Source: Cystobacter fuscus (GTDB lineage Bacteria; Myxococcota; Myxococcia; Myxococcales; Myxococcaceae). From it: 64,000 nt of DNA. Positions 1 through 64,000 of this stretch are shown piece after piece (the first letter of the stretch is position 1; each line of letters begins with the position of its first letter). A program made the translations under genes and the position numbers. Below the pieces are notes generated by a model. The model did no database searches. It had not been told where the DNA came from and was given only the letters and a program-made list of their open reading frames with translations. The stretch lies in NCBI RefSeq assembly GCF_002305875.1, contig NZ_CP022098.1, positions 10,354,001 through 10,418,000 of the forward strand, in the 5' to 3' direction.

Positions 1-63
1 GCCCCGGCCCGATGGATACGACGCCCCTTCGCGGAGCATCACCCAGACAAAGGAAGGCGAGGC

Positions 64-888
64 ATGAAGCGGATTCTCCTGGCGGTGGTCACCCTCACGT
101 ACGCGCTCGGGTTCTCCACGGGCTGCGCGGCGGGCAAGAAGTTCAACGTGGGGCGCACGGCGGCCTCCCTCCTCATCTCGGATCAACAGGAGAACCAGCT
201 CGGCCTGCAGGTGAAGCAGGAGCTGGAGACGAAGGAGAAGATCAAGTACCTGGAGGACCCCACCGTCGTGGAGTACGTGCGCAACCTCTCCACGGGCATC
301 CTGCAACAGGCCAACAAGGATCGCCCCGGGGTGAAGTGGAAGATCAACGTCATCGATGACCCGAAGACGGTGAACGCCTTCGCCACGCCGGGCGGCTACC
401 TCTACGTGTACACGGGCCTGCTGCTCGCGGCCGAGAACGAGGCGGAGGTGGCCGGCGTCATGGGCCACGAGGCCGGGCACGTGGTGGGCCGGCACTCCGC
501 CCAGGCGATGCTGCTGCAGTACGGCGAGCAGGCCATCGTCGACGCGGCGCTCGGCAAGAACGCCGGGACGGTGTCGCAGATCGCCGCGAGCCTGGCCGGC
601 AATGGCGCGGCCCTGGCCTTCAGCCGCAGCAACGAGACGGAAGCGGACGAGCTGGGCGCCAGGTACATCTCGGCGGTGAACTACGATCCGCACGCCCTGG
701 CCTCCTTCTTCCAGAAGCTCGCGGCCCAGGAGGGCAAGACGCCCGCGGTGCTCAAGTGGCTGAGCACGCACCCGGCGAGCGCCGACCGCGTCGTGCACAT
801 CAACCAGTTCATCCAGCAGAACCGGCTGAAGGGCGCGGAGCTGGGTGGCAGCCAGCTCGCCGCCATCAAGCAGCGCCTGCGCAAGTAG
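64..888 (+). CDS. M48 family metalloprotease, lipoprotein
   Basis: A 274-residue predicted lipoprotein zinc protease. The N-terminus is a hydrophobic signal ending in a lipobox (STGC, Cys21), so it is probably tethered in the periplasm. The zinc motif HEAGH is at residues 135-139, within VMGHEAGHVVGRHS, and a downstream NETEADELGARY segment carries the third zinc ligand Glu, as in the M48 (Oma1/BepA-like) family. The length fits the compact bacterial M48 group without TPRs. By family knowledge it would degrade misfolded envelope proteins; the substrate is not inferable. A purine-rich GAAGGCGAGG sits just before the ATG. It converges with the next gene, with only 9 bp between stops. Confidence 0.93.
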   Translation: MKRILLAVVTLTYALGFSTGCAAGKKFNVGRTAASLLISDQQENQLGLQVKQELETKEKIKYLEDPTVVEYVRNLSTGILQQANKDRPGVKWKINVIDDPKTVNAFATPGGYLYVYTGLLLAAENEAEVAGVMGHEAGHVVGRHSAQAMLLQYGEQAIVDAALGKNAGTVSQIAASLAGNGAALAFSRSNETEADELGARYISAVNYDPHALASFFQKLAAQEGKTPAVLKWLSTHPASADRVVHINQFIQQNRLKGAELGGSQLAAIKQRLRK

Positions 889-897
889 GCACCCGCG

Positions 898-1968
898 CTA
901 CGGCAGGGACGAGCGCTCGGACTCTTCTGATGGGGGAGCCTCGGGTGCCTCGTCCCGCAACTCGGCGGGGGGCTCGATGTCGGTGGGAGCGCGCTCGGCC
1001 ATGCGCCGGCGCCACCGCCAGAAGCCGAGCCGCTCACGCCCCGAGCCTCCCGCCTCCACCTCCGCCTCGCCCTTGAGGTGGGGGGTCTCGATGGGCGGGG
1101 GCCGCCCTTGCGCGAGCGCCGCCTCGGCCTCGGCCTGCTCGAGGATGGCGTTCACCTCTCCTCCGAGGATGAAGATGAGGCCGGTGAGGTAGAGCCACAG
1201 CAGGAGCACGATGACGCCGCCGATGGAGCCATAGGTGACGTTGTAGCGGCCGAAGTGCTCGACGTACTGGGTGAAGCCCCAGGTGGTGAGCAGCCACAGC
1301 ACGCTGGCGATCAACGCGCCGGGGGACAGGAAGCTGTAGCGGTGGCGCACGGCGGGCAGGCGCCAGTAGCACAGGGCGAGCGCCAGCATGACGAGCGCGG
1401 TGACGGAGGGCCAGCGCAACCAGGACCACACGGCGTGGTAGGCGTTGAGCACGTGCAGGTGCTGGGCGATCCATTCCCCCAACCGCCCGCCCAACAGGAA
1501 CAGGGTGAGGGCCACGGGGATGAGCAGCGAGCCCGCCACGGTCATGAGCAGCGCGAGCCCCTGGGTGTGCCACAGGGGCCGGTACTCGGGCACGTCATAG
1601 GCGAGGTTGAGCGCCCGGCGGAACGCGTCCACGCCGCGCGAGGCGGACCAGAGCGACAACGCCAGGCCGAAGGTGACCAGGCGTGGCTGGGTGTCCTGGG
1701 CGATGGAGCGCAGGTGCGCCTGGACCAGCCCCAGGGCATCCGCCGGCATGAGCGGGCCGAGCCGCTCCACCATGGACACCACCGCGCCCCGCTCCAGCGG
1801 CAGGTGGGCCGCGAGCGTCACGACGAAGAAGAGGAAGGGAAAGAGCGCGAAGAGGAAATAGAAGGCGAGCTGCGCCGCGCACTCGGTGACCGCGTCCTCC
1901 TCGATCTCCACCCAGAGGCGCCGGAAGAACTCGCGCCATGTGAGGCTCCTCGGCTTACGCAGTCGCAT
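898..1968 (-). CDS. YihY/virulence factor BrkB family inner-membrane protein
   Basis: A 356-residue polytopic membrane protein. The N-terminal LTWREFFRRLWVEIEEDA followed by AAQLAFYFLFALFPFLFFVV is the typical YihY/BrkB entry, and about six hydrophobic segments follow, ending near the GGEVNAILE motif conserved at the end of the family domain. The last ~70 residues are a charged, Pro/Glu-rich cytoplasmic tail. The frame stays open to 2193, but the ATG at 1968 is chosen because GGGGAAGG lies directly upstream and the added N-terminus looks non-protein-like and would overlap the next gene's leader. The molecular function of the family is unsettled. Confidence 0.9.
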   Translation of the reverse strand: MRLRKPRSLTWREFFRRLWVEIEEDAVTECAAQLAFYFLFALFPFLFFVVTLAAHLPLERGAVVSMVERLGPLMPADALGLVQAHLRSIAQDTQPRLVTFGLALSLWSASRGVDAFRRALNLAYDVPEYRPLWHTQGLALLMTVAGSLLIPVALTLFLLGGRLGEWIAQHLHVLNAYHAVWSWLRWPSVTALVMLALALCYWRLPAVRHRYSFLSPGALIASVLWLLTTWGFTQYVEHFGRYNVTYGSIGGVIVLLLWLYLTGLIFILGGEVNAILEQAEAEAALAQGRPPPIETPHLKGEAEVEAGGSGRERLGFWRWRRRMAERAPTDIEPPAELRDEAPEAPPSEESERSSLP

Positions 1969-2083
1969 TCCTTCCCCAGCACGGGTCTTGGGTTGAGCGA
2001 GCAAGCTAGCCACGAGAAGGGCTCGAGCACCAGTGCCCGGCCCATGCCACGCGGCCTGGAGGCCTGCTACCCTTCGCCCCATC

Positions 2084-2746
2084 ATGCCCATGCTCCCGCT
2101 CGTCCTCCTGCTGACACTCACCGCTGGCGATGACCGGTCCATCCCCCCGGGATGCCGTGAGGACCATGGGACATGCCGCGAGGACTGCACCATCGACTAC
2201 GGCGGCGGCACGACGAAGTACCAGTTGCTCAACCAGTGCATCGCCCGGTGCACCCGGGAGCGGGACGCGTGCACCACCCGCTTCTATACGCTCCGGAACA
2301 CGGCGGGAGATCTGCCCGCCTCCCCCACCGGCTCGGCTCCGGCCTCGGAGCAGTTCGAGGAGCCCTCCAAGCCCACGTCCTTCCAGGACACGGAGCGCCG
2401 GGGCGTCTACCGGGCCAGCGAGGCCGCGCCTCCCGCGGAGTCCGCTCCGGAGGAAACGCCCGCCGCCCCTCCTCCCCCCGCGCCGGCCGAGGTGGAGGAG
2501 AAGCCCGAGGAGGAACCAGCTCCCGCGCCGAAGCCGCCCGCCGAGGAGAAGAAGAGCGCGCCCCCCAGGGGAAAGCGGGAGGAGATCCGCATCTTCGGAG
2601 ACTCCGAGGACACGGCCACGGAGGCATCCAAGGAGAATGCCGCGCCCCACGTGGAGTCCAAGGAGTCCAAGCCAGGCAAGCCCGCGGAGACCCCGAAGAA
2701 GGGCGCCTCGAAGCGGCACTCCGACGACAACTGGTGGAAGGACTAG
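2084..2746 (+). CDS. secreted Cys-containing, Pro/Glu-rich protein of unknown function
   Basis: About 220 residues. The start MPMLPLVLLLTLTAG is a short signal peptide; an upstream in-frame start at 2033 is less likely because it would put a polar stretch ahead of the signal. A small Cys-rich domain follows (CREDHGTCREDC, then CIARCTRERDAC; six cysteines within about 45 residues), probably disulphide-bonded. The rest is low-complexity Pro/Ala/Glu/Lys sequence, likely disordered, ending in a basic tail. It diverges from the BrkB-like gene and its stop overlaps the stop of the DMT exporter by 4 bp. No function is recognised; the exported location is inferred from the signal. Confidence 0.7.
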   Translation: MPMLPLVLLLTLTAGDDRSIPPGCREDHGTCREDCTIDYGGGTTKYQLLNQCIARCTRERDACTTRFYTLRNTAGDLPASPTGSAPASEQFEEPSKPTSFQDTERRGVYRASEAAPPAESAPEETPAAPPPPAPAEVEEKPEEEPAPAPKPPAEEKKSAPPRGKREEIRIFGDSEDTATEASKENAAPHVESKESKPGKPAETPKKGASKRHSDDNWWKD

Positions 2747-3723
2747 GCGCGCTCGAGGCCCTGACGCCCGGGCGCCGTGGGGGCGCTCTGGGTCAGCCGC
2801 ACGCCGACGAGCACCAGGGCGCCGCCGAGGATGAGCTCCCCATGCAGGGACTCGCCGAGCAGGAGCCACGCGGCGAGCGCCGTCATCACCGGCTGGAGGT
2901 TGGAGAAGATGGCCGCGTGTGAGGCGGGCACCTTGGTCAGGGCGTAGTACCAGATGAGGTAGGCCACCACGGACGTGAGGACGGCCAGGTAGGCGATGCT
3001 GCCCAGGGCGGAGGGGCTCGCGGAGAAGGTGCGCGCGGGCTCGAGGACGAAGGGGGCCACGGGCAGCAGCAGCAGGGCGGCGGCCACCATGCTCCACGCG
3101 GTGGAGCGCACCGAGCCATGGGCGGAGGCGAAGGGCTTGCCCTCGGTGGTGAAGGCAACCCACGCGATCACCGCGCCGAGGATGAGCAGATCTCCCAGCA
3201 GCGAGCCGCGCGCCGAGGCCAGCCCCCGCCCGAGCAACAGCACCACCACGCCCGTGAGCGCCGTGAGGATGCCGAGCACCGCGCGCGACGAGGCCCGCTC
3301 CTGCCCGCGCGCGAGCCCCAACAGGTACACGCCCAGCGGCGTCAGCGCGTAGAGCAGCGCCGCGTGGGCCGCGGTGGAGTGGGACAGTCCATGGAAGAAC
3401 AACACCTGGTTGAGCGGGCCCGCGAGCAGGCCGAGCATGAACACGCGGCGCCACTCGGAGCGCGGCGGCAGCTTGGGTCCGGGCGTGAAGGCGAGCAGCA
3501 GGCAGAAGAGGGAGGCGCTGAGCAGGAAGCGCCACATCACCACCGTGAGCGGGGGCAGCTCCTCCATGGCGCGCTTGCCGGCCAGATACGTCCCCGCGCT
3601 GATGACGACTTGCAGGAACAAGGCTGCATAGACCCCGCTGAGCGACTCGCGCTGAGCGGGAACGATCTCGGTGGTGGAGGCCTGCACGCGGCGACACGTA
3701 GCAGATAACCCCTCGCGATTCAC
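2743..3723 (-). CDS. EamA/DMT-superfamily transporter
   Basis: About 326 residues with ten hydrophobic segments arranged as two EamA repeats, as in RhaT/YdcZ-like drug/metabolite exporters. Typical pieces include GTYLAGKRAMEELPPL in helix 1-2, GPLNQVLFFHGLSHSTAAHAALL in the first repeat, and FSNLQPVMTALAAWLLLGE in the second. The start is uncertain: the longest frame begins at a GTG at 3723, and a GTG at 3687 would give a protein without the basic N-terminal dozen residues. Neither has a convincing ribosome-binding site. The substrate cannot be inferred and no partner gene points to one. Confidence 0.88.
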   Translation of the reverse strand: MNREGLSATCRRVQASTTEIVPAQRESLSGVYAALFLQVVISAGTYLAGKRAMEELPPLTVVMWRFLLSASLFCLLLAFTPGPKLPPRSEWRRVFMLGLLAGPLNQVLFFHGLSHSTAAHAALLYALTPLGVYLLGLARGQERASSRAVLGILTALTGVVVLLLGRGLASARGSLLGDLLILGAVIAWVAFTTEGKPFASAHGSVRSTAWSMVAAALLLLPVAPFVLEPARTFSASPSALGSIAYLAVLTSVVAYLIWYYALTKVPASHAAIFSNLQPVMTALAAWLLLGESLHGELILGGALVLVGVRLTQSAPTAPGRQGLERA

Positions 3724-3771
3724 CGACCCGGCCGGCCATCCCGGCCCGCGTGAATGTCACCAGGACAAGTG

Positions 3772-4869
3772 TCAGGAACCGAGGTGCAGCAGGGCCCACT
3801 CGGCAGCATGACGCACGGCTTCGCTCGGATCCTCACGCAGCCGCTCGATCAAGGGCCGGGCCTCCATGCGCCTGGCGGCCCCGAGCGCGTACACGGCGTT
3901 GCGGCGCAGGCCGTCGTACTTGGCCCGGCCGAGCGCGGTGCCAGGAATGAGCTGGTCGTACTGCTCGGGGGTGAGCGCCGCCAGCTCCATCACCCCGAGT
4001 TCGGCGACCGCCCGGGGAACAAAGCGCTTGTTGGAGGTGCTGACGGGCCGGCGGTTGAGGGGGCAGACGTCCTGGCAGATGTCACAACCGAAGACGAGGT
4101 TGTCCATCTCCACCCGGAAGGACTCGGGCACCTCGGCATGGCGGTTCTCGATGGTCTGGTAGGAGAGACAGGCCCGCGCGTCCACCCGGCCCTGGCCGAG
4201 TAGCGCCCCGGTGGGGCAGGACATGATGCACAGGTGGCAACTGCCGCAGCGATCGGCGGTGGGCCCGTCGGCGTACGCGTCCACCTCGGCGTCGAGGACG
4301 AGCACGGCCAGCACCACCCACGAGCCCAGGGGCTCGGTGATGAAGCAGCCATTCTTGCCCACGTAGCCCAGCCCGGCGCGAGAGGCCCACACCTTCTCCA
4401 TCATCGGGCCCGAGTCCACGCTGCCGTAGTCGCGCACCTCGGGGTACGCCTCCTTGAGCCGGCGGCGGAAGGACTTCAGGCTGTCGCGCAGGGTGGAGTG
4501 GTAGTCCCGACCCCGCGCGTAGCGGGCGATGGGCGAGTCCTCCGTCCGAGGCTCCTCGCGGTAGTAGTTGGTCGCGAAGGCGATCACCGTGCGCGCGCCG
4601 GGCAGCAGCAGCGAGACGTCGAGCCGCTCGGCCGTCCGCTCGCCCAGCCAGTCCATGTCGGCGTCGCGGCCCGCCGCCAACCACTCCAGGAGGAAGTCAC
4701 CCGGAATGGGCTCGGCGCGCGCGAAGCCCGCGAGATCGAAGCCCACCTGGGTGGAGAGCTGGCGGAGGTGTTCGGTGGACAGCGGGGGCACGGCTTCTAC
4801 ATAACCCAACCGCCGCGCCCCTTCCGAGATGACCCGCGGGGCTAGGTCGTGGACTTCTCCGGGATCCAC
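3772..4869 (-). CDS. queG: epoxyqueuosine reductase QueG
   Basis: A 365-residue cytoplasmic enzyme that reduces epoxyqueuosine to queuosine in tRNA (GUN anticodons), using cobalamin and two [4Fe-4S] clusters. The ferredoxin-type motifs are visible: CGSCHLCIMSCP and then CDICQDVCP. Upstream are the family's DYHSTLRDSLKSF and GKNGCFITEPLGSW segments that shape the cobalamin pocket. The C-terminus has a HEAT-like repeat (LIERLREDPSEAVRHAAEWALLHL). The start is a GTG at 4869, 28 bp inside the end of the adenosyltransferase gene, implying translational coupling. Pairing with a cobalamin adenosyltransferase fits the B12 dependence. Confidence 0.95.
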   Translation of the reverse strand: MDPGEVHDLAPRVISEGARRLGYVEAVPPLSTEHLRQLSTQVGFDLAGFARAEPIPGDFLLEWLAAGRDADMDWLGERTAERLDVSLLLPGARTVIAFATNYYREEPRTEDSPIARYARGRDYHSTLRDSLKSFRRRLKEAYPEVRDYGSVDSGPMMEKVWASRAGLGYVGKNGCFITEPLGSWVVLAVLVLDAEVDAYADGPTADRCGSCHLCIMSCPTGALLGQGRVDARACLSYQTIENRHAEVPESFRVEMDNLVFGCDICQDVCPLNRRPVSTSNKRFVPRAVAELGVMELAALTPEQYDQLIPGTALGRAKYDGLRRNAVYALGAARRMEARPLIERLREDPSEAVRHAAEWALLHLGS

Positions 4870-5402
4870 TTCACGTCCTCGACGCCCGCCCGGCGATTGG
4901 CCACGCGCGCCATGACGAAGAGCAGGTCCGAGAGCCGGTTGAGGAAGGACAGCACGTCATTGGACGCCTCGCCCTCGCTGAAGGCGGTGACCACGCGGCG
5001 CTCGGCCCGCCGGCACACCGTGCGCGCCAGATGCAGCGCGGCGGCCGCCTGGACGCCCGCGGGCAGGATGAAGTGCGTCATGGGGGACAGTTCGCCCTCG
5101 AAGGTGTCGATCGCCCGCTCCATGTCCGCGATCCACTCGCTCTTGAGCGGGGGAATGAAACCGGAGGCCTTGGTACCGGGAGGCGTGGCCAGCACCGCCC
5201 CCACCGTGAAGAGCTGCTCCTGCAGGCGCTGGAGCAGGGCATCCAGGTCGCTCGGCATGGACAGGGAGCGCGCCAGCCCCAGCGAGGCGTTCAGCTCGTC
5301 CACCTCACCGTAGGCGTCCACGCGCAGGCTGTCCTTGCGGACCCGTCCTCCACCGAACAGGCCCGTCTCTCCCTTGTCTCCAGTCTTCGTATAGATCTTC
5401 AA
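4842..5402 (-). CDS. cob(I)yrinic acid a,c-diamide adenosyltransferase, PduO type
   Basis: A 186-residue ATP:cob(I)alamin adenosyltransferase that makes adenosylcobalamin. The N-terminal KIYTKTGDKGETGLFGGGRVRKDS is the PduO-type ATP-binding signature, followed by the VDELNASLG helix; RRAERRVV and LNRLSDLLFVMAR are the characteristic C-terminal helices. The start is taken as a TTG at 5402, putting the GDKGET motif at the usual position, with GGAAGGG about ten bases upstream; the longer frame from 5492 would run into thyA and adds non-conserved residues. It overlaps queG by 28 bp, so the two are probably one transcript. Confidence 0.93.
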   Translation of the reverse strand: MKIYTKTGDKGETGLFGGGRVRKDSLRVDAYGEVDELNASLGLARSLSMPSDLDALLQRLQEQLFTVGAVLATPPGTKASGFIPPLKSEWIADMERAIDTFEGELSPMTHFILPAGVQAAAALHLARTVCRRAERRVVTAFSEGEASNDVLSFLNRLSDLLFVMARVANRRAGVEDVKWIPEKSTT

Positions 5403-5485
5403 AAGCGTGTTCCCTTCCGTTGGACAATCGGCACCGCACCTGGCGGAAATTCGCGCCCGGGGGGGCCGTGGGCTAGGAGAAGTCC

Positions 5486-6280
5486 ATGACACCCTACCTC
5501 GCCCTGCTCGAGCACGTCCTGCATCACGGCACGAAGAAGAGCGACCGCACCGGCACCGGCACGCTGAGTGTCTTCGGCCATCAGATGCGCTTCGATCTCA
5601 CACGGGGCTTCCCCCTGGTGACGACGAAGAAGCTCCACCTCAAGTCCATCATCCACGAGCTCTTGTGGATGCTCGCGGGCGGCACGAACGTGCATGCGCT
5701 CCAGGCGCACGGCGTCACCATCTGGGACGAGTGGGCCGACGCCGAGGGCAACCTCGGCCCCATCTACGGCCACCAGTGGCGCTCCTGGTCCACGCCCGAC
5801 GGGGGCGCCATCGATCAGATGACCCAGCTCGTCGAGGGGCTGAAGAAGAACCCCGACTCGCGGCGTCACCTGGTGAGCGCGTGGAACGTGGCGGACCTGG
5901 GCGCCATGAAGCTGCCGCCCTGTCACATCCTGTTCCAGTTCTACGTGGCCAACGGGCGGCTGTCCTGCCAGCTCTACCAGCGCAGCGCGGACATCTTCCT
6001 GGGCCTGCCCTTCAACATCGCCTCCTACGCCCTGCTGACGATGATGGTGGCGCAGGTGACGGGGCTCGAGGCCCATGAGTTCATCCACACCTCGGGCGAC
6101 GCGCACCTGTACCTCAACCACGTGGAGCAGGCACGCGAGCAGCTCCAGCGCGAGCCCCGACCCCTGCCCCGGATGACGCTCAATCCGGCCGTCCGCTCGC
6201 TCTTCGACTTCAAGTACGAGGACTTCACACTCAGTGGGTACGAGCCCCACCCCGCCATCAAGGCACCGGTGGCCGTATGA
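5486..6280 (+). CDS. thyA: thymidylate synthase
   Basis: 264 residues, the standard length for bacterial ThyA, which methylates dUMP to dTMP with methylene-tetrahydrofolate. Family landmarks are present: the [18 protein letters not shown] loop, the phosphate-binding [11 protein letters not shown] segment, and the catalytic cysteine in [12 protein letters not shown]. It also has the [20 protein letters not shown] substrate helix. The ATG is preceded by AGGAGAAGTCC. It overlaps the downstream dihydrofolate reductase gene by 4 bp (ATGA), the classic folate-recycling operon, and diverges from the adenosyltransferase gene. Confidence 0.98.
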
Positions 6281-6753
6281 TGCTGTCGGCCATCGTGGCG
6301 ATGGCGTCCAACCGCTGCATCGGCCGGGACAACACCCTGCCCTGGCGTCTGCCGGCGGACCTCCAGCGCTTCAAGCGGCTCACCCTGGGACACACGCTCC
6401 TCATGGGCCGCAAGACGTACGAGTCCATCGGCCGGCCGCTGCCCGGCAGGACGATGCTCGTGGTGACGCGTCAACACGGTTGGGCCCCCGCGGGCATCGA
6501 GGTGGCGCACTCGCTGGAGGAGGCCCTCGCGCGGGCACGCGGCGACGAGGTCTTCCTCGCCGGGGGCGCGCAGCTCTACGAGCAGGCGATGGACCGGGTG
6601 CGTCGGCTGTACCTCACGCGCATCGATCGCGAGTACGAGGGCGACACCTTCTTTCCCGCCGTGGACCTGTCCACCTGGCGCCTCACCGCCGAGGAGTCCC
6701 ACCCGGCCACCGACACCACGCCACCCTTCGCCTTCCTCACCTACGAGCGGTGA
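6277..6753 (+). CDS. folA: dihydrofolate reductase
   Basis: 158 residues; reduces dihydrofolate, the by-product of the ThyA reaction, with NADPH. The sequence shows the N-terminal [26 protein letters not shown] (Met20-loop region), catalytic Asp in LPADLQRFK, the GRKTYESIG cofactor loop, and [13 protein letters not shown] near the C-terminus. Length and motif order are those of chromosomal type I DHFR. The start overlaps the thyA stop, so it is translationally coupled to it. Confidence 0.97.
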
Positions 6754-6820
6754 TGACTCCCGGTTTTGATTCTGACTCGCAACATTGAGAATATGTGGGC
6801 GGACTGGTAGAGGGTGGAGC

Positions 6821-8695
6821 GTGAAGCGCACCGGTCTACTGCTGCTGTCCCTGCTGCTCGCGGCGCCGTTGGCCACCGCCGCCGAGAGCGAGTCCGAAGC
6901 GCGCACCTGGCACCGCCTGGTGGGCATTCTGCAATACCTGCAGGCCGACTACCCGGCGGCGGTGGAGTCCAGGTCGGACTTCGAGCTGGCCGAGCAGCGC
7001 AGCTTCATCGCCGAGGCCACCGACGCGGCGCGCGAGCTGGGACGCCCGGGAGAGACGTTCCTCGCGCGGCTGGAGGAGATCAAGGCCCGGGTGGACAAGG
7101 CCGAGGATCCCGAGGGCGTCAGCCAGGACTGCGGGGCGCTGGTGGAGGACCTGGTGCTCGCGGGGGGACTGGCGCGCAGCCCGCGGGTGCCGCCGGACCT
7201 GAAGGTGGGCGAGCGGGTCTACCTGGAGAGCTGTGCGGCCTGTCACGGCGCGGACGGGCGCGCGGAGGTGCCCATCGCCCGGACGATGGAGCCCGTCCCC
7301 ACCAACTTCCATGATCCCGAGGTGATGGGCGGGCTCACGCCCTACAAGGCCTTCAACACGGTGGGCTTCGGCGTACCGGGCACGCCCATGCCGGGCTTCC
7401 CCACCCTGAACGAGGAGGAGCGCTGGGGCCTGGCCTTCTATCTCTTCACGCTCCGCCAGCCCGCGTGTGACGCCGTCCCGCCGCGCGTGTCGCTGGAGAA
7501 GCTCGCCAACTCCACGGACAACGAGCTCGTCCAGGCCTACGGGCAGGAGCACCTCGCGTGCCTGCGCCGCAAGATGCCCGACGTGGACGAGGAGCGCGGC
7601 CTGCTGGTGACGCGCGAGTACGTGGAACAGGCGCTCAAGCTGGGCGCCTCCGGCGACATGCTGGGCGCGCGCAACGCGCTCCTGGACGCCTACCTCAAGG
7701 GACTGGAGCCGGTGGAGGTGACGCTCCGGGCGCGCAACCCCGACCTGGTGCTCAAGCTGGAGAAGGCCTTCCTGGACACGCGCGTGGCCGCCGAGCGCAA
7801 GAGCCCGCACCTCCAGGACGAGGGCCGTGTCCTCCTGTCGCTGCTGGACGAGGCGCGCCGGGACAGTGGCGAGACGATGAGCTTCCTGTCCGTCATCTGG
7901 ATCACCCTGCTCATCCTGCTGCGCGAGGGCTTCGAGGCGACCATCATCATCGCCGCGCTGCTGGCGATGCTGCGCAAGATGCAGGCGCCCGAGTACGCGC
8001 GCGTGGTGCACCTGGGCTGGGTGTCCGCGCTGGTGGTGGGGGCGCTCGCCTTCATCTTCGGCCGGCACCTGATGAACGGGGCCAACCGCGAGATGCTCGA
8101 GGGCATCGCCGGGCTCGTGGCGGTGGCGATGCTGCTGTACGCGGCGCTGTGGCTCAACGCGCGCGCCAACATGAGCAAGTTCATGGGCGAGCTGCGCGAG
8201 AAGATGAAGGGCGCGCTGGGCCGCGGCAGCATGATGGGCCTGTTCGCCATCGCCTTCACCTCGGCGCTGCGCGAGAGCGTGGAGACGGCCATCTTCCTGC
8301 AAGGGCTCGCGCTCGACTCGGCGTCGGGCGTGGCCTGGGGGTGCGCCGCGGGCGCGGTGGCGCTCACCGTGCTCGTCCTCTTCGTCAACCGCGTGGGCTA
8401 CAAGCTGCCCATGAAGACGCTCTTCAAGGCGTCCACCGTGCTGCTGGTGACCACCGCCGTCATCCTCCTGGGCAAGGCGATCCGCGCGCTCCAGGAGGTG
8501 GCCCTGGTGCCCATCCACCCCATCCGCTTCGTCACCATCGATCTGCTCGGCATCTACCCCGACGCCATGTCGCTCATCCCCCAGGCGGTGCTCACCGCCA
8601 TTCCGCTCGCCCTGCTCATCATCAAGCGGCGCGGCGGCGGAGCGGCGAGCCTGGCGGACGCCTCGTCCCAGGCCGAGGCTCAGGCCGGGAAGTAG
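6821..8695 (+). CDS. FTR1-family iron permease with N-terminal cytochrome c domain
   Basis: About 624 residues. A signal peptide (KRTGLLLLSLLLAAPLATAA) leads a periplasmic part with one heme c site, CAACH in ESCAACHGADGRA, then helical sequence. The C-terminal third has seven hydrophobic segments with the two REXXE iron-path motifs of FTR1/EfeU permeases: REGFE in ITLLILLREGFEATII and RESVE in SALRESVETAIFL. It resembles bacterial FTR1 proteins in which the ferroxidase role is supplied by an attached redox domain, so ferrous iron may be oxidised by the heme domain and passed to the permease (inference). The start is a GTG at 6821, after GGTGGAG and at the head of the signal peptide. The stop overlaps the convergent gene by 16 bp. 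Confidence 0.9.
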   Translation: MKRTGLLLLSLLLAAPLATAAESESEARTWHRLVGILQYLQADYPAAVESRSDFELAEQRSFIAEATDAARELGRPGETFLARLEEIKARVDKAEDPEGVSQDCGALVEDLVLAGGLARSPRVPPDLKVGERVYLESCAACHGADGRAEVPIARTMEPVPTNFHDPEVMGGLTPYKAFNTVGFGVPGTPMPGFPTLNEEERWGLAFYLFTLRQPACDAVPPRVSLEKLANSTDNELVQAYGQEHLACLRRKMPDVDEERGLLVTREYVEQALKLGASGDMLGARNALLDAYLKGLEPVEVTLRARNPDLVLKLEKAFLDTRVAAERKSPHLQDEGRVLLSLLDEARRDSGETMSFLSVIWITLLILLREGFEATIIIAALLAMLRKMQAPEYARVVHLGWVSALVVGALAFIFGRHLMNGANREMLEGIAGLVAVAMLLYAALWLNARANMSKFMGELREKMKGALGRGSMMGLFAIAFTSALRESVETAIFLQGLALDSASGVAWGCAAGAVALTVLVLFVNRVGYKLPMKTLFKASTVLLVTTAVILLGKAIRALQEVALVPIHPIRFVTIDLLGIYPDAMSLIPQAVLTAIPLALLIIKRRGGGAASLADASSQAEAQAGK

Positions 8696-10191
8696 CGACC
8701 GGACTCCTCGCGCACCCGGCCCTCCTCGAGCAGCTTGAGCAACACCGCCAGGGCGCTGCGCTCCGCGATGGGCAGCAGGAACGCGGGCGTCTCCGAGTAG
8801 GCGCGCTCCACCACCTGCTCCAGGGTGACACCCTCCTCGGGCACCGCCGCCACGATGCGCGCCTCGCGCGCCGCCCGGTGGTCCAGGTACTCCTGGAGCT
8901 TGCCCGGCCCATCCGGAATCGCCATCCCATGCGCCGGGTGCAGCGTCGTCACCGGCCAGTCCCGCAGCCGCGCGAGCTGCCGCAGGTACTCGCTCATGTC
9001 CCCCTCGGGAGGATCGATGACGATGGAGCCCACGCCCGCCACCATGTCACCCACCACCGCCGCGCGCGTGCGCTCGTCCACCAGGCACAGGTGACCCCGC
9101 GCGTGTCCCGGCGTGTGCAGCACCCGCCAGCGCTGGGGCGGAGTCCCCGCCAGTTCCAGCACCTCACCGTCCTCCAGGAGCCGCTCCGTCGGCACGGGCA
9201 CCCGGTCCGCCGTGCGCGCATGGCACCACAGGGGCACGTTCAGCCGCGCCTTCACCGCGCCCACGCCCCCGATGTGGTCTCCATGGTGGTGGGTGAGCAC
9301 CACCGCCTTCACCCGGGCCCCTTCCGCCACCAGCCCCTCCACCATCTCCAGCAACCCCTCCAGCTCTTCCTCGTCCCCCGCCCCGGGGTCCACGAGCAGC
9401 AGCTCCCCATTGCCCAGCACGTACACGTTGGTATGCGTGGCCGGTGGCAGGGTCGCCGTGCGCACGGGGAACACCCGCACGCCCTGGTGGTACTCGATGC
9501 GGCGCGCGATGAAGTCCGGGCCGAGCGGCGGCGCGTCCAGCTCCGCCAGCGCCGCCTCGCGCGAGCCGAAGCGCGCCATCACCCGCAGCACGTGCACCGC
9601 GGGCGGGTGCAGCAGCGCCGTGCCCACCTCCCAGCGAGCCAGCGCCTCGGCCGGCGTCACCCACGCCGCCTCCGACAGCTCCCCGGCCCACCACTCCGCC
9701 CGCATCCCCTCGCCCACCTCCACCAGATAGAAGAAGGTGTCGAAGCGCACGGGCGCGAACTCCGGCGTCACCCACCGCCCCGCCGCCGGGAAGTCCTCGG
9801 CCCGCAGCACGAGCCCGTGCCGCTCCAGCAGCGCTCCCCACGACTCGCCCGCCAGGAGCGCCCGGCGCAGCGCCGTCACCTCCTCGGCGGAGAGGCGCTC
9901 GGCGCCCTCGGCCACCAGCACCCCGGTCTCCTCCAGCAGCTCGCGCGCCGCGGCCGCCCGCAGCGCCGCCTCCTGCCCCGAGGCCCCCCGCACCGGCACC
10001 GCCGCGTCCGCCTTGTCCACCTTCCCGCCGGGAAAGGCATAGAAGCCGCCCGCGAAGGCGAGCGCCTTCTCGCGCTTCACCCAGAACAGCTCCACCCCCG
10101 TGGGCGTGCGGCGGTAGGGCACCACCACCGACGCGAGCCGGGGCACCGCCACGGGGGGTGGTGGAGGCGCACCAGCGATCGTCTCACTCAT
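8680..10191 (-). CDS. Nudix hydrolase fused to a metallo-beta-lactamase-fold domain
   Basis: 503 residues with two enzymatic domains. Residues ~15-230 are a Nudix domain: GGKVDKAD, then after an insertion AAARELLEETGV, with the REXXEE core (RELLEE). Residues ~235-430 are an MBL-fold domain with TNVYVLGNGELLLVDPGAG and the metal motif VVLTHHHGDHIGG; later ligands are in HTPGHARGHLCL and LHPAHG. The C-terminal ~65 residues resemble the winged-helix tail of LACTB2-like proteins. Nudix domains cleave nucleoside diphosphate derivatives, and LACTB2-like MBL proteins cleave RNA or thioesters; the joint substrate is unknown. It overlaps the HD-domain gene by 4 bp (ATGA), suggesting coupled nucleotide metabolism. 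Confidence 0.9.
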   Translation of the reverse strand: MSETIAGAPPPPPVAVPRLASVVVPYRRTPTGVELFWVKREKALAFAGGFYAFPGGKVDKADAAVPVRGASGQEAALRAAAARELLEETGVLVAEGAERLSAEEVTALRRALLAGESWGALLERHGLVLRAEDFPAAGRWVTPEFAPVRFDTFFYLVEVGEGMRAEWWAGELSEAAWVTPAEALARWEVGTALLHPPAVHVLRVMARFGSREAALAELDAPPLGPDFIARRIEYHQGVRVFPVRTATLPPATHTNVYVLGNGELLLVDPGAGDEEELEGLLEMVEGLVAEGARVKAVVLTHHHGDHIGGVGAVKARLNVPLWCHARTADRVPVPTERLLEDGEVLELAGTPPQRWRVLHTPGHARGHLCLVDERTRAAVVGDMVAGVGSIVIDPPEGDMSEYLRQLARLRDWPVTTLHPAHGMAIPDGPGKLQEYLDHRAAREARIVAAVPEEGVTLEQVVERAYSETPAFLLPIAERSALAVLLKLLEEGRVREESGRYFPA

Positions 10192-11477
10192 TCCCGCACC
10201 ACCTGTCCAAGCAACCGCGCCATCATGTTGCGCGCATCCTCGATCTGATCCGGCCGCACGTACACCCGGGACAGCCGCACCGCGCCCTTGTAGCGCTGGT
10301 AGAGCGGCGTGTAGCGCGCCACCTCCGTGAGCCGACCGGTGGACACGTCGATGATGAACAGGCTCGGCCCCGCGCCCTCCGAGAAGTACTTGGAGAGCAC
10401 GCCCCGGGACTCCACCGTGAAGTGCTCGAAGCCGCCCGTCACCAGCGCGCTGCGCAGCACCTCCAGATCATAGCCCACGTCGCGCTCGGTGAACTGCGCG
10501 AGCAGCTTGAAGCCCTGGCGCGACGCGATGCGCTGGGCCCACCGGTTCTTCGAGCGGCGCAGCGTGTACCAGAGCGCCACGTCGTCGCAGTAGAGGAAGG
10601 CCTCGGGGTCGGCGGGGATCTCGAACTCGCCGGGCGCCTCCTCGTAGTAGCGCCGCAGCATGTGATCGAAGTTCACCGAGGTGTGGTGGTAGTACACCGA
10701 CAGGAACATGTGGTGGCGGCTGAGCAGGAAGTCCTCGAAGGCGAACGCCGCCGCCCGGCTCAACGCCAGATAGGCGCGCCCGTCCTTGATGGCCGGGTTC
10801 AGGTTGGACACCAGCCAGTCCATGTCGTACCGGCCATAGTTCACGCCCGTGTAGAACGAGTCGCGCAGCAGGTAGTCCATGCGGTCCGCGTCCAGTTCCC
10901 CGGACACGATGGCGCGCAACAGCGGCGTCCAGTCCACCCCCTCGTGGGAGAAGCCGGGATCCTTCGGGGGCATGGCCCCGGTGATGAGTCCCACCGCCGC
11001 CTCGGGAGTGATTCCCTGGGGCGCGTAGCGCTCCTCGATGAGCGGCGTGAGTGAACTGTCCAACAAAAGCTTGGCGGTGAAATCTTCGTGCGTGGCCTGC
11101 TCGCCTTCCGCCACGGGGTCCAACCAGGCCGGAAGCCGCAGCAGCGCACGCCGGGGAGCGATGCTCTCGGAGGCATGGGACAGGGGCATGTGCCCCAGGT
11201 CATGACACAGCACGGCGAGCCGGACGGCGGCGTTGAAGCGCTCGCGCACCGGCGCGGGCAGGCCCGAGCGGGCGGTGACGGCGAGGAAGACCCGGGAGGC
11301 CACGTGCATGGCGCCGAGCGAATGCGCATGCCGGGTATGGGTGCCCCCTGGGAATGCCAGGTCGCCGAAGCCCAGTTGGCGCACGTGGCGAAGCCGTTGG
11401 TAGAACCGGCTGTCGATGACGGCCTTCTCCTCGCCACTCACATCGATGGTGCCGTGGATGGGGTCACGAATCCGCAT
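10188..11477 (-). CDS. HD-domain phosphohydrolase (dNTPase/SAMHD1-like)
   Basis: About 429 residues. It begins RIRDPIHGTIDVS, the usual opening of the YdhJ/SAMHD1-like branch, followed by RFYQRLRHVRQLG and THTRHAHSLGAMHVA (first metal His), then CHDLGHMPLSHASE with the HD pair, and later DADRMDYLLRDSFYTG. These are the metal ligands of dNTP triphosphohydrolase-like HD proteins. The start is set at 11477 because GAGGAGA sits three bases upstream; an in-frame ATG at 11489 and the longer frame to 11501 are less likely. It leads a two-gene operon with the Nudix-MBL fusion, so both may act on nucleotides. Confidence 0.9.
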   Translation of the reverse strand: MRIRDPIHGTIDVSGEEKAVIDSRFYQRLRHVRQLGFGDLAFPGGTHTRHAHSLGAMHVASRVFLAVTARSGLPAPVRERFNAAVRLAVLCHDLGHMPLSHASESIAPRRALLRLPAWLDPVAEGEQATHEDFTAKLLLDSSLTPLIEERYAPQGITPEAAVGLITGAMPPKDPGFSHEGVDWTPLLRAIVSGELDADRMDYLLRDSFYTGVNYGRYDMDWLVSNLNPAIKDGRAYLALSRAAAFAFEDFLLSRHHMFLSVYYHHTSVNFDHMLRRYYEEAPGEFEIPADPEAFLYCDDVALWYTLRRSKNRWAQRIASRQGFKLLAQFTERDVGYDLEVLRSALVTGGFEHFTVESRGVLSKYFSEGAGPSLFIIDVSTGRLTEVARYTPLYQRYKGAVRLSRVYVRPDQIEDARNMMARLLGQVVRE

Positions 11478-11578
11478 GGTTCTCCTCATACTTCCAGACA
11501 CTGCTCAGCGGCCAGCCAATCGGGCCCGCTGTGAACTGTCATCCCCCCTGGGGACGTGCTAACCCTGGCCGTCGACAC

Positions 11579-12712
11579 ATGCCCCGCATGCACATCGCCA
11601 TCCTGTACAACCGAGACCATGAGCAGTTGGAGGACGACCCGGGTCGGGAGGCGCGAGCAGACGTGATGCGAGTGGCCTCCGCGCTCTCCGAGGCCCTCAC
11701 CCAAGATGGAACCCAGGTCGAGCTCGTTCCCGTCACGGGCTCCCGGCTGGAGTTCGTGGACGTGCTCGCCCGGATGCAGCCCGACCTGGTCATCAACCTC
11801 TGCGAGTCCGTGGCGGCGGACAGCCGGGCGGAAACCATCATCCCCTGTCTGCTGGACATGCTGGGGCTGCCCTACACGGGAGCGTCCGCGCTCTCGCTGA
11901 CGCTCGCCCTGCACAAGGACAAGGCCAAGGAGCTGCTCAAGGCGCGTGGCGTCTCCACCCCGGGCTTCGCGCGGGTGGACCGGCTCGAGGACCTGGACGC
12001 GGTGAACCTGCCCTATCCGCTCATCGTCAAGCCGGCGCGCGAGGACGCCAGCGTGGGCATCACGAGCGACTCGGTGGTGCACGACCGGGAGGGCCTGCGT
12101 CGCGCGGTGGACGCCGTGCTGCGCACCTTCCACCAGCCCGCGCTCGTCGAGCAGTTCATCGCCGGCCGCGAAATCTACGTGCCGCTCCTGGGCAACTCGC
12201 CCCGCCGGGCCCTGCCCCTGTCGGAGATCCGCTTCGGCCAGCTCTTCGCCGACCGGCCCAACATCGTCACCTACGCGGGCAAGTGGGAGACCGGCTCACC
12301 CGAGTACGTGAACACCCCCTCCGGCCCCTGTCTGCTGACGGACACCGCCCTGGAGGCACGGCTCGTCCAGACGGCGATGGACGCCTTCGCCGCGCTGGAG
12401 GGCCGGGACTATGGGCGCGTGGACCTGCGCGTCACCCCCGAGGGCGTGCCCTACGTCATCGACATCAACCCCAACTGCGATCTCCACCCGGAGGCGGGCT
12501 TCGCCAAGGCCGCGCGTTCGGCCGGAATCGACTACCGCACCCTCGCCCGGCAACTCGTGGCGATCGCCCTCGAGAGACACCATGGACATCCGACCGCTCG
12601 CAGAAAAGGACCGGGAGCCCCTCGCCTCCCTGATTCGCCGAATCGAAACCTTCTCCCAGGACGAGCAGGTGTGCGCCATCGAGCTCGTCGATCTCGCGCT
12701 TCAGCCGAATAA
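11579..12712 (+). CDS. D-alanine-D-alanine ligase-like ATP-grasp protein
   Basis: About 377 residues with the Ddl fold: N-terminal HIAILYNRDHE, LVINLCES, then LPYTGASALSLTLALHKDKAKELLKARGVSTP. The ATP-grasp core is PYPLIVKPAREDASVGI, LVEQFIAGREIYVPLLGN, and the metal-binding DYGRVDLRVTPEGVPYVIDINPNCDLHPE. The substrate need not be D-Ala; many family members ligate other amino acids. The start may be 11579 or 11588; no strong ribosome-binding site is seen. The last ~43 codons overlap the start of the GNAT gene by 131 nt and are Arg/Pro-rich, so the tail may be a read-through extension. Confidence 0.88.
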   Translation: MPRMHIAILYNRDHEQLEDDPGREARADVMRVASALSEALTQDGTQVELVPVTGSRLEFVDVLARMQPDLVINLCESVAADSRAETIIPCLLDMLGLPYTGASALSLTLALHKDKAKELLKARGVSTPGFARVDRLEDLDAVNLPYPLIVKPAREDASVGITSDSVVHDREGLRRAVDAVLRTFHQPALVEQFIAGREIYVPLLGNSPRRALPLSEIRFGQLFADRPNIVTYAGKWETGSPEYVNTPSGPCLLTDTALEARLVQTAMDAFAALEGRDYGRVDLRVTPEGVPYVIDINPNCDLHPEAGFAKAARSAGIDYRTLARQLVAIALERHHGHPTARRKGPGAPRLPDSPNRNLLPGRAGVRHRARRSRASAE

Positions 12713-13049
12713 CCCCGACTACAAGATTCTCGTCGCGGACCGGGACGGGACGATCGTCGGTTACGTGTGCTACGGCCCCACGCCGATGACGGAGGGCACG
12801 TACGACCTGTATTGGATCGCCTCGGACCCGCAGGTGCGGGGCCAGGGCGTGGGCGCCTCGCTGGTGTCGGGCATGGAGGCGGACCTGCGCCGCCTGACGG
12901 CCCGCATCATCCGCGTGGAGACGAGCGCCACCGAGGCCTACGGTCCCACCCGCGGCTTCTACGCCTCCATGAAGTACACGGAGGAGGCGCGCATCCGCGA
13001 CTTCTACAAGGTCGGCGACGACCTCATCATCCTCACCAAGCGGGTCTGA
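12582..13049 (+). CDS. GNAT-family N-acetyltransferase
   Basis: 155 residues, a complete single GNAT domain: MDIRPLAEKDREPLASLI at the start, ILVADRDGTIVGYVCYGP (beta3-4), and the acetyl-CoA motif A in DPQVRGQGVGASLVSGMEADL (Q/RxxGxG/A), then GFYASMKYTEEARIRDFY. The substrate is unknown. The chosen ATG at 12582 begins exactly at the conserved domain edge; longer starts would only add antisense-like sequence. It lies between an ATP-grasp ligase and a transglutaminase-like lipoprotein in one direction with short or negative spacing, so the three are probably cotranscribed. Confidence 0.92.
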   Translation: MDIRPLAEKDREPLASLIRRIETFSQDEQVCAIELVDLALQPNNPDYKILVADRDGTIVGYVCYGPTPMTEGTYDLYWIASDPQVRGQGVGASLVSGMEADLRRLTARIIRVETSATEAYGPTRGFYASMKYTEEARIRDFYKVGDDLIILTKRV

Positions 13050-13089
13050 GCCGCACCGCGCGCCAGGCCCGCGCGCCGGAGCCGCGCGC

Positions 13090-14628
13090 GTGACTTCCCT
13101 CAAGACCTTCCTCTCCCTGAGCGCCGCCGTCCTGGGTCTGGCGCTCGTGCAGTGCAAGAAGCAGGACGCCGCGCCCGCGGCCCCGCCTCCGGTCCAGGAG
13201 CAGCGGGCCCCCGAGTCCGCCGCCGCGCCCCAGCAAGCGCCCGCCACCGTCTCCGACGTGGTGAAGGCGAAGCGGCCCGCGGGGGGCGAGTACCTGGGCC
13301 TGTACCTCGTGGACAAGAAGGTGGGCTACGTCTTCAACGACCTGGGCCTCATCCCGGGCCGGGAAGACCGGGTGCGCGCCATCAATGAATTGCACTTCAA
13401 GGCGCAGGTGGGGGCGCGGCTGTCCGAGCGCGTCCACCGCGAGGAGCGCATCTACGAGGCCCGCCCCGGGGGCAGGCTGGTGGCCTTCACCATCGAGCAG
13501 CACGGGGATGGAGGCACGCAGACACTGGTGGGCAACGCCACGCCCACGGGGATCAGCGTGGTGCGCAAGCGTCCGGGGATGCAGGACGAGACGGTGAACC
13601 TGCCGGCCACGACGGAGGTGGTGGAGGACGCGGACCAGGTGCGCGTGGCGCTGCTGCGCCGGAAGGACGTGAGCGGGGCGGTGCTGGATGGGATGGACCT
13701 GGGCACCTACAAGCTCGCCACCACGGTGCAGCCCTCCGAGGAGCGGCTCATCAGCGGCGTCAAGGTGAAGGTGGGCCGGGCAGTGAGCGTCTCGGACAAG
13801 GAGAAGGTGCCGGTGACGGCCTGGGTGGCCGAGGAGGACGGGCGGCTGCTGGAGATGGAGTACGGCCAGACGATGAAGGCACGCGCCGAGCCCGAGGCGG
13901 TGGCGAAGCGGCTGGATCTGGTGGAAGTGTTCGGCCTGACGCGCGTCGTGCTGCCCAAGGCGCTGCCCGAGTCGGCGCACGCGATTCCCGGCGAGGTGAA
14001 GCTGGTGATGGAGAACCTGCCGGAGAAGTTCCAGCAGGACAGCTACCGGCAGAAGTACCAGCGCGAGAAGGACGGGCGCGTCCTGGTGACACTGTCCGCG
14101 AAGCCTCCGGAGCCCAAGGTGCTCAAGCCCCGGCCGCTCGCGGATCCCGAGGGAGGGGAGAACCTCAAGACGTCCATCATCATCGAGAGCGACAACCCGC
14201 GCATCGTCGAGCAGTCACGGATGCTGGTGGGGGGAGAGAAGGACGCGTACGCGGCGGCGAAGAAGATCGTCGAGTGGGTGGCGACGGCGCTGCAGAAGGA
14301 CTACGGGGCGAGCGCGGACCGGGCCACGGACGTGCTGCGCCAGCGCAAGGGGGACTGCACGGAGCACTCGCTGCTGACGGTGTCGCTGCTGCGCGCGGCG
14401 GGCATTCCGGCCCGGCGGGTGGATGGCGTCATCTACATGGTGAACGCGGATGGAGTTCCTGCGCTCTACTGGCACGAGTGGGTGGAGGCCTTCGTGGGCG
14501 AGTGGACCCAGATGGATCCGACCTTCAACCAGGTGGTGGCGGACGCCACGCACTTTGGCGTGGGGCGCGAGGGCAACGCGGAGATCACCCCCCTCATCGG
14601 TTCGCTCAAGGTGCTCGAGGTGAAGTAG
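13090..14628 (+). CDS. transglutaminase-like superfamily lipoprotein
   Basis: 512 residues starting from GTG 13090. The N-terminus is a lipoprotein signal with the cysteine in LVQCKKQ, followed by an Ala/Pro linker. A ~300-residue unassigned beta-rich part precedes the transglutaminase-like core: RKGDCTEHSLLTVSLLRAAGIPAR (catalytic Cys), YWHEWVEAFVGEW (His) and QMDPTF (Asp). In bacteria such domains are usually proteases or peptide-modifying enzymes of the envelope. Following an ATP-grasp ligase and a GNAT, it could belong to a peptide-modification pathway (inference). The stop is 34 bp ahead of a compositionally different accessory gene. Confidence 0.9.
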   Translation: MTSLKTFLSLSAAVLGLALVQCKKQDAAPAAPPPVQEQRAPESAAAPQQAPATVSDVVKAKRPAGGEYLGLYLVDKKVGYVFNDLGLIPGREDRVRAINELHFKAQVGARLSERVHREERIYEARPGGRLVAFTIEQHGDGGTQTLVGNATPTGISVVRKRPGMQDETVNLPATTEVVEDADQVRVALLRRKDVSGAVLDGMDLGTYKLATTVQPSEERLISGVKVKVGRAVSVSDKEKVPVTAWVAEEDGRLLEMEYGQTMKARAEPEAVAKRLDLVEVFGLTRVVLPKALPESAHAIPGEVKLVMENLPEKFQQDSYRQKYQREKDGRVLVTLSAKPPEPKVLKPRPLADPEGGENLKTSIIIESDNPRIVEQSRMLVGGEKDAYAAAKKIVEWVATALQKDYGASADRATDVLRQRKGDCTEHSLLTVSLLRAAGIPARRVDGVIYMVNADGVPALYWHEWVEAFVGEWTQMDPTFNQVVADATHFGVGREGNAEITPLIGSLKVLEVK

Positions 14629-14662
14629 GCCGTTTCAACTCGGGCGCTGGGCAAGTTCGCTG

Positions 14663-15235
14663 ATGCCACTCACAGCCGCTGAACTCACCGACCTGCTCCA
14701 CCGCTTCTACCCGAGGAATGTCTACACCACGGATGCGCGATATGAATCACAGGCGGAGACTGTCGAACTGCGCGAACGCAGGAAGACAGCCCAAGCAGAG
14801 AGCAGCACCTGGAGCACACTCCTGCGACGCATCCACCAGGAACTACCGGAGTGTAGTCTCTGGGAACTCCCCTTTCTGCTCTACGACCCCTGCCGCTGTG
14901 TTCGAGTATCGCTCGTGGACTCACCCGTAGGAGCATCCGAACAGAAGGCCGTGGTGCTACTCGCAAGCATCCTCGCGCCCGTGCACCACATCTACGCTTC
15001 CTGGCAACACGTCGAAAACCATCAAATCATCGAGCAGCGGATATGGCATCCGCCTCTCCCTCTTGAATACCAATCACTCGAGACCCGATTGAACTCGCTG
15101 GCGCGGTCCGTACTGGGAACATCCCAGCTTTCCAATGAGGTTCTCTTCGCACCAGTTCCAGACGTTCAAGTGGGAAATCTGGACCTGGGTCATGCCCAGA
15201 TCATCCACTGCCTCTTCACGGATCGGCTCTGGTAG
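14663..15235 (+). CDS. ~190-aa protein, paralogue of the 29.1-kb gene; possible immunity protein
   Basis: 190 residues, no signal peptide, AT-richer than the preceding operon. It is a distant paralogue of the protein at 29103-29675: both are 190 residues, begin with a helix ending in an aromatic pair (FYPRN / YYNSS), share a central LLA-type strand followed by LAPV and Tyr/Trp (ILAPVHHIYASWQHVE against LLAPVYFVYGVEWDYID), a PPP/PPL segment and a C-terminal Leu-Phe-Thr (HCLFTDRLW against HTLFTSDPS). Small cytosolic proteins that recur in accessory islands next to exported lipoproteins are often immunity proteins, but no named family is recognised. No toxin partner is adjacent here, so this copy looks orphaned. 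Confidence 0.6.
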   Translation: MPLTAAELTDLLHRFYPRNVYTTDARYESQAETVELRERRKTAQAESSTWSTLLRRIHQELPECSLWELPFLLYDPCRCVRVSLVDSPVGASEQKAVVLLASILAPVHHIYASWQHVENHQIIEQRIWHPPLPLEYQSLETRLNSLARSVLGTSQLSNEVLFAPVPDVQVGNLDLGHAQIIHCLFTDRLW

Positions 15236-15277
15236 TTCACCGTCGCCAAGACACCGTCAGGTCGAAATACGAGTCCT

Positions 15278-15547
15278 TTGGCACCTTCTCAGTGCAACAA
15301 GAAACGGGGCAGCTGGGCCGAAGAATATGCCGCGGAGTTCAATGCGATAGAGCCCGCGGTTGATTGGATCAAGACGCACCGCGAGGAGCTTCTCGTGGGC
15401 ACCGTCATCGTCATCGCTGGAGTCGCCTTCGTTGCCGCGGTCGCCGCCTCAGGCGGAGGTGCCCTCATCCTGATGCCGCTCGTGTTTGTCGCGGAGAACC
15501 CCTCGGGGTCGCCAGCCGCCCCCTCTCTCGCGGAGGCGACCCGATGA
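15278..15547 (+). pseudogene. 5'-truncated copy of the TM lipoprotein gene at 17.0 kb
   Basis: An 89-codon frame opening with a TTG. Its residues ~25-75 align with the C-terminus of the 17036-17671 product: AVDWIKTHREELLVGTVIVIAGVAFVAAV against AVEWLKQHHDELLAGTVVVIAGVVFVAVV, followed by a second hydrophobic stretch. The signal peptide, lipobox and Cys-rich middle of the full-length version are missing, and the break lies just after the neighbouring stop at 15235. It still ends in an ATGA overlap with the next gene, so expression of the partner may still depend on it. Read as a deletion product; a short membrane protein could still be made. Confidence 0.65.
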
Positions 15548-16389
15548 GCATCTATCACTCCCTTCACAGCGCATTTCTATTCGCCGCGTCTCGGCGGCAC
15601 GCAGCGGAGTTCGAAGGCAGAAAAGAAGAACAGCGGCTCTGGATTCAGGTGAACGCGTACAGGGACTTCATCATGGCGACAGGCCAGGTCTACCTGTTCG
15701 AAGACTACCTCAAGGAGGTGGCTCCCATGACATCTCCCCAGGTGAGCACCGCCCTCGAGGCGCATCAGGATACGATCTCGCAAAGGGTCATGGCACTTCT
15801 CCTGAAGGTTTTCGACGAGACGCCTGTGCCTGAACAGAAGCAGTCCGTGAGCCTTCTCATCAGCCAGGTCAACTTCATCGCCGACACTGGCCAACTCGAG
15901 GCTTGCGAGGACTACATCAAAAACCGCCTCGGCCATGCTCCGCTCGCCATCGAGCATTTCACGACGCGCGAGGAAGCGGAGACCTGGCTGAGGAGCCTCA
16001 CGGAGCCCCCCAGTTCGGTGTTGATACTCATTGGCGATGAGTATCATCAGATGTGGCATGATCGTAAAGACAACACTCGCGGCATGTACCGCGAGTACAT
16101 GCTCGAGCCCTATGTCGAAGGACTCGTCGCGGAAGGAATACCTCCCAACCCACCATCCTTCAAAACCCGTGCGGAAGCAGAGGCGTGGCTGGAGAACCAC
16201 CCCACTGCGCCTTTTGAGTTCGTGTCAATCGCCGGGGAGCATCATCTCGCGGTGCACCACCAGAGGCTGAAGCGCCACACGCTTCACCATGTGGCCTCCA
16301 CCCTGACGCAGTGGGAGGAGAGGAAGCGGGCTGTCGAGCGTGAGGAGGCCCAAAATGCGGTGGTGGAGGCCGAAGGGGAGGACGAGTAG
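15544..16389 (+). CDS. 281-aa accessory protein, first copy of a duplicated pair
   Basis: 281 residues, no signal peptide. Paralogue of the 17668-18480 product. Shared features in order: an N-terminal helical part with a FIMATGQ / FVFATGQ motif, a second FIADTGQ / FIALTGQ motif, then two copies of a small unit typified by FTTREEAETWL...GDEYHQMWHDR and FKTRAEAEAWLENHP...IAGEHHLAVHHQR. So each protein seems to contain two helical repeats and two alpha/beta repeats. The last ~25 residues are Glu/Arg-rich. The start overlaps the upstream stop by 4 bp. No function is known; the pairing with a membrane lipoprotein suggests toxin-immunity or another envelope system. Confidence 0.8.
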   Translation: MSIYHSLHSAFLFAASRRHAAEFEGRKEEQRLWIQVNAYRDFIMATGQVYLFEDYLKEVAPMTSPQVSTALEAHQDTISQRVMALLLKVFDETPVPEQKQSVSLLISQVNFIADTGQLEACEDYIKNRLGHAPLAIEHFTTREEAETWLRSLTEPPSSVLILIGDEYHQMWHDRKDNTRGMYREYMLEPYVEGLVAEGIPPNPPSFKTRAEAEAWLENHPTAPFEFVSIAGEHHLAVHHQRLKRHTLHHVASTLTQWEERKRAVEREEAQNAVVEAEGEDE

Positions 16390-16397
16390 CCCCACGC

Positions 16398-16547
16398 ATC
16401 CTCACCGAGGCGCCCACGGTCGCCGCGCGACTGGGCCTGCTCGAGGACGCGCTCTCCGGGCGTCTCCATCGGGGCGATGTGTTCGAGCCCGCGTCGGCGT
16501 ACCTCGTGCAGCGCGCCGTCCGTGCCATCACCGAGGCCCAGGCTTGA
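16398..16547 (+). pseudogene. C-terminal coding remnant, unknown family
   Basis: A frame closing with TGA at 16545-16547 reads ILTEAPTVAARLGLLEDAL followed by SGRLHRGDVFEPASAYLV and QRAVRAITEAQA. This has normal myxobacterial codon bias and helix-like composition, but no start codon; upstream the same frame runs out of phase through the 15544 gene. It looks like the last ~50 residues of a gene cut off by the neighbouring insertion. I do not recognise the parent family. Confidence 0.4.
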
Positions 16548-16846
16548 TTCAAAGTCCCACGAGAGAAGCTATCCCACCTGAACCTACGGACGAGGTAGGG
16601 TGCCCGCCCACGGGCCGAGGAGACACGAGAGGCACCGGACTGAGCGCGTGGCACGAGCCCAAACAAATCGAGACGGGTGGCACCGTCCTCCTACTCCAAG
16701 GTGAAGGCGAATGGATTGTCATTGCCCGCAGAGGGAGTCAAAGGACTCGTTGAACTCGTGCCGACATCTCACTCACTACGAGTCGTCCAACACCATGTCC
16801 TGCCTCCGTGCCGCCCGTACCACCGCGCCTGCCCCACCTCTGGAAC

Positions 16847-16912
16847 TCAGGGCTGCACCGAGCAGCGCGGCAAGGGCTCCGGCTTCTTCACGGGGATGAA
16901 GCCCTGGGTAGG
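16847..16912 (-). pseudogene. remnant of the 3' end of a kinase-associated tail gene
   Basis: On the minus strand the codons read TQGFIPVKKPEPLPRCSVQP and stop (TGA at 16847-16849). The intact gene at 18574-19221 ends KCFIPVKKPEPLPRSVLP. The DNA match includes GGCAAGGGCTCCGGCTTCTT and flanks, with one small indel near the end. Only about 20 codons survive. Its position downstream of and antisense to the first pair mirrors the intact gene after the second pair, so it marks the end of a duplicated segment. Confidence 0.65.
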
Positions 16913-17035
16913 GCGTCAGACGACTCGGAAGGGAGGAGTTGTCGGACCAGGTCCCTTGACCCCCTCCCGGGACTACAGGGCAGGCGCCGGAAAATCGGCC
17001 GACGCCCGGAGACCTCATGGTACAAAACCCACAGC

Positions 17036-17671
17036 ATGCGAACGGCTTCGACCCCTCAGCGGCTCATGGTGATGAGCCTCGGCCTTCTGCTTTTTTCTTG
17101 TAGTACGCTCCGGACTTCGAGCCCTGCCCCTACGAGCGTCCAAGAACTTTCTCGCTGGGTGCTCGTCATCAAGGAGACACCGGAGGGTCAGGTCACCCAC
17201 GCCTGGGAGCCGTTGAGCAGTTTCGACCTGTCAAAGTACCCGAACCGAGCGAGCAGCAGTATCGCTGATGCCCCCGTTGTCCGGGCTGCCTGGACTCGCA
17301 GTTGCGACGACGAGCTTGATGCCTGCAAGGACATTTGCATGAAGTCGCTCAGGGGCCGGAATTGGAGCCACGCGAGTCGGGGCTCGAAAGATGCGATATG
17401 TCGCGACAGGTGCAGGCCCGCTTACAATGACTGTTGTCGGCTCCGCGAACTGGCCGAAACCCTGAAATTTCCGGCTACGGACAAAGCAGTCGAGTGGTTG
17501 AAGCAGCACCACGACGAACTCTTGGCTGGTACCGTGGTTGTCATTGCCGGGGTGGTGTTCGTCGCGGTTGTCGTGGGCAGCGGAGGAACCGCGCTGGTCC
17601 TCGTTCCAGCGGTCCTGCTCGTGTCGTCTGATGCTCCTTCCGAACCCCAAATCGCGGCGGTGCAGCCATGA
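17036..17671 (+). CDS. Cys-rich lipoprotein with C-terminal membrane hairpin, second copy
   Basis: 211 residues. The N-terminus RLMVMSLGLLLFSCSTL is a lipoprotein signal with lipobox LFSC. The middle has a cluster of cysteines (CDDELDACKDICMK, then ICRDRCRPAYNDCC). The C-terminus has a conserved AVEWLKQHHDELLAG followed by two hydrophobic segments (TVVVIAGVVFVAVVV and TALVLVPAVLLV). A lipid anchor at one end and a membrane hairpin at the other would suit insertion into a membrane. The start at 17036 is chosen because it heads the signal; MVMSLG is an alternative. It overlaps the next gene by 4 bp. The family is unnamed to me; a role as an exported effector is inference. Confidence 0.72.
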   Translation: MRTASTPQRLMVMSLGLLLFSCSTLRTSSPAPTSVQELSRWVLVIKETPEGQVTHAWEPLSSFDLSKYPNRASSSIADAPVVRAAWTRSCDDELDACKDICMKSLRGRNWSHASRGSKDAICRDRCRPAYNDCCRLRELAETLKFPATDKAVEWLKQHHDELLAGTVVVIAGVVFVAVVVGSGGTALVLVPAVLLVSSDAPSEPQIAAVQP

Positions 17672-18480
17672 CGTCCTCTACCCTTCTTTCCGATTCACAC
17701 GAGGTGATTGGGAAGCTCTGGAGCGATGCACAGTCACCCGAACAGGCGCGCATTCTGGGGCTCGCGCGAGATGCCATCCACTTCGTTTTCGCTACGGGAC
17801 AGCGGTATCAATTTTCAGACTTCCGCGAAGCCCTCTCGTCTGATGCCCACCCTGCCGCGACCGTCGGCCCGCCTCCAGAGTCCTCCGCGAGTCTCGAGGA
17901 GCGCATGGACGGAGCGGCTGGCTTCTTCACGAAGCTTCGCGACGAGGCCGATTCCTCCGAGGAGAAGAAGCGTCTCCAGGTCTTTCTCGATGCGTTCCAC
18001 TTCATCGCCTTGACCGGTCAGACCAGCGCTTTCGGGGAGTACCTCGAGCACGTCGAGGCGGGTGCACCTCCTTATGCTATTGCCTCTTTTGATACGAGGG
18101 AGGAGGCGGAAGCCTGGCTTGGAAATCACCCCAATCCTCCCGATTTCGCCAACGTGCTGATCGCGAACGGCTATCACGATGTGTTCCATGACCGTGAAAC
18201 GAACGTCCGCCGCCTGCTGCGCAACCGTGGTCTCGAGTACTACCTCGCGGAGCTCGCACAAGAGGAGCCGCCCGTCGCCGCCGCGTCTTTCGCCAGCATT
18301 GAGGAAGCAGAGGCCTGGCTGACGGCACAACCCGAGCCAGCCAGATGGGCGTGGGTGTCAATCGCAGGTGAGCCCTACCTCGCGGTGTATCATGCCAACA
18401 TCGGCCACCGCGCCCTCTACCCCCTTTCCATGGCCAAGGGATACGAGCTGCCACCCGATACACCGCAGGGGAGTGCGTGA
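17668..18480 (+). CDS. 270-aa accessory protein, second copy of a duplicated pair
   Basis: 270 residues, no signal peptide, likely cytoplasmic. Same plan as the 15544-16389 product: FVFATGQRYQF and FIALTGQTSAF motifs in the N-terminal half, then FDTREEAEAWLGNHP...ANGYHDVFHDRETN and FASIEEAEAWLTAQP...IAGEPYLAVYHANI in the C-terminal half. The repeated EEAEAWL / IAGE-YLAVYH units suggest a tandem small-domain architecture. ATGA overlap with the upstream lipoprotein gene implies coupled translation and an obligate pair. No enzyme motif is visible; immunity or chaperone to the lipoprotein is the simplest idea, unproven. Confidence 0.8.
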   Translation: MTSSTLLSDSHEVIGKLWSDAQSPEQARILGLARDAIHFVFATGQRYQFSDFREALSSDAHPAATVGPPPESSASLEERMDGAAGFFTKLRDEADSSEEKKRLQVFLDAFHFIALTGQTSAFGEYLEHVEAGAPPYAIASFDTREEAEAWLGNHPNPPDFANVLIANGYHDVFHDRETNVRRLLRNRGLEYYLAELAQEEPPVAAASFASIEEAEAWLTAQPEPARWAWVSIAGEPYLAVYHANIGHRALYPLSMAKGYELPPDTPQGSA

Positions 18481-18573
18481 CAAGGCGTCGATGACGTCGA
18501 AGAGGCACGCCTGCGGGGCGCTGGCGCGTCCACTTCTCACGTACGCCGATACGAGTCCTGAGCCCCTTGGAAC

Positions 18574-19221
18574 TCAGGGCAGCACGGAGCGCGGCAAGGG
18601 CTCCGGCTTCTTCACGGGAATGAAGCACTTGCCCTGGTACTCGGCCGTGTTTCGCGGACAGGGAGCATCCAGCTTGTGTTGGATCCAGCATCCCCCCCGG
18701 ATTTCCGTCTCCGTCCCTTCGAGACACGGCGGCTTGCGCTGTTCCTTGAAGGGTGTCTCCGGCATCGGATAGGCGATGACCGCCAGGGCGAGGTCCTGTC
18801 CATCCGCGAAGAACAGAGACTCGCCTGGTGCGCCATCCACCCGCAGAGGCTCGAGCGCGTGAGGCCAGAGTAACGACCAGACACCGAGGCCCACCACGAG
18901 CACGACAACCCCAGCGGCAAGCCACGTCCTGGAAGGACCCACCCGGCGCACGCGCGAGTCCCTGGACCCCAGGCCAGGAACGGGCCCGCTGGAGAGGTGG
19001 GCGTCGACCGAGTCCCGCTCCGGCTCGTAGATGAGACGCATCCGGCAGGCTCCCTCGGGTTGCCACTCCACGCCCTCTCTCGGAACGAGCGTCAGGGCCG
19101 GAGTGCCCGTGGCCGCGTTCCGCGATTCGTGGAGGCTCCCCAGGCGGGAATCCACCTCGCAGCACCTGCCCAGTTCGAAGGGCCCCGGTCCATCGCCCTT
19201 CCCGCTCTTCTCGTCCGCCAT
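18574..19221 (-). CDS. single-pass membrane protein of the kinase-associated tail type
   Basis: 215 residues: an N-terminal cytoplasmic part, one TM helix (TWLAAGVVVLVVGLGVWSLLWP), and a C-terminal part with PMPETPFKEQRKPPC, GGCWIQHK and PCPRNTAEYQGKCFIPVKKPEP. This C-terminal pattern is, as I recall it, a recurrent myxobacterial companion of Ser/Thr kinase genes; no kinase is next to it here, so it seems displaced. The four cysteines in the tail probably form disulphides outside the membrane. The ATG at 19219-19221 is preceded by AAGGAGGAGG, which lies in a perfect hairpin (see 19219-19247). A 3'-end fragment of a second copy survives at 16.85 kb. Confidence 0.75.
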   Translation of the reverse strand: MADEKSGKGDGPGPFELGRCCEVDSRLGSLHESRNAATGTPALTLVPREGVEWQPEGACRMRLIYEPERDSVDAHLSSGPVPGLGSRDSRVRRVGPSRTWLAAGVVVLVVGLGVWSLLWPHALEPLRVDGAPGESLFFADGQDLALAVIAYPMPETPFKEQRKPPCLEGTETEIRGGCWIQHKLDAPCPRNTAEYQGKCFIPVKKPEPLPRSVLP

Positions 19222-19247
19222 GGTGAGCCTCCTCCTTGGAGGCTCAC
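19219..19247 (-). promoter_or_regulatory. hairpin that contains the ribosome-binding site
   Basis: On the minus strand the leader reads GTGAGCCTCC, loop AAGGA, GGAGGCTCAC, C, then ATG. The ten-base arms (19238-19247 and 19223-19232) are perfectly complementary. The Shine-Dalgarno AAGGAGG spans the loop and the 3' arm, and the stem ends one base before the start codon. Such a stem would hide the site unless melted or bound, so translation may be regulated; chance cannot be excluded. Confidence 0.5.
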
Positions 19248-19286
19248 AGGGGAGCGAATTGGACCCTTCAAGTCAAGGAGGACCAG

Positions 19287-19514
19287 ATGCCCTCCGAAGT
19301 CAGTCCAACGGTGTTCCGTTCCACACGCGCCGACTCCTTCGCCCTCCGAGCCACGTTGCCCCAGTTGCTCATGCCCAGTTCCTTCGCCACTTCATACAGG
19401 CCCGCTCCCTCCACAAGCCTTCCATCCTTCCCATGCTCCACTCATGAATTTCGAGTGGGGAGCTCTTCGGTACCTCGAGTTCTTCTTGGTGGAAATGCTT
19501 GGAAATTTCCCTGA
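19287..19514 (+). CDS. doubtful small open frame with a strong ribosome-binding site
   Basis: A 75-codon frame whose ATG follows AAGGAGGACCAG, the best Shine-Dalgarno in the 357-bp space between the kinase-tail gene and the FG-GAP gene. The product starts MPSEVSPTVFRSTRADSFALR and becomes Ser/Pro-rich with no recognisable domain, and its end is unlike a protein. It may be the stub of a disrupted gene. The rest of the gap shows nothing beyond the hairpin near 19.23 kb. Confidence 0.2.
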   Translation: MPSEVSPTVFRSTRADSFALRATLPQLLMPSSFATSYRPAPSTSLPSFPCSTHEFRVGSSSVPRVLLGGNAWKFP

Positions 19515-19578
19515 TGCGTTGTGTCTGCCTGATTCGGTGCGCTAGAATAGCTATTTCCTTCCTCACGAGGAGATGTGC

Positions 19579-20562
19579 ATGTTCCAGCCAGGCAGGATCT
19601 CATCCGCTTCTCTCTCCCTCTGCATGTTTGGCATCGCGGCCGGGTGCGGCTCGGGCCCCGACGAAATGCCGCGAGAAGAACCCAGCCAGACGCAGCAGGC
19701 ACGGTTAGGCCCCGCCACTCGGGTCGTTGCCGACTACGATGGCGATCACAAGACGGATCTCACCGTCCACCGTCCCTCGCAGACCAAGTTCTACACCATT
19801 CGCAGCTCCGACGGGCAGGTCGCTGGCGGCGTCGTCTTCGGCGCCTCGACGGACATCCCCACCGAGGGAGACTTCGACGGGGATGGGAAGACGGACCATG
19901 CCCTCTGGCGCCCATCCACCGGTGTCTGGACCCTCCTGCAAAGCTCCAGTGGTACCTTTGTCACCCGCCAATGGGGAACCAGCGGTGACATCCCGCTGTC
20001 CGGAGACTTCGACGGCGACGGGAAGACAGACCTCTCCGTGTGGAGACCCTCGCAGACCAAGTTCTACACCATTCGTAGTTCCACTGGGCAGGTCGCCGGC
20101 GGTGTCGTCTTCGGCGCCGCGTCGGACATCCCCGTGAACGGCGACTTCGATGGCGATGGGAAGGCGGACCATGCCCTCTGGCGCCCGTCCACCGGTATCT
20201 GGACCATCCTGCCAAGCGGCAGTGGAACCTTCGTCAACCTCCAGTGGGGTACCAACGGAGACATCCCGCTGTCCGGAGACTTCGACGGCGACGGGCAGAC
20301 AGACCTCTCCGTGTGGAGACCCTCGCAGACCAAGTTCTACACCATTCGCAGTTCCGACGGGCAGATCGCCGGCGGTGTCGTCTTCGGCGCCGCGTCGGAC
20401 ATCCCCGTGAACGGCGACTTCGACGGGGATGGGAAGGCGGACCATGCCCTCTGGCGCCCATCCACCGGTGTCTGGACCATCCTGCAAAGCTCCAGTGGCA
20501 CCTTTGTCACCCGCCAGTGGGGAACCAGCGGCGACACCCCCATGCCACCGAAGCAGCAGTAG
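19579..20562 (+). CDS. FG-GAP/VCBS-like repeat lipoprotein
   Basis: About 327 residues. Signal and lipobox end at IAAGC, then a short linker and six ~45-residue blades, each with a calcium-loop motif DFDGDGKTD or DYDGDHKTD followed by LSVWRPS or HALWRPS. Two alternating blade types (one with QTKFYTIRSS, the other with TGVWTLLQSSSGTF) make three ~91-residue double units. The FG-GAP/VCBS fold usually gives beta-propellers on exported proteins that bind ligands or surfaces. The ATG at 19579 is preferred because GAGGAG lies six bases upstream; the ATG at 19573 would abut it. The final unit ends with a short MPPKQQ tail, so the repeats may continue in related loci. Confidence 0.85.
   Translation: MFQPGRISSASLSLCMFGIAAGCGSGPDEMPREEPSQTQQARLGPATRVVADYDGDHKTDLTVHRPSQTKFYTIRSSDGQVAGGVVFGASTDIPTEGDFDGDGKTDHALWRPSTGVWTLLQSSSGTFVTRQWGTSGDIPLSGDFDGDGKTDLSVWRPSQTKFYTIRSSTGQVAGGVVFGAASDIPVNGDFDGDGKADHALWRPSTGIWTILPSGSGTFVNLQWGTNGDIPLSGDFDGDGQTDLSVWRPSQTKFYTIRSSDGQIAGGVVFGAASDIPVNGDFDGDGKADHALWRPSTGVWTILQSSSGTFVTRQWGTSGDTPMPPKQQ
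19732..20547 (+). repeat. three tandem 273-bp coding repeats
   Basis: The double-blade unit recurs at a 273-bp period: GACTTCGACGGCGACGGGAA at 20005 returns as GACTTCGACGGCGACGGGCA at 20278, and the first, more divergent unit begins near 19732. Copies two and three are nearly identical over long runs, so they arose by recent unequal recombination or gene conversion and should be a recombination hot spot. Confidence 0.85.
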
Positions 20563-20729
20563 TGCCGTGGGCCCCAGCCATCAGCGCCCCGCAGCGGCTC
20601 GAGCAACACCCGCGCGGCGGGAATCGCCGGCCGCAACATGTCCTCGAACAGGCTGGGGCCTTCGTAGTCCATCAGCAGTTCATGGAGTTCCCGGAAGCTC
20701 GTGAGGGAATCCGGTGACGGACGGCCCAC
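20563..20729 (-). pseudogene. N-terminal gene remnant downstream of the 20.7-kb lipoprotein
   Basis: From a GTG at 20729 the frame reads GRPSPDSLTSFRELHELLMD, then YEGPSLFEDMLRPAIPAARV and LLEPLRGADGWGP, which is helix-like, normal coding sequence. It then runs into the antisense of the FG-GAP gene and loses protein character. The start is four bases beyond the stop of the lipoprotein gene, as in an operon. The arrival of the FG-GAP gene probably removed the rest. Family not recognised. Confidence 0.4.
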
Positions 20730-20732
20730 GCC

Positions 20733-21572
20733 TCAGCCCTCTCCACAACCGATGCGCTGTCTGCCAATGGCCAGGTCATCCAGCCACCAGTCCGTGGGCA
20801 CCGACAGGCCCTGATAGAGGAAGACGCCCGTCTCCACCACCGTGAAGTCGGACGCCTTCTCCCTCACCACCGGCGCCGTCGCGGGAGGATCGGAGAAGAC
20901 GAAGCGCTCGGGCCACTCCAGTTCCACGCCGTCCAGCCAGACACGTGGCTCGGCCGCCTCCGGATTGTCTCCGTTGGCCCCATCGAACTGCCATTCCAGG
21001 CAGGCCCACGCATCCAGCACGAGCGGCGTGCCCGACACCTGCACCCACTCCGGGAATCCCGGTGGCTCGGGCGGGTGCCAGATGGCCATGTACTTCTGCT
21101 GGAACGTGGCCACTTCGTACCAGTCGAGCGTCTCGAAGGCGCGCTCGCCGCTCCCTGGCCGGGGATATCGCGCGTTGAAGAGGCCCGCATGTGACACCGG
21201 CCGTGCGGGCGTCGCGTAGACCCAGACGCGGCCCCACAGCACGGGCCCGAAGCCCGCGGGCAGGTTGAAGCGCACCGTCTTCTTGGGCCCACCCTGCGAG
21301 CCCTCCTTCCCGCCGACAAGCTGCCTCGCATGCAGCGAGTACCGGCCCCGGTGCGCCCGCGAGTCATCCACGAGCAACTGCCCGCTGAACTCATCCCGGT
21401 ACGGCGTCCAGCCAGCCGGCAGCGTGCCCTCCTCGAAGTCCCAGCACAGGGAGCCCGAGGCCGCGCAGCCGGTGGCCGCCGTCACACGCTCCCGACCCGC
21501 CCCACCGTGCGCGCACGCGCCCGTGAAGGCCAGGAACCACATCGAGGACCACATCGCGACTCGGATACGCAA
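20733..21572 (-). CDS. secreted lipoprotein, lectin/glucanase-like fold likely
   Basis: 279 residues with a lipoprotein signal (WFLAFTGACAHGG). The mature part shows CWDFEEGTLPAGW, RGRYSLHARQL, LWGRVWVYA, WACLEWQFDG, VWLDGVELEW and WWLDDLAIG. This order of Phe/Trp-rich strands, with the final DDLAIG, is typical of concanavalin A-like jelly rolls found in bacterial polysaccharide-binding or lyase proteins. No catalytic residues can be assigned, so a carbohydrate-binding or structural role is as likely as an enzyme. A polar remnant gene follows immediately (20729). Confidence 0.75.
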   Translation of the reverse strand: MRIRVAMWSSMWFLAFTGACAHGGAGRERVTAATGCAASGSLCWDFEEGTLPAGWTPYRDEFSGQLLVDDSRAHRGRYSLHARQLVGGKEGSQGGPKKTVRFNLPAGFGPVLWGRVWVYATPARPVSHAGLFNARYPRPGSGERAFETLDWYEVATFQQKYMAIWHPPEPPGFPEWVQVSGTPLVLDAWACLEWQFDGANGDNPEAAEPRVWLDGVELEWPERFVFSDPPATAPVVREKASDFTVVETGVFLYQGLSVPTDWWLDDLAIGRQRIGCGEG

Positions 21573-21754
21573 CCGGCCACCTCCTCCCAGGGAGCATACC
21601 GTGCCGGAACCGCTCTGGCGCTACGAGGAGGAGCAGAGGACGGTGGCCTCGCAGTTGGCCCCGACCGGCGCCTACAAGTCGAGTCTGACACCTTCCCGGA
21701 GAGGGCGTCCTCCCCGACGCGACTTCCCAAGTCACCGAGAAGTACTAGCACCGC
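21573..21754 (+). other. intergenic region with a short coding-like stub
   Basis: 182 bp between divergently decayed material. From a GTG near 21601 (AGGGAG is upstream) the plus strand reads PEPLWRYEEEQRTVASQLAP TGAYKSS before turning Arg/Pro-rich, which resembles the first ~30 residues of a lost gene. No full gene fits. Confidence 0.25.
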
Positions 21755-22330
21755 TCAAACTTCGACGAACCTGGGGCCACTCAGCCCCTCGTCTTCCAGT
21801 GCCCGTTTCACGCGCTCGGAGACGATGAGGGCCACGGGCCAGCCCCATGGCCGGAAGATGTGGGCGTCCCCGACCTTCTCAGGGTCCACTTTCAGCCCGA
21901 CCACGTTCCGGTAGTGGCCCACTCTCTCGGGCTCTCCATGACGGGGTTCCCAGAAGGAGAGTTCTTCGCACCGAGCCTCATCCACACACCGGATGAGGCG
22001 AAGGGTGTTGAGGACGAAGTAGGGCTCGGGATGCTCTTCGACCCGTGCCGGAATGAGCTGTATCTGATGTTGGATTCCCAGCCGCTCACAAAGGGTGGCG
22101 AACCGACCATTGACCACCGCGAAATTGAGGCCCGTCTGGCTGAAATCCAGAGCACGTCCCCGACGATACAAAGGGAGGACAAGCGGCGCATCCCAATGGA
22201 GCGCCCTGCCTCGCAAGAAGTCCTGGGGGATGATTTCTCTCCCCTGCGCATCCAGCGGGCTTTCCACGTGCCACCGTCCCTCGATGTGCACGTCATCCAT
22301 CAGGCGGAAATATCTGGATTGAGGTCTCAT
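21755..22330 (-). CDS. Imm11 (DUF1629)-like immunity protein
   Basis: 191 residues, cytosolic. The C-terminal half carries the Imm11 pattern: PYFVLNTLRLIRCVDEARCE, then PERVGHYRNVVGLKVDPEKVGDAHIFRPWGWPVALIVSE and a final helix and strand. It follows the AHH nuclease toxin with a 4-bp overlap (ATGA), the usual toxin-then-immunity order, so it probably neutralises that toxin in the producer. A second, broken Imm11 gene is at 49.0-49.6 kb and shares the FRP-GWxVALIVSE core. Confidence 0.85.
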   Translation of the reverse strand: MRPQSRYFRLMDDVHIEGRWHVESPLDAQGREIIPQDFLRGRALHWDAPLVLPLYRRGRALDFSQTGLNFAVVNGRFATLCERLGIQHQIQLIPARVEEHPEPYFVLNTLRLIRCVDEARCEELSFWEPRHGEPERVGHYRNVVGLKVDPEKVGDAHIFRPWGWPVALIVSERVKRALEDEGLSGPRFVEV

Positions 22331-23697
22331 GGTTGTTTCGTGAGGAGCTTGTTGAGCCGCGACCCATGCTTACAGATATCGCCCGCGATTTCATCGAGTG
22401 CTTCGACGAGCTTGCGCTTGCACTCAGTTCGCGTTTGGCAGGTTGAAATCGCATCGTTCAGACGGCTGTAGATTTCCTGGTGGTACTCCTCGGGATGGGG
22501 CCCCTGATGCCCGACGAGATGCACGATGTTGGCGGGTTCGTCGAGGCTCATCCCCGCCCGCTTGAAGATCTGCTCGAACACAGGGGTCCAGGGACCACCT
22601 CTGACTTCGGCGGTGTCGTTCTTGTTGGTGGCGATGTGATGTCCCTTGGCCTCGCCCTTGTTCGATTCATCCCGGCAAGCCCCCATCGTCCGGGAAGCGC
22701 TCGCCGCGCCAGCGGTCGCGGCGGCCGCTGTACTCGCGGATGCCCCCATGAGCATCACGGTACCATCCGCCACACTGACCTGCGCGCGAGATCCCACGCC
22801 TATTGACCAACTTCCTCGCGTGCCTCCTGCCGGCAGAGCAAAGCGTGGAGGAGAGAAACGCGCCCACGGTCCTCCTTGTGGCACCTCCGGAAGACTCCGA
22901 GCCAACTTCGCTCCCGCCACGGTCACCAGTACCCGCAGTCCCACTCCGCCTATCGCCTTTCCAAAACGCATGGCCACCGCCTCCAACTGCTCCTGGGTCC
23001 TGGCCGCTTCTGACTCCCGGTACAAATTCAGGCAGGCCACTCCCACGGCGTGGAGTTCAACCGCGCTGTAGGTCATCAACAATCCCACGGTGACCGCTGC
23101 GGCCAGCGCTTTGGAGAAGAGGGGCTCGGGCGCCGCCCACGTCATCATGTATAGCATCATGGAGAGCGCCATGGAGTACGCGGTGGTGGGCGAACTGAGC
23201 AGCGAGATGGCGGCCTCGCGCACTCCCTCATCCATGTAGCGCGGTGAAAGTTTGAGCGCCTGGAACCACCGGCTGTTCTCCAAAGAGGATGGCCGTGGCA
23301 TCGATGACGTTCCGAAGATCCTCTCGTACCCCTCACGAAGGCGTTTCTCCAATTGAGCGGCTTGTTCCTCGTGCGAAGGACAGCATGCAGCAGCACCTGC
23401 TGGCAACACACAGGTTGAGCAGCTCATGTGCCCAGTGGTCCCCGAGCGAGGCACCTGGAACTCCGTCTCCAATGCCTCCACGAATGCTCGCGCTTCGTCG
23501 ATGGTGAGGCCGGCCAGGAGAGGATGTGGTGGAATGCGCTTGAAGGCGAACTCAAGTCTCCGGCCATGAGGTGAGCCGTGAGGTTCACTCACCAGCACAG
23601 GGTGCAATACCGGGAGGCGGGACCCGACTTCGGGTGGATCTGCACGGACCGCGAGTGGAAACAGCAACAAGAGAAAGAGGATGGCTCGCGGATTCAT
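22327..23697 (-). CDS. SitA5-like polymorphic toxin with C-terminal AHH nuclease domain
   Basis: 456 residues. N-terminal signal peptide RAILFLLLLFPLAVRA without a clear lipobox cysteine, a Cys-containing region (MSCSTCVLPAGAAACC), two hydrophobic segments (MALSMMLYMMTWAAP and LAAAVTVGLLMTYSAVEL), and a conserved GVGLRVLVTVAGAKLARSLP stretch typical of myxobacterial SitA5-type delivery parts. The C-terminus has KGHHIATNKN (His353-His354), then PANIVHLVGHQGPHPEEYH, the AHH variant of the HNH/endonuclease VII fold, which cuts nucleic acid. SitA toxins pass between kin cells by outer-membrane exchange; whether this one does is inference. Immunity gene directly downstream. Confidence 0.82.
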   Translation of the reverse strand: MNPRAILFLLLLFPLAVRADPPEVGSRLPVLHPVLVSEPHGSPHGRRLEFAFKRIPPHPLLAGLTIDEARAFVEALETEFQVPRSGTTGHMSCSTCVLPAGAAACCPSHEEQAAQLEKRLREGYERIFGTSSMPRPSSLENSRWFQALKLSPRYMDEGVREAAISLLSSPTTAYSMALSMMLYMMTWAAPEPLFSKALAAAVTVGLLMTYSAVELHAVGVACLNLYRESEAARTQEQLEAVAMRFGKAIGGVGLRVLVTVAGAKLARSLPEVPQGGPWARFSPPRFALPAGGTRGSWSIGVGSRAQVSVADGTVMLMGASASTAAAATAGAASASRTMGACRDESNKGEAKGHHIATNKNDTAEVRGGPWTPVFEQIFKRAGMSLDEPANIVHLVGHQGPHPEEYHQEIYSRLNDAISTCQTRTECKRKLVEALDEIAGDICKHGSRLNKLLTKQP

Positions 23698-24008
23698 GAA
23701 CTTGTGTTCTGCCCTCTTAGCAGGACCGAAGGGAAGTCAATCTGACCGCCCCTGGGCGAAACCTTCTACTTCGCGTGGTCCCCCGTAGGGCATGCGACCA
23801 AGCCGAACTCGCCGGGACATTCCGAGTCGGGTGGCTTCCTTCCGGCACGGACTTCCGGACGATGCCTCCGCTCAGGTCCGGGCCTCGAGGGGGACGGGGA
23901 CGAAAAAAGAGTTGGGGCGTATGGCCGCGGAGCCACCTGACCAGGTGTCAAACGACTCGTAGGGGAGAGAGGTGCCGATACGAGTCCTCATGACGGCTTC
24001 CCGCTCTT
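23698..24008. other. gap without a recognisable gene
   Basis: 311 bp between the toxin start and the AT-rich gene at 24.0 kb. Short frames are open on the minus strand but lack starts and domains. A 14-bp string CCGATACGAGTCCT near 23974 also occurs near 18545, which may be a shared breakpoint or chance. It should hold the promoter of the toxin-immunity pair; no promoter motif was convincing. Confidence 0.5.
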
Positions 24009-24629
24009 CTATCGCAGTATTCGAAACTCATCGAGACGAAAACCACCATTAACGACTCGGAGGGCGTTTTCGTCACAACGATACCACGTATTTGAGTACT
24101 TTACTGGATCGTTATTCAGGTTTACCCCGCTTGGATGTATTGCAACTGCCGACTTGCAGTTGCTGCAAACACCAGGGAATTGATGAGCGGCTTTTTCTCC
24201 GGCGAATAGCATTAGAACTTCTTGAGAAACTTCTGCCTGCCCCCTTGCAAAGCACCATATATCGACTCCCTTGTCTTCTCCGTCAACAGTCCTATTGAAG
24301 AGCGCAACTCCAGCACGATCCCACAAGCTGTCAGCGAAAGAAACCGGATCAATTCTATTTGATCTCAGGAAATCCAAAGCAGACAAAGCACACTCATGTC
24401 TGAAAAGCAGATTGAAAAGCATCTCCAAAGAGTCCTGAATCTTGATCCAATCACCCACCAAGAACCCGACACAGCCGAGTTCGCGATAGAACGAATGCGT
24501 CGACGAACGGCTATCGACGGCAAGTCTTCTATTGCCGAAACTCTGCCTGTATGGCTCCTGTCCGATGATGATTTTGACTCGATCCAAAACGCCCTGACGC
24601 AGCGGAAACCTTCTCCAAAAATCATCCAT
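24009..24629 (-). CDS. AT-rich orphan protein with a CXXC pair
   Basis: 206 residues, visibly AT-richer than its neighbours and with non-myxobacterial codon choices, which points to recent acquisition. The sequence reads as a normal globular protein: DDFWRRFPLRQGVLDRVKII, GDWIKIQDSLEMLFNLLF, DIWCFARGQAEVSQEVLMLF, then VCSNCKSAVAIHPSG and WYRCDENALRVV. The CSNC plus a later Cys could bind zinc. The ATG at 24629 has GAGG six bases upstream; the frame also opens from 24683. A plus-strand frame overlaps it, but this one is more protein-like. No family is recognised. Confidence 0.6.
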   Translation of the reverse strand: MDDFWRRFPLRQGVLDRVKIIIGQEPYRQSFGNRRLAVDSRSSTHSFYRELGCVGFLVGDWIKIQDSLEMLFNLLFRHECALSALDFLRSNRIDPVSFADSLWDRAGVALFNRTVDGEDKGVDIWCFARGQAEVSQEVLMLFAGEKAAHQFPGVCSNCKSAVAIHPSGVNLNNDPVKYSNTWYRCDENALRVVNGGFRLDEFRILR

Positions 24630-24738
24630 GGCGTTCCTCGGCCCTCTTGGTCGCAAGATGCGGATACGGTCAGGCAAGAGCATCCATCCATTCTCGTGAA
24701 CAAAACCGCGGAAGGTATCAAAAAACTCATTGAACGCG

Positions 24739-25665
24739 TCACACCGTGCGCTGGAGCCGCTCGCGCGCCTCGAGCCACGCGCGGGGAATGGCCTCGCGGC
24801 CCGCGCTCAGCGAGACGAGGGAGCCCACGATGGCGCAGGTGGTATCGCAATCACCCTGTCCGGCCACCGTGCTCCAGAGCGCCGCCTCGTAATCCTCCAG
24901 GTGCCGGGCCGTGCACCACACGCAGAAGGGCACGGTGTCCTGGGCGAGCACGCGCCGGCCACTGCCCAGGGCGCGCGCCGCGGACGTGGGAGTGGCCTCG
25001 AGCGGCCACCGCCGGGCCTTCTCCAAGCCCTCGCGTGTCTCCCCGGGCGGAGTGTGTTCGAGCACGGTGTCGAAGAGCTCTCGCGCGGGCCCGCGCCGCT
25101 CTCGCCAGCGGTGCGCCCAGGCCGCCGCCACGGCGATGGCGATGGCGCCCGCCTGTCCCTCGGGGTGGAAGTGCGTCACCTGGGCCGACAGCCGGGCCTC
25201 GGCGACGCAGCGCTCCAGATCCGTGGCGAACCAGGCGCCGAGCGGGGCCACGCGCATGGCCGCGCCATTGCCCATGGAGCCCGTGCCGCCGAAGACCTCG
25301 GAGGACACCTCCCGCCAGGGCATTCCCAGATGGATCTTCTGCAGGATGTCGTGAGCGGTGGCGCCATAGCCGCGGCGCGGGTTCTTCCGGTAGCGGGCAC
25401 CCAACAGACGCGCCAGACGATCCGGCTCGACGCGGCCGTGCTCCTCCAACACCTGGACGAGCGCCAGCGCCATCTCCGTATCGTCGGTGTACGGCCACGG
25501 CGCCGCGGGGACCTCGCGCTTCGCCACGCTCTCCGCGGCGACGGCCGGGGCTTGGAGGAAGCGCTCGCCGAAGGCATCCCCCACGGAGAGGCCCTCCAGG
25601 GACACCAGGGCCCGGGTCAGACGGGCACTCCGCTCGTCGCTACCGGGGGAGGAGGGAGAGGTCAT
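24739..25665 (-). CDS. ADP-ribosylglycohydrolase family protein
   Basis: 308 residues, one DraG/ARH domain. The metal-binding motifs are all there: LSVGDAFGERF, PYTDDTEMALAL (first acidic pair), GSMGNGAAMRVAPLGAW, and VAGQGDCDTTCAIVGSL with the D-x-D-T-T pair that binds the di-Mg site. It would remove ADP-ribose from proteins or nucleic acid, or hydrolyse related nucleotides. A plausible antitoxin-like use against an ADP-ribosylating toxin is not supported by a neighbour here. The region returns to high GC. Confidence 0.92.
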   Translation of the reverse strand: MTSPSSPGSDERSARLTRALVSLEGLSVGDAFGERFLQAPAVAAESVAKREVPAAPWPYTDDTEMALALVQVLEEHGRVEPDRLARLLGARYRKNPRRGYGATAHDILQKIHLGMPWREVSSEVFGGTGSMGNGAAMRVAPLGAWFATDLERCVAEARLSAQVTHFHPEGQAGAIAIAVAAAWAHRWRERRGPARELFDTVLEHTPPGETREGLEKARRWPLEATPTSAARALGSGRRVLAQDTVPFCVWCTARHLEDYEAALWSTVAGQGDCDTTCAIVGSLVSLSAGREAIPRAWLEARERLQRTV

Positions 25666-25722
25666 GTCCCCCTTTTTATACGTGAAGGCGGGCTACTCGC
25701 GGAGCCGCGAGACTGAACTCGT

Positions 25723-26712
25723 CTACAGGCGGAAGGCGAGCTTGCCCACCATCTTGCCGGAGGAGACGGTCCGGTGCGCCTCGGCGAGCGCGGCGGGCTC
25801 CAACACGCCCGCGTCCACCGTCAGGGTCGAGGTGAGCACCCCCTCGTCCAACAAGTCGGCCACGCGGTCGAGGATGGTCTGCTGGGTGGCCATGTCCGGC
25901 GTCTTGTACATCGACTTCGTGAACATGAGCTCCCACGAGAAGCTCGCCCTCTTGCCGAAGAGCTTCCCCATCGGCAGCGGTTGCTCGGGCTCCACGATGG
26001 ACACGATGCGTCCGCCTGGGGCGATCAGCTCCGCCATCGTCTCGAAGTGTGCATCCGTGCCGACGCAGCAGAAGATGGCGTCCACGTTCTTCAGGCCGAG
26101 CGCCGCGAGCTGCGCGGGCAGGTTCTCACGGTGGTTCACCACGTGGTCCGCGCCCATCTTCTTCACCCAGTCCCGGGTGGTGTCGCGCGAGGCCGTGCCG
26201 ATGACGGTCATCTTCGTCAGCCTCTTGGCCAGCTGTACCACGAGCGAGCCGACGCCGCCGGCCGCGCCGATGACGAGGAGGGTCTTGCCCTGCTCGACCC
26301 GGAGCTGCTCGTACAGACCCTCCCAGGCGGTGAGCGCCGTGAGGGGGATGCTCGCGGCGTGGAGGTGGTCCAGCTTGCGCGGCTTGTGGCCGACGATGCG
26401 CTCGTCCACCACGTGCAGCGACGCGTTCGTGCCCTCCCGGGTGAGGTCACCGGCGTAGAAGACCTCGTCGCCCTCGCGGAAGCGCTTCACCTCCGAGCCC
26501 CGAGCGACGACGACGCCCGAGGCATCCCAGCCGAGGGCCTTGCCCGGCCGCTTCGCGCGCACCTTGGTGTCGACGGGATTGACGGAGACGGCCTTGACCT
26601 CGACGAGGAGATCATACGGGCCGGGCTGGGGGACCTCTCGCTCCACGAACTCGAACCGGCTCGTATCGCTGGGGCTGACGACGAGGGCTTTCTGGGTCTT
26701 GGTGGGGGCCAT
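25723..26712 (-). CDS. NADPH:quinone oxidoreductase-like zinc-binding dehydrogenase family protein
   Basis: 329 residues of the MDR superfamily. The GroES-like N-terminus has VNPVDTKVRA and GWDASGVVV; the cofactor domain has LVIGAAGGVGSLVVQLAK (AxxGxG) and ends with the SGKMVGKLAF typical of this group. The catalytic zinc ligands of true alcohol dehydrogenases are absent, so it should reduce enones or quinones. It diverges from a LysR-type gene with 124 bp between, the usual arrangement for a regulator and its target. Confidence 0.9.
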   Translation of the reverse strand: MAPTKTQKALVVSPSDTSRFEFVEREVPQPGPYDLLVEVKAVSVNPVDTKVRAKRPGKALGWDASGVVVARGSEVKRFREGDEVFYAGDLTREGTNASLHVVDERIVGHKPRKLDHLHAASIPLTALTAWEGLYEQLRVEQGKTLLVIGAAGGVGSLVVQLAKRLTKMTVIGTASRDTTRDWVKKMGADHVVNHRENLPAQLAALGLKNVDAIFCCVGTDAHFETMAELIAPGGRIVSIVEPEQPLPMGKLFGKRASFSWELMFTKSMYKTPDMATQQTILDRVADLLDEGVLTSTLTVDAGVLEPAALAEAHRTVSSGKMVGKLAFRL

Positions 26713-26836
26713 GGTGGCGCTCTCTTCGGAAGAAGGTGGGAATCAAGGCCGGCGCCTCGATGACCCAGAACTTGCGTTGTTCCTGGCGAATGAAAAAGGC
26801 TCCCCCAGGACGAGCACTCTTGCCGAGGATTCACGA

Positions 26837-27766
26837 ATGCTGGAGCACCGCGAGGCCATCACCGGAATGTCCATCCTGGTTGCCGTCGTCGACGCGGGCT
26901 CGCTCAGCGCCGCCGCGACGAAGCTGGGCATGACGTCTTCAGCGGTGAGCAAGCAGGTCTCGCGGCTCGAATCCCGGCTGGGGATAAGGCTGCTCCAGCG
27001 CACCACGCGTCGCATGCAGCTCACCGAGGCCGGTGCGCGCTACTGCGAGCGGGCCCGCTCCATCCTGGAGTCCATCGAATCCGTCGAGCGCGAGGCGGAG
27101 AGCGTCCAGGACACCCCGCACGGCACGCTGCGCATCACCGCGCCGACGGTGCTCGGCCAGGTGCGGGTGATGCCGGTGGTGCTCGCCTTCCAGCGGGCAC
27201 ATCCGTCCGTGAAGGTCCACGTCGAGTTCTCGGACCGCAGGATCGATCTCATCGAGGAGGGCGTCGACGTGGCCATCCGCATGACGGCCCAGCCACCGCC
27301 TGCCTTCGTGGCTCGCAGGCTCGGTGATGACCGGCGCGTGCTCTGCGCCAGCCCCGACTACCTCGCCCGAGCAGGCCGCCCGCGCCGACCTGGTGAGCTC
27401 TCGAACCATGAATGCATCGTGTTCGTCGCGGGTCAGCCCGTGGAGACGTGGCACCTGCGCGCCACGGAGAACGCCGAGCACACCACGCCCATTCGCGTCT
27501 CGGGCCGGTTGCACGTCAACAACACCCACGCCCTGCGACAGGCCGCGCTCGCTGGACTCGGGATCGCCGATCTGCCCCGTTATCTCGTCGAGGAGGACCT
27601 CGCGACCGGGCGGCTCGAGACGGTCCTCGAACGCTTCATGCCGGTGGGTCGCGGGGTGTTCGCCATCTATGCGCCCGCGCCCTACGTCCCGGCCAAGGTG
27701 CGCCGCTTCGTCGAGATGGCGGAAAAAACCTTCCGAGACGGCGTTGCCGAGGGGCGAACCTCGTAA
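26837..27766 (+). CDS. LysR-family transcriptional regulator
   Basis: 309 residues. The N-terminal winged helix-turn-helix reads GSLSAAATKLGMTSSAVSKQVSRLESRLGIRLLQRTTRRMQLTEAG, split here at its standard positions. The substrate-binding part starts at GTLRITAPTVLGQ and includes FSDRRIDLIEEGVDVAIRM, placing it near the CrgA/DmlR branch. The ATG at 26837 has GAGG nine bases upstream and begins right at the domain; the frame is open much further back, antisense to the dehydrogenase. It probably controls the divergent quinone-reductase-like gene and itself. Confidence 0.92.
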   Translation: MLEHREAITGMSILVAVVDAGSLSAAATKLGMTSSAVSKQVSRLESRLGIRLLQRTTRRMQLTEAGARYCERARSILESIESVEREAESVQDTPHGTLRITAPTVLGQVRVMPVVLAFQRAHPSVKVHVEFSDRRIDLIEEGVDVAIRMTAQPPPAFVARRLGDDRRVLCASPDYLARAGRPRRPGELSNHECIVFVAGQPVETWHLRATENAEHTTPIRVSGRLHVNNTHALRQAALAGLGIADLPRYLVEEDLATGRLETVLERFMPVGRGVFAIYAPAPYVPAKVRRFVEMAEKTFRDGVAEGRTS

Positions 27767-27858
27767 GACCACCACTCCCCCGGGAGCCACGAGTACCCTC
27801 TCGGGGGGGAGACGGGCACCTTCTGCGCCATGTCCGAGTTCCTGTATCTTCCTCGAAC

Positions 27859-28386
27859 ATGGACACCAAGATCGATCGCGAGCCAGAGGACAAGGTCGAG
27901 CCCACGCTCAAGCTCAAGTTCTACAGCCACGCGACGCTGGAGTGCCGCGACATCCAGCGCACGCGGCGATTCTTCAAGGAGTTCCTCGGCTTCGAGACCG
28001 TCCAGATGTCGGACAAATCGTTCTGGGCCCGGCTCGGTGGTGAGCAGATCATCGTGGTCGTGCAGGGTCCGGCTCGCGCGAAGGAGGAGATGCCCTTCCT
28101 CAACCACAATGGGCTCGACGTCGAGAACGAGGCCGCCGTCGACGCGACCTACGAGGTGGTGAAGCGCGACGCGGAGAAGTGGGGCCTGAAGAAGATCACG
28201 AAGCCGGTCGTCCAGCACGGGACCTATTGCTTCTACTTCTGGGACATGGACGACAACTCCTGGGAAATCCTCTCCAATCCACCGGGCGGTTACTCCTGGG
28301 GCTTCGCGCGCGGAGACCAGGAGGGTGCCGGGCATATGAGCCGCACGTTCAAGCGCCCGGACTCGACCCTGAGCAAGGGAAAGTAG
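27859..28386 (+). CDS. VOC superfamily (glyoxalase/dioxygenase-like) protein
   Basis: 175 residues. KFYSHATLECRDIQRTRRFFKEFLGFE is the first beta-alpha-beta unit of the VOC fold with His as a likely first metal ligand; GTYCFYFWDMDDNSWEILSNP near the end has the ExLxNP-type metal Glu. One full pair of beta-alpha-beta-beta-beta modules is present, so it is a single-domain glyoxalase/bleomycin-resistance/extradiol-type protein. The substrate is unknown. The ATG at 27859 is the first that starts just before the domain. Confidence 0.87.
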   Translation: MDTKIDREPEDKVEPTLKLKFYSHATLECRDIQRTRRFFKEFLGFETVQMSDKSFWARLGGEQIIVVVQGPARAKEEMPFLNHNGLDVENEAAVDATYEVVKRDAEKWGLKKITKPVVQHGTYCFYFWDMDDNSWEILSNPPGGYSWGFARGDQEGAGHMSRTFKRPDSTLSKGK

Positions 28387-28499
28387 CCGCGGTTGGAGCG
28401 GCTCATGGCTACCGATTGAGCGGGAGGCTCGAATCGCCCATGCGGCATCCACGCATGGCGCAGCCCGAACTTGTAGCAACACCGAGGGGAATGAGAAAA

Positions 28500-29087
28500 A
28501 TGGCGTTGCTTCTCCTGACCGCCAATGCCCCAGCTGCAATCAAGCGTGTCCGTTGGACGCTTGCCGCTACCTTGCGTTCGCGACTGAACGGCGCAGCGGT
28601 CACGCCTCATCGGCTTGCACACCTGGCCGCACTCCTGCCGCTAGCCGTCCTGTTTTCGGGCTGTGCGTCAACCGTGACAGGTCAAATCCAACCAGCACAT
28701 TTCCAGTTCACTACGACTGTACCACAAAGAACACCCGGCCCGGGTGGGTGGCGCGTGGCGTGTGTTCACGCACAGATCAAAAACGGAGATACAGGGGAGA
28801 TATATACCTGCCCTTTCGGCATCGAGATGCCAATAGAAAACAACAGCGGTCCCATATCCACACCTCTTGCCCAGCGCATCTCGGCAGACTGTGCCAACGA
28901 GGCCGCATACGCAGTGCTCTCAACAATGACCAAGCCTCCACCACCACCGCTCTACACACTGTGTATGACTGTTAGAAAAGCGTTCGAGTCGAGGCTCAGC
29001 GCAGCCATTCCGGGCTCTCGAGTCAAATCGACCTGCAACTCCACGGCAAAGCCGGTCATATTTGGCATTCCCGCACCCAAGCCCTAA
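28500..29087 (+). CDS. Cys-containing lipoprotein, partner of the 29.1-kb gene
   Basis: About 195 residues. A lipoprotein signal LAHLAALLPLAVLFSGCAS ends with lipobox FSGC near residue 56; the ~35 residues ahead of it are unusually long for a signal, so the true start may lie further in. The mature part has RVACVHAQIKNGDTGEIYTCPFGIEMP, SADCANEAAYAV, YTLCMTVRKAF and STCNSTAKP, with five cysteines that probably form disulphides. The ATG at 28500 is preferred over 28491 because GAGGGG is ten bases upstream. It is 15 bp ahead of an immunity-like gene, so an exported effector is possible. AT-richer than its neighbours. Confidence 0.65.
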   Translation: MALLLLTANAPAAIKRVRWTLAATLRSRLNGAAVTPHRLAHLAALLPLAVLFSGCASTVTGQIQPAHFQFTTTVPQRTPGPGGWRVACVHAQIKNGDTGEIYTCPFGIEMPIENNSGPISTPLAQRISADCANEAAYAVLSTMTKPPPPPLYTLCMTVRKAFESRLSAAIPGSRVKSTCNSTAKPVIFGIPAPKP

Positions 29088-29102
29088 CCATCCGGACTTT
29101 TC

Positions 29103-29675
29103 GTGCTCCCCTCCAAAGAAGACCTGATTGCCACCGTCAGGAAATATTACAATTCGAGCAACGCCTTCATGTTCACGACAGAACCGAGTCCCGAAACGAA
29201 ACGACATGACGATATCTGGAAACAATGGATTGCCCACATGGAGCCCTGGTACGCATTCAGGGACGAGTTGCGGAGCGCACTTCCTGATTACACAATCGGT
29301 GAAACATATCCATCAATGGATGGCGGGCCCCGGTGCATGGTTTATCTACCAAAAGAGTCATGGTTCCCCCAATCCAACTGGGACGTCGTGGGCTGTGTGA
29401 GCCTGTTGGCACCTGTCTACTTCGTGTATGGCGTGGAATGGGACTACATCGACGGCCGTAGGCAAAACTTCAGGGCCAGTTTCGAACAACCCCCGCCCAA
29501 CATGGCCTGGCCGGACCAGGTCGTCGCCATGACGATTGAAAAGATGTTTGGCTTCAGCGCATTTCCTCGTGAGCTGGCGGAAACACCCGTGCCCCTTTAC
29601 GCCGGATTGCTCGAGCCCTCCGAAACAACCCTTTTCCATACTCTTTTCACGAGTGATCCAAGCAACATTCCGTAG
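29103..29675 (+). CDS. ~190-aa protein paralogous to the 14.7-kb gene; candidate immunity protein
   Basis: 190 residues, cytosolic, AT-richer than average. It shares length and motif order with the 14663-15235 product: an N-terminal helix ending YYNSSNAF, WDVVGCVSLLAPVYFVYGVEW, a Pro-rich FEQPPPNMAWP, and C-terminal ETPVPLYAGLL...LFHTLFTSD. It lies 15 bp after the lipoprotein gene and is likely cotranscribed, the layout expected of an exported effector followed by its immunity gene. No established family is recognised and no catalytic residues are evident. Confidence 0.65.
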   Translation: MLPSKEDLIATVRKYYNSSNAFMFTTEPSPETKRHDDIWKQWIAHMEPWYAFRDELRSALPDYTIGETYPSMDGGPRCMVYLPKESWFPQSNWDVVGCVSLLAPVYFVYGVEWDYIDGRRQNFRASFEQPPPNMAWPDQVVAMTIEKMFGFSAFPRELAETPVPLYAGLLEPSETTLFHTLFTSDPSNIP

Positions 29676-29747
29676 CAAGGAGAGACGTGGAGGGCCCGTT
29701 CCGCGCCAGGCTGCCGGTGACGCCGTGAAGGTTCCGCCGGGAAGGAA

Positions 29748-30140
29748 TCAAAGGACTCGGACCGACTCGAGGAAGACGTGGCGCCCCTCGGGGGTGACGA
29801 TGAAGTCGAACGCTCCATAGTTGAGCCCCAGCGCGTCCATCAGCTTCAACACGCGGGTGTGCACCGGCTCGGGCAGCGTGTAGGGCCGCCACGCATCGAG
29901 GAGTGCCACGCCCTCCCGGCGCCAGTCCTCGCGGGCCCCGGGCAGCTCGCCGCGAAGGCACGCACCGCCTCCGGGTCGTTGGTCATCAGCGTGCGGGGCA
30001 CCCTGCGGCTCCATGTCCGGGGGAAGGCGCTGGGCCGTCGCGTTGCGGCGGTACCAGACGGAGGAGACCTCGGCCAGCTCGAGCTCCCCCTCGGGTCCGG
30101 AGAGCTGCCCCCCAGCGGCCTCGTCGAGCGAGAGCTGGAG
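29748..30140 (-). pseudogene. decayed MvdC/MvdD-type ATP-grasp graspetide maturase
   Basis: Three pieces of one enzyme survive in order on the minus strand. First, LQLSLDEAAGGQLSGPEGEL and LELAEVSSVWYRRNATAQRL, the family's substrate-binding domain. Then, in another frame, VPRTLMTNDPEAVRAFAASC, its hinge. Then, back in the first frame, YTLPEPVHTRVLKLMDALGL and NYGAFDFIVTPEGRHVFLE, the metal-binding end of the ATP-grasp. The ~40 N-terminal residues, roughly the central ATP-binding third and the C-terminal tail after VFLE are deleted. It cannot be active. It lies just downstream of a microviridin-type precursor, its natural substrate. Confidence 0.8.
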
Positions 30141-30190
30141 GTCTCATGGGTGTCAGGCAGCCCTCGGAGGGCGAGAGGGGTCGAGGGTCA

Positions 30191-30379
30191 CTAACCGTCT
30201 TCGCAATCCGAGGGCCACTTCCTGGTGATGGGGCCCCCTTCATCCGAGTCCGAGGGGAACTTCAGGGTCTGCAGCGGAGCGCCACCGGCGGCCTGCTCGA
30301 GTTCCTGGGCCTCGAGCAGGCGTGCGAAGAACGGTCTCTTGCCCTTCTGCTGGGACGAGTCCTGTTTGTCCTTCTTCAT
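30191..30379 (-). CDS. microviridin/marinostatin-like graspetide precursor with two cores
   Basis: 62 residues. The leader has RPFFARLLEAQELEQ (residues 15-29), matching the PFFARFL(E) recognition helix of microviridin leaders. Two core motifs follow: TLKFPSDSDE (38-47) and TRKWPSDCED (52-61), both fitting T-x-K-x-P-S-D with acidic residues behind, the pattern cross-linked into ester and amide rings in protease-inhibitor graspetides. The second core contains a cysteine. The ATG at 30379 has GGAGG seven bases upstream; a longer start would add MAWRLV. The maturase gene just downstream is broken, so modification would need an enzyme in trans. Confidence 0.88.
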   Translation of the reverse strand: MKKDKQDSSQQKGKRPFFARLLEAQELEQAAGGAPLQTLKFPSDSDEGGPITRKWPSDCEDG

Positions 30380-30674
30380 GACCAACCTCCATGCCACCCG
30401 TTGATCAGGTGGTCACTGGAGTTAGAGTCCAGCGCGGTGAAATGTCACGGCGGGCGCGCCACGAGCGCGGCCCCTTCGCCTGTCTGCTGACGGTGGAGCC
30501 GTGCGCACCAAACGCTCACGGACAGGCGCCAGCATTCCCCTCCGCGGAGGGCGCAACGCGGCCGCCGATAACTCGGAAAAGGCTCGCTACTGAAGGGCAC
30601 GGGTAGACGGGCCACGAAGCGCTTGGGACTCGCCCCGAGTTGTACCATGAGAGGGGAGTTGCTTCCCCGACCTC
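30380..30674. other. divergent promoter space of precursor and SCO gene
   Basis: 295 bp with no gene. Close to the precursor start is an interrupted palindrome CTGGA-GTTAGAG-TCCAG at about 30416-30432 that could be an operator for it. Nothing else stands out. Confidence 0.4.
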
Positions 30675-31544
30675 GTGGAGCCCGTCTTGTCGAGCCGATC
30701 CCGCCCCACTTCCACCTTGTTCGCCCTGGCCTTCCTCCTGTTGCTCGCGAGACGCGCCGAGGCGTTTGGTCCTCCGACCCACTCGGAGCCCGCGCTGAAC
30801 ACCCCGCCCTCGGCGCTCGAGGCGGTCCGGGTGGACGAGAAGCTGGGCGGGCCGGTTCCCTTGGACACCGAGCTCATCGATGAGGGTGGTCAGCGCGTCA
30901 CGCTCCGGCAGATGCTGTCCCCGGATCGGCCGACGGTGCTCTCCCTGGCCTACTTCCGTTGCCCCCAGCTATGCAGTCTGGTGCTCAAGGGTCTCGTCAA
31001 GAGCTTGAGCGAGACCCAGCTCGGGCTGGGCAAGGACTACCATTCGATCACCCTCTCCATCGATCCGCGTGACACGCCCGAGGAGGCCTCGAAGTGGCGG
31101 GCGCGCTACCTCCAGCAACTGGGTCAGCCCGAGCAGGCCCCATGGCGGTTCCTCACCGGCACGCAGGAGCAGGTGAAGAAGGTGGCGGACGCGGTGGGCT
31201 TTGGCTACGCGTATGACAAATCCTCCGACCAGTATGCGCACGCGGCGGTGGTGATGGTCCTGTCGCCGCAAGGGACGGTCAGCCGCTATCTCTACGGCGT
31301 CGACTTCCCCGCCATGGACATGCGCCTGGCCATCAACGAGGCCGCGCAAGGCAAGGCGGGAATCACGCTCGAGCGGGTCATGCTCTCGTGCTTCAAGTAC
31401 GATCCGGCGACGCGGCGCTACGGCTTCTACGTCTTCGGCTTCCTGCGGATGTGGTGGTTCGTGGGAGTCGGCATGGCCGCGACCCTGGCGGTGCTGATTC
31501 GCAGGAACGCGCGCCAACGGCAAGCGTCGGGAAACGGCGCTTGA
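30675..31544 (+). CDS. SCO1/SenC family protein, membrane anchored
   Basis: 289 residues. A cleavable or anchoring N-terminal segment (TLFALAFLLLLARRAEA) leads a thioredoxin-fold domain with the copper-binding CPQLC motif in LAYFRCPQLCSLVLKGL and the third ligand His in QYAHAAVVMVLSPQG. A C-terminal TM helix (MWWFVGVGMAATLAVLI) is present. SCO proteins deliver copper to, or reduce, the Cu(A) site of cytochrome c oxidase. No oxidase genes are adjacent in this window. The start is a GTG at 30675; a TTG a few codons later is an alternative. Confidence 0.9.
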   Translation: MEPVLSSRSRPTSTLFALAFLLLLARRAEAFGPPTHSEPALNTPPSALEAVRVDEKLGGPVPLDTELIDEGGQRVTLRQMLSPDRPTVLSLAYFRCPQLCSLVLKGLVKSLSETQLGLGKDYHSITLSIDPRDTPEEASKWRARYLQQLGQPEQAPWRFLTGTQEQVKKVADAVGFGYAYDKSSDQYAHAAVVMVLSPQGTVSRYLYGVDFPAMDMRLAINEAAQGKAGITLERVMLSCFKYDPATRRYGFYVFGFLRMWWFVGVGMAATLAVLIRRNARQRQASGNGA

Positions 31545-31586
31545 TGGGCCTGGCCACGGCGCGTGCCTGGCGGGCCGCGAGGTGGG

Positions 31587-31604
31587 TGCCGTGATTCCAC
31601 GGCA
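31587..31604 (+). promoter_or_regulatory. perfect palindrome TGCCGTG-ATTC-CACGGCA
   Basis: Seven-base arms with a four-base spacer, 43 bp after the SCO stop and ~165 bp ahead of the cNMP-binding gene. It may be an operator or an RNA hairpin; there is no T-run, so a classic terminator is unlikely. Confidence 0.35.
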
Positions 31605-31674
31605 ATGTCATCCGCTGAACAGAGAAGCCGGATGCGAGCCGACCGGACGGGGAATGGCGGCACTTTCGCCGGGG

Positions 31675-31692
31675 CTGTGAACTGGCTCACAG
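31675..31692 (+). promoter_or_regulatory. CRP-type palindrome CTGTGA-ACTGGC-TCACAG
   Basis: It matches the enterobacterial CRP consensus TGTGA-N6-TCACA at all ten fixed positions, extended by one base pair on each side. It is centred about 86 bp ahead of the start of a gene whose product has two cyclic-nucleotide-binding domains. CRP-like regulators of myxobacteria could bind it, which is inference from the motif. Confidence 0.5.
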
Positions 31693-31769
31693 ACACGAAG
31701 CGAGGGAGTGAGCACGCTGTCGGTCGTCAGGGCCTGTCGACACGGAATGCCCTGTTCGAGGGGAAAAAC

Positions 31770-32930
31770 ATGTCAGGGGGAAACATGTCGTCCGACACGT
31801 CGCGCGAGCTGCATGATGAGGCCGTTCAACTCCCTTCCAGCGAGCAGCCGGAAGAGTCGCTCTCGGATTACGAACACCTGGCGGAGACGTGGGCCCGGCG
31901 GGGATGGCTGATGCGCGCCATCTCCTTGTGCAAGGTCATCCTCCGATTCGAGCCGGATCATGAGCCGACACGGCGGCTGCTCGCGGAGTTCGATGTCCGG
32001 AAGATGGCTCTCCTGGCGAAGCTGGGGCTCTCCGTGCCGATGCCCATGGGGCAGGTGTCGGCCCACCAGACGGGCCAGGCCGAGGGAAGGACTTCGCAGC
32101 GTGTTTCCCTGCTCTCGCGGCTCGGCGAGAAGGAGTTCCTGTCGGTCATGGAGGCGCTGGAACTGCGGGAGTTCCACGCCGGGGAGACCATCGTCGAGGA
32201 AGGAGAGCCGGGCGACTCCATGTTCGCCATCGTGGAGGGGAGCGTGGAGGTGGTTCGGACGCTGAAATCGGGGCGGCGGCGCACGGTCGCCTTCATGGGC
32301 GAGGGCGACTTCTTCGGGGAGATGTCCATCCTCTCCGGCGTGCCGAGGCTCGCGAGCGTCAAGGCCTTCGAGCGCACGGCGGTCCTCGAACTGTCACGGG
32401 AGCGGTTGGAGCGGCTCATCCAGCGCTACCCCTCCGTGGCGCAGATGCTGAGGGCCTATCACCACGAGCACCTGCTGAGTGACGTGCTCCGAGGCAATCC
32501 GCTCTTCCGGCTCCTCCCTCCCGAGCGCAGGGCCGCCCTGGCTGGTGAATTCCAGCTCCGCGCCAGGGCGAAGGGGGCGATCCTGCTCGAACAGGGCACG
32601 CCGGTGGATGCCCTGTACCTGCTGCTGCGGGGCCGGTGCCAGGTGCTGCACCGTCATCCGGACGGCAGCGAGAGGCTCCTGCGGACGCTGGAGGAAGGCG
32701 ACATCTTCGGGGAGATCTCCCTGATGCTCGGCCTGACGGCCACCGCCACCGTGCGCGCGGAGACGACCTGCCTGCTGCTGCGGTTGGACTGGGGAAGCTG
32801 CGACCGGTTCCTCATGGATCAGCCCGGGCTGTGCGACGCGCTCTCGCGGATGAGCAACGATCGCATCCTGTACTCTTCCGGGCTGTTCTTGGAGCCCGCG
32901 GCGCGCGGAGAGGCACCTCGGCGCAGCTGA
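31770..32930 (+). CDS. protein with two cyclic-nucleotide-binding domains
   Basis: About 386 residues. The N-terminal ~85 include a TPR-like helix pair (LAETWARRGWLMRAISLCKVILRFEPDHEPTRRL, interrupted here only by normal residues). Domain 1 (~residues 110-230) has GDSMFAIVEGSVEVV and GEGDFFGEMSILSGVPRLASV; domain 2 (~240-365) has LYLLLRGRCQVLH and EEGDIFGEISLMLGLTATATVRA. Both have the FGE loop of the phosphate-binding cassette, though the Arg after it is replaced in domain 2 (LTATATVRA). No DNA-binding or catalytic domain follows, so it may be a sensor or adaptor. The start at 31770 has GAGGGG close by; 31785 is also possible. Confidence 0.85.
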   Translation: MSGGNMSSDTSRELHDEAVQLPSSEQPEESLSDYEHLAETWARRGWLMRAISLCKVILRFEPDHEPTRRLLAEFDVRKMALLAKLGLSVPMPMGQVSAHQTGQAEGRTSQRVSLLSRLGEKEFLSVMEALELREFHAGETIVEEGEPGDSMFAIVEGSVEVVRTLKSGRRRTVAFMGEGDFFGEMSILSGVPRLASVKAFERTAVLELSRERLERLIQRYPSVAQMLRAYHHEHLLSDVLRGNPLFRLLPPERRAALAGEFQLRARAKGAILLEQGTPVDALYLLLRGRCQVLHRHPDGSERLLRTLEEGDIFGEISLMLGLTATATVRAETTCLLLRLDWGSCDRFLMDQPGLCDALSRMSNDRILYSSGLFLEPAARGEAPRRS

Positions 32931-33342
32931 GGCTCCACCGCGTTCCTGCTCGAGGGACAGGCCGCGCGGAGCGAGCCTGGACCCTCGCTCAAGCAGGTTC
33001 CACATTCCAAGAGAAGGCGAAGCACGGCCGACTGGAGGGCGAGCAGGGAGGGAGACATGACGCGCTCGATCTCCGGGTCGGGTGCCTGATTTGCTTTCAA
33101 AAACTCGCACATTTTCCGGTGTCTATGTGTTCAAGGACCCGGAAGTGTGGAATCCGAGTCAACGGATTGCGTGATGTTCTCTGGAGTCGACCTGGAGACA
33201 TTGGCGCGGCCATGTCAGGCGGGAGTGATTCACCACGGGCGTGCGTTGGATCGCCGTGAGCCCGGGTACCGGCCGCGGCCGCGGACTCCGCCGTGTGAGT
33301 ACGTCCCCCCTTTCCCTTGAAGCCAAGGAGGAGTTCCGTCTC
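32931..33342. other. upstream region of the radical SAM operon
   Basis: 412 bp. A minus-strand frame near 33.11 kb begins MCEFLKANQAPDPEIERVMS and is protein-like for about 35 residues before turning into antisense of the cNMP gene; probably a remnant. A perfect palindrome AATCCG-AGTCAA-CGGATT lies at 33151-33168, 175 bp before the radical SAM start. A strong ribosome-binding site AAGGAGGAG is at about 33325. Confidence 0.45.
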
Positions 33343-34950
33343 ATGCCTTTGAGAGCCATTGCCGTCTCCGCCCCGGACTGGATCAAGGGCGCGAAGGATT
33401 CCCGGGCGTTGAACAGCCAGGATCCCGCGAGCCTTTTCAATGCCTGCCGCTACGCGGCGCATCGCACGTTCGATCCATCGAGCGCCTGGTCACGCAGCAA
33501 TTGGGCCGGGACGCGCGCCCAGCGACGCGCCCAGACCCTCTTGATGTACTCGCTCGACGACATGTCCGTGTTCGCCGAGCTGCTGCGACGAGAGCGGCCC
33601 AACCTCCTCCTGATTGGGGCCATGACGCTGTGTCTGCCGGGCGCGGTGACCTGCGCCTCGTTGGCCAAGGAGCTCCTCGGAGACCAGGTCGTCGTGGTAC
33701 TGGGCGGTCGGCACCCCAGTGAATCCATGTACCTGGAGAAGCACTCCGAGCGGCTGCCGGAGCACGTGCGCCATCACCCCAGCTCGCCCCTGCGGCTCAT
33801 GGCCACGGGACGGATCGCCCGGGTGTTCGACCTGGTCGTGGCGGGAGACGGCGAGCACCTCATCGCCGCCCTGGGAGAGGCCGTGGCGGCGGCCGAGGCC
33901 GAGGGGAGCGCGGACCTGTCGCTCTCGGTGTTGGAGCGGCTCGACGCCCGGGTTCCGGGCAGTTGGATAGCGGGCGCGCTGGACGGGGACACCCCGCGTG
34001 TGCTGCCCAGCACCGGAGCGCGTCTGGATTACAGCCAGATGCCCTCGCCCTCGCGGATGTTTGGCGCGGCCGCCGGGTTCGATGTGTTCGGTGGGCGGGT
34101 GACGGCGCACGCCTTCAGCGACACCGGCCGCGGCTGCGTCTACGACTGTGGGTTCTGCAGCGAGCGCAGCTCGGTGACGGGCGGGTTGAGGGATCCCACG
34201 CGTTCCAGCGAGCGGCTCCACCGTCAATTGGCGGAGGCCGTGACGGTCATCGCCGAGGATCATCCGGCCCGAGGCGCCAGCGCCTTCGTGGAGGATTCCG
34301 TCATACTGGGGGGCAGTCCCCGGCTGGTGGATCAGTTCGTGGATCGGCTGGAGTCCGAGCCGCTCGACATCGTCTTCGGTGCCCAATTGACCATCGATCA
34401 GATCCTCACCCGCCGGACCCAGCTCGCGCGGCTGGCGGGAGTGGGCCTGCGCTATGTGTTCGTCGGCGTGGAGACCCTGGTCCCCGAGGCCATCGGTGGC
34501 ATGAGCAAGGATCTCGGCCGCGACCAGGCTCCCTGGTTGTCACGCATCCATCAGGCGTTGGAGTTCCTGGGCGAGCAGGGCATCCACTGTGGCTGCGCGA
34601 TCCTCTTCGGCCTGGGGGAGACGCAGGAGCGCCGGCTGGAACTGCTCGAGGCGCTGCGGATGATGCGAGGCATGTATGGAATGCCCTCGCCGGTCAGCGC
34701 GAACTGGGCGGTGCAACACCCGCTCTGTGGCCAGGACGGCGGCGCCGGATACGAGTACATCGAATGGGGAACGCCCGAGGGGCCCTTCCTCGAGTGTTTC
34801 CATCGCTTTGGCGAGGCCTCCGTGCGCTACCCCCTGCCCCATGTCGGCCCGCCACGGCTCGCTGAGGTGCGCGAGGTGACCGCGATGCTCGACACCCTCG
34901 AGAAGCCCCTGATGCCTGGCCTGCCCACCCTGGGGGAACACTACTCGTGA
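33343..34950 (+). CDS. B12-binding domain radical SAM protein
   Basis: 535 residues. Residues ~60-180 form a B12-binding-like Rossmann region (LLIGAMTLCLPGAVTCASLAKELLG, VVVLGGRHPSES) without the DxHxxG base-off motif. The radical SAM cluster motif is CVYDCGFC (Cys265, Cys269, Cys272), followed by AFVEDSVILGGSPRL, VGLRYVFVGVETL and GIHCGCAILFGLGE in normal TIM-barrel positions. Members of this superfamily methylate unactivated carbons or rearrange substrates; the target is unknown. The ATG at 33343 is chosen for AAGGAGGAG upstream and because residues before it are low-quality. It overlaps the PLP-enzyme gene by 4 bp (GTGA), so they act together. Confidence 0.88.
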   Translation: MPLRAIAVSAPDWIKGAKDSRALNSQDPASLFNACRYAAHRTFDPSSAWSRSNWAGTRAQRRAQTLLMYSLDDMSVFAELLRRERPNLLLIGAMTLCLPGAVTCASLAKELLGDQVVVVLGGRHPSESMYLEKHSERLPEHVRHHPSSPLRLMATGRIARVFDLVVAGDGEHLIAALGEAVAAAEAEGSADLSLSVLERLDARVPGSWIAGALDGDTPRVLPSTGARLDYSQMPSPSRMFGAAAGFDVFGGRVTAHAFSDTGRGCVYDCGFCSERSSVTGGLRDPTRSSERLHRQLAEAVTVIAEDHPARGASAFVEDSVILGGSPRLVDQFVDRLESEPLDIVFGAQLTIDQILTRRTQLARLAGVGLRYVFVGVETLVPEAIGGMSKDLGRDQAPWLSRIHQALEFLGEQGIHCGCAILFGLGETQERRLELLEALRMMRGMYGMPSPVSANWAVQHPLCGQDGGAGYEYIEWGTPEGPFLECFHRFGEASVRYPLPHVGPPRLAEVREVTAMLDTLEKPLMPGLPTLGEHYS

Positions 34951-36128
34951 CGATCAAGACCACCCGCACGGCGCAGATCGGCACGTTCCCCGTGGGACGC
35001 GTCGAGGTCCCGGTCCTGCCGGCCATCAACGCGACCACGGTGTTGTTCCCCGACACGGCGTCGCTCGCCCCGATCGATCCGGACTCGCTCCGCCGTTCGG
35101 GGCGAAGCCCCTATGAGAACTTCTATTACGGAGGGGTGGGAACACCGACCACCGAGGCCTTCGGCCAGGCCGTGGCCGCGCTGGAGGGGGGCACCTTCGC
35201 GGCGCTGGCGCCTTCGGGGCAGAGCGCACTGGTCGCCACCTTGTCGGCGCTGCTGAAGCAGGGCGACCACGTCCTCATCGTCGATACGGTGACGTACACG
35301 ACGCGCTGGTACATCGATCAGTGCCTCGCCACCGCCGGGGTCGCCGTTACCTACTACCCACCGGACGTCACCGACCTCGAACCCCTGCTCAGGCCCAATA
35401 CCCGCCTGGTGTTCATGGAGTCTCCGGGCTCCATGACCTTCGAGGTGCAGGATGTCGCGGCCCTCTGCCAGACGGCCGCCCGCCACGGCATCGTGACGGT
35501 GCTCGACAACACCTGGGCGGCGTCGCGCTGCTTCCAGCCGTTCGCCCACGGAGTCGACATCTCGGTGCTCTCGCTGACCAAGTACCACGCGGCTCCGGCC
35601 GGCGTGTCCCTGGGCGCGGTGGTCACGCGGACGGAGCGCCTGCACGCGCTCATCAAGAACCAGACGGCCCTGCTCGGCCTGCACGTCAGTCCGGACGCCT
35701 GCGCGCGCGCCTCCCTGGCGCTGGCGACGTTGGATCTCCGGTTGAACCATCAGGAGCACACCACCCGGCTCGTCCTCGAGGGCCTCGCCGGGCATCCAGG
35801 CGTCCGGGCGCTGTTCCACCCGTCCCTACCGGAGGCACCGGGACATTCGGTGTGGCGGCGTGACTTCCAGGGCGCCAACAGCCTGGTGACGATCGCGTTC
35901 GATGGGCTCGACCGGCCCACGGTGAACGCGATGGTGGATCGGTTCCGGGTGGTCCGGATCGGTTATGGCTGGGGAGGCTCGCTCAGTCTGGCGACCATCT
36001 TCGAGGCCAATGAGTGGCGGACCGTGTCGCGCTCCGCGGCCCGCGGGACATGCCTGCGGATCTACCTCGGCCTGGAGGAGCCCTCGGATATCCTCGCCGA
36101 TCTGCGGCAGGCACTCGAGAGGAGCTAG
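34947..36128 (+). CDS. Cys/Met-metabolism PLP-dependent enzyme
   Basis: 393 residues, the length of cystathionine beta-lyase/gamma-synthase. Fold type I features: YENFYYGGVGTPTTEAFGQAVAALEGG (substrate loop), APSGQSALVATLSALLKQGDHVL, TRLVFMESPGS, VTVLDNTWAASRCFQPFAHGVDISVLSLTKYHAA with the PLP lysine in LTKYHA, and C-terminal YGWGGSLSLA. The normal GH(S/A)D after the lysine is altered (KYHAAPAG). It may remove or exchange a gamma or beta substituent. The GTG start lies inside the radical SAM stop, and a DMT exporter follows five bases after its stop, so it is the middle gene of a compact pathway operon. Confidence 0.9.
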   Translation: MTIKTTRTAQIGTFPVGRVEVPVLPAINATTVLFPDTASLAPIDPDSLRRSGRSPYENFYYGGVGTPTTEAFGQAVAALEGGTFAALAPSGQSALVATLSALLKQGDHVLIVDTVTYTTRWYIDQCLATAGVAVTYYPPDVTDLEPLLRPNTRLVFMESPGSMTFEVQDVAALCQTAARHGIVTVLDNTWAASRCFQPFAHGVDISVLSLTKYHAAPAGVSLGAVVTRTERLHALIKNQTALLGLHVSPDACARASLALATLDLRLNHQEHTTRLVLEGLAGHPGVRALFHPSLPEAPGHSVWRRDFQGANSLVTIAFDGLDRPTVNAMVDRFRVVRIGYGWGGSLSLATIFEANEWRTVSRSAARGTCLRIYLGLEEPSDILADLRQALERS

Positions 36129-36132
36129 GCAC

Positions 36133-37170
36133 ATGGAGAACGAGCGGGTGTCCAGGGAGCGGCGGACCCACGGCCCCGGACTGGGGCGGCTCGTCGCGTG
36201 GGGGGTGTTGGCGTCCGCGTTCTTCAGCCTCTCGTTCGTGCTCAACCGCGCCATGAGCCTGTCCGGTGGGCATTGGTTCTGGAGCGCCAGTCTGCGCTAC
36301 GCCGCGATGCTGCTGATTCTCGGCGGCTGGGTAGGCGTGCGGCGGGGGCGCGACGGGCTGGTGGAGGTCGCCCGGGTCTTCCGCTCACGTCCCGGCTTCT
36401 GGTTGCTCTCCGGCGGAGTGGGCTTCGGCGTGTTCTACGCGGGCATCTGCTTCGCCGCGGATCACACCCCGGGGTGGGTGCTCGCCACCACGTGGCAGTC
36501 CACCCTGCTCGCCTCTCCCCTCGTCCTGCGGGCCTTCGGCTTGCGCGTTCCTCTTCGGGGCGTGTTCTTCATCGCCCTGGTGCTCGTGGGCATCAGCCTC
36601 GTCAATCTGCAGGAGTGGCGGGGCGGACTGTCCACGCGGGAGCTGGTGTTGGGGGTCGTCCCCGTGCTCGTGGCGGCCCTCGCCTACCCCTTCGGCAACC
36701 AGATGCTGAACGCGGCTCGTCATGGCACGAGCACGCGCATCGCGCCCATCCACTCGCCGGCCCTCGTGGATGCGGCCTCCTGTGTGCTGTTGATGGTGCT
36801 CGGCTCGGTTCCGTTCTGGTGCGGACTCGGCCTCGTCATGCGCCCGCCGGCGCCCTCGTCATCCCAGGTGCTACAGACGCTGGTCGTGGCGCTGTCCTCG
36901 GGGGTGATCGCCACCCCGCTGTTCCTCCGCGCCCGGACCACGGCGAGTGACGCCTACAGCATCGCCGCCGTTGACGCGACCCAGGCGGGCGAGGTTGTCT
37001 TCGCCCTGCTCGGAGAAGTGCTGCTGTTGGGGGCACCCCTGCCCGAGGCGGGCGCGCTGGCGGGGCTCCTCCTGGTCATCTCCGGGCTCGTCGGTTTCAC
37101 CCTGGGCAGCCCCGCTGGAGCCGACGCCGAGCCGAGCCCCTCGGAGCAAGAAAGGGCCAACCCCGGGTAA
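36133..37170 (+). CDS. DMT-superfamily multidrug-efflux-like transporter
   Basis: 345 residues with about ten TM helices. VLASAFFSLSFVLNRAMSLSGGHWFWSASLRY at the start and GNQMLNAARHG in the middle resemble the EmrE-related DMT_6 group of larger two-domain exporters. The C-terminal part has ATPLFLRARTTASDAYSIAAVDATQAGEVVFALLGEVLLLG. It begins four bases after the PLP-enzyme stop and is the last gene of the radical SAM operon. The obvious inference is export of the pathway product and self-protection. Confidence 0.87.
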   Translation: MENERVSRERRTHGPGLGRLVAWGVLASAFFSLSFVLNRAMSLSGGHWFWSASLRYAAMLLILGGWVGVRRGRDGLVEVARVFRSRPGFWLLSGGVGFGVFYAGICFAADHTPGWVLATTWQSTLLASPLVLRAFGLRVPLRGVFFIALVLVGISLVNLQEWRGGLSTRELVLGVVPVLVAALAYPFGNQMLNAARHGTSTRIAPIHSPALVDAASCVLLMVLGSVPFWCGLGLVMRPPAPSSSQVLQTLVVALSSGVIATPLFLRARTTASDAYSIAAVDATQAGEVVFALLGEVLLLGAPLPEAGALAGLLLVISGLVGFTLGSPAGADAEPSPSEQERANPG

Positions 37171-37229
37171 CGCTTCTCCCTCATCAGGGTGAGAGTTCGC
37201 TCCCTCTTTGGGGTGATTTCCACCAGGGC

Positions 37230-40200
37230 ATGAAGCTCTACCCTGAGTTCATGATTACCTGGAAATCTTCAGAATCCTTGAAAGGCCATCGCCGCGTCCC
37301 TCGCGGGGTGATGGCACTGGTCGTGGGCCTGCTGGCGGCGTGTGGAGACCGTGGCGACACGGACCCGACGCCGCAACCCCTCCCGCTCCATCCCCAGAGC
37401 GGCAACAACCAGGGGGCACTGGCCGTGGGCCAGTACAGCCTGCGTTCGGTGCACTCCAACCTGTGCCTGGAGGTCGCCAGCGCCAGCACGGCCGATGGAG
37501 CCCCCGTCCAGCAAGCCACCTGCGCCAACGTGGCGCATCAACATTTCGAAGTGCTGTCCTCGGCGGATGGCACCTACCAGTTGCGTGCCGTCCACAGTGG
37601 CAAGCCCCTGGACGTGCGCGGGAACAACCAGGTCAGTGGCGAGCCGCTCCAGCAGTGGAACGACAACGGCGGGCCCAACCAGCGCTTCATCCTGACCGCA
37701 CAGGGAGATGCCTACCAGATCAAGGCCTCGCACAGCGGCAAGTGCATCGACGTGAAGGACATGAGCCAGGCCGTGGGCGGACTGATCCACCAGTGGGATT
37801 GCCACGGCCAGCCCAATCAGCAGTGGCGGCTGGAGGCCGTGAGCCAACCGGAGCCCGACCCCTCCACCAGTCCGCTCCAGTTGCCGCTCGAGCTCCTGAG
37901 CGATGGCGCCCCGTCGCTCCCGGCGATCTCCGAGGCCAGCCTCCACGTGGACTCCAGCAAACTCGGCACCGTGAGCCAGCTGTGGTGGACGTGCCACCGC
38001 TGCGCCTTCTTTGGCGCCCCCGAGTTCGAAGCGACGAGCCAGCCGCCCACCCGGATCAAGGCCAGCGTGCGCGTGCTCGGCGGCATCAGCCCGGATCAGG
38101 CCGGCAGCATTCCCTGGATCGACATCACGGACGCCACCGTGAAACTGGCCGATGTCGAACGCGTCCAGGGCGGTCTGCTCCGTGGCGGGTTCTACACCAC
38201 GCGCATGAGCCTCGCGCTCGATGCCACCACCCGGGCGAGGCTCGTGGCCGCGCCTGGAGCCAACCGCATCCAGTTCCGTTTCAACGGGACCGATGGTGAG
38301 TCCAATGGCTACCGCGTCCTCAACCTCCAGTTGCAAGACGCCCAGGGCAACAGCCTGGCCAGCAACCCCGTGCAGTACGCCGACATCCAAGCCGAGAAGG
38401 TGGCGGGCCAGACCTGGAGCGCCGACGTCACGGCGGGCGAGGCGCTCTGGTATGGCCAGGGCAAGCTCCTCAAGAGCAGCATCGTCAGACGCAACATCAC
38501 GGCCGCCTGCTCCTCCTGCCACGCGAGCGATGGGCGGGATTTGCAGTACTTCAACTACTCCAACAACGCCATCGTGCAGCGCTCGCGCTTCCACGGCCTG
38601 ACCGAGGCACAAGGCAAGCAGATCGCCGCCTACATCCGCTACAGCCAGAGGAACGTCCCCCACGTGGCCCAGGCCACGCCGTGGAACCCGCCGTACCAGC
38701 CTGGCCCGGGGCTGGACAGTAAACCCATCATCGAATGGGCCGCCGGAGCAGGTCTGGGCGCGGTGCTCGAGACACCCACCCAGGCCGTCCAGGCCCTCTT
38801 CGGCAAGCCGCCAGCCTCCCTGAGTCAGGCCGACGTCGATGCCGTGATGAACGCCAACGCCACCATGAACGCGCGGGAAGTCGCCATGCCGTTGCAGTAC
38901 CCCGACTGGAACGCCTGGCTGCCCACGATCCATCCGCTCGACGTGTGGCCCACGGGCGCCAGCAGCGCCGGCTCCTTCGAGAACGGAGCCCAGTGGTCGC
39001 AAAGCAGCCGCACCCATCCCAAGGCCAGCGCGGACCAGATCGAGGCGTGGCTCAAGGCCCACAAGAATCCCAACGGGCAATACGGAGACTGGAGCCATCT
39101 GACCCCGAGCGAGCGCAACGAGGCCCAGAACTACTTCACCAACTTTGGCTGGGAGGCCTACCGCTTCCTGGGCGGGGGCCGTGGCAATCACGTCGCCAGC
39201 TCCGGCGAGTATGGCGCGCAGGTCGGTGCCCGCCTCCTGGCCGCGCGCGCCTCCAGCGCCACGACGGCCAGCGATCCGGCGTCCTTCACCACCAACGCCT
39301 TCATCGAGCGCGCCGTCATGAGCATGCTCCACTGGAACGTCATCAAGCAGTGGGAGTGGGCCCACACTCATGGGCTCGAAGGCAATCAGCAGTGGTTCAT
39401 TGGCGACTTCAACTCCACCACCAAGACCTGGAGAGGCCGGGGTGAAGTGCGCGGCTGGCCCTTCATGACGGTGAGCGTGTTCTTCCTGGCTCCGCACATG
39501 CTCTACCAGGCCGACGAGTCTTCGGGGAAGGTCACCCGGGAGTGGTACCTGGCCTGGGAGCGCTCCAACATCGTGGGCTCGTACTACCGGACCAACGCCT
39601 GGTACCAGATGCAGGTCTCCATCAACCCGGGCGCTCAAGGTGATTGGGTGAACTTCTCGGTGGACTGGCCCTATCTGACCGGCTTCGACGAGCTCCTGTC
39701 GCAGAGCCTGGGCAGCTCGACGCCCGCGCACGCGAACGCGGCCTTCCTGAGCGACATCCGGCTGCTGCAGGCCCGTATCAAGTCGGCCCAGTACGTCAAC
39801 AACGACATCCCGCTCTACGTGCCCACCCAGACCAACGGCCTCATCAACAACCGCGGACGCTTCGGCCGGGCACAGGTCCTGAAGCACCTGGCTCCCACCA
39901 ACTTCATGGATCAGGCGACGACCCTGGGCACCAGCAGGACGCCCTTCAGCAAGCTCGAGCAACTCCAACCGGGCCTGTACCTGAAGGTGCTCAACGGGGC
40001 GATCAACCAGTTCAATGTCCTGTACACCGACACCGATCCCGCGAGCTGGCGGCGTTGCGATCCAGCCAACACGGAGCTGGGGGAGCCCGAGCCGTATGCC
40101 GGGTTCGCGTTCTGTGTGGACCGGACCCGCCAGCCCCTGGCACAGCCGACCTCGGGCAACTTCGCGATGAACACGGTGGACGGAAGGGTGACGGCCGAGC

Positions 40201-40298
40201 AGAAGCAGCAGTATGGCGTCTGGAAGGCCACGCAGCTGGGTGCCGAGGCACAGCGCATCCAGAAGTGGCGGGATTGGACCTCGCGCATCTGGCCCTGA
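37230..40298 (+). CDS. large lipoprotein: ricin-type lectin domain plus CXXCH-containing region
   Basis: 1022 residues. The signal ends in lipobox LLAACGD. Residues ~65-205 are a beta-trefoil ricin B-type lectin with three QxW-like repeats (AVGQYSLRSVHSNLCLEV..., GTYQLRAVHSGKPLDV..., AYQIKASHSGKCIDV...QQWRLE). A long unassigned C-terminal part follows, with one heme c site CSSCH (427-431) in AACSSCHASDGRDLQYF and many Trp/Tyr-rich stretches. The lectin would bind extracellular sugar; the heme part suggests an oxidoreductase, but no known catalytic family is recognised. A start at 37251 is also possible. Confidence 0.8.
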   Translation: MKLYPEFMITWKSSESLKGHRRVPRGVMALVVGLLAACGDRGDTDPTPQPLPLHPQSGNNQGALAVGQYSLRSVHSNLCLEVASASTADGAPVQQATCANVAHQHFEVLSSADGTYQLRAVHSGKPLDVRGNNQVSGEPLQQWNDNGGPNQRFILTAQGDAYQIKASHSGKCIDVKDMSQAVGGLIHQWDCHGQPNQQWRLEAVSQPEPDPSTSPLQLPLELLSDGAPSLPAISEASLHVDSSKLGTVSQLWWTCHRCAFFGAPEFEATSQPPTRIKASVRVLGGISPDQAGSIPWIDITDATVKLADVERVQGGLLRGGFYTTRMSLALDATTRARLVAAPGANRIQFRFNGTDGESNGYRVLNLQLQDAQGNSLASNPVQYADIQAEKVAGQTWSADVTAGEALWYGQGKLLKSSIVRRNITAACSSCHASDGRDLQYFNYSNNAIVQRSRFHGLTEAQGKQIAAYIRYSQRNVPHVAQATPWNPPYQPGPGLDSKPIIEWAAGAGLGAVLETPTQAVQALFGKPPASLSQADVDAVMNANATMNAREVAMPLQYPDWNAWLPTIHPLDVWPTGASSAGSFENGAQWSQSSRTHPKASADQIEAWLKAHKNPNGQYGDWSHLTPSERNEAQNYFTNFGWEAYRFLGGGRGNHVASSGEYGAQVGARLLAARASSATTASDPASFTTNAFIERAVMSMLHWNVIKQWEWAHTHGLEGNQQWFIGDFNSTTKTWRGRGEVRGWPFMTVSVFFLAPHMLYQADESSGKVTREWYLAWERSNIVGSYYRTNAWYQMQVSINPGAQGDWVNFSVDWPYLTGFDELLSQSLGSSTPAHANAAFLSDIRLLQARIKSAQYVNNDIPLYVPTQTNGLINNRGRFGRAQVLKHLAPTNFMDQATTLGTSRTPFSKLEQLQPGLYLKVLNGAINQFNVLYTDTDPASWRRCDPANTELGEPEPYAGFAFCVDRTRQPLAQPTSGNFAMNTVDGRVTAEQKQQYGVWKATQLGAEAQRIQKWRDWTSRIWP

Positions 40299-40337
40299 AC
40301 CCGCGTTCGGGCACGGCAAGCACCGCCGTGCCCGAGC

Positions 40338-42404
40338 TCATCGAGCAGCAGGGCCCGCGAGCCGGGTGGCGAACCGCCCCGCATCCGTGAGGGGCGGCTC
40401 GCAGGCGAAGTTCCGGCACAGGTACGCGGCGGCGCATCCACCCACCGGCTCCCGGCCCAGGAAGGTCTCGCGCATCGAGGGCGGCACGGGGGCCCCCGGC
40501 TCCTTCCAGGTGAAGCCGAACGTGGGCGCGTAGACCGTCCGGGACACCGCCAGCAGGGGCTCCACCACCTCCCGCGTCCCCGCGAAGGTCACGCTCGGCG
40601 CGCCATCCACGAGCGCGTCCGCTGCCAGCGCCAGGTGCCCATACCCCATCGGGTTCTTGCGCAACTGCTCGCCCATGCGTGACACGTAGCGCTCGGGCAG
40701 CTCCAGGTACTGCTTGTTGGACGTGAGCGCCGCGAGCGCCACCTGCGCCTCCGTCAGCGTCGACGCGCCCGAGGGAAACGCGTTGTCGAACGTCGCGTAG
40801 GTGGCCACCACCAGGTCGCCCTGCGTCCTCGGCGCCGTCAGGTACGCTCCCCGCTCCTCATCCCAGAAGAGCGTCTCGGCCGTGCGCACCAGCGCTTCCG
40901 CCGCTTCCAGATAGCGGGGCTCAAAGGTCACCTGGTAGAGCGCGGTGAGTCCCGCCGCCAGGTCTCCGTAGTCCTCGAGGAAGCCCGGAATGCGCGCCTG
41001 CCCCTCCTGGTACGAGCGCGAGAGCCGCTGGCCGTCCCACAGCTCCGCCAGCACGAAGTCCGCCGCCTTCCGGGCGCTCTCCACCCAGTCGGTCCGATCG
41101 AAGACGCGGCCCGCGAACGCCAGCCCGCGAATCATCAGCCCGTTCCAGCCCGCCAGGATCTTGTCGTCCCGGCCCGGCTTCACCCGCCGCTCGCGTGCCT
41201 CGAAGAGCCGCCGCCGCGCCTCGCTCAGCCCCTTGGCCACCTCCTCCACCGGCCGCTGGAGCTCCTCGGCCAGGGCCTCCACGGTCACCGCGGACTCCAG
41301 CACCGTGCGCCCATGCTCGAAGTTGCCCAGCGCGGTGACGCGGAAGTGGCGCAGCGCCAGCTCCGCCAGCTCCGGCGGCAACACCTCGCGCACCTGCTCG
41401 GGAAGCCAGACGAAGAAGCGGCCTTCCTCGCCCTCCGTGTCCGCGTCCTGGGTGGCGTAGAAGCCGCCCCGCGCATCCGTCATCTCCCGCCGCACGTACT
41501 CCGCCGTCTCCTCCACCACCTTGCGCCACAGCGGCCGCGGCTCCACCTGCTGCGCCTCCGCGTACAGGTGCAGGAGCTGCGCGTTGTCGTAGAGCATCTT
41601 CTCGAAGTGGGGCACCGTCCACCGCTCGTCCACCGAGTAGCGGTGGAAGCCCCCTCCGAGCTGATCATAGACACCGCCACGCGCCATCTTCTCCAGCGTC
41701 AGCAGCACCGCCTGCTTCAGCGCGTCGTGCTCCGGAGCCCGCCGCCAGGCCCTGAGCACCAGCGCCACGTTCATGGGGTTGGGGAACTTGGGCGCCCCAC
41801 CGAAACCGCCATTCACGCCGTCCATCCGGCGCAACAGGGACAGGCCCATGGACACGATGTCCTCCGGCTTCAACGCCGCCGGCGCCGCGTCCAGCCCATG
41901 CAGGGCCAGCTCGCCCAGGCCCTCGCGGAACTCCCGCGCCTGGCTCAGCAGCTCGTCGCGCTTCGTGTCCCAGGCCTCGCGCAGCGCCTGCAGCACCTTG
42001 GGAAACCCCGGCCGTCCATACCGGTCCTTCGGCGGGAAGTAGGTGCCACCGAAGAAGGGCACGAGGTCCGGCGTGAGGAACACCGTCAGCGGCCAGCCTC
42101 CCCCCTGCCCCATCAACTGCACCACGCCCTGGTAGAGCTGATCCACGTCCGGCCGCTCCTCGCGGTCCACCTTCACGTTGATGAAGCCCTCGTTCATCAA
42201 CCGGGCGATGGCCTCGTCCTCGAAGGACTCGTGCGCCATGACGTGGCACCAGTGACAGGCCGAGTAGCCCACCGACAGCAGCAGGGGCTTGTCCTCCGCC
42301 CGCGCCCGCGCGAAGGCTTCTTCCCCCCAGGGGTACCAGTCCACCGGGTTGGAGGCGTGCTGCCGCAGGTAGGGAGAGGGCTCTCGCTCGAGTCGGTTGG
42401 CCAT
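40338..42404 (-). CDS. DUF255 thioredoxin-like / YyaL-type protein
   Basis: 688 residues. It begins [29 protein letters not shown], the hallmark of the DUF255 family, with the thioredoxin-like SACHWCHVM motif and [18 protein letters not shown]. It continues into a six-hairpin-glycosidase-like alpha/alpha region ([45 protein letters not shown]). Human SPATA20 and Bacillus YyaL have the same architecture; the function is unresolved. The ATG at 42404 begins exactly at the conserved N-terminus. It faces the ricin-lectin gene tail to tail. Confidence 0.92.
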
Positions 42405-42450
42405 GGACGCGCACCCTAACGGCCCGGGAGGAAAGGTGCTGGGCAAAGGG

Positions 42451-42909
42451 CTACGGAGTGCCCCAGGCGTTCACGATGAAACCGCCCTCCGGGGTGAGTC
42501 GCACGTGGAACAAAGCCTCGAAGCCCTCGGCATACGAGGGCCAGCGCAGGTGATGCCGCGTGATGAGGATGGCCCTGTCCTCCACCCGGGCCCGGCCGAC
42601 ACGCCCCGCGTTGCGCGCGAGGCACGCCTCCAGGTCCGACTCGAAGGCATAGCCCACCACCCTCGCCCCCCGCTCCCGGCCGATGGCGATGAGGGGAGCC
42701 CGGTCCTCGAGCCGGGGGTTGGTGTTGTCCACCACCACCGACTCGCCCCGCGCGAGCGCCTCGTCGATGAGCCGGCACTGCCGCGCCTCGCGCTTGCGCG
42801 CGTTGGGCCACAGGTCCTTGCTCACGTGCACGTGCGTGGCCGCGAAGCGCTCCCGGTAGAAGCTGCTCTTGCCCGAGCCCTGTAGCCCTATGAAGAGGAC
42901 GAGTTCCAT
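42451..42909 (-). CDS. P-loop kinase-like protein (polynucleotide-kinase-like AAA_33)
   Basis: 152 residues, a single P-loop domain: [21 protein letters not shown] (Walker A GLQGSGKS), [20 protein letters not shown], and [20 protein letters not shown], which is the VDNTN motif of T4 PNK-like kinases. The C-terminus has [19 protein letters not shown]. Such proteins phosphorylate nucleotides, tRNA or small molecules. The ATG at 42909 has AGGG six bases upstream. It is divergent from ppk2. Confidence 0.85.
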
Positions 42910-42997
42910 GGCGTGCCCTGTGTGACAGTGGCGGCGGTGGCTGTTGTCAGGCCCTCCTCCGCGTGGAAACCTGCCCCGCTCTCGCGGCGAGGACACC

Positions 42998-43825
42998 ATG
43001 GACATCCGTACCATCAACAAGCAGAACGAGAAGATCCGTCTGGACGACATCTCGCCGGAACCTCCAGCGGGGACGGACAAGGAGGAGGCGAAGCGGCAAC
43101 TGGAAGCCCTCGGCGAGGAGCTCTTCGACCTGCAGGATCTGCTGTGGGGCGCGCGGATGAACGCCGTGCTCATCGTCCTGCAGGGCCGGGACACCGCCGG
43201 GAAGGATGGCACCATCAAGCACGTCGCGGGCTTCCTCAATCCCCGAGGGCTCAGCGTCACCTCCTTCGGCGTGCCCACCCCCGAGGAGCTGGAGCATGAC
43301 TTCCTCTGGCGTGTCCACAAGGACACGCCACGCAAGGGCGAGTTCGGCATCTTCAACCGCTCGCACTACGAGGACGTGCTCGTCTCGCGCGTGAAGGGAC
43401 TGGTGCCCGAGTCGCTCTGGAAGGAGCGCTACAGCCACATCCGCGACTTCGAGGAGCTGCTCGCCGAGCATGGGACGATCATCCTCAAGTTCTTCCTCCA
43501 CATCAGCCTCGAGGAGCAGGAGGAGCGGCTGCGCTCGCGCGAGAAGGAGCCGCGCAAGGCGTGGAAGATCAGCGCCGGAGACTGGGAGGACCGGGCGCAC
43601 TGGGAGGACTACACCCAGGCCTACGAGGAGGTGTTCGCGCGCACGTCGGCAAAGAACGCGCCCTGGACGATCGTCCCCGCCAATGCCAAGTGGTACCGCA
43701 ACCTGGTGGTGGCGCACACGCTCGCCGAGACGCTCCGGCCCTACCGCGACGCCTGGCAGGGCAAGCTCGACGAGGTGGGCCAGGAGAAGAAGAAGGAGCT
43801 GGCCGCCTGGCGCAAGGGCAAGTGA
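42998..43825 (+). CDS. ppk2: polyphosphate kinase 2 family protein
   Basis: 275 residues, one PPK2 domain. Walker A-type VLQGRDTAGKDGTIKHV, then GFLNPRGLSVTSFGVPTPEELEHDFLWRVH, FNRSHYEDVLVSRV (Walker B/lid) and ILKFFLHISLEEQEERL. It would transfer phosphate between polyphosphate and nucleotides; the class (ADP or AMP acceptor) cannot be settled by eye. CGAGG lies just ahead of the ATG at 42998, which starts cleanly at the domain. Confidence 0.94.
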   Translation: MDIRTINKQNEKIRLDDISPEPPAGTDKEEAKRQLEALGEELFDLQDLLWGARMNAVLIVLQGRDTAGKDGTIKHVAGFLNPRGLSVTSFGVPTPEELEHDFLWRVHKDTPRKGEFGIFNRSHYEDVLVSRVKGLVPESLWKERYSHIRDFEELLAEHGTIILKFFLHISLEEQEERLRSREKEPRKAWKISAGDWEDRAHWEDYTQAYEEVFARTSAKNAPWTIVPANAKWYRNLVVAHTLAETLRPYRDAWQGKLDEVGQEKKKELAAWRKGK

Positions 43826-43844
43826 AGGGAGCACGGAGAGCATC

Positions 43845-44933
43845 ATGTCCGTCCGGGAACTGTGGATCTCCGGCTACCGCTCGGTGCACGCGTTGCGCTT
43901 CGAGCTCGCGCCGGTGACGGTGGTGGTGGGCCCCAATGGCAGCGGCAAGACGAACGTCTACCGCTCGCTGTATCTGCTGCACGCCGCGGCCCGGGGGGAC
44001 TTCGCGCACACGCTGGCCGAGGAGGGAGGAATGCCCTCGGCGCTGTGGGCGGGAGCGCGCAAGAAGACGGAGACGGCGCGCGTCACCGTGGGCGTGCGCC
44101 TGGAGGACCTGGCCTACGAGCTGTCCTGCGGACTCGTGCCGCCGCCCCAGGGACCCTTCATGCTCGACCCGGACGTGAAGGAGGAGACGGTCTGGGTGCA
44201 CGAGGGCACACGCCGACACGTGGTGGCCGAGCGCCGTGCCCAGAGCGTCTTCGCGCGGGACGCGGAGGGCCGCCGCACCACCTTCGCCGCCAGGCTGTGG
44301 GGCCACGAGTCCGTGCTGGCGCAGATCTCCGAGCCGCACCGCTTCCCCCTGCTGAGCGCGCTGCGCGCGGAGCTGCTCCACTGGCGCTTCTACCACCACT
44401 TCCGGACCGATCCCGACTCGCCCCTGCGCCACGAGCAGGTCGGCGTGCGTACTCCCGCGCTGGCCCATGACGGAAGGGACCTGGCCGCGGCGTTGATGAC
44501 CATCCAGGAAATCGGAGACGCCCGGGCGATGCACGAGGCCGTGACGCGGGCCTTTCCCGGTGCGCGATTGGAGTTGGGTGCCGAGGAGGGACGCTTCTCG
44601 CTCCACCTGCACATGCCCGGGCTCGGCCGCCCCCTGGGCGCGGCGGAGCTGTCCGACGGCACCTTGCGCTACCTGTGCCTGCTCGCCGCCCTGCTCTCTC
44701 CCAGGCCGCCCGCCTTCCTCGCGCTCAACGAGCCCGAGACGAGCCTGCACCCCTCGCTCCTCGAGCCACTCGCCCGCCTCATCGCCGACGCGAGCCGCCG
44801 GGGGCAGATCTTCGTCACCACGCACGCCGGGGAGCTCGCCACCTCCCTGGAGAAGCACACCCGCGCAGCCCTCCTGACGCTGCGCAGGACAGGGGGTGCC
44901 ACTGAACTCGTGGATGAAACAGACACGGATTGA
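43845..44933 (+). CDS. AAA-family ATPase (SMC/RecF-like, AAA_21)
   Basis: 362 residues. The N-terminus RELWISGYRSVHALRFELAPVTVVVGPNGSGKTNVYRSLYLL is a RecF/SMC-like head with Walker A GPNGSGKT. The C-terminal half has the signature LSDGTLRYLCLLAALLS and Walker B FLALNEPETSLHPSLLEPL followed by the switch His in FVTTHAGELA. No OLD-type TOPRIM nuclease domain is attached. In other genomes such ATPases work in repair or as toxin or defence components; here no nuclease partner is adjacent. It starts 19 bp after ppk2. Confidence 0.9.
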   Translation: MSVRELWISGYRSVHALRFELAPVTVVVGPNGSGKTNVYRSLYLLHAAARGDFAHTLAEEGGMPSALWAGARKKTETARVTVGVRLEDLAYELSCGLVPPPQGPFMLDPDVKEETVWVHEGTRRHVVAERRAQSVFARDAEGRRTTFAARLWGHESVLAQISEPHRFPLLSALRAELLHWRFYHHFRTDPDSPLRHEQVGVRTPALAHDGRDLAAALMTIQEIGDARAMHEAVTRAFPGARLELGAEEGRFSLHLHMPGLGRPLGAAELSDGTLRYLCLLAALLSPRPPAFLALNEPETSLHPSLLEPLARLIADASRRGQIFVTTHAGELATSLEKHTRAALLTLRRTGGATELVDETDTD

Positions 44934-45048
44934 CTCCATGCGTGCACTCATGCCGCGTGGACGATCCTGTTACTGCCACACCCATGACAAATTCACCTTC
45001 TGGTGCGTCGCACGCGGCTCGTTAACTGTGACGTGACAAGGAGACGTC

Positions 45049-46017
45049 ATGCCCAGTGCCCAGAAGCCCATTCCGTCTGGATTTGGAGCCCACACCACCG
45101 CCCAGGAGGCCCTCGGCTCACGAGACCTGCGCGGCGCGTTCGCCATCGTCACCGGAGGCTATTCGGGAATCGGCCTCGAAACAGCGCGTGTCCTGGCCGG
45201 AGCCGGCGCGACCGTGATCGTTCCGGCGCGAACGCCCGACAAGGCCCGCGCCGCGCTCGCCGGCGTTCCGGGAGTGGAACTCGAGCACTTGGACCTGGCT
45301 GAGCCGGCGTCCATCGACGCGTTCGCGCGGCGCTTCCTGGACTCGGGCCGCCCGCTCCACATGCTCGTGAACAACGCGGGGATCATGGCCTGCCCCCTGG
45401 CGCGCGACACGCGGGGCTTCGAATCGCAGCTCGCCGTGAACCACCTCGGTCACTTCCAGCTCACCGCTCGGCTCTGGCCCGCCCTTCGGAAGGCACGGGG
45501 CGCGCGAGTGGTCTCGGTGTCTTCGCGCGGGCATCGACGCGCGGGCATCGACTTCGACGATCCGCACTTCGAGCGGCGCCCGTATGACAAATGGTTGGCC
45601 TACGGACAAGCGAAGACCGCCAACGTCCTCTTCGCCCTCGCGCTGGATGCACGCGGAGAGCCCCATGGCGTGCGCGCGTTCTCCCTGCACCCGGGCGCCA
45701 TCCTGACGGATCTGGTGCGTCATCTCTCCGACGAGGAGCTTCGCGCGACGGGTGTACGCGACGAGTACGGACGCGTCCCAGCGGTGAACGAGTTCAAGAG
45801 CATCGAGCAAGGCGCGGCGACGAACGTGTGGTGCGCCACCAGCCCCCAGCTCGAGGGAATGGGGGGCGTCTACTGCGAGGATGTCGACATCGCGCGAGTC
45901 GTCGCGGCGGATGCGCCCCACACCTGGGGGGTCCGGCCGTGGGCCATCGATCCCGACGCGGCCGAGCGGCTCTGGGCGAGGAGCGAAGCGTGGACGGGTG
46001 TCTCGCTCAACGCGTGA
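45049..46017 (+). CDS. SDR-family oxidoreductase
   Basis: 322 residues, classical short-chain dehydrogenase: IVTGGYSGIGLETARVLAGAGATV (TGxxxGIG), LVNNAGIMACP, VVSVSSRGHRR (Ser) and YDKWLAYGQAKTAN (catalytic YxxxK). The extended C-terminal region is like the WW-domain oxidoreductase/retinol-dehydrogenase-like group. CAAGGAGACGTC precedes the ATG. It meets the XRE regulator tail to tail with an 11-bp overlap. Confidence 0.93.
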   Translation: MPSAQKPIPSGFGAHTTAQEALGSRDLRGAFAIVTGGYSGIGLETARVLAGAGATVIVPARTPDKARAALAGVPGVELEHLDLAEPASIDAFARRFLDSGRPLHMLVNNAGIMACPLARDTRGFESQLAVNHLGHFQLTARLWPALRKARGARVVSVSSRGHRRAGIDFDDPHFERRPYDKWLAYGQAKTANVLFALALDARGEPHGVRAFSLHPGAILTDLVRHLSDEELRATGVRDEYGRVPAVNEFKSIEQGAATNVWCATSPQLEGMGGVYCEDVDIARVVAADAPHTWGVRPWAIDPDAAERLWARSEAWTGVSLNA

Positions 46018-46855
46018 CCGCGCCGAACAGCTTTCGCGCCCGCGTGGTGCTGACTCCAGGACGCGGCCCATAGAGCGTGATCCGCAGCAGGCGCCCGTCG
46101 GGTTCGGAATGCGTGAGCGTGACGTGCTCGAACTCGATCACCCCCACCTCGGGGTGGGTGATGGACTTCACGCCCTCGGCGGTTTCGAGCACGTCATGTT
46201 CGCTCCAGAAGCGCCGGAACTCGGGGCTCACCTCCGAGAGCTCGGCCACCAGCGCGTCGAACTCCGTACGATCGGCGGCGCGGCCGGCGTCGAGGCGGAA
46301 GCGCGCCACCAGCCCGCGTGCGTGCGATTCCCAGGGCTCCGTGCGCAGGCGGGTGCGCGGACTGGTGAAAGCGGACCACAGGATGTTGCGCTGCGCGGGT
46401 GGCCGCAGCGCGTAGTCCCCATAGAGAATCACGGCCGGCGGATTCCACGCGACCACGTCCCACCGCGGAGTCGTCACGAGGCCCGGAAACGGATGCACGT
46501 CGAGCACTCGCTGGAGTGCGGGGCTCACGGATGCGGGCGTGATGGCGAGGCGCGGCGGTGGCCGGCCTTGCGCGAGCTCGAAGAGATGAGCGCGTTCGGC
46601 GGGGTTGAGGCGAAGGGCCCGCGCGAGCCGCTCCAGGAAGGGCTCGGACACCTGGATGTCCCGTCCCTGCTCCAGCCACGTGTACCAACTGATGCCGACC
46701 TCCGCGAGGCGAGCGACCTCCTCGCGGCGCAGGCCGGGCGTGCGACGGCGCGAACCTCCGGACAGCCCCACGTCCTCCGGACGAACACGCGCGCGACGGC
46801 TGCGGAGGAACTCGGCGAGCTCGGAGCGGGAAGAACGGCGGGAGGACTCGGTCAT
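46007..46855 (-). CDS. XRE-family transcriptional regulator with MmyB-like ligand domain
   Basis: 282 residues. The N-terminal HTH is RRTPGLRREEVARLAEVGISWYTWLEQGRDIQVS, the usual form in this actinobacterial/myxobacterial family, followed by FLERLARALRLNPAERAHLFELA. The C-terminal region (VTTPRWDVVAWNPPAVILYGDYA through FEHVTLTHSEPDGRLLRITLYGP) is a PAS-like MmyB domain that binds fatty acids in known members. The frame extends upstream, but the ATG at 46855 fits the family start. It may control the convergent SDR gene. Confidence 0.9.
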   Translation of the reverse strand: MTESSRRSSRSELAEFLRSRRARVRPEDVGLSGGSRRRTPGLRREEVARLAEVGISWYTWLEQGRDIQVSEPFLERLARALRLNPAERAHLFELAQGRPPPRLAITPASVSPALQRVLDVHPFPGLVTTPRWDVVAWNPPAVILYGDYALRPPAQRNILWSAFTSPRTRLRTEPWESHARGLVARFRLDAGRAADRTEFDALVAELSEVSPEFRRFWSEHDVLETAEGVKSITHPEVGVIEFEHVTLTHSEPDGRLLRITLYGPRPGVSTTRARKLFGAVTR

Positions 46856-46986
46856 GGAGGAGAGCAAGCGGAGGAGAGTATCGACGAGAATTCCCGCACC
46901 GGGCCACCGTGCGCGAGCCCACACCTCGAGCCCTTCGCCCCCGACACGGGGCCCGTTTCCGGAGCGGCCGTGGCATAACCTCCCCC

Positions 46987-48909
46987 ATGCCTCGCGACGT
47001 CTCCTTCTTCGACTCCCTGGGCCGCCTCCTCTCCATGGAGCGCGATGCCGAGCGCGCCCGCATGGCGGCCCTCGCCGAGGGCATGTCCCTCCAGCAGCGC
47101 GCCGAACAGGGCCTGTCCTTCCTCGACCTGGAGAGCCTGGAGGAAGAAGTGGGCCTCGGAGGCCGGGTCCTCGTCACGCTCGCGCGCCAGGACCGCGCCC
47201 GCTTCCCCGCCCGGCTCGACAACGGCGACCAGGTGGCCGTCTTCCCCCGCCGCGCCGAGGTCAAGGAGCCCGCCCGGGCACTCGTCACCCGCGCCACCAC
47301 CACCCGCGTCCAGCTCGCCTTCGACCGCTCCCCGCCCCCCTTCATCCACGAGGGCCTGCTGCGGCTCGACCGCGTCCCCAACGACGTCACCTACGAGCGC
47401 ATGCGCGCCGGCCTCTCCCGCGTCAAGGCGCTCGACAAGGGCCTGGGCCGCCGCAAGCGCGAGGTGCTGCTCGGCAACGAGCCCCCCCGCTTCGACTCCC
47501 TCCGCGAGTTCACCCCCTCGCGCCCCCTCAACCCCGAGCAGCACGACGCCGTCGCCCGCGCACTGGCCGCCGAGGACTTCTTCCTCGTGCACGGCCCTCC
47601 CGGCACCGGCAAGAGCACCGTGCTCGCCGAGGTGGCCGCCCAGGCCGTCGCCCAGGGCCAGCGCCTGCTGTGCGCCGCCGCCAGCAACGCCGCCGTGGAC
47701 CACCTGCTCGACTTGTGTCTCGACAAGGGCCTGCGCGCGGTGCGTGTGGGCCACCCGGCCCGCGTCACGCCCCGGCTCCAGGAGCACACCCTGGATCTCA
47801 TCGTCGAGGACCACCCCGACCGCGTCCTCTCGCGCGAGCTGTTCGACGAGGCCTTCTCGCTGCTCGGCTACGCGCGCCGCCAGCGCACCCAGGGCCGCAG
47901 CCGCGAGCGCTTCTCCAACGCCCGCGCCTCCACCACCGAGGCCAAGGGCCTGCTCGACGAGGCGCGCGCCCTCGAGCGCAAGGCCGTGCGCAACGTGCTG
48001 GAGCGCGCCCAGGTGGTGTGCGTGACGCTCGCGAGCCTCGACTCCGGCGTGCTCGCCCACGAGGAGTTCGACCTCGCGCTGTTGGACGAGGCCGCCCAGT
48101 CCACCGAGCCGCTCGCCCTGCTCGGCTTCCTGCGTGCCCCCAAAGTCGTACTCGCGGGAGACCCCCAGCAGCTTCCCCCCACCATCCTCTCTCCGGAAGC
48201 CGCCAAGGCAGGCCTGGCCGTGAGCCTCTTCGAGCGCCTGCTCGCGGACCATGGGGACGGCGTCAAACGCATGCTGCGCGAGCAGTACCGGATGAACACC
48301 GCCATCATGACCTTCCCCTCGAAGGAGATGTATGGCGGCGAGCTGCGCGCCCACCCGAGCGTGGCCGGGCGCACCCTCGCGGACGTGCTGCCACCGGAGA
48401 CGCCGGGAGACTTCCCGCCCGTGCTCTACCTCGACACGGCCGGCAAGGGCTTCGAGGAGGAGCAGGAAAAGGACACCGGCAGTCTCTTCAACATCGGCGA
48501 GACGGACCTGATCGTCGCCCGGGTGAGGGAGCTGCTGGCCGCGGGGATCGCGCCGCGCGAGCTGGCCGTCATCACGCCCTATCGTGCCCAGGCCCACGCC
48601 CTGCGCGAGCGCGTGGAGCCGCTCTCGCCCGACGTGGAGGTGGACACCGTGGATGCCTTCCAGGGGCGGGAGAAGGACGCCATCCTCGTGAGCCTCGTGC
48701 GCTCCAACTCCGAGGGGCAGATTGGCTTTCTCTCGGACCTGCGCCGCATGAACGTGGCGCTCACCCGCGCCCGCCGGCACCTCTTCGTCGTGGGCGACTC
48801 GGCCACGCTCAGCGGCCATACCTTCTACGCGCGCTTCATCGAGTCCACCCAGGAGGGCGCGGGCTACCGCTCCGCCTGGGAATGGCCCGACCCCAACGAG
48901 GATGCCTAA
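46987..48909 (+). CDS. superfamily 1 DNA/RNA helicase, IGHMBP2/SMUBP-2-like
   Basis: 640 residues. SF1 motifs in order: Q-like region LNPEQHDAV, Walker A HGPPGTGKSTVLAEV, motif Ic region CAAASNAAVDHLL, Walker B LALLDEAAQSTEPL, motif III LAGDPQQLPPTI, motif IV LREQYRMNTAIM, motif V VDTVDAFQGREKDAILVSLVRS and motif VI RRMNVALTRARRHLF. The N-terminal part is the beta-barrel typical of this Upf1-like group. It probably unwinds nucleic acid in repair or RNA processing. The ATG at 46987 is the first in frame near the domain start. Confidence 0.93.
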   Translation: MPRDVSFFDSLGRLLSMERDAERARMAALAEGMSLQQRAEQGLSFLDLESLEEEVGLGGRVLVTLARQDRARFPARLDNGDQVAVFPRRAEVKEPARALVTRATTTRVQLAFDRSPPPFIHEGLLRLDRVPNDVTYERMRAGLSRVKALDKGLGRRKREVLLGNEPPRFDSLREFTPSRPLNPEQHDAVARALAAEDFFLVHGPPGTGKSTVLAEVAAQAVAQGQRLLCAAASNAAVDHLLDLCLDKGLRAVRVGHPARVTPRLQEHTLDLIVEDHPDRVLSRELFDEAFSLLGYARRQRTQGRSRERFSNARASTTEAKGLLDEARALERKAVRNVLERAQVVCVTLASLDSGVLAHEEFDLALLDEAAQSTEPLALLGFLRAPKVVLAGDPQQLPPTILSPEAAKAGLAVSLFERLLADHGDGVKRMLREQYRMNTAIMTFPSKEMYGGELRAHPSVAGRTLADVLPPETPGDFPPVLYLDTAGKGFEEEQEKDTGSLFNIGETDLIVARVRELLAAGIAPRELAVITPYRAQAHALRERVEPLSPDVEVDTVDAFQGREKDAILVSLVRSNSEGQIGFLSDLRRMNVALTRARRHLFVVGDSATLSGHTFYARFIESTQEGAGYRSAWEWPDPNEDA

Positions 48910-49035
48910 TTCCCCGCGCGCTCCCGGGCACGCGTCCTGGCCAACCACCCTCCGGGGACGCGAAGACCTCTTCCCAGTCCTTCCCGTGGAGAAATTGCTC
49001 CACCGCAGCTTCGTTGAAATAAGTCAAAGGGTAAG

Positions 49036-49629
49036 ATGGAGCGCAATTTCTATGTAGTAGAAATTGGGGATGTTCCTCAATGGTGACTCGACACTCCCGT
49101 TCCCATGGCGGGTGGCGAACTGGAGGATCCCTGGATGTTCGTGGAAGGCAAGCCGGTGCCAGACCCTGGTCCGCTCAAGACCAAACCCTTCCACCATGGA
49201 GAAGAGCGCACGTTTACGGTAGCCAATGCAGACCGCACACCCATTGCAAACGAGCAAGTCGCTCGTGCCTTCCGTGAGTTTGCACCTGACGACGTGCAAT
49301 TGTTCCCGGTCGAAGTCGAGGGTACGCCCGAGCGGTACTACATCGTAAACGCGACCAGGAGTTTCAAGTGCGTTGACGAAAAGAACTCTCGGGAGGTCCA
49401 GGTATACCCTTCAGATGGCGCCGTGCCCGAACGGGTGGGAGAGTACCGCTCGATCTCTGGTCTACGGATAGACACCTCGAAGATCGAGAATGCGCGTGTC
49501 TTCCGCCCGATGGGTTGGGAAGTAGCCCTCATCGTTTCCGAGGAGATCAAGGCGAGGATCGAGCGAATTGGCAACACAGGAGTGTACTTCAATCGTGTAA
49601 CGGGGCCTCACGCGTCGAACGAGGGCTGA
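49036..49629 (+). pseudogene. Imm11-like immunity gene split by one in-frame TGA
   Basis: From the ATG at 49036 the frame reads MERNFYVVEIGDVPQW, TGA at 49084-49086, then in the same frame LDTPVPMAGGELEDPWMFVE and on to the end at 49629. The C-terminal half has the Imm11 pattern (YYIVNATRSFKCVDEKN, PERVGEYRSISGLRID, FRPMGWEVALIVSEE), aligning with the product of 21755-22330. Nothing else is lost, so the lesion is one base. Internal restart at the ATG of 49105 could give a 174-residue product missing the first strands. No toxin gene is adjacent. Confidence 0.8.
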
Positions 49630-49700
49630 GGTGGAACGTCATTTCCCCGGCAACACCCGCGGAGAGAGGGGGCTCGCGGGGTGCCGGATTCAGATGAACG

Positions 49701-49732
49701 AAAGGGCCGCACTTACGTGACCGGCCCTTTTT
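49701..49732. terminator. bidirectional intrinsic terminator
   Basis: AAAGGGCCG, 12-base loop, CGGCCCTTT followed by TT: a nine-base perfect stem with A/T tracts at both ends, sitting between the convergent Imm11 remnant and the 49.7-kb lipoprotein gene. It can stop transcription from either side. Confidence 0.8.
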
Positions 49733-49741
49733 CCATCGGCC

Positions 49742-50728
49742 TCAGCGCGTGGAGTAGGACGCGCCGATGATGGCGCAGTCCGTGGACTCGTTACCCCAAC
49801 GCACCTGGGAGCCCACGTTGCCGTCCAGGAAGGTGGAGCGGAACTTCGTGTCCCAGCACTCGTTGAGCGTCACGGGGCTGGCGAGATCGCCTCCGGTCGC
49901 GCGCACGTCCGCGCGGCCCGCGCCCGTGGCCGTCCAGCGGCTCTTGATGCTCCAGCGCTCCAGGGCGATCTTGGTCAGATCGAACCAGTGGATGTTCGAG
50001 TCGACGGCGAACTCGAACGAGCCCTCGCCCCCGGGCACCTGGCTGTAGCGGTAGGCGGCCGTGTCGGGCACGGCGGCGTCGTTGACGAACTGCTCGAGGT
50101 CCACGTCCACCGTGACGGCGGCCGTGGGGTTGGGGCGAGCGTAGTGGAAGCTGATGCGACCCTTCTTGCTGTCCTGGTGCGGGAGTCGGGCGGCCTTGTC
50201 GTAGTCGATGTCGAAGCGCCCCTCGCCGTAGCCCTTGATGGCCTTGCCCTTGTCATCCACCGCCACCGTGTGCGCGCCGGTGATGATGGCGGCGTACTCG
50301 CTGTCCGCGGCGCCCCTGGCCTTGGCCTCCAGGGTGTAGCGGAAGGCATTGGGCGCGGTGCGCACGGCCGTCAGCTTCCAGGTGGTGCCCTCCCAGTCGT
50401 TGTTGTGCGGACCCCACACCGCCGTGGTGCCGTCATCCGAGGTCGGCTCGAAGCCCGCCACGAAGTTGAGCGCGCCGAGCGTCCACAGGGTGACGCCGTT
50501 GACGAAGAGCACCGTCCCCCCCGTCACGAGCCAGGTGTGGGAGACGTCACCTCGCAGCGTCTGCTCCACGCGGACCAGACCGTCATCGATGCGCTGCGCG
50601 CTCTCGGAGGGGACCTCCAGCTTCGCCATCTCCTGGGAGGGCAGACCGTCCTTGAAGGACACCGTTTCGATCTGGGGGCCGCAAGCAGCAAGGGAGAGCG
50701 AAGCCAGGACGCCGAACATCTTCTTCAT
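49742..50728 (-). CDS. secreted lipoprotein under a sigma-54 promoter, unknown function
   Basis: 328 residues. The signal KKMFGVLASLSLAAC ends with lipobox LAAC. The mature protein is beta-rich: LRGDVSHTWLVTGGTVLFVNGVTLWTLGALNFVAGFEP, TAVWGPHNNDWEGTTWKLTAVRT, ISFHYARPNPTAAVTVDVDLEQFVND, and two late cysteines (NECWDTKFR, STDCAIIG). No family is recognised; it looks like a surface or periplasmic binding protein. The ATG at 50728 has GAGGAAACACC upstream, about 27 nt after the predicted start of the sigma-54 transcript. It follows the 51-kb Cys-rich gene but has its own promoter. Confidence 0.8.
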   Translation of the reverse strand: MKKMFGVLASLSLAACGPQIETVSFKDGLPSQEMAKLEVPSESAQRIDDGLVRVEQTLRGDVSHTWLVTGGTVLFVNGVTLWTLGALNFVAGFEPTSDDGTTAVWGPHNNDWEGTTWKLTAVRTAPNAFRYTLEAKARGAADSEYAAIITGAHTVAVDDKGKAIKGYGEGRFDIDYDKAARLPHQDSKKGRISFHYARPNPTAAVTVDVDLEQFVNDAAVPDTAAYRYSQVPGGEGSFEFAVDSNIHWFDLTKIALERWSIKSRWTATGAGRADVRATGGDLASPVTLNECWDTKFRSTFLDGNVGSQVRWGNESTDCAIIGASYSTR

Positions 50729-50758
50729 GGTGTTTCCTCGGGTGGGGAGTCGTGCCGT

Positions 50759-50799
50759 CCCCATGAGCAAGGGACGGACCAACGCCAAACCCGCGAAAC
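50759..50799 (-). repeat. 41-bp promoter repeat, copy 1
   Basis: Identical over 41 bp to 57319-57359, with the same orientation toward a downstream lipoprotein gene. It contains a sigma-54 promoter. The sequence outside the 41 bp differs, apart from the enhancer-like sites further upstream. Confidence 0.9.
50766..50782 (-). promoter_or_regulatory. sigma-54 (-24/-12) promoter of the 49.7-kb lipoprotein gene
   Basis: Minus-strand TTGGTCCGTCCCTTGCT fits TGGCACG-N4-TTGC with the invariant GG and GC ten bases apart. The predicted start lies near 50755. Two palindromic sites lie 55 bp further upstream. Confidence 0.75.
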
Positions 50800-50821
50800 C
50801 ATGAGGTGCTCCCGCCGAGCC

Positions 50822-50839
50822 TGTAGGCCGCACCCTACA
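50822..50839 (-). promoter_or_regulatory. enhancer-like palindrome, proximal site
   Basis: TGTAGG-CCGCAC-CCTACA, perfect six-base arms with a six-base spacer, centred about 75 bp upstream of the predicted sigma-54 start. Likely binding site for the FHA-type activator encoded nearby. Confidence 0.7.
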
Positions 50840-50853
50840 GGGGGCGCCCGCGC

Positions 50854-50871
50854 TGTAGGGCGCGCCCTACA
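50854..50871 (-). promoter_or_regulatory. enhancer-like palindrome, distal site
   Basis: TGTAGGGCGCGCCCTACA, a perfect 18-bp palindrome, 32 bp from the proximal site (start to start), which is three helical turns, so two activator dimers could bind the same face. Confidence 0.7.
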
Positions 50872-50895
50872 TGAGGCCCAGGGTGGAGAGCGCCC

Positions 50896-51978
50896 CTACC
50901 GGCACCAGGTGGTGACACAGACCTTGTTACGACAGGCGCCCGTGGGGCCGCAGTCCGCGTTGAGCACGCAGACCCCTCCGGGGGCGACGTACTGCTGGCA
51001 GACGAGCTGGGCGAAGGGACCGAAGGCGCACCGGCTCCCAAGGCACAGGGCCCGCTCCTCCGTGCCGTCCGGGTTGAAGCACGTCTGGCCGAGTTCCCTC
51101 CACGGACGGCAGTGCGCGGAGGCGGCCTCGCAGTAGAGCAGGCCACCGCACTCGAGGGCCCCGGGCGCGCAGGCCTCGTCCAGGCCCCGGGCCGGGCGGC
51201 ACTCGCGCGGGGCGGTCGCGTCCACGGCCAGCTTCGCGCAGACCTGGCCGGGCGCACACTCGTCGGTGCTCGCGCAGGCACCGGCCTCCTTGCGTGCGAC
51301 ACACACATTGTCCACGCACGCGGCGTTGGCCTCGGGCGCGCAGCGCACTCCCCAGGCGCAGGACTCCCCCAGGTTCGCGTACGCGCGGCACACGTTGAGC
51401 GAGCAGGTGGAGCCGGGCTGGCACGGGACACTGTCGTCACATCTGCTCCCCGCGGGCACGTAGCGCTTGCACACGCCAGGACAGCCGGCGCTCGTGTCAC
51501 ACCAGCCGCCCTGACAGTCCATGTTGCCGCCGCAGACGCCGCCTTCGGCCACCTGGGGCGCCAGGGCGTCGCAGCGGGCCAACAGGTTTCCCTGGCTGAA
51601 CTCCTCGAGCGTCAGCGCGCCACAGGGCAGGTCGCGCAGGCGGCGCACGCACGCGCCGAACTGCTCCGGAAGGAAGGCCTGACGGCCCATCTGGACGCTC
51701 GCCACCACCGAGGCACACACCGCGTCGGTGTCCAGCAGCCGCTGGTAGCTGTCCGGCGGCCCGCCGTAGCACTGGTTCGCGCGCCGGGCGAGCGTCTCCA
51801 TCGCCATGCGGCAGGACTCCTGCAAATGATCCCCGGAGCGGGCACCCGCCACACAGCGCCCCTCGGCGGTGCAGCGCTGGGCGCTCGGGCACTGCAGGTC
51901 GTCCTCGCATGGCGCGCCCGTCACCTGCACGCTGCAGCCCGCCAGGGCCATCATCATCACCACCAGCCATGCGCGCAC
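50896..51978 (-). CDS. Cys-rich (Dickkopf-like) lipoprotein
   Basis: 360 residues. Lipoprotein signal with MALAGCSVQ, then more than 30 cysteines, many in short spaced patterns: CEDDLQCPSAQRCTAEGRC, GNMDCQGGWCDTSAGCPGVC, CQPGSTCSLNVC, STDECAPGQVC, GGLLYCEAASAHC, LNADCGPTGACRNKVC. This resembles the disulphide-rich repeats common in secreted myxobacterial proteins. The role is unknown; it is the last gene of the kinase/activator operon, with only one base to the TPR-PEGA gene. Confidence 0.8.
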   Translation of the reverse strand: MRAWLVVMMMALAGCSVQVTGAPCEDDLQCPSAQRCTAEGRCVAGARSGDHLQESCRMAMETLARRANQCYGGPPDSYQRLLDTDAVCASVVASVQMGRQAFLPEQFGACVRRLRDLPCGALTLEEFSQGNLLARCDALAPQVAEGGVCGGNMDCQGGWCDTSAGCPGVCKRYVPAGSRCDDSVPCQPGSTCSLNVCRAYANLGESCAWGVRCAPEANAACVDNVCVARKEAGACASTDECAPGQVCAKLAVDATAPRECRPARGLDEACAPGALECGGLLYCEAASAHCRPWRELGQTCFNPDGTEERALCLGSRCAFGPFAQLVCQQYVAPGGVCVLNADCGPTGACRNKVCVTTWCR

Positions 51979-51979
51979 G

Positions 51980-52852
51980 TCAGAAGCTCCCCTCGAAGAA
52001 GAACAGGGCCGTGCCCGCCAGCAGGGCCACGCCCGCGGTACCGGTGAGGATGTTGGAGGCCCGCGCCCGGCCCAGAGCCGAGTCGTGCAGCCGCTGCGCC
52101 TCGGCGCGCTCGTGCGGCCGGGCCAGCAGCTCCCGCGAGTCGGAGCGCGCCAACAGCCCGAGCGTCACCGCCCCCGCCGTCGCCGCCCCCGCCGCACCCG
52201 CGGCCACCCACGTCCAGACGCGCCTCCTGGGTTGTCCCGGATGGTCATCGATCGACACTTCGACCTTCGGCAGGGGCGTGAGCATCAGCCGGAGCTCGAG
52301 GGGCTCGCCCGGCCGCAGCTCCACGTCGCGCCGCAACGGCTGATAGCCCTCGTGTGTCACCTCGAGCCGGTGCGGGCCCACCTTGAGCTTGTCGCTCCAG
52401 GGCGTCACCCCTCGCGCCTCGCCATCCACCTGGACTCGCGCCCCCGCGGGCTCGCTGGAGACGGTCACCTGGGGACGGCGCTCTTCTTCGTGGCGCTTCT
52501 CCAGCCGGGCGATGAGCGATTCGACGAGCGGCCGGTCCTCCGCGCCGGGCACCATGCGCAGGTAGTCGCGGTAGTAGCCGATGGCCCGCTGGAGATCGCC
52601 GAGCTTCTCGTAGCACTGGCCCAGGTTGTAGAGGACCACGCCGTTGGCGAGCGTCTGGTAGGCGGCCTCGAAGGCGGCGGCGGCCTCGGCGTAGCGGCCC
52701 TCCTGGTAGAGGGTAGTGCCACGATCGAAGTGCTTGCGAGCGGCGGCGCGGGCGGCTCCGGGCTCGGTGGCACTCGCCCCTGTACCTGCCAGGGCGAGCA
52801 GCAGCGCGACAAGGAGCGCCGGAAAGGACATGCGGCGGTGGCAGGTGGTCAT
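51980..52852 (-). CDS. TPR and PEGA-domain exported protein
   Basis: 290 residues: signal (FPALLVALLLALAGTGASA), a TPR-like part (HFDRGTTLYQEGRYAEAAAAFEAAYQTL, VVLYNLGQCYEKLGDLQRAIGYYRDYL), then a PEGA domain (VTVSSEPAGARVQVDGEARGVTPWSDKLKVGPHRLEVTHEGY) and one or two C-terminal hydrophobic segments. Such proteins commonly follow kinases with PEGA domains in myxobacteria and may sense the envelope. It starts 6 bp after the PEGA kinase gene. Confidence 0.87.
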   Translation of the reverse strand: MTTCHRRMSFPALLVALLLALAGTGASATEPGAARAAARKHFDRGTTLYQEGRYAEAAAAFEAAYQTLANGVVLYNLGQCYEKLGDLQRAIGYYRDYLRMVPGAEDRPLVESLIARLEKRHEEERRPQVTVSSEPAGARVQVDGEARGVTPWSDKLKVGPHRLEVTHEGYQPLRRDVELRPGEPLELRLMLTPLPKVEVSIDDHPGQPRRRVWTWVAAGAAGAATAGAVTLGLLARSDSRELLARPHERAEAQRLHDSALGRARASNILTGTAGVALLAGTALFFFEGSF

Positions 52853-52858
52853 CGTCGG

Positions 52859-54409
52859 TCAGAAGGGGTTGGCCTTGAGGTCCTGGACCTTGCCCTGGGC
52901 ATTGCCCGTCTGGGGCTTGTCGGTCCGCGCGCTCTGCTGTGATGTTTTCTTCAGCGTGACATCCAGCCGCTCGCCCTCGGGCAGGTGCTCGAGTTCCTTG
53001 GGGGCATAGCCCTTCAGGGTGAGGCGCAGGGAACCGGCATCTCCATCCGGACGCTCAAGTTCCAGGGGAGTGACTCCGAGCACCCGCCCGCCCAGCGTCA
53101 CCGTGGCGCCCTCGGGCCGCGAAGCGATGGACAAGCGTGGACGGGCCGGGGCCAACGGAGGAGCGGACTCCTTCGGGGGCTCCACGGCTGGAACCGGCGC
53201 GGGGGCCGCCACCTGCGCCGGGACAGCGGAAGGAGCCACGGCCGGGCCGCGCGAGGTGATTGCCCACAGCCCCACGCCGCCGAGCAGCAGCAGCGCGCCC
53301 ACGCCCCCCACGAGGAGCCCGCCGCGCCTGCCCTGGTGGACCGACTCCAGGCTCCGGGTGGACACCACGGTAGGCTCGAAGGGCTCGGCCACGGCGGGCG
53401 GAGCAGCGAACGGTGCGGCGGACGGGAGCGCGGACACGTGGCCGGTGGCCATGGCCGGCGTGAGCTGGAGGGGAACGCGGCCCGGGGCGAGAGCCTCCAG
53501 CCCGGCGCGGAACGTCTCCAAGGTGGGGCGAGCAGCCGGATCCTTGGCGAGCGCGCTCAACACCAGCGCGTCCAGCTCCGGCGGCAGGCCGAGGTCCGGA
53601 CGGCGCCGGCCAGGGGGCTCGGCGGTGGCCTCCAGGTGCTGCAACATCGTGGCGAAGGTGTTGTCCCCGCGGAAGGGGAGCGAGCCGGTGCAGACCTCAT
53701 AGGTGAGCACACCCAACGAGTACACATCCGCCCGGGCATCCACCGTCCCGCCCGCCGCCTGCTCCGGGGCCATGTAGTTGGCGGTGCCGAGGATGGCGCC
53801 CGCCTCGGTGAGGCCGCTGCCCGTCTGTCCCTGCATCACCTTGGAGATGCCGAAGTCCACCACCTTGACGAAGTCCGCCTGCCCCTGGCGCCGCAGGAGC
53901 ATCACGTTCTGTGGCTTCACGTCCCGGTGGACGATGCCGCGCGCGTGCGCCGCCTCGAGCGCCCAGCACACCTGCGTCAGGATCGGCACGGCGCGCCACA
54001 GCGGGAGGAAGTGCTCGCGCAGCAGCAGCGCCCCGAGGCTCTCTCCCTCCAGCAACTCCATGACGTAGAAGAGTTCGCCGGAGGGGGTGCGGCCCAGGTC
54101 CGTCACGTTGACGATGTGCTCGTGGCCGATCTGGCTGGCGGCGATGGCCTCCTGCTCGAAGCGGCGGGTGAAGACGGGGTCTCGAGACAGCTCACCGCGC
54201 AGCAGCTTCACCGCCACGCTCTTGCGCAGGCCCAGGTGCTCGGCGAGGTACACCACGCCCATACCTCCCGCGCCGAGCGGGGACAGCAACCGGTAGCGGC
54301 CCTCCAGCACGGCGGGCAGCAACGCCGCGCCATCACGGGGACAGAACGAGACGTCCTCCGCGTACTCGCTCTGGCACGTCGGACAGCGCGGCATGGGAGC
54401 TGGGTTCAT
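52859..54409 (-). CDS. Ser/Thr protein kinase with zinc ribbon, TM helix and PEGA domain
   Basis: 516 residues. N-terminal zinc ribbon CPTCQSEYAEDVSFC; kinase core ~37-300 with GAGGMGVVYLAEH, VAVKLL, HRDVKPQNVML, VVDFGISK and APEQ. An Ala/Pro-rich linker leads to a TM helix (GLLVGGVGALLLLGGVGLWAI) and an extracytoplasmic PEGA domain (IASRPEGATVTLGGRVLGVTPLELERPDGDAGSLRLTLKGY). All catalytic residues are present. It is 28 bp after the sigma-54 activator gene, so the activator, which has an FHA domain, is a natural target or reader. Confidence 0.95.
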   Translation of the reverse strand: MNPAPMPRCPTCQSEYAEDVSFCPRDGAALLPAVLEGRYRLLSPLGAGGMGVVYLAEHLGLRKSVAVKLLRGELSRDPVFTRRFEQEAIAASQIGHEHIVNVTDLGRTPSGELFYVMELLEGESLGALLLREHFLPLWRAVPILTQVCWALEAAHARGIVHRDVKPQNVMLLRRQGQADFVKVVDFGISKVMQGQTGSGLTEAGAILGTANYMAPEQAAGGTVDARADVYSLGVLTYEVCTGSLPFRGDNTFATMLQHLEATAEPPGRRRPDLGLPPELDALVLSALAKDPAARPTLETFRAGLEALAPGRVPLQLTPAMATGHVSALPSAAPFAAPPAVAEPFEPTVVSTRSLESVHQGRRGGLLVGGVGALLLLGGVGLWAITSRGPAVAPSAVPAQVAAPAPVPAVEPPKESAPPLAPARPRLSIASRPEGATVTLGGRVLGVTPLELERPDGDAGSLRLTLKGYAPKELEHLPEGERLDVTLKKTSQQSARTDKPQTGNAQGKVQDLKANPF

Positions 54410-54437
54410 GGCACGGGGGAAGGAGAGGTCACGGACG

Positions 54438-55778
54438 TCAGCGTACCGCGTGCTTGCGCAACAGCTTGATGACGTGGGCCCGGTCCACCTCGGCCTCGCG
54501 CGCCATCTGGCTCACGTTGCCGCCCGAGGCCGCCAGGCGCTGGCGCAGGTACGTCTCCTCGAAGTGGGCGAGCCAGGCCTCCTTGGCCTCCTTGTAGGGC
54601 AGCTCCACGCGCACGGTGGGAGCCCCGGCCGACGCCGCCGGAGTACTGGCCGCCTGGAGGAACGAGGCATCCAGCGCGCCGGAGAGGGCCACGCTGCGCT
54701 CGACGAAGTTGCGCAGCTCGCGCACGTTGCCGCGCCAGGGCAAGGTGGAGAGCTGGTGCAGCGTCTCGGGGCTGGGAGCGGTGAAGGGCCGGGGCGGCAG
54801 GCCGAGTGAGCGGAACGTCTCCGTCCACAGGTGCTCCAGCAGGTGCGGCAGATCCTCCAGGTGCGCGCGCAGCGGTGGCACGCGCACCATGCCCACGGCG
54901 AGCCGGAAGTACAGGTCCTCGCGGAACTGCCCGCGGTTGACGGCCTCGCGCAGGTCGCGGTGCGTGGCGGCCACGAAGCGCACGTCCACGCTCCGGTACC
55001 CATCCGCGCCCACGCGCTTGATCTGCCGACGCTCCAGCGCGCGCAGCAGCTTGGGCTGCACGGCCAGGGGCAGCTCGCCCAGCTCGTCCAGGAAGAGGGT
55101 GCCCCCGTTGGCGGCCTCGAAGGCGCCCCGGCGCTCGTGGGTGGCGCCGGTGAAGGCCCCCTTCTCGTGGCCGAACAGCTCGCTCTCCACCAGCTCGGCG
55201 GGGATGGAGCCACAGTCCACCACCACGAAGGGGCCCGAGGCCCGCGGACTCGCCTGGTGGAGCGCCTCGGCCACCCGCTCCTTGCCGGTGCCGCTCTCGC
55301 CCTCGACGAGCACCGTGGCGTCCGTGGCGGCCAGACGCACGAGCTGGGCGAACAGGGCCCTCATCACGGCGCTCTCGCCCACCAGCGCGCCGAAGCGGGG
55401 CTCGGGATGCAGGGGCAACACGTCCCGCGTGGCCACCAGGGAGAAGCGCACCGTGGTGCCACCGAAGGTCAGCGTGGAGCCGTCCGCGACATAGGCGTCC
55501 TGCACGCGGACGTGGTCCACCCGCGTGCCGTTGGTGCTGCCCAGGTCCTTCACCCGGTAGCCGCCGCGCTCGCGCACCAGCTCGGCGTGGAAGCGCGACA
55601 CGGTGGTGTCGGTGAGCACCAGATCATTGCCCGGGGCCGTGCCGAGGGTGAGCTTCTCGGCGGAGCTGCTCACCGTGGTGCCCGCGTCCGGGCCGGCCGA
55701 CACCTCGAGGTTCACCCTCTGGACGGAGAGCCCACGGGCCGGTGTCTGCGTGGGGATGAGCTCGGTACGCCCTGACAT
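54438..55778 (-). CDS. FHA-domain sigma-54-dependent transcriptional activator
   Basis: 446 residues. FHA domain ~20-115 ([40 protein letters not shown]) that would bind phosphothreonine; AAA+ domain ~128-365 with Walker A GESGTGKE (160-167), the sigma-54 contact GAFTGA (207-212), Walker [13 protein letters not shown] and GNVRELRN; C-terminal Fis-type HTH ([27 protein letters not shown]). It should activate RpoN promoters. The ATG at 55778 is preferred over the longer frame to 55838. It lies between two kinase genes and between two matching sigma-54 promoters, so autoregulation is probable. Confidence 0.93.
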
Positions 55779-55845
55779 GCCCGTCGTGCATAGCACCTTT
55801 CCGTCCGGGAGGGCACGCGGCCGGGGAGTCACGGGCACACCGGCA

Positions 55846-56853
55846 TCACGCCTCCTCGTCCCCCCGGCCTTCGAGTAGGGCGGCGGAGAACGGGCTCGCG
55901 ACTCGCTTCCCGGGCCCGGAGTCCTCCGGGGTACGCCCGGCGGCGAGCGTCTCCGCCACCAACCCGGCCACGTGCCAGGGCTGTTCCGCCCCGGAGCCGG
56001 TGTCCACGTCCAACAGGGCCCGCGCCATGTCTCCCGCCGAGGCGAAGCGCTCGGAGGGATGGGGGCGCAGGGCGCGCTGGAGGACGCTCGCCAGGGTCGG
56101 CCCGGCCCGTTGCAGCAGGTGCTCGGCGGGCTCCAGGCGCGCGTCCCGCACGGCGAGCAGCAGCTGCGCGTCCGTGGCCGCGGCGAAGGGGATGCGGCCC
56201 ACCACCGCCTCGTAGAGGAGGACCCCGAGCGAGAAGAGATCGGCCCTCGCGTCCAGGGGGCCGCCGCGCACCTGCTCGGGGGACATGTAGCGCAGCGTGC
56301 CGCGCGTGCTGCCGGGCGCGGTGCGCGAGGGCGTGCGCAGCCCCTTGGCGATGCCGAAGTCTCCCAGCTTCACGTCGCCGGTATGCCCCAGCAGCACGTT
56401 CGCGGGACTCACGTCCCGGTGGACGAGCCCCAGCCACTCGCCCTGGGTGTCGCGCAGGCCGTGCACGTGCTCGAGCGCGCGCAACAGGCACAAGCCCAGG
56501 TGCCGCACGAGCGCGGGCACCAGCGGTCCTCGCGCGGCGAGCGCCCGGGCCAGGTCCACGCCCTCCACGTACTCCAACACCAGGTAGGGCGCGCCCGCCT
56601 CCAGCCCGAAGTCCAGCACCGAGACGACGTGCGCGTGGCCGAAGGTGGCCATCAGCCGCGCCTCCTGGGCGAACATCTGTCGGTAGGCGTCCTGTCCGGC
56701 CAGCTCCGGCAGCAATCGCTTGACGACCACCGGCTTCTCGAAGCCCTCGGGCCCGGGCAGGACGCCGAGGAACACCTCCGCCATGCCTCCGCGCGCCAGG
56801 CGGGACACCAGCCGATAGCGGCCCACCGTGCCTGCCTCTCCTCCCTGGGTCAT
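55846..56853 (-). CDS. Ser/Thr protein kinase, cytoplasmic
   Basis: 335 residues. Kinase core ~12-275 with [35 protein letters not shown] (Asp present; HRDVSPAN is the common myxobacterial form), LGDFGIAKG and SPEQ. The ~60-residue tail has no TM helix, so it is cytosolic. It starts 52 bp after the small lipoprotein gene and is followed by the FHA activator, which it may phosphorylate. Confidence 0.93.
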
Positions 56854-56904
56854 GGCGATAACATAGCGGGTTCTCCACCCCCCTCGAGCCGCTCCACCAC
56901 GCGC

Positions 56905-57270
56905 TCAGTCCTGGACGTCCTGGCAGACCGAGCCCGCGCCACAGACGAGGATCGCGGTGTTGAAGAAGTCCGCCACGCTCGAGCACGAGGTCGTGGGAAT
57001 GCGCTTCAGACACGTCTCCAGCCCCGTCTCGTTGATGGCGGGGCAGTTGTCCGCCGTCCATGCGGCCTGGAAGAAATCGCGGGTCTTCACCTCACACTCG
57101 TTCCAGTCCTGGAACTCCTTGCCTTCGCCAGAGCCGATTTCCTCACATTCCGCGTAGTAGTCGCAGGCAGCGCGGGTGGCCTGGCTTTGCGCATCCGCGC
57201 GGGTGGTCGGGCCACACGCGGGGAGAAGGAGAAGCAGGGACAGCAGGGAGAGGGAGGACGAGATGCGCAT
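56905..57270 (-). CDS. small Cys-rich lipoprotein (DUF6184-like)
   Basis: 121 residues. Signal RISSSLSLLSLLLLLPACG with lipobox LPAC; mature part has CDYYAECEEIGSG, WNECEVKTRDFFQAAW, NCPAINETGLETCLKRIPTTSCSSVADFFNTA and CGAGSVC. The Cys spacing and AW/NxxxLxxCL pattern resemble DUF6184 lipoproteins of myxobacteria, an assignment made from memory. It is the first gene behind the second sigma-54 promoter and probably heads the kinase/activator operon. The ATG at 57270 is about 45 nt from the predicted transcript start. Confidence 0.82.
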   Translation of the reverse strand: MRISSSLSLLSLLLLLPACGPTTRADAQSQATRAACDYYAECEEIGSGEGKEFQDWNECEVKTRDFFQAAWTADNCPAINETGLETCLKRIPTTSCSSVADFFNTAILVCGAGSVCQDVQD

Positions 57271-57318
57271 AGGAGTGACTCGTGAAGCGGGGTGATGAGG
57301 TCTGCACGACGACATGCG

Positions 57319-57359
57319 CCCCATGAGCAAGGGACGGACCAACGCCAAACCCGCGAAAC
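57319..57359 (-). repeat. 41-bp promoter repeat, copy 2
   Basis: Identical to 50759-50799. It lies upstream of the small lipoprotein and the whole signalling operon. Confidence 0.9.
57326..57342 (-). promoter_or_regulatory. sigma-54 (-24/-12) promoter of the signalling operon
   Basis: The same TTGGTCCGTCCCTTGCT as at 50766-50782, with invariant GG and GC. The predicted start is near 57315, ~45 nt before the lipoprotein ATG. Confidence 0.75.
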
Positions 57360-57381
57360 GACGAGGCGGCGGTGCGAGGGT

Positions 57382-57399
57382 TGTAGGCTCGAGACAACA
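57382..57399 (-). promoter_or_regulatory. enhancer-like site, proximal
   Basis: TGTAGG-CTCGAG-ACAACA. The left arm matches the 50.8-kb sites exactly, the right arm partly. It starts 55 bp upstream of the promoter GC, exactly as at the other promoter. Confidence 0.6.
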
Positions 57400-57413
57400 G
57401 GAAGCACCGGGCC

Positions 57414-57431
57414 TGTAGGTTGTGGCCAACA
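57414..57431 (-). promoter_or_regulatory. enhancer-like site, distal
   Basis: TGTAGG-TTGTGG-CCAACA, five of six arm pairs matched. It begins 32 bp after the proximal site, the same spacing as in the other promoter. Confidence 0.62.
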
Positions 57432-57570
57432 CCCTCCCCGGCCAGCGGACCACGTGTCACCGGGTCACTGGCCACCGAACGGCGAGCCCGGCCTCGTTCA
57501 CGTCGGACGGTGCTGGCTTCAGCTCCTCGGGCCCCGACCGAGGGCAGGGCGAGCCCTGTTCCTGGGTGAC

Positions 57571-58557
57571 TCAGCCCGCCTTGGCGTGCTCCGCGGCACC
57601 GGGCGCCGGGAACAGGGCCCGGCGGAGCGCGGCCGAGTAGGCCGCACGGAAGTCACGCGCCACCCCGGCGCCGCGGGTGATGATGTCGAAGCCGTGGAAG
57701 GCTCCGGGCACCACGACGACGTCGCACGACACGCCAGCGGCCTGCAGGCGCCTGGCGTACGCGAGATCCTCGTCGTGGAAGAGGTCGCAGTTGCCCACGC
57801 CCAACCAGGCCGGAGGGAGACCCGAGAGGTCCTCGCGCCGCGCGGGCACGGCATGCACCGGCACCTGCGCGCCTCCCGGCTCGCGTCCCAGGTAGGACCT
57901 CCAGCCGAACACGTTGCTGCCCTGGTTCCAGGCGCGGTGGCTCGTGCCGTCGATGTCCGTGCGCGTCGTCGTGCGGTCGTCCAGCATCGGGTAGACGAGC
58001 AGCTGGAAGGCGGGCCGGACCTCCTGGCGGTCGTGCGCCAGTTGAGCCAGCGCCGCCGTGAGTCCCCCACCAGCGCTCGCCCCACCGATGGCGATGCGCT
58101 CGGGGAGGACGCCGAGCGCCCCCGCCTGGGCGAAGAGCCACCGCAGCGCCGCGTAGCAGTCCTCCAGCGGTGCCGGGAAGGGGTGCTCGGGTGCCAGCCG
58201 GTAGTCCACCGAGGCGACGAGGATGCCCAGCTCACGCGCGAACTCGATGCAAAGAACATCGTCCTGCTCCGGTTGGCCGATGATGTATCCACCCCCGTGA
58301 ATCCACAGGAGCGCCGGCGTCGGTCCCTGGACCGACCGGGGCCGATAGGTCCGCACGCGCACCGGCGGAGCCCCCGTGGGCCCGGGCACCCGCACGTCCT
58401 GCACCTCCACGGCCGCGTCCACGGGGACGCGGGGCTTCCGCTGGAAGCGGGCGAGAAACCGCACCACGGAGAGCACCGGTCGGCTCATCGTGACGTTCGG
58501 GATGAGGCGCGCGGCGCGTTGCAGGTCAGGGTGAAACGGATTCGTGGTTGGCTTCAT
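57571..58557 (-). CDS. alpha/beta hydrolase, HSL-type esterase
   Basis: 328 residues. The oxyanion motif HGGGYIIG and nucleophile GGASAGGGL identify the hormone-sensitive-lipase (alpha/beta-hydrolase_3) family; VDYRLAPEHPFPAPLEDC is typical of it, and Asp/His are in LFHDEDLAYA and GAFHGFD. It probably cleaves short-chain esters. AAGGAG seven bases ahead of the ATG supports the start. It follows the beta-propeller gene by 12 bp. Confidence 0.93.
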   Translation of the reverse strand: MKPTTNPFHPDLQRAARLIPNVTMSRPVLSVVRFLARFQRKPRVPVDAAVEVQDVRVPGPTGAPPVRVRTYRPRSVQGPTPALLWIHGGGYIIGQPEQDDVLCIEFARELGILVASVDYRLAPEHPFPAPLEDCYAALRWLFAQAGALGVLPERIAIGGASAGGGLTAALAQLAHDRQEVRPAFQLLVYPMLDDRTTTRTDIDGTSHRAWNQGSNVFGWRSYLGREPGGAQVPVHAVPARREDLSGLPPAWLGVGNCDLFHDEDLAYARRLQAAGVSCDVVVVPGAFHGFDIITRGAGVARDFRAAYSAALRRALFPAPGAAEHAKAG

Positions 58558-58569
58558 CTATTTGCTCCT

Positions 58570-59730
58570 TCACTCGTGTGTTGGCGACGCCGCGGGTGCT
58601 CCGAGCGGCTGCCTCAGCTCGCCGAGCGGCACGATCAGGAGCGCGCGCGAGACAAAGGATCCGATCCAGAGCTCGTCACCGATGACGACGGCGCTCGTGC
58701 CCCCACTGAAGGTCTCGTTCGCACCCCGCTCGAAGAGCGTGGTCGCCTGGAAGGTGGTCGGATCGATGCGGGCCACCTCCGTCTCAATGCCGCACTTCAC
58801 CAGGAATCCACACAGGCCAACGACGACGATGGAATCCGGGTGCCCTGTCGCGAGAATGGAGCCGTCGGGCGCGAACCGGATGTTGTCTGGATGAAAGCCA
58901 AGGTCGACGGACCGGGAATGGGTGGCGGCTCCATCGAGAGAGAGCTCGTGCACCCTGCTGTTGTTGTACTCGTTCACGTACAGGCGCGTGCCATCAGGCG
59001 ACACGAGGAGGCCGTTGTCTCCTTCGAGGCGGGTACCCGGAACCTCGGTCCAACCGCCGCCAGGCACCCACTGCAACACCACCCCCTCCGATGAAGACGG
59101 AAGGCGCGGAATGGTGGCGACGATGCCGCCGTCCGGGAGGGGTGCGACGGAGTTGGCCGCATGCTCCGGAGGCAGCACGACGCAGCCGGTCCAGGTCAGC
59201 TCTGGTCCCTCGGAGGAAACCCGGACGTCGAACACCTCGATCGACTCGCGACCACCATGGTTGACCGCGTAGAGCGTGTACTCATCATTGGCGCGGGCAC
59301 GGAGGGCAACCCCGTGCGCGGAGAAGAGCTTCGGATCGGGTGCCCCGGGGCAGTCACGGTAGGTCGGCGAGACCGGGCGAGAGAGATCGGGTGTCATGGC
59401 GCGGAAAGCCTCGTCACCAATCCTGATGGCATAAAAGCCGCCCCCGGCCCAGTCATCGTTGCCCATGTTACCCGTGACGACCCAGGCACTGTCCCCGAGG
59501 CGCAGCATGTCTTCCGGCTTGTTGATCCCACACAGGGCGTGGACACCGCTCTTGAGCTCGCACTCCCTGCCCACACCCCGCCCGGCCGGCCAGAGCTTCC
59601 AGTAGAGAGCGAACGCGGCGGCGAACACCAGAAGAGCGAGGAGACCGCGTGCGGCGATGCGCAATCCCCTTCTGAACAAGCGACGGGGGGCAGCAGGTGC
59701 CCGTGTCGCATCCCCACCAGGTGACGGCAT
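58570..59730 (-). CDS. membrane-anchored beta-propeller protein (SMP-30/paraoxonase-like)
   Basis: 386 residues. N-terminal TM or signal (GLRIAARGLLALLVFAAAFALYW), then a propeller with NKPEDMLRLGDSAWVVTGN, LFSAHGVALRA, ANSVAPLPDGGIVATIP, LEGDNGLLVSPDGTRLYVNEYNNSRVHEL, and FHPDNIRFAPDGSILATGH, which are the calcium/metal-site strands of the arylesterase/SMP-30 group. It may be a lactonase or esterase; the substrate is unknown. First gene of a two-gene operon with the esterase, divergent from coq4-like. Confidence 0.82.
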   Translation of the reverse strand: MPSPGGDATRAPAAPRRLFRRGLRIAARGLLALLVFAAAFALYWKLWPAGRGVGRECELKSGVHALCGINKPEDMLRLGDSAWVVTGNMGNDDWAGGGFYAIRIGDEAFRAMTPDLSRPVSPTYRDCPGAPDPKLFSAHGVALRARANDEYTLYAVNHGGRESIEVFDVRVSSEGPELTWTGCVVLPPEHAANSVAPLPDGGIVATIPRLPSSSEGVVLQWVPGGGWTEVPGTRLEGDNGLLVSPDGTRLYVNEYNNSRVHELSLDGAATHSRSVDLGFHPDNIRFAPDGSILATGHPDSIVVVGLCGFLVKCGIETEVARIDPTTFQATTLFERGANETFSGGTSAVVIGDELWIGSFVSRALLIVPLGELRQPLGAPAASPTHE

Positions 59731-59795
59731 GTCTCTCGGCCTCCTTCTCGCGTGTCAACAAGGATACACGTTGACGGATTCGTTTACCTCGCTTA

Positions 59796-59814
59796 CCGTT
59801 TACGTCATAAACGG
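59796..59814. promoter_or_regulatory. operator-like palindrome in the divergent promoter
   Basis: CCGTTTA-CGTCA-TAAACGG, a perfect seven-base inverted repeat between the beta-propeller gene (starts 59730) and the Coq4-like gene (starts 59877). A half-site CGTTTAC is repeated at about 59781. The MarR-type regulator two genes away is the likely binder. Confidence 0.55.
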
Positions 59815-59876
59815 ATGAAGCGAGTTTGTCCACGCCAGGCCCCGTCAACCACCAGGCCCAATCCCGAGAGCCCGCC

Positions 59877-60563
59877 ATGAGCCATGCCCAGACCCTTCGC
59901 CTGCCCGACAATGCCTCCCTGTTCACCCGCCTGCGTGTGGCGGGCCAGTGCCTGAAGGGGCTCAAGCAGGACCCAACGAACCCCACCTACGGCCAGACGT
60001 TCAACCTGAGCCTGAACGGCAACGTCTACGCCGCGCTCGTTCAGCAACTCCAGCGCAGCGAGGAGGGACGCCGCCTGCTGTCCAAGCGCCCTTCCCTGTC
60101 TGCCAGGGAGCTGGATCTGGCCGCGCTCGAGCGCCTGCCCGAGGGCACGCTCGGCCATGAGTTCGCGCGCTACTACCGCGACAACAAGATCTCGCCCTTC
60201 GAGACGACGCTCGAGCTCAAGAACGACGTCGACTTCCTCTCCAAGCGCTACCGCGAGACGCATGACCTGCAGCACGTGCTGACGGGCTACGCAACGGACG
60301 TGATGGGCGAAATGGAGCTACAGGCGTACATCCTGGGCAACCTGGGGCTCCGGACCACGATGTTCGTCCTGCTGAACAGCACGCTCGGACAACTCAAGGC
60401 TCCGCAGTCCGGCATCGAGCGGTCCGAGTACCTGCGGCGGGTGTGGGCGGCGTACCGTCGTGGCCGTGCGTCCCCGCAGTTCCTCGACTTCTGGTTCGAG
60501 GAGCACTGGGAGACTCCCGTGGCCACGCTGCGCGCGCGACTGTGCGCCCCCGCGAAGGCGTAG
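59877..60563 (+). CDS. Coq4-family protein
   Basis: About 228 residues. RYRETHDLQHVLTGYATDVMGEMELQAY contains the HDxxH-x11-E metal motif of Coq4, flanked by GTLGHEFARYY and a later YLRRVWAAYRRGRASPQFLDFWFEEHW. Coq4 acts in ubiquinone synthesis as an oxidative decarboxylase/scaffold; a menaquinone-using myxobacterium is not expected to need that, so another role is possible. The ATG at 59877 is chosen; upstream codons 59826-59876 are in frame. It is 6 bp ahead of the MarR gene. Confidence 0.88.
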   Translation: MSHAQTLRLPDNASLFTRLRVAGQCLKGLKQDPTNPTYGQTFNLSLNGNVYAALVQQLQRSEEGRRLLSKRPSLSARELDLAALERLPEGTLGHEFARYYRDNKISPFETTLELKNDVDFLSKRYRETHDLQHVLTGYATDVMGEMELQAYILGNLGLRTTMFVLLNSTLGQLKAPQSGIERSEYLRRVWAAYRRGRASPQFLDFWFEEHWETPVATLRARLCAPAKA

Positions 60564-60569
60564 GAAGCG

Positions 60570-61115
60570 ATGACTCGGAGCGCCCCCTCCATCGAGCACG
60601 CCGAGCGCGCACTGGTGCTGATGTCCCGCCTCCACCGCTGGGCCGCCACGAGCGTGCAGGCGAACCAGTTGGCCGGAGAGTTGAGTCTGCGCCAGCTCAC
60701 CATGCTCTACGCCATCCATCAGGGAATCTCCTCGCCCAGGCTCCTGGCGCGGCGGCTGCTGGTCACGCCGGCCGTCATCACCGGGCTGCTCGACCGCCTG
60801 GAGCGGCAGGGCTACGTGCGACGCGAGGCCGAGCCCGACGATCGGCGGCGGCTGCGCATGGTGCTGACGGAGGCCGGATTGTCGGTGAGCCAGCAGGTCC
60901 GGCAGGCGCTGACCGGTGACCTGGCCGCCCAGTTCGCGAGCGCCTCCCAGGCGGAGCTGAAGGAACTGGGCCGCGCGATGGATCTCCTGGAGCGTGCGCT
61001 CGGCGCGCTGGAGCAACGCACGCCCTCGCCCCCCGAGGAAGGACCGGAGGACGAGGAGGTGCGCCCCACCCGGCGGAGACGCATGCCGCCCGCGAACAGT
61101 GACCAGAAGAAGTGA
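60570..61115 (+). CDS. MarR-family transcriptional regulator
   Basis: 181 residues. Winged helix: ELSLRQLTMLYAIHQG, SSPRLLARRLLVTPAVITGLLDRLERQGYVRREAEPDDRRRLRMVLTEAG with the DxRRR wing. The ~30-residue C-terminal tail is acidic then basic and probably disordered. Cotranscribed with the Coq4-like gene; the palindrome at 59.8 kb would let it control both divergent operons. Confidence 0.92.
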   Translation: MTRSAPSIEHAERALVLMSRLHRWAATSVQANQLAGELSLRQLTMLYAIHQGISSPRLLARRLLVTPAVITGLLDRLERQGYVRREAEPDDRRRLRMVLTEAGLSVSQQVRQALTGDLAAQFASASQAELKELGRAMDLLERALGALEQRTPSPPEEGPEDEEVRPTRRRRMPPANSDQKK

Positions 61116-61196
61116 CACGGCTCTCAGGAGGGCTGGCCCGAGACGCGTTGCCAGACTCCTGAGCTTCATGCCTGATTCCCTGAGCAGCCTGACGAT

Positions 61197-61319
61197 TCAC
61201 GAGCGGAGTCTCTCGAGCTTCTGCGCGGCCTCGTCGATCAGGGCCGCCACATCGAGGACGATCTTCTTGTCGGCGCCGGCCGAGAGCGTGTCGAACAGCA
61301 CGCTCTTCAAGTCGTGCAT
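61197..61319 (-). CDS. possible 40-residue protein or remnant
   Basis: MHDLKSVLFDTLSAGADKKI continues VLDVAALIDEAAQKLERLRS. The sequence is helix-like with normal codon bias, but the ATG lacks a ribosome-binding site and the frame stays open upstream, so it may be the C-terminal piece of a lost gene. Confidence 0.3.
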   Translation of the reverse strand: MHDLKSVLFDTLSAGADKKIVLDVAALIDEAAQKLERLRS

Positions 61320-61365
61320 GGCGCGCCGGACCGGGGCGGCGGTGGAACCCAGGCCCCGCCTTCGA

Positions 61366-61381
61366 TGTACACGGGTGTTTA
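61366..61381. promoter_or_regulatory. imperfect TetR-type operator copy
   Basis: TGTACAC-GG-GTGTTTA, five of seven arm pairs, 46 bp upstream of the perfect site. Confidence 0.4.
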
Positions 61382-61411
61382 CTTACGACAGCACTTGGGT
61401 TATGTCCGTGA

Positions 61412-61429
61412 TGTACACAGCCGTGTACA
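61412..61429. promoter_or_regulatory. TetR-type operator of the monooxygenase gene
   Basis: TGTACAC-AGCC-GTGTACA, perfect seven-base arms, 36 bp before the ATG. Size and position suit a TetR-type repressor; no such gene is in the window. Confidence 0.55.
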
Positions 61430-61465
61430 TGTGCCGCGGCCGTCTGGCCGAAAGGAAGTGCGCGA

Positions 61466-63280
<1,815 letters not shown>

Positions 63281-63337
63281 TGCCGCGATTCCTCCCCACA
63301 TCGATCGGTTCGTATCCGCACCCGTGAGAACACAACC

Positions 63338-64000
63338 ATGAAGGTCCAGAACAAGATCATCGTCGTGACCGGCGGCGGAAACGGCATGGGCAGGGAGCTC
63401 GTCCTCGCTCTTCTGTCGAAGGGCGCGAGCGTCGCCGCCGTGGACATCAACGCCTCTGCCCTCGAGGAGACCGCCGCGCTGGCGGGGATGAACCGAGCCA
63501 ACCTGGCCACCTACACCGTGAACATCACGGACCGGGCCCTGGTGGAGTCGCTCCCGGAGCAGGTCATCTCCCGCTTCGGGGCTGTCGACGGCATCATCAA
63601 CAACGCGGGCGTCATTCAACCCTTCGTCAAGCTGAAGGACCTCGACTACGCGGCGATCGACCGGGTGATGAACGTCAACCTGTTCGGAACGCTCTACATG
63701 ACCAAGGCGTTCCTGCCCCACCTGCTCGCACGCCCGGAGGCGCACATCACGAACATCTCCAGCATGGGGGGCTTCCTGCCCGTGCCGGGACAGACCATCT
63801 ACGGAGCGGCCAAGGCGGCCGTCAAACTGCTGACGGAGGGTTTGAACTCGGAGCTGCTGGGGACGAACGTGCGCGTCACGGTGGTCTTCCCAGGAGCCAT
63901 TGGCACGAACATCGCGGCGAACTCGGGGGTGGTGATGAATAGCATGCAGGTGAAGGGCGGGGAGACGTCCTTCAAGATGCTGGCCCCAGCCAAGGCCGCG
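63338..64000 (+). CDS. SDR-family dehydrogenase, 3' end outside the window
   Basis: At least 221 residues before the edge. VTGGGNGMGRELVLALL (TGxxxGxG), IINNAGVIQPF, ITNISSMGGFLPV (Ser) and TIYGAAKAAVKLL (YxxxK), then VFPGAIGTNIA. Classical SDR, likely acting with the adjacent monooxygenase on the same alcohol/ketone. The final residues are cut off. Confidence 0.9.
   Translation, partial: MKVQNKIIVVTGGGNGMGRELVLALLSKGASVAAVDINASALEETAALAGMNRANLATYTVNITDRALVESLPEQVISRFGAVDGIINNAGVIQPFVKLKDLDYAAIDRVMNVNLFGTLYMTKAFLPHLLARPEAHITNISSMGGFLPVPGQTIYGAAKAAVKLLTEGLNSELLGTNVRVTVVFPGAIGTNIAANSGVVMNSMQVKGGETSFKMLAPAKAA

Follow-up and report, generated by a model that had tools for sequence, protein, structure and literature searches.

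Among the closest described systems is AMdnA of Anabaena sp. PCC 7120, which belongs to class II (PMC5934393, PMC13039773), i.e., to the microviridin precursors with multiple cores, as defined in the available part of PMC13039773. According to the accessible text of PMC5934393, the ligase AMdnC is distributive on multi-core substrates and also processes foreign MdnA; the same text holds a counter-case, in which the ligase MdnC handled foreign multi-core AMdnA poorly. The linked residues of the precursor studied in the accessible part of PMC7823629 are T38-D44, S43-E46 and K40-E47. That part also describes an Asp at position 10 for microviridin E, and the Asp at position 9 of AMdnA (D95) makes a lactone (excerpt of PMC5934393). 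Microviridin clusters are already known from Archangium and Cystobacter, as stated in the available portions of PMC5323630 and PMC12766979. Stand-alone or trans-served microviridin precursors were not found in our literature search, which is no proof of novelty, with subscription literature (e.g., Ahmed 2017) outside its scope.

We analyzed a 64,000-nucleotide stretch of Cystobacter fuscus DNA (hereafter, the window), which corresponds to C1:10354001-10418000 of a single-contig genome of 12.35 Mb. A 62-residue ORF with an ATG start occupies the minus strand at 30379..30191 and encodes the peptide MKKDKQDSSQQKGKRPFFARLLEAQELEQAAGGAPLQTLKFPSDSDEGGPITRKWPSDCEDG; the plus-strand reading at 30191-30379 is an unrelated frame and yields nonsense. 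The peptide matches the profiles NF033738 (microviridin precursor; 41.3 bits against a cut-off of 26) and PF12559 (Inhibitor_I10; 37.5 bits against 21), and a sister species (G003) has an ortholog with 87% identity at the same chromosomal place; the two scores and the syntenic ortholog rule out a chance ORF. The leader (residues 1-33; 30281..30379, minus strand) contains PFFARLL at residues 16-22, in accord with the PFFARFL-type motif of microviridin precursors, and GG at residues 32-33. Two cores follow this single leader, as in class II precursors, which have at least two cores behind one leader. These data show that the gene truly encodes a microviridin precursor of class II, with two cores. 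The initial annotation, which proposed a microviridin-type (graspetide) precursor with a PFFAR-type leader and two differing cores, one of them with a cysteine, is thus upheld by both profiles and by the sequence; the gene is real, but two things were overlooked, namely that it lies on the minus strand and that, immediately downstream, the mvdC/mvdD operon is wrecked.

A likely ribosome-binding sequence, GGAGG, lies at 30386..30390 on the minus strand. An alternative longer start, GTG at 30397, would give 68 amino acids; the ATG is favored, because an ATG is found at the matching place in 13 related loci with the same leader type. Consensus searches found neither a sigma-70-like promoter nor a terminator, which is a weak test in a GC-rich organism, and a scan of viral contigs for a viral or phage origin found no relative. 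A short inverted repeat is present at 30398-30416 on the minus strand, and also in L042, L047 and other loci just upstream of the ribosome-binding sequence; of 17 loci, 5 have a z value below -2, the repeat being weak or absent in others, and it could be an operator or an RNA hairpin. Elsewhere in the window (21758-23697, minus strand), a gene for an AHH-nuclease protein (PF14412) is followed by an Imm11 immunity gene (PF07791), by domain a polymorphic toxin-immunity pair.

Core 1 (TLKFPSDSDE, residues 38-47; 30239..30268, minus strand) and core 2 (TRKWPSDCED, residues 52-61; 30197..30226, minus strand) both contain TxKxPSD followed by acidic residues at positions 9 and 10. In core 1, the numbering of T38, K40, S43, D44, D46 and E47 coincides with that of the linked residues in the accessible part of PMC7823629, and this pattern predicts the links T38-D44, S43-D46 and K40-E47. 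The corresponding residues of core 2 (T52, K54, S57, D58, E60 and D61) have the same spacing, and the predicted links are T52-D58, S57-E60 and K54-D61. Since core 1 has its residues at the published link numbers, core 2 repeats their spacing, and Asp is known at both positions 9 and 10, neither core needs a new linkage.

In the sister species (L039), the gene order is LysR, glyoxalase-like (a label that we assume for this neighbor gene in both species), mvdD, mvdC, precursor, SCO1, cNMP-binding and radical SAM, and the window has the same order. The window aligns with the sister locus up to 28402 and again from 30145. Three remnants of mvdD on the minus strand, lying in differing frames, align with the sister gene: an N-terminal part (30003..30142, 92% identity), a second piece (29947..30002, 97% identity, with the match extending to 29937), and a C-terminal part (29766..29946, 94% identity). 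The overlap of the second and third remnants, 29937-29946, is a 10-bp repeat, CCCGGGCAGC, which may mark a deletion junction. The ORF at 29748-30014, which spans the third remnant, scores 82 bits with TIGR04184, far under the cut-off of 475. The 3' end of mvdD is replaced by a segment of 1,363 bp (28403..29765) to which nothing in the sister locus corresponds; the ORFs of this segment, 28500-29087 (the tail of the ORF 28179-29087) and 29103-29675, both on the plus strand, have no Pfam or NCBIfam match. Comparison with the sister places a deletion junction at 30142..30145: ~1.14 kb, comprising mvdC and the 5' end of mvdD, has been lost, and the missing sister bases (7431-8570 of L039) contain the whole profile-matched stretch of mvdC. 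The intact MvdC and MvdD that lie beside the precursor in a complete microviridin cluster are thus not found here, mvdC being absent and mvdD reduced to three out-of-frame fragments. These results show that the precursor's own ligase genes were destroyed in the window lineage, whereas the operon is complete at the corresponding place in the sister species. For the mvdD remnants, compared to the sister gene, dS is 0.17 and dN is 0.03, and the resulting dN/dS of 0.17 indicates that most of the divergence predates the loss, which is therefore recent relative to the split from the sister; dS of the flanking genes is 0.09-0.10.

One MvdC/MvdD pair is encoded elsewhere in the genome, at C1:2660397-2661350 and 2661402-2662349, with frames open over the whole profile. 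The best family scores, 434.9 bits for MvdD and 402.5 bits for MvdC, do not reach the equivalog cut-offs (475 and 425), and neither do those of any ligase found in our survey of relatives. The initial annotation had proposed a search for a second MvdC/MvdD-type ligase elsewhere in the genome; the pair is there, and the objection that the genome holds no ligase fails. Two precursors are located in front of this pair, with a leader nearly the same as that of the window precursor; the near-identity is centered on PFFA(R/K)LLExQELEQxxGG. In the leader-binding hairpin, whose contact residues we took from the available part of PMC7823629, no difference separates the ligases of the two locus types. 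A further stand-alone precursor (L053) lies at C1:5469830, a place common to G001 and G003, and no MvdC/MvdD was found by tblastn in its 16 kb. Altogether, there are four precursors at three places and one MvdC/MvdD pair in the window genome. L053, together with L132 and L133 (scanned for precursor motifs only), represents a second kind of stand-alone two-core precursor, with an MKQET leader and at a location common to three genomes of the genus.

Among 144 relatives, the window precursor has a match in 20 and an MvdD-type match (E<=1e-60) is found in 23, with 19 of the 20 included in the 23; the exception, G116, has a weak precursor match (E 0.002), and this co-occurrence follows descent and does not represent 144 independent trials. 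Six stand-alone loci with the window's leader type (L041, L043, L044, L048, L049 and L051) were detected in five Archangium-group genomes, G010, G030, G038, G051 and, twice, G057 (Archangium lansinium MIWBW). No MvdC/MvdD was found within about 8 kb of these loci (17-18 kb fetched, tblastn E<=1e-4); all five genomes have an MvdC/MvdD pair elsewhere. In seven others (G003, G016, G039, G046, G052, G062 and G065, the last being Hyalangium versicolor H56D21), the pair adjoins the precursor. The stand-alone loci include two syntenic sets, G010/G030 and G038/G051/G057. In 22 key codons (leader and ring), the stand-alone set shows 0-3.5 nonsynonymous substitutions, compared to 14.8-34.4 expected under neutrality, in 15 non-independent pairs; the codons were located by motif and the loci by similarity, and precursors decayed past detection would be missed. 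The dN/dS of the G030/G010 leader is 0.17, and the leader/core split rows of L045/L046 and L049/L051, where an earlier GG was taken, were left out.

G038 has a single NF033738 match, the stand-alone precursor at C1:9629280, in which core 2 has lost one acidic position, and a single MvdC/MvdD pair at E<=1e-20, located at C1:275203-277157, 9.35 Mb away on one contig (3.3 Mb if circular). By synteny, this pair occupies the place where other genomes keep both the precursor and the pair, and the surrounding 16 kb has no leader or core motif; the microviridin of G038, if made, is probably matured in trans. A ligase tree with a paralog outgroup had a root too distant and mostly open forks, and was redone without the paralog on joined alignments. 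In this tree, G038 joins other distant-pair ligases with moderate support (91.9/78; bootstrap of the whole group, 53), so the grouping of its pair with the distant-pair loci rests on synteny.

Judging from sequence comparison, we consider it plausible, with the balance about even, that the window precursor, if expressed, is served in trans by the distant MvdC/MvdD pair. Considering the motif, the near-identical leaders and the hairpin, the PFFARLL helix would be bound by the distant MvdD and MvdC; in each core, two lactones would then be formed by MvdD and one lactam by MvdC. Next, a C39-type ABC transporter could cut the peptide after GG and export it (C39 matches in the genome comprise five in open frames of 734-763 amino acids and one weaker), with release of two units that, from what is typical of the family, may be protease inhibitors. 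Tentatively, and at just under even confidence, we extend this reading to the Archangium/window-genus group: precursors would repeatedly leave ligase operons, be kept as stand-alone genes, and depend for maturation in trans on a single MvdC/MvdD pair that they have in common, with the window representing the separation soon after the loss of the cis ligases.

The main rival to maturation in trans is a decaying relic, i.e., a precursor unmatured after the loss of mvdC and mvdD, in which relaxed constraint would explain the Cys, the changed tail and the missing final residue. The wrecked operon agrees with decay, and so does the clustering of changes at the 3' end: in the 3' end and flank (30145-30211), 15 of 63 sites differ from the sister, compared to 22 of 269 in 30212-30480, and the sister's last codon, Tyr TAC, is TAG in the window, directly before a TGA common to both, so that this diverged end could be a sign of decay. 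Conversely, the leader is intact, as is every ring-forming position of the two cores, the upstream 100 bp are 91-92% identical to the sister, a candidate ligase pair is present in the genome, and core positions change fast also between orthologs with intact ligases. Between the window and the sister, the key codons show 2 nonsynonymous substitutions versus 6.4 expected (P ~0.05), in a comparison that includes the functional branch of the sister; the loss of the cis ligases is so recent that a conserved window gene is no proof of present function, and selection after the loss is not measurable, the mvdD remnants themselves still bearing the mark of purifying selection. We regard the relic as possible, while leaning against it. 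An un- or poorly modified precursor might also act as a decoy, occupying the distant ligases and lowering the output of the other microviridins, given that, in the available part of PMC5934393, AMdnC is competitively inhibited (Ki 1.3 uM) by a precursor with dead cores; with the ring-forming residues kept in both window cores, this is barely credible. Equally, it is extremely improbable that the window precursor is processed by either of two other ligases of the genome (L054/L055; C1:3508572 and C1:6891858), which are both graspetide-type ATP-grasps but score best with TIGR04187, not with MvdC/MvdD.

The initial annotation read the cysteine of core 2 as a possible source of another chemistry or of a disulphide dimer, and considered the altered acidic tail unusual. 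This residue, Cys59 (codon 30203-30205, minus strand), is at position 8 of the core, outside the predicted links, which are complete without it. We surveyed 105 cores of 33 distinct precursors (58 cores in 29 short precursors and 47 in four long repeat precursors); the core and Cys counts leave out the motif-failing precursors L027/L038/L140 (G004), L139 (G041) and L028 (G116). Position 8 accepts 14 different residues, with Cys in 2 of the 105 cores, namely core 2 of the window and core 1 of L047 (Hyalangium versicolor). The window codon TGC is one base apart from the TGG (Trp) of the sister; no direction of the Trp/Cys change could be assigned, the other orthologs carrying other residues there. 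The claim of special chemistry thus finds no support. The tail fares no better: ED ends 44 of the 105 cores and is unremarkable in the set as a whole. Its share is 38 of 47 cores in long precursors and 6 of 58 in short ones; the short precursors' cores most often end in DE (38 of 58), with ED in the minority. In favor of a role for the cysteine, 10 of the 14 precursors with the window's leader type have exactly one Cys after the leader motif, versus 0 of 19 others (Fisher P 1e-5, inflated by kinship of the sequences). However, its place shifts, its presence differs between sister pairs, and the precursors counted never carry two or more Cys beyond the leader motif, which excludes an intramolecular disulphide and leaves an intermolecular dimer. 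The single-Cys trend may reflect chance, in a tail that changes fast, or a demand for a free thiol; as an explanation of the window precursor, cysteine chemistry is very improbable. That Cys59 or the ED tail points to new chemistry is not supported, and Cys59 would be a tolerated residue at a variable position. The window precursor is an authentic, fairly ordinary two-core microviridin, and the initial annotation was wrong only on the supposed oddities.

The long precursors of the survey (L023/L137, L025/L138, L026/L136 and L135, in G028, G007, G061 and G183) have a single leader motif followed by 10 to 13 TxKxPSD cores, and those of G028 and G061 carry an N-terminal region of ~130 residues ahead of the leader. 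Outside myxobacteria, a MAG of Planctomycetota (L122, JASMLP010000101.1) encodes a precursor with a PFFA-type leader and one recognised core, TRKYPSDEEG.

The locus raises the question of whether one ligase pair serves scattered precursors. If maturation of stand-alone precursors in trans is true, mining undercounts microviridins in these myxobacteria. The tolerance of MvdC/MvdD for foreign precursors could be probed in G038 and in the window genome, each of which would offer a simple natural test.

Compared to class II precursors of the AMdnA type, as far as the available parts of PMC5934393 and PMC13039773 describe them, the window precursor shares the single PFFAR-type leader, the tandem TxKxPSD cores and the GG motif; it differs in having two cores but one GG, no ligase gene beside it, and Cys at position 8 of core 2. 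The mvdD-mvdC-precursor operon of the sister species is alike in chromosomal place and in its precursor, whereas both of its ligases are intact and its core 2, TRKWPSDWDDSY, has no Cys. The distant locus of the window genome (C1:2659.9-2662.3 kb) similarly combines two-core precursors with MvdC/MvdD, but its leader, with PFFAKLL, is of the short type, its ligases are intact, and Cys is absent. The stand-alone precursors of the Archangium group, A. lansinium MIWBW among them, resemble the window precursor in leader type, in the lack of an adjacent ligase and in the presence of a pair elsewhere; however, they occupy other chromosomal places, no ligase remnants were found beside them, and they have apparently been orphaned for longer.
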